A DNA stretch of 7,163 nt from Flavobacteriales bacterium (GTDB taxonomy: Bacteria > Bacteroidota > Bacteroidia > Flavobacteriales > Flavobacteriaceae): NCBI GenBank assembly GCA_003229235.1, contig QIIH01000403.1, positions 1 through 7,163 on the forward strand, written 5' to 3'. Each line of letters begins with the position of its first letter. The first letter of the stretch is position 1. A program made the translations under genes and the position numbers. Shown piece by piece: positions 1 through 7,163 of the stretch. The notes under the pieces are model-generated. The model was not told the DNA's origin, ran no database searches, and saw only the letters and a list, made by a program, of their open reading frames with translations.

Positions 1-243
1 ATTCACAATAAGGTTATTGTTAGGATTACAGACAATGGCGAAGGGATTACCAAAGAAAACCTCCCAAGGTTGTTTGAGCGCTTTTTTAGAGTCGATAAAA
101 GTGGTTCACGCAAAGAAGGTGGCTCTGGCTTAGGTCTTGCTATTGTAAAGCATATAATTGAGGCGCATGACGAAAAAATTTACGTCGAGAGCGAAATAGG
201 TGTAGGCTCTGAGTTCTCTTTCACCTTAGAAAAGTCTAAATAA
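1..243 (+). CDS. Sensor histidine kinase, C-terminal ATPase end (5' partial)
   Basis: The reading frame is open from the first base to TAA at 241-243 and gives 80 residues of an HATPase_c domain. Visible in order are the G1 box DNGEGI (local residues 11-16), an F box FERFFRVD (25-32) and the G2 box GGSGLGLAIVKH (40-51), followed by the closing strands ending VGSEFSFTL. The FFRVDKS and SGLGLAIVKHIIEAH spellings are typical of PhoR-type kinases, which phosphorylate an OmpR-family response regulator in response to a membrane-sensed signal. The sensor, HAMP and His-phosphoacceptor regions lie left of the window, so the signal cannot be named. Its 3' end overlaps the convergent glycosyltransferase gene by 18 bp. 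Family assignment is secure; the PhoR subtype is inference. Confidence 0.93.
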   Translation: MHNKVIVRITDNGEGITKENLPRLFERFFRVDKSGSRKEGGSGLGLAIVKHIIEAHDEKIYVESEIGVGSEFSFTLEKSK

Positions 244-1278
244 GTTTTCGTAATCCGGTTCTGATTCTATTTTAGGAAGGCCTTTATACAACTCTATTTT
301 ATCTAGGGCTTCAAGGGTAAATTCTTCTTGTTTTGCAAAAGGTAGCATCTTTTTCTCTTGCAGATATTCGGCCAAATACTCTTGTTCGTATTGTCCTGGG
401 GTAGGTATTAAAAATGCCTTTTTTTGTAGTGCTGCCAAATCCATAAGGCTTGTGTAACCAGATCTGCAAATAATTATTTTACTTTGATTAATGGCAAGTT
501 CTAATTGGGCTGAGGTCATGAAGTCTATAAGAGTTATTGCCCCTATTTGATTTTCATTATTTATTTGGCCAACAACACCTCTTACAAAAAGTATCCTTTT
601 AGTGCTGTTTTCGAGCAACTTAAATAGTTTTTGCTCAAGGATTTCACGTTGAGGTTCTGGCCCAGATAAAAGCACCAATAAATCGTATTTGCTTTCGGCT
701 TCTATGTTCTTAAAACGACTTATAGGCCCTAAGTAATTCACATTTTTTGATGTGGAGTTAACATGGCCTAAAGCGCCAGAAAGATTGGGTTTGTCCTTAA
801 AGTCTGGCACCCAAATAGCATTAAATTTCTGCAACATCTTCTTTTGCATTATAGCGCTTAACCAGGTTGTACTACCGCTTAGCACCCTTAGTTGATGAGT
901 AATTACTACAGATGGCACGTCGGGATGTCTTACGCCATATCTGTTATCAGAGATAATACCGTTCAACATGTATTTAGTGACAAGCTGCGCAGTAATTTTT
1001 TGTTCTTCTTTAATGGCGCGCATTATCTGCGGCCCTTGCTTTACTAAATGTGATTTAAATTTCTTTCTATCCTCAGAATAACTAATACCATAACTCGGTA
1101 AGATTTCGAATGTAAGTTGAGTAAATTCTTTTTTAAGCAAAGCCAAAGCTTCGCCATCACTCGCAACTATCACTTCAAAATCACGAGCTAAAAGGGCATT
1201 AATAATAGGGATACAACGTGTGGCATGGCCTAAACCCCAACATAGTGGAGCAATTAAAATGGTTTTTTTTGTCTTCAC
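226..1278 (-). CDS. GT-B fold glycosyltransferase, family 28-like
   Basis: The protein has 350 residues and two Rossmann-like halves, as in MurG and UDP-glycosyltransferases. The N-terminal half opens with a hydrophobic strand and a glycine loop, ILIAPLCWGLGHATR (7-21), and contains SDNRYG (110-115) and a THQ segment (127-129). The C-terminal half starts near 198 with LLVLLSGPEPQR and carries the donor-binding signature CRSGYTSLMDLAAL (271-284) followed by PTPGQYEQEYLA (292-303). No signal peptide or membrane span is seen, so it is probably cytosolic and works on a membrane-linked or soluble acceptor; donor and acceptor cannot be told from sequence. The start is GTG at 1278: an in-frame TAG lies immediately upstream, so no earlier start exists. 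It is divergent from trmB (85 bp between) and overlaps the kinase gene tail to tail. Confidence 0.82.
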   Translation of the reverse strand: MKTKKTILIAPLCWGLGHATRCIPIINALLARDFEVIVASDGEALALLKKEFTQLTFEILPSYGISYSEDRKKFKSHLVKQGPQIMRAIKEEQKITAQLVTKYMLNGIISDNRYGVRHPDVPSVVITHQLRVLSGSTTWLSAIMQKKMLQKFNAIWVPDFKDKPNLSGALGHVNSTSKNVNYLGPISRFKNIEAESKYDLLVLLSGPEPQREILEQKLFKLLENSTKRILFVRGVVGQINNENQIGAITLIDFMTSAQLELAINQSKIIICRSGYTSLMDLAALQKKAFLIPTPGQYEQEYLAEYLQEKKMLPFAKQEEFTLEALDKIELYKGLPKIESEPDYENLFRLF

Positions 1279-1299
1279 CTATTTCTGATATAAATTAAA

Positions 1300-1327
1300 C
1301 AAACTAAGGTAATCATGTTTCTGGCAA
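1300..1327 (-). promoter_or_regulatory. Possible promoter of the glycosyltransferase gene
   Basis: On the minus strand TTG (1327-1325) is followed after 17 bp by TTAGTTTG (1307-1300), which matches the Bacteroidota -7 element TAnnTTTG at seven of eight positions; the mismatch is the otherwise well conserved A. Transcription would start near 1294, about 16 nt before the GTG codon. No comparable element was found for the divergent trmB in the same 85-bp gap. Confidence 0.3.
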
Positions 1328-1363
1328 TTATAATTGAATTAATTTTACCCAAAGATTACGCTT

Positions 1364-2038
1364 GTGGGAAGTAAAAATAAACTAAAACGATTCAAAGAAA
1401 ACGAATCCTTTGCTAATGTAATTCAGCCAGAAAGAGAAGAAGTAATTAATAACTCATTGGAGCTGAAGGGTAATTGGAAATCAAAAATATTTAAAAACGG
1501 CAACCCTATTACCTTAGAACTCGGTTGTGGTAAAGGAGAATATTCGGTTGCTTTGGCACGAATGCATCCAGAAAAAAACTTTGTTGGCATAGATATTAAA
1601 GGGGCTCGTTTCTGGCGTGGAGCAAAAACTGCCTTAGAAGATAATTTGCCCAACGTAGTGTTTTTAAGAACACAAATCGAGTTGGTAGATCATCTTTTTG
1701 ATACAGGAGAAGTTGCCGAAATTTGGATAACATTTCCTGACCCACAAATTAAATATAAGCGCACTAAGCATCGCATGACTAATCCTACATTTTTAAAGCG
1801 ATACGGTCAAATTCTAGAGCCCGACGGGCTGTTGCATTTAAAAACAGATAGTGAGTTTATGCACGGTTATACATTGGGCTTGTTAGAGGGCATAGGAGCT
1901 ACTATACTTTATGCACACCACGATGTTTACGGGAACGATTATAGTCCTGAAGAAGTAACGCAGATTCAAACTTTTTACGAAAAGCAATATTTGGAGGTTA
2001 ATAAAAAGATCACCTATCTAAAATGTAGGTTGGGATAA
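1364..2038 (+). CDS. trmB: tRNA (guanine-N7-)-methyltransferase
   Basis: This is a 224-residue class I SAM-dependent methyltransferase that forms m7G46 in the tRNA variable loop. SAM motif I is LELGCGKGEY (51-60), the acidic ribose-binding strand is FVGIDIKG (73-80), and the TrmB signature is TFPDPQIKYKRTKHR (123-137), in which FPDP is kept but the next residue is Gln rather than the Trp of FPDPW in E. coli-type enzymes. LHLKTDSEF (157-165) matches the conserved TD motif, and the C-terminus QTFYEKQYL matches the usual end region. The start is GTG: an in-frame TAA lies at 1340-1342, no ATG intervenes, and GSKNKLKRF is the expected Bacteroidota N-terminus. It leads a plus-strand group with the LysE-type gene 33 bp downstream. 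Single-subunit cytosolic enzyme. Confidence 0.95.
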   Translation: MGSKNKLKRFKENESFANVIQPEREEVINNSLELKGNWKSKIFKNGNPITLELGCGKGEYSVALARMHPEKNFVGIDIKGARFWRGAKTALEDNLPNVVFLRTQIELVDHLFDTGEVAEIWITFPDPQIKYKRTKHRMTNPTFLKRYGQILEPDGLLHLKTDSEFMHGYTLGLLEGIGATILYAHHDVYGNDYSPEEVTQIQTFYEKQYLEVNKKITYLKCRLG

Positions 2039-2071
2039 TATTTTTTTATCTTACTCACGAAAAACTACCGC

Positions 2072-2704
2072 ATGAGTATGCTATTGCATTTAGTATTTGG
2101 TTTTATGGCCGCCTTTATTGGCGTGATTCCACCGGGCTTACTCAATATTACAGCAGCCAGAATTAGCCTTAATTACGGTCGTAAAAGTGCCGGAATTTTT
2201 GCAATTGGGGTAGTGCTTGTAGTTGTTATTCAGACAGCGATTGCCTTATTATTTGCCAAGTATCTAGACCAACATCCAGAGATAGTCCATTTGTTGCGAC
2301 AAATTGCCGTTGGAATTTTTCTTTGTCTTACCATTTATTTTTTCTTTATCGCAAAAGATACACGCCGAAAACGTCAAACAGAAGTGAATAAATCTGGGGT
2401 GGGACGATTTTTTTTAGGGATGTTTTTGGCCGCTATTAATCTTTTGCCTTTACCTTATTGGGTGTATGTAAGTATAACGTTTAACGGTTTTGGCCTGTTC
2501 GACTTTTCGTTACAGTCTATTGTGATGTGTGTAATAGGATCTGCCTTAGGGACTATGGCTATGTTAATGGTATATATTCAGTTTTTTAAACGAATGAAGT
2601 CAAAAAACTCCTTGAATCGTATAAATATGAATGTTGTTATTGGTTCTATCACCGGGATTATAGCAGTATTCACTTTTGTTAAAATTTTGAATGATATTAT
2701 ATGA
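2072..2704 (+). CDS. LysE/RhtB-family transporter
   Basis: The 210-residue membrane protein has about six hydrophobic segments, roughly 4-24, 42-63, 76-94, 112-134, 147-169 and 186-206, matching the LysE superfamily in length and topology. The first helix carries the family's Pro-Gly turn, IPPGLLN (19-25), and a basic cytoplasmic loop, DTRRKRQTEVNK (96-107), separates helices three and four. Such proteins export amino acids or related small solutes with proton coupling, but the substrate cannot be read from sequence. ATG at 2072 is taken as start; a second in-frame ATG six bases later is equally possible. The stop codon overlaps the next ATG (ATGA, 2701-2704), so translation of the two genes is probably coupled. 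Confidence 0.85.
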   Translation: MSMLLHLVFGFMAAFIGVIPPGLLNITAARISLNYGRKSAGIFAIGVVLVVVIQTAIALLFAKYLDQHPEIVHLLRQIAVGIFLCLTIYFFFIAKDTRRKRQTEVNKSGVGRFFLGMFLAAINLLPLPYWVYVSITFNGFGLFDFSLQSIVMCVIGSALGTMAMLMVYIQFFKRMKSKNSLNRINMNVVIGSITGIIAVFTFVKILNDII

Positions 2705-3039
2705 GTAAAGAGCCGGGCTTTTTTGAACAAGTTTACGAGGTCTCTAAGCTCATTCCTTATGGGCGAGTTTGTACGTATGGTGCAATCGCTAGGCACCTAG
2801 GGGCGCCACAGAGTGCACGTATGGTTGGCTGGGCAATGAATGCTTCGCATAAAGACCCTGATGTTCCGGCACATCGGGTAGTTAATAGAAAGGGGCTTTT
2901 AACTGGGAAACATCATTTTAAAGGCACTAATTTAATGCAACAATTACTCGAGAGCGAAGAAGTAATTGTTAAAGACAATCAAATTCAAAATTTTGAAGCC
3001 TTGCTTTGGGACCCTTCTTCTTATTTAGACGAAAAATAA
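2701..3039 (+). CDS. Alkyltransferase-like (ATL) DNA-binding protein, MGMT family
   Basis: The 112-residue protein corresponds to the DNA-binding domain of O6-alkylguanine-DNA alkyltransferase. Recognisable elements are IPYGRVCTYGAIA (18-30, helix-turn-helix entry with the base-flipping Tyr at 26), SARMVGWAMNA (38-48, with the candidate Arg finger at 40), and PAHRV (56-60) where an active enzyme has PCHRV. The alkyl-acceptor Cys is therefore Ala57, so it should not repair lesions by itself. Known ATL proteins bind O6-alkylguanine, bend and flip the base, and hand the lesion to nucleotide excision repair; that role here is inferred from family. A non-catalytic Cys24 is present but is not at the active-site position. 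The start overlaps the LysE-family stop by four bases. Confidence 0.9.
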   Translation: MSKEPGFFEQVYEVSKLIPYGRVCTYGAIARHLGAPQSARMVGWAMNASHKDPDVPAHRVVNRKGLLTGKHHFKGTNLMQQLLESEEVIVKDNQIQNFEALLWDPSSYLDEK

Positions 3040-3084
3040 GGCATTATTACCGACAATATTTCTATTGAGGAATTCGATTAGAGG

Positions 3085-3117
3085 TTTTAAGAAAATCGGT
3101 TTTTAGCACTATATTTG
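3085..3117 (+). promoter_or_regulatory. Predicted promoter of the mrp-nfu unit
   Basis: TATATTTG (3110-3117) is an exact match to the Bacteroidota -7 consensus TAnnTTTG. The upstream element is weak: only a TTTT run at 3085-3088, 21 bp away. Start of transcription would be near 3122-3125, inside the palindrome listed next. This placement also argues against starting mrp at the in-frame TTG at 3115, which would lie within the promoter. Confidence 0.55.
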
Positions 3118-3120
3118 TAC

Positions 3121-3137
3121 TTTAGAACGTTTCTAAA
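3121..3137 (+). promoter_or_regulatory. Palindrome at the predicted mrp transcription start
   Basis: TTTAGAA (3121-3127) and TTCTAAA (3131-3137) are perfect 7-bp inverted arms around CGT. The site begins four bases after the -7 element and ends ten bases before the ATG of mrp. It could be an operator that blocks initiation, or a small hairpin in the leader. No regulator is encoded nearby, so the binding protein is unknown. Confidence 0.4.
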
Positions 3138-3147
3138 TACTGTAATA

Positions 3148-4287
3148 ATGACCAAGCTTTCAAAGCAACAAATTTTAGAGGTATTGTCTCATATCAGCGT
3201 AGCTGGTGAAGGGAAGAACATGGTAGAAAGTGGTGCCGTGACCAATGTAATTACTTTCGCCGATGAGGTTGTGGTAGATCTTACCATTGCAACGCCAGCC
3301 ATGCATATTAAAAAACGAGCAGAAGCCGATATCATTAAAGTTATAAAAGAACAATTGAGTGATAAGGCAGATGTAAAGGTCAATATCAAAGTAGAAACGC
3401 CAGAGCCAAGTACTCCGCAAAATTTGATTAAAGGCAAACCCATCCCAGGGATTCAAAATATAGTTGCCGTTGCCTCTGGTAAAGGAGGAGTTGGAAAATC
3501 TACAGTAACAGCCAATCTTGCTGTTTCGTTGCAAAAAATGGGCTTTAAGGTGGGTATTTTGGATGCCGACATTTATGGGCCATCGATCCCGATTATGTTT
3601 GATGTGGCCAATGAACGCCCATTGTCTATGAATGTAGATGGTAAGAGCAAAATGAAACCTGTAGAGAATTATGGGGTTAAAATATTATCGATTGGCTTTT
3701 TTACTAAACCCGATCAAGCCGTAATCTGGAGAGGGCCAATGGCCTCGAAAGCGCTTAATCAATTAATTTTTGATGCTGCTTGGGGGGAGTTAGACTTTTT
3801 ACTACTAGATTTACCTCCAGGAACAGGCGATATTCACTTAAGCATTATGCAGTCTTTACCGATTACTGGAGCAGTAATTGTGAGTACGCCTCAAACAGTT
3901 GCCTTGGCAGATGCCCGCAAAGGAGTAGCGATGTTTGAGCAAGAAAGCATTCAGGTTCCTGTTTTAGGAATGGTAGAGAATATGGCCTATTTTACACCTG
4001 CGGAGTTGCCAGAGAATAAATATTATATTTTTGGACAAGAAGGTGCCAAGAACTTGGCAGAAGATTTAGAAATTCCGTTTTTAGGCGAATTACCCTTGGT
4101 GCAAAGTATCAGAGAAGCTGGCGATATTGGGCATCCCGCAGCCTTGCAAACTGGAACAGCGATAGAAAAAGCATTCGAGGATATCACCAGAAATATGGTC
4201 GAACAAACAGTAAAAAGAAATACAGCATTGCCTCCTACAGAAGTGATTAAAATCACAACTATGGCAGGTTGTTCTGCAGTAAATTAA
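3148..4287 (+). CDS. mrp: Mrp/NBP35-family iron-sulfur carrier ATPase
   Basis: With ATG at 3148 the product has 379 residues: an N-terminal MIP18/DUF59 domain (about 5-82), a linker, and a SIMIBI P-loop ATPase. The deviant Walker A is GKGGVGKST (111-119), the A' motif DADIYGPS (139-146), and Walker B LLLDLPPGTGD (218-228). Members bind and transfer [4Fe-4S] clusters, normally through a CxxC in the C-terminal half after the ENM motif. Here that segment reads ENMAYFTPAELPENKYY (277-293) without cysteine, and the only Cys in the protein is Cys375 in the last ten residues (MAGCSAVN). An earlier in-frame TTG at 3115 falls inside the promoter and adds MYFRTFLNTVI, which is not family-like, so it was rejected. 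Six bases separate it from the Nfu-type gene. Confidence 0.93.
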   Translation: MTKLSKQQILEVLSHISVAGEGKNMVESGAVTNVITFADEVVVDLTIATPAMHIKKRAEADIIKVIKEQLSDKADVKVNIKVETPEPSTPQNLIKGKPIPGIQNIVAVASGKGGVGKSTVTANLAVSLQKMGFKVGILDADIYGPSIPIMFDVANERPLSMNVDGKSKMKPVENYGVKILSIGFFTKPDQAVIWRGPMASKALNQLIFDAAWGELDFLLLDLPPGTGDIHLSIMQSLPITGAVIVSTPQTVALADARKGVAMFEQESIQVPVLGMVENMAYFTPAELPENKYYIFGQEGAKNLAEDLEIPFLGELPLVQSIREAGDIGHPAALQTGTAIEKAFEDITRNMVEQTVKRNTALPPTEVIKITTMAGCSAVN

Positions 4288-4293
4288 TATGGT

Positions 4294-4533
4294 ATGAGCG
4301 AACAAGAAATTACAGAAAAAGTAGAGCTAGCACTATCAGAGATCCGTCCTTTTTTAGAAAGCGACGGAGGTGATATTTCGTTAGTTTCAATTAATAAGGG
4401 AATTGTGAATGTACAATTGCACGGTAACTGTGTTTCTTGTCATGTAAATCAGATGACCTTAAAAAGTGGGGTGGAGATGACCATTAAAAAATATGTTCCA
4501 CATATAGAGAAAGTTATTAATGTTCCTGTTTAG
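4294..4533 (+). CDS. NifU C-terminal domain (Nfu-type) iron-sulfur scaffold
   Basis: The 79-residue protein is essentially a single NifU C-terminal domain. The core runs IRPFLESDGGDISLVSI (17-33), then GNCVSCHVNQMTLKSGVE (44-61) with the cluster-binding CxxC at Cys46 and Cys49, and a final PHIEKVINV. Two such proteins usually hold one [4Fe-4S] cluster between their CxxC pairs and pass it to target apoproteins in the cytosol. The A-type (degenerate IscA-like) N-terminal domain of E. coli NfuA is absent. It starts 6 bp after mrp with no promoter between, so the Cys-poor ATPase and this scaffold are almost surely co-transcribed and may act as a pair. Confidence 0.93.
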   Translation: MSEQEITEKVELALSEIRPFLESDGGDISLVSINKGIVNVQLHGNCVSCHVNQMTLKSGVEMTIKKYVPHIEKVINVPV

Positions 4534-4564
4534 TAAAAAGCGCTACATACATGACAATACTCAT

Positions 4565-4594
4565 TTTGCGAATGTTGCAGGCTACTTATTTTTG
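4565..4594 (+). promoter_or_regulatory. Promoter of the ferredoxin-NADP reductase gene
   Basis: TTTG (4565-4568), an 18-bp spacer and TATTTTTG (4587-4594) match both Bacteroidota promoter elements exactly with normal spacing. Transcription should begin around 4599-4602, leaving a leader of about 20 nt before the ATG at 4621. This separates the reductase gene transcriptionally from mrp-nfu. Confidence 0.7.
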
Positions 4595-4620
4595 TATCCT
4601 AAAAAGTTAGCTCCTCACTT

Positions 4621-5679
4621 ATGATTTCAACCGATATCCTTATTATTGGTGCAGGCCCAACAGGTTTGTTTACTGTCTTCGAAGCAGGATTACTCAAGCT
4701 CAAATGTCATTTGATTGATGCACTACCACAACCCGGTGGGCAATGTGCAGAGATTTATCCTAAAAAGCCTATTTACGATATTCCGGCATTTCCTGAGATT
4801 TTGGCGGGCGATTTGATCAATAATCTAATGGAGCAAATCAAACCCTTTCAGCCTGGATTTACTCTTGGAGAGCGTGCTCAGACCATCAAAAAACAAGACG
4901 ATGGTAGTTTTGTTGTTACTACAAACAAAGGTACACAGCACAAAGCGCCAATAGTAGCCATCGCTGGAGGCTTAGGGAGTTTTGAACCCAGAAAACCTTT
5001 GCTAGATAAACTTTCAACTTTTGAAGATAAAGGCATCGAATATATAATTCGTGATCCAGAGCTATACCGCAACAAGCGAGTTGTAATTGCCGGTGGTGGC
5101 GATTCTGCTTTAGATTGGAGTATTTTTTTAAGTGATGTAGCAACTTCTGTCACTTTAATACATAGAAGATCAGAATTCCGCGGGGCGTTAGATTCGGTAG
5201 AAAAAGTACAGGAACTTAAAAATAATGGCAAAATTGCTCTTATCACCCCTGCAGAGATTATTGCCCTAGAGGGTGATGATGGTTTAAAATCTGTAGTAAT
5301 TAAAAAATCGAGTACTCAAGAAGAGATTAAGTTAGAAGTAGATCATTTTATCCCGTTGTTTGGCCTTTCTCCTAAGCTAGGCCCAATAGCCGATTGGGGA
5401 TTAGAGATCGAAAAAAATGCTATTAAAGTAGATAACGCATTAGATTATCAAACCAATATTCCTGGGATTTATGCCATAGGCGATGTAAATACCTATCCGG
5501 GCAAGCTTAAGCTTATTCTGTGTGGCTTTCATGAGGCAACAATGATGTGTCAAAGCGCTTATGGCAGGATATTTCCCGACAAACGCTATGTAATGAAGTA
5601 TACTACTGTTGGTGGGGTTCATGGTTTTGATGGTAGTAAAAAAGAAGCGCCTAAAGCGGTTGTAAAGAGTATACAATAA
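4621..5679 (+). CDS. Ferredoxin--NADP+ reductase, thioredoxin-reductase-like type
   Basis: The 352-residue flavoprotein moves electrons between NADPH and ferredoxin. It has the two dinucleotide folds of the thioredoxin reductase family: FAD-binding GAGPTG (10-15) with PGGQCAEIYPKK (38-49), NADPH-binding GGGDSA (158-163), HRRSEFRG (181-188, where basic residues suit the 2'-phosphate of NADPH), and the closing FAD motif YAIGDVNTYPGK (284-295). The redox-active CxxC of true thioredoxin reductases is missing from the NADPH domain, and the C-terminal extension (VMKYTTVGGVHGFDGS, 324-339) is that of YumC-type reductases (EC 1.18.1.2). A [2Fe-2S] ferredoxin encoded 862 bp downstream is the obvious partner; repeat-rich DNA now lies between the two genes. 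Confidence 0.92.
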   Translation: MISTDILIIGAGPTGLFTVFEAGLLKLKCHLIDALPQPGGQCAEIYPKKPIYDIPAFPEILAGDLINNLMEQIKPFQPGFTLGERAQTIKKQDDGSFVVTTNKGTQHKAPIVAIAGGLGSFEPRKPLLDKLSTFEDKGIEYIIRDPELYRNKRVVIAGGGDSALDWSIFLSDVATSVTLIHRRSEFRGALDSVEKVQELKNNGKIALITPAEIIALEGDDGLKSVVIKKSSTQEEIKLEVDHFIPLFGLSPKLGPIADWGLEIEKNAIKVDNALDYQTNIPGIYAIGDVNTYPGKLKLILCGFHEATMMCQSAYGRIFPDKRYVMKYTTVGGVHGFDGSKKEAPKAVVKSIQ

Positions 5680-5681
5680 CT

Positions 5682-5744
5682 AGTGAAAAGTGAAAAGTGA
5701 AAAGTGAAAAGTGAAAAGTGAAAAGTGAAAAGAGAACAGTGAAA
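5682..5744 (+). repeat. AGTGAAA heptamer tandem array
   Basis: Seven perfect copies of AGTGAAA run from 5682 to 5730, then one altered copy (AGAGAAC, 5731-5737) and one more perfect copy (5738-5744). It starts two bases after the reductase stop codon. Three further copies occur at 5898-5918 and two at 5997-6010. The period of seven rules out a coding repeat. Confidence 0.95.
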
Positions 5745-5781
5745 AAAAGTACACAACTCAACTATTACACGATTAAACAAT
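5743..5781 (+). repeat. 39-bp direct repeat, copy 1
   Basis: Identical over 39 bases to 5916-5954, 173 bp apart. It begins with six A's and GTACACAACTC and ends with CGATTAAACAAT. Both copies directly follow AGTGAAA heptamers, so heptamers plus the 39-mer form one larger duplicated block. Confidence 0.92.
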
Positions 5782-5801
5782 TAAGCGTTTCAACGGTTTA
5801 T
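5754..5801 (+). repeat. C-led octamer array
   Basis: Six consecutive 8-bp units all begin with C: CAACTCAA, CTATTACA, CGATTAAA, CAATTAAG, CGTTTCAA and CGGTTTAT. The unit CGATTAAA recurs in a second octamer run at 5862-5893 (with CGCTTCAA and CAGTTAAA) and again in the second 39-bp repeat at 5943-5950. Confidence 0.6.
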
Positions 5802-5802
5802 T

Positions 5803-5837
5803 CTCAAGACTCAAGACATAGGACATAGGACAAAAGA
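5803..5837 (+). repeat. Second heptamer family, CTCAAGA / CATAGGA
   Basis: Five in-phase 7-bp units: CTCAAGA twice, CATAGGA twice, then CAAAAGA. Each begins with C and ends with GA, differing from the AGT family but keeping the same period. Confidence 0.7.
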
Positions 5838-5861
5838 TTATGGAAAAATTAGTAACACCTT

Positions 5862-5893
5862 CGATTAAACGCTTCAACAGTTAAACGATTAAA
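5862..5893 (+). repeat. C-led octamer array, second run
   Basis: Four in-phase units CGATTAAA, CGCTTCAA, CAGTTAAA and CGATTAAA, related to the units at 5754-5801. AAACGCTT here is also the reverse complement of AAGCGTTT at 5783-5790, so the two runs could partly base-pair. Confidence 0.55.
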
Positions 5894-5915
5894 CAATAGT
5901 GAAAAGTGAAAAGTG

Positions 5916-5954
5916 AAAAAAGTACACAACTCAACTATTACACGATTAAACAAT
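5916..5954 (+). repeat. 39-bp direct repeat, copy 2
   Basis: Perfect second copy of 5743-5781, again preceded by AGTGAAA heptamers (5898-5918). The sequences diverge immediately after the final T. Confidence 0.92.
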
Positions 5955-5968
5955 AATAATTAATCAAT

Positions 5969-6143
5969 AGTAAATAGTAAATAGCGGAAAGTGAATAGTG
6001 AAAAGTGAAAAGTAGCTAGTAATTAGCAATAAAAGGTTATTAAATAGTATTGAGTAACTAGTAATCAGTAGTTAGTAAATAGTATTGAGTAACAAGTAAC
6101 AAGTAACAAGTAACAGGTAACCAGTAGCAAGTAATAAGTAATG
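5969..6143 (+). repeat. 25-unit degenerate heptamer array, mostly AGTnnnn
   Basis: Reading in steps of seven from 5969, 20 of 25 consecutive units begin AGT and two more begin AGC; the exceptions are 6032-6045 and GGTAACC at 6116-6122. Units include AGTAAAT, AGTGAAA, AGTAGCT, AGTAATT, AGTATTG and four successive AGTAACA (6088-6115). Phase is never lost over 175 bp. The last unit, AGTAATG (6137-6143), contains the start codon of the four-helix-bundle gene. No Bacteroidota promoter motif was found in it. Confidence 0.9.
6010..6026 (+). repeat. 17-bp inverted repeat, left arm
   Basis: AAGTAGCTAGTAATTAG is the exact reverse complement of 6501-6517, on the other side of the four-helix-bundle gene. 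It lies within the heptamer array, and the two arms are in the same heptamer register. Confidence 0.9.
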
Positions 6144-6490
6144 GCTGTAAAAAAGTTTGAAGATTTGTTGGTTTGGCAAAAATCTCAAGATTTAGCTGTC
6201 GCGGTTTATAGTGCTTTTAAGGACAATAAAGATTTTTCTTTCAGAGATCAAATAAAGAGAGCTTCTGTATCAATTTCGAATAACGTTGCTGAAGGATTTG
6301 ACAGAAATTCTAATGCAGATTTTTCAAGATTTTATATTTTTCTTTAGCTTCAAATAGCGAAGTAAGATCAATGTTGTATTTATCTATCAGATTAAATTAT
6401 ATTCAAAAAAAAGAGGCAGATAAATTAATTGAGAACACCAATGAAGTCTCTAGAATGCTTCACGGTTTAATCAAGTCAATTAAAAACTAG
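6141..6490 (+). pseudogene. Four-helix-bundle protein (S23 / rRNA intervening-sequence family), frameshifted
   Basis: The first frame gives 68 residues with the family hallmarks: FEDLLVWQKSQDLA (6-19), FRDQIKRASVSISNNVAEGF (34-53) and DFSRFYIF (60-67), then stops at TAG 6345-6347. The second half continues in another frame from 6341: SLASNSEVRSMLYL, then RLNYI, to TAG at 6488-6490, adding 49 residues. Restoring one T in the 5-T run at 6337-6341 joins the halves into about 116 residues, the normal family length. Relatives are small basic pentameric bundles found in 23S rRNA intervening sequences and as Avd of diversity-generating retroelements; their biochemical role is poorly known. The break is a recent decay event, a read error or, less likely, frameshifting. 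The start codon lies in the last heptamer of the upstream array and the stop in the downstream one. Confidence 0.82.
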
Positions 6491-6537
6491 CTACTATATA
6501 CTAATTACTAGCTACTTGTTATAAGCTACAATATCTA
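6482..6537 (-). repeat. Downstream heptamer array in inverted orientation
   Basis: On the plus strand five units end in ACT: AAAAACT, AGCTACT, ATATACT, AATTACT, AGCTACT (6482-6516), followed by three degenerate units to 6537. On the minus strand these are AGT-led heptamers of the family at 5969-6143. The array begins at the stop codon of the four-helix-bundle gene and ends five bases before the ferredoxin ATG. Confidence 0.75.
6501..6517 (-). repeat. 17-bp inverted repeat, right arm
   Basis: CTAATTACTAGCTACTT pairs perfectly with 6010-6026. In a transcript the arms could close a loop of about 475 nt holding the four-helix-bundle reading frame. Confidence 0.9.
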
Positions 6538-6541
6538 AATA

Positions 6542-6877
6542 ATGCAACAAGACATAAACATAATAATCATTGATAGGGAGGGAAAAGAACACCAAGTTCT
6601 CGCCCCTACCGATATGAATATGAATTTTATGGAATTAGTTCGCTCCTACGAACTTGCTCCCGAAGGGACCATTGGTATTTGTGGTGGAATGGCCATGTGT
6701 GCATCCTGCCAATGTTATGTAGAAAGTGATCACAAATTACCCGAAAAATCGGATGACGAAGAAGCCATGCTTTCTGAAGCCTTTAACGTAAAAGAGAATA
6801 GCAGATTAGGATGTCAAGTCCATATTCATCCAGAAATGGAGGGTTTAAGAATCACCTTGGCTCCCGCCGAAGAATAG
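6542..6877 (+). CDS. [2Fe-2S] ferredoxin, adrenodoxin type
   Basis: The 111-residue protein has the beta-grasp fold and cluster ligands of adrenodoxin-type ferredoxins: Cys47, Cys53 and Cys56 in CGGMAMCASC (C-x5-C-x2-C), with the fourth ligand Cys91 in SRLGCQVHI (87-95). An extra Cys58 follows the third ligand. The acidic stretch EKSDDEEAML (68-77) corresponds to the helix with which such ferredoxins dock to their reductases. It is the natural electron acceptor of the NADPH-dependent reductase encoded at 4621-5679; likely uses are iron-sulfur cluster assembly or a monooxygenase, but none is named by the context. No promoter consensus is visible in the short gap to the repeat array, so expression may depend on read-through from the reductase promoter. 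Confidence 0.93.
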   Translation: MQQDINIIIIDREGKEHQVLAPTDMNMNFMELVRSYELAPEGTIGICGGMAMCASCQCYVESDHKLPEKSDDEEAMLSEAFNVKENSRLGCQVHIHPEMEGLRITLAPAEE

Positions 6878-6973
6878 TAGTTATTCTGTAATGTAATCAC
6901 TCAATTTATGAGACCCCTCTAACAACACTTTTATTATTTTAAGCGTACCATTTTCTGTTGATACTATTGTTTT

Positions 6974-6984
6974 CCGCTTCGCGG
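6974..6984 (+). repeat. Small GC hairpin CCGC-TTC-GCGG
   Basis: Four-base arms around TTC, directly followed by the GGTACC palindrome (6984-6989) and the REP-like hairpin. Notably GC-rich compared with its AT-rich surroundings; probably part of the same repeat unit. Confidence 0.4.
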
Positions 6985-7016
6985 GTACCTACGTCAAATG
7001 CCCACAGGGCATTTGG
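6983..7016 (+). repeat. REP-like hairpin unit, plus orientation
   Basis: A lead GGGTACCTACGTC is followed by a perfect 9-bp stem, CAAATGCCC (6995-7003) and GGGCATTTG (7007-7015), with loop ACA. A diverged copy of lead and hairpin occurs in inverted orientation at 7111-7143. Short hairpin repeats in convergent pairs are typical of REP sequences; no RAYT transposase gene is in view. Confidence 0.55.
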
Positions 7017-7021
7017 TTTTT
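6995..7021 (+). terminator. Possible Rho-independent terminator after the ferredoxin gene
   Basis: The 9-bp stem with a 3-nt loop is followed by G and five T's (7017-7021), which suits intrinsic termination, 118 nt after the ferredoxin stop. The same hairpin is part of a repeat pair, so termination may be secondary or incidental. Confidence 0.45.
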
Positions 7022-7110
7022 ACAAAACTACACTTTGGTAACATACTTTTTTGCATTAACTTTATTACTTATTCAACTTTTCTTTACTCGCATAAAGATT
7101 GCTGACTGAT

Positions 7111-7143
7111 AAATGTCCAGTGGACATTTTGAAGGAAGTACCC
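7111..7143 (-). repeat. REP-like hairpin unit, minus orientation
   Basis: Arms AAATGTCC (7111-7118) and GGACATTT (7122-7129) close on a 3-nt loop, followed on the plus strand by GAAGGAAGTACCC. Read on the minus strand it parallels the unit at 6983-7016: GGGTAC lead, a pyrimidine-rich spacer, then the hairpin. No coding region is seen from 6878 to the end of the window. Confidence 0.5.
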
Positions 7144-7163
7144 AAAAGAAAGTGCGTCTTTTT

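Follow-up and report, generated by a model that had tools for sequence, protein, structure and literature searches.

A phase-locked heptamer array beside a four-helix-bundle gene as a likely end of a widespread mobile element that has been overlooked

What is an array of 25 heptamers, most of them opening with the same triplet, doing at an operon junction of a flavobacterium, where it runs into the start codon of a four-helix-bundle (4HB) gene? We addressed this question in the window—the whole stretch of 7,163 nucleotides that was analyzed, which is the entire contig C69 of a genome of 2.27 Mb, 92% complete and spread over 511 contigs—and in 4HB loci of other genomes and plasmids. The features of the window are listed below.

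4621..5679, plus strand: thioredoxin-reductase-like flavoprotein gene (called fnr), the host gene 5' of the unit; its stop codon is TAA
5680..5965, unstranded: composite repeat of AGTGAAA heptamers, 8-mer units resembling CGATTAAA and a CTCAAGACATAGGAC module
5969..6143, plus strand: left arm of 25 heptamers (20 with AGT, 22 with AG), with an ATG within the last unit
6141..6487, plus strand: 4HB gene (PF05635 23S_rRNA_IVP, TIGR02436), with a frameshift between about 6317 and 6347
6488..6541, minus strand: right arm of AGTNNNN heptamers read on the minus strand, the first ACT overlapping the gene end at 6486
6542..6877, plus strand: gene for a 2Fe-2S ferredoxin-like protein, the host gene 3' of the unit

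Between 5969 and 6143, AGT stands at the start of 20 of the 25 heptamers and AG at the start of 22. This regularity, the core of the original prediction, was borne out against chance: 2000 dinucleotide shuffles of the array never exceeded nine in-phase AGT units, and 300 shuffles of the whole intergenic stretch never exceeded seven. The earlier tally of identical units was right for AGTAACA (four times) and AGTGAAA (twice), whereas AGTAAAT occurs three times rather than two. As had been proposed, the array supplies the 4HB start codon, with the last unit, AGTAATG, holding the ATG at 6141-6143. The original prediction had overlooked both the inverted array 3' of the gene and the separate composite repeat at 5680-5965. 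By eye, the latter is found again on four other contigs of this genome (C16, C92, C114 and C290), none of which has a 4HB gene—4HB matches lie only on C69 and C242—and it probably represents an independent repeat that is nested next to the left arm. The 4HB gene itself is frameshifted: two parts of the family profile match 6171-6338 and 6317-6484 in different frames, with PF05635 E-values of 2.6e-19 and 7.3e-10 for the two gene pieces when searched apart. The copy in the window is therefore probably decaying or dead, or else mis-assembled through an error in the draft. Intact relatives of the frameshifted gene exist.

The right arm matches the left array in inverted orientation with a score of 21, equalled by 12 of 1000 shuffles, compared with 13 for the direct match, and folding pairs 6096-6130 with 6488-6522. 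The ends of the window's unit are complementary, at modest significance. The second 4HB gene of this genome lies on C242, next to a heptamer array, (AGTCAAT)4, and has a weak inverted match (12 versus 7 direct).

The comparison of arms was extended to two samples of loci. The named loci are the best 80 of at least 585 confirmed candidates from a scan of genome contigs, reduced to 79 as L130 was too short; the family loci are 30 of the best 4HB loci from 60 genomes of the window's family, 45 of which carry a 4HB match. Open reading frames were called mechanically, and the left flank was aligned locally with the reverse-complemented right flank, with p <= 0.01 over 200 shuffles as the threshold. 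In many genomes, the 4HB gene proved to lie between paired, inverted arms. Inverted matches were found in 56 of the 79 named loci (the best of at least 585) and direct matches in 12, with 23 loci of this set failing the threshold, and the family loci yielded 14 of 30 inverted and 3 of 30 direct. A score of at least 18 was reached by 49 of the 79 named loci (again the best of at least 585) and 11 of the 30 family loci, compared with 8 of 98 control reading frames from the same loci. The arms have a period of seven: lag-7 identity within the 60 nt beside the gene was 0.456 on the left and 0.477 on the right, versus 0.271 in 295 control windows, and it stays high at lags 14 and 21. When flanks were called period-7 if 17 or more of 28 positions matched at lag 7 within a 35-nt window, 106 of 158 qualified, versus 9 of 295 control windows. 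An association of such arrays with the 4HB family elsewhere, as originally predicted, is thus a real one, albeit in the form of two inverted arms rather than a single upstream array. A fixed AGT contact, in turn, had to be given up as a general rule: the fitted unit is AGWWNTD—A (0.84), G (0.89), A or T, A or T, any base, T (0.67), and A, G or T—such that AG plus a following A or T forms the core across many genomes, AGT is a local version, and copies differ widely. The contention that the array is something other than slippage decay of one repeat, and that its phase is constrained, holds; slippage decay was rejected because the phase-locked arrays come as inverted pairs that share matched words. 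The arms of three 4HB loci (L037, L054 and L057) have a period of 6 or 8 and are still inverted by eye.

The words of the arms are private to each copy and matched between its two ends. We examined 40 copies from three many-copy genomes and, with four copies, a fourth; significant inverted arms were present in 21 of the 40 and direct arms in four, the inverted ones numbering 11 of 15 in G007, 6 of 10 in G054, 4 of 11 in G038 and 0 of 4 in G047. The copies of G007 differ in their words—among them TGTATAA, GAGTTATGA, TAGCTGT and GGACAGAG—with each word common to the two arms of its copy. Across the 72 of 120 loci in which both arms are period-7, unit similarity was 0.66 between a copy's own arms, 0.475 with the arms of other copies and 0.438 without reverse complementing, and in 27 of the 72 the best-ranking right arm was the copy's own. 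A similar picture was obtained at one junction, fadB-fadA, where own arms scored 15.85, arms of other copies 11.3 and direct comparisons 8.1 (0 of 20000 permutations) in 20 of 23 copies, three having been dropped for short arms and the misparsed L177 kept. Moreover, protein identity correlates with unit similarity (rho 0.30; 0 of 500 permutations), which fits plain co-inheritance as much as cognate recognition. The copies within a genome are old, with a median protein identity of 0.24-0.31 and a highest value of 0.65, and no recent burst of copies was seen in the multi-copy genomes.

The 4HB genes lie in sense orientation within operons. Both neighbors are co-directional with the 4HB gene in 68 of 75 named loci (the best of at least 585), compared with 50 of 77 control triples (Fisher p = 1.7e-4), and the median gaps beside the gene in these best-of-at-least-585 loci are 52 and 50 nt. 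TAG serves as the stop codon in 51 of 97 genes directly upstream, versus 77 of 310 other genes (p = 7e-7). Where the heptad phase is clear, the AG of this stop codon keeps to it in 23 of 33 named loci (the best of at least 585), in 5 of 8 loci from the family set and, among the occupied fad junctions, in 11 of 17; at the fad junction, an upstream TAG stop accompanies 28 of 53 occupied or long gaps, versus 6 of 36 gaps of at most 31 nt. At the opposite edge, the final in-phase CT of the right arm is followed by A in 40 of 72 cases, versus 77 of 263 inside arms (p = 7.5e-5), and the enrichment of AA at this position was not significant (p = 0.10). Taking the TAG bias together with the A after the last CT, the unit therefore shows a tendency toward T-AG...CT-A, its left edge falling within the stop codon; cyanobacterial plasmid insertions do not all follow this rule.

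The occurrence of 4HB genes in sense orientation only would also suit an event at the RNA level, in which the arms pair in the polycistronic transcript and RNase III cuts there, the unit being tolerated because it is removed or insulated. The arms are able to fold on each other, and the accessible text of PMC4990558 describes the same protein family and complementary ends for the intervening sequences (IVSs) that RNase III excises. A stem in the sense RNA predicts, however, that GU-type mismatches are kept, and the counts went in the opposite direction, with 107 GU-type versus 178 AC-type mismatches in 109 of 158 loci—a comparison in which the A richness of the sense strand may hide an effect, and which left out the multi-copy loci L262, L277 and L287, these being identical with the family-set loci L032, L035 and L034. 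Because AC-type mismatches outnumber GU-type ones, RNA pairing is not favored by the data, and the wobble asymmetry gave no support to a sense-RNA stem as the selected feature. Likewise, a location in 16S or 23S rRNA had to be rejected, since the window's unit lies between two protein genes and no rRNA was detected at the Rfam gathering score in 19 other 4HB loci. Excision from RNA alone, furthermore, does not account for the end duplications described below, and we consider this explanation unlikely.

Units are present at some orthologous junctions and absent from others. The fnr-ferredoxin set comprises the 26 strongest ferredoxin loci (L062-L087, among them the window; four weaker loci were left out), and the reductase gene lies directly upstream of the ferredoxin gene in 22 of them. 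A 4HB gene is present at this junction in three (the window, G011 and G001) and absent from 19, where the gaps are -1 to 77 nt and which include three genomes of the window's genus. The N-terminal part of the window's 4HB protein is identical to the G011 protein at 48 of 67 positions, the next best of 26 others reaching 27 of 61. The G001 copy is incomplete and matches the first half of the profile only. For the fadB-fadA junction, the analysis covered 90 of 118 matching genomes: 23 hold a 4HB gene in sense orientation, none in antisense, 66 are without one and a single genome was assigned to neither class—empty meaning that no open stretch of 40 codons or more matched at E <= 1e-5, so that badly decayed copies count as empty. 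(Set A and this panel have several copies in common.) The gap is at most 7 nt in 26 of the 66 empty junctions. By eye, at least ten of the 29 gaps of 40-200 nt are gene-less hairpins built from two heptad arms; fold z-scores reach -2 or below in 14 of the 29, which include some palindromic inserts of other kinds. The fadB-fadA junction is a hot spot for hairpin-like insertions. It also holds GC-rich palindromic inserts in L228, L246 and L254, and an open frame in L196 that by eye resembles a RAYT-type transposase.

A yet closer view of filled and empty sites was obtained from plasmids, 24 records of which encode a 4HB relative, 15 of them in Nostocales genera; phage carriage was rejected, as one 4HB query returned no match in 50,697 phage records. 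Arms were analyzed in 11 of the 24 plasmid records, and in five of these 11 loci the arms are inverted (p <= 0.01) and contain, for instance, the heptamers CAGGGAA and AGGGTGT, while the copy in L311 has direct arms. Most of the 11 loci lie inside operons, and L308 is bordered by genes that run on the other strand. Plasmids, near-identical Nostocales ones among them, offer matching sites, filled and empty, seven of which were compared. At the first, the unit is present in Trichormus and Scytonema plasmids, and Nostoc linckia and Aulosira plasmids, 98-99% identical, are empty (two empty relatives read, four more listed); AAAAAGTAATTAACAAAT becomes AAAAAGTAAT-unit-GTAATTAACAAAT, with GTAAT duplicated, and L315 holds a decayed copy at this GTAAT site. 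At the second, the unit of L317 is bordered by TTCTA on both sides, and five relatives proved empty; a single base next to TTCTA differs, and the right side in L309 has TTCT only. One gene further on in the same operon, L305 carries a different 4HB unit with an imperfect duplication (TAATG/TTATG) where L309 is empty, although the intervening protein has an identical accession in both. At four further sites, the empty relatives are 90-93% identical, including PCC 7003 versus PCC 7002 at cas10-cmr3. All in all, a 5-bp duplication is clear at two of the seven sites (GTAAT and TTCTA), imperfect at one and resolved at none of the other four. By eye, L323, a 96%-identical plasmid, has a gene-less two-armed insert at the TraM site, and a 4HB gene of a Nostoc plasmid is itself split by another short insert (L316, 1140-1490). 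Three cyanobacterial loci (L302, L307 and L311) place the 4HB gene at cas junctions, two at cas6-cas4 and one at cas10-cmr3. Because PCC 7002 is without a 4HB gene at the same cas10-cmr3 junction, the gene in cas operons may be a passenger insertion; a figure legend on CRISPR-linked domains lists 23S rRNA IVP (PMC10910872, partial text).

Insertion as DNA is suggested by the defined edges and inverted arms, as well as by clean empty sites and the two duplications; the plasmid 5-bp duplications and the edge AG, which often forms the upstream TAG stop, support it without proving it. Could the 4HB gene and recombinogenic arrays instead have spread as passive passengers of ordinary homologous or illegitimate exchange, the protein being unrelated to the arrays? 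Solo arrays without a 4HB gene, which occur in the window's genome and count against a mobile unit, would then be expected company, as would copies that diverged long ago and the related 4HB genes found at one junction in three genera. Such exchange fits poorly, however, with inverted arms bearing matched private words in copy after copy, with neighboring junctions of one operon being filled or empty in close plasmids, and with the TAG edge bias, and we hold it to be quite improbable. Very improbable indeed is a reverse-transcribed element of the diversity-generating kind, in which the 4HB protein would act like Avd. PF05635 resembles Avd in sequence and fold according to the available part of PMC10053308, and the sense orientation in transcripts would suit such a route, yet RVT_1 is absent from 29 of the 45 4HB-bearing genomes, the window's own included, as are G006, G007, G019, G027 and G028, which have 8 to 16 4HB matches each; in total, 18 of the 60 genomes of the window's family have an RVT_1 match. 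The reverse-transcriptase route is unlikely for this reason.

Among known systems, the nearest are the IVSs of 23S rRNA in Leptospira and Coxiella, described as selfish in the accessible text of PMC4990558, where a protein of the S23p family and complementary ends cut by RNase III are reported. The unit has in common with them an S23p/PF05635 protein, complementary ends, a sporadic distribution and decaying open reading frames. The likeness extends to the heptamers directly before the start codon, as Coxiella strains differ in the number of GACAGAT heptamers preceding the S23p start (same text). Unlike rRNA IVSs as described there, our unit lies between protein genes of operons, both of its arms are heptad arrays with copy-private words, gene-less two-armed hairpins occur and duplications were found at two sites. 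We read the unit as an intergenic relative of the S23p-coding rRNA intervening sequences, likely mobile as DNA; we regard it as a variant of the IVS kind located outside rRNA, and there is a fair chance that it forms a class by itself. As to the arrays, STRR of cyanobacteria and the TAACTGA arrays of Beggiatoaceae and Bacteroidetes (PMC4679880) are likewise intergenic tandem heptamers whose copy number varies by whole units, but they are described as single, and the available text mentions neither a 4HB gene nor a second inverted arm. The original prediction knew of no described counterpart; the Coxiella heptamers (PMC4990558) and the TAACTGA arrays (PMC4679880) are in print, the link between 4HB genes and arrays being absent from what is accessible of both papers. 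Heptanucleotide elements also figure in the accessible part of a Geobacter genome paper (PMC2700814), and the open PMC literature, to which our survey of partial texts was confined to the exclusion of subscription papers, yielded nothing that joins 4HB genes to inverted heptamer arrays. Diversity-generating retroelements have a related four-helix-bundle protein, Avd (PMC10053308, partial text), and differ by their reverse transcriptase, since the window's genome, 92% complete, is without RVT_1.

Heptamers such as CAGGGAA flank cyanobacterial 4HB genes and may belong with the cyanobacterial STRR. Similar to insertion sequences, the unit has inverted ends, but these are arrays rather than one fixed sequence and, unlike a classical transposon or insertion sequence, it is without a transposase: the profile matches are to the 4HB family only, with no nuclease or transposase domain in the gene. 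REP/RAYT systems place a gene between inverted, hairpin-forming ends and leave gene-less hairpins at similar junctions; our unit differs from them in having heptad arrays as ends and no Y1 (HUH) transposase.

Since units are present at some and absent from other matching junctions, the array of the window probably marks one terminus of a mobile element that is widespread and has been overlooked. We propose that the unit consists of a period-7 array, a 4HB gene and an inverted array at an operon junction, that it is probably mobile DNA, and that its protein is predicted to recognize its own arms. The small S23/Avd-like protein, probably a five-membered ring, would bind AG-phased heptads at both ends and bring the two ends of the unit together. 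The solved 4HB relatives 2GSC and 2RLD have five chains each, with a pentameric ring for 2GSC given in literature cited by PMC4990558 (partial text), and five subunits reading seven bases apiece would cover about one arm. Cutting would be done by a putative nuclease, expression of the 4HB gene would depend on the host operon, and the arms of one copy may be kept alike via recombination or template switching between them.

On a larger scale, and only tentatively, since we lean slightly against it, the unit could belong to a superfamily moved by S23/Avd-type 4HB rings that read a copy-private heptad code, inserting at operon stop-start junctions across Bacteroidota, Cyanobacteriota, Bacillota and others; this superfamily could be the source of many STRRs, with rRNA IVSs as its ribosomal branch. 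Heptanucleotide arrays, several roles of which are reportedly discussed by MacGregor in 2015, have long been, to our knowledge, without a known function in cyanobacteria and Bacteroidetes. The architecture described here joins this puzzle to a second one, that of the common 4HB (S23) genes without a known function, and both become testable through the architecture that they share. It would also offer a plain reason for the presence of 23S rRNA IVS proteins in cas operons, where they could be mistaken for CRISPR accessory genes. Finally, mobile DNA with a helper-like protein whose address differs from copy to copy would be out of the ordinary.
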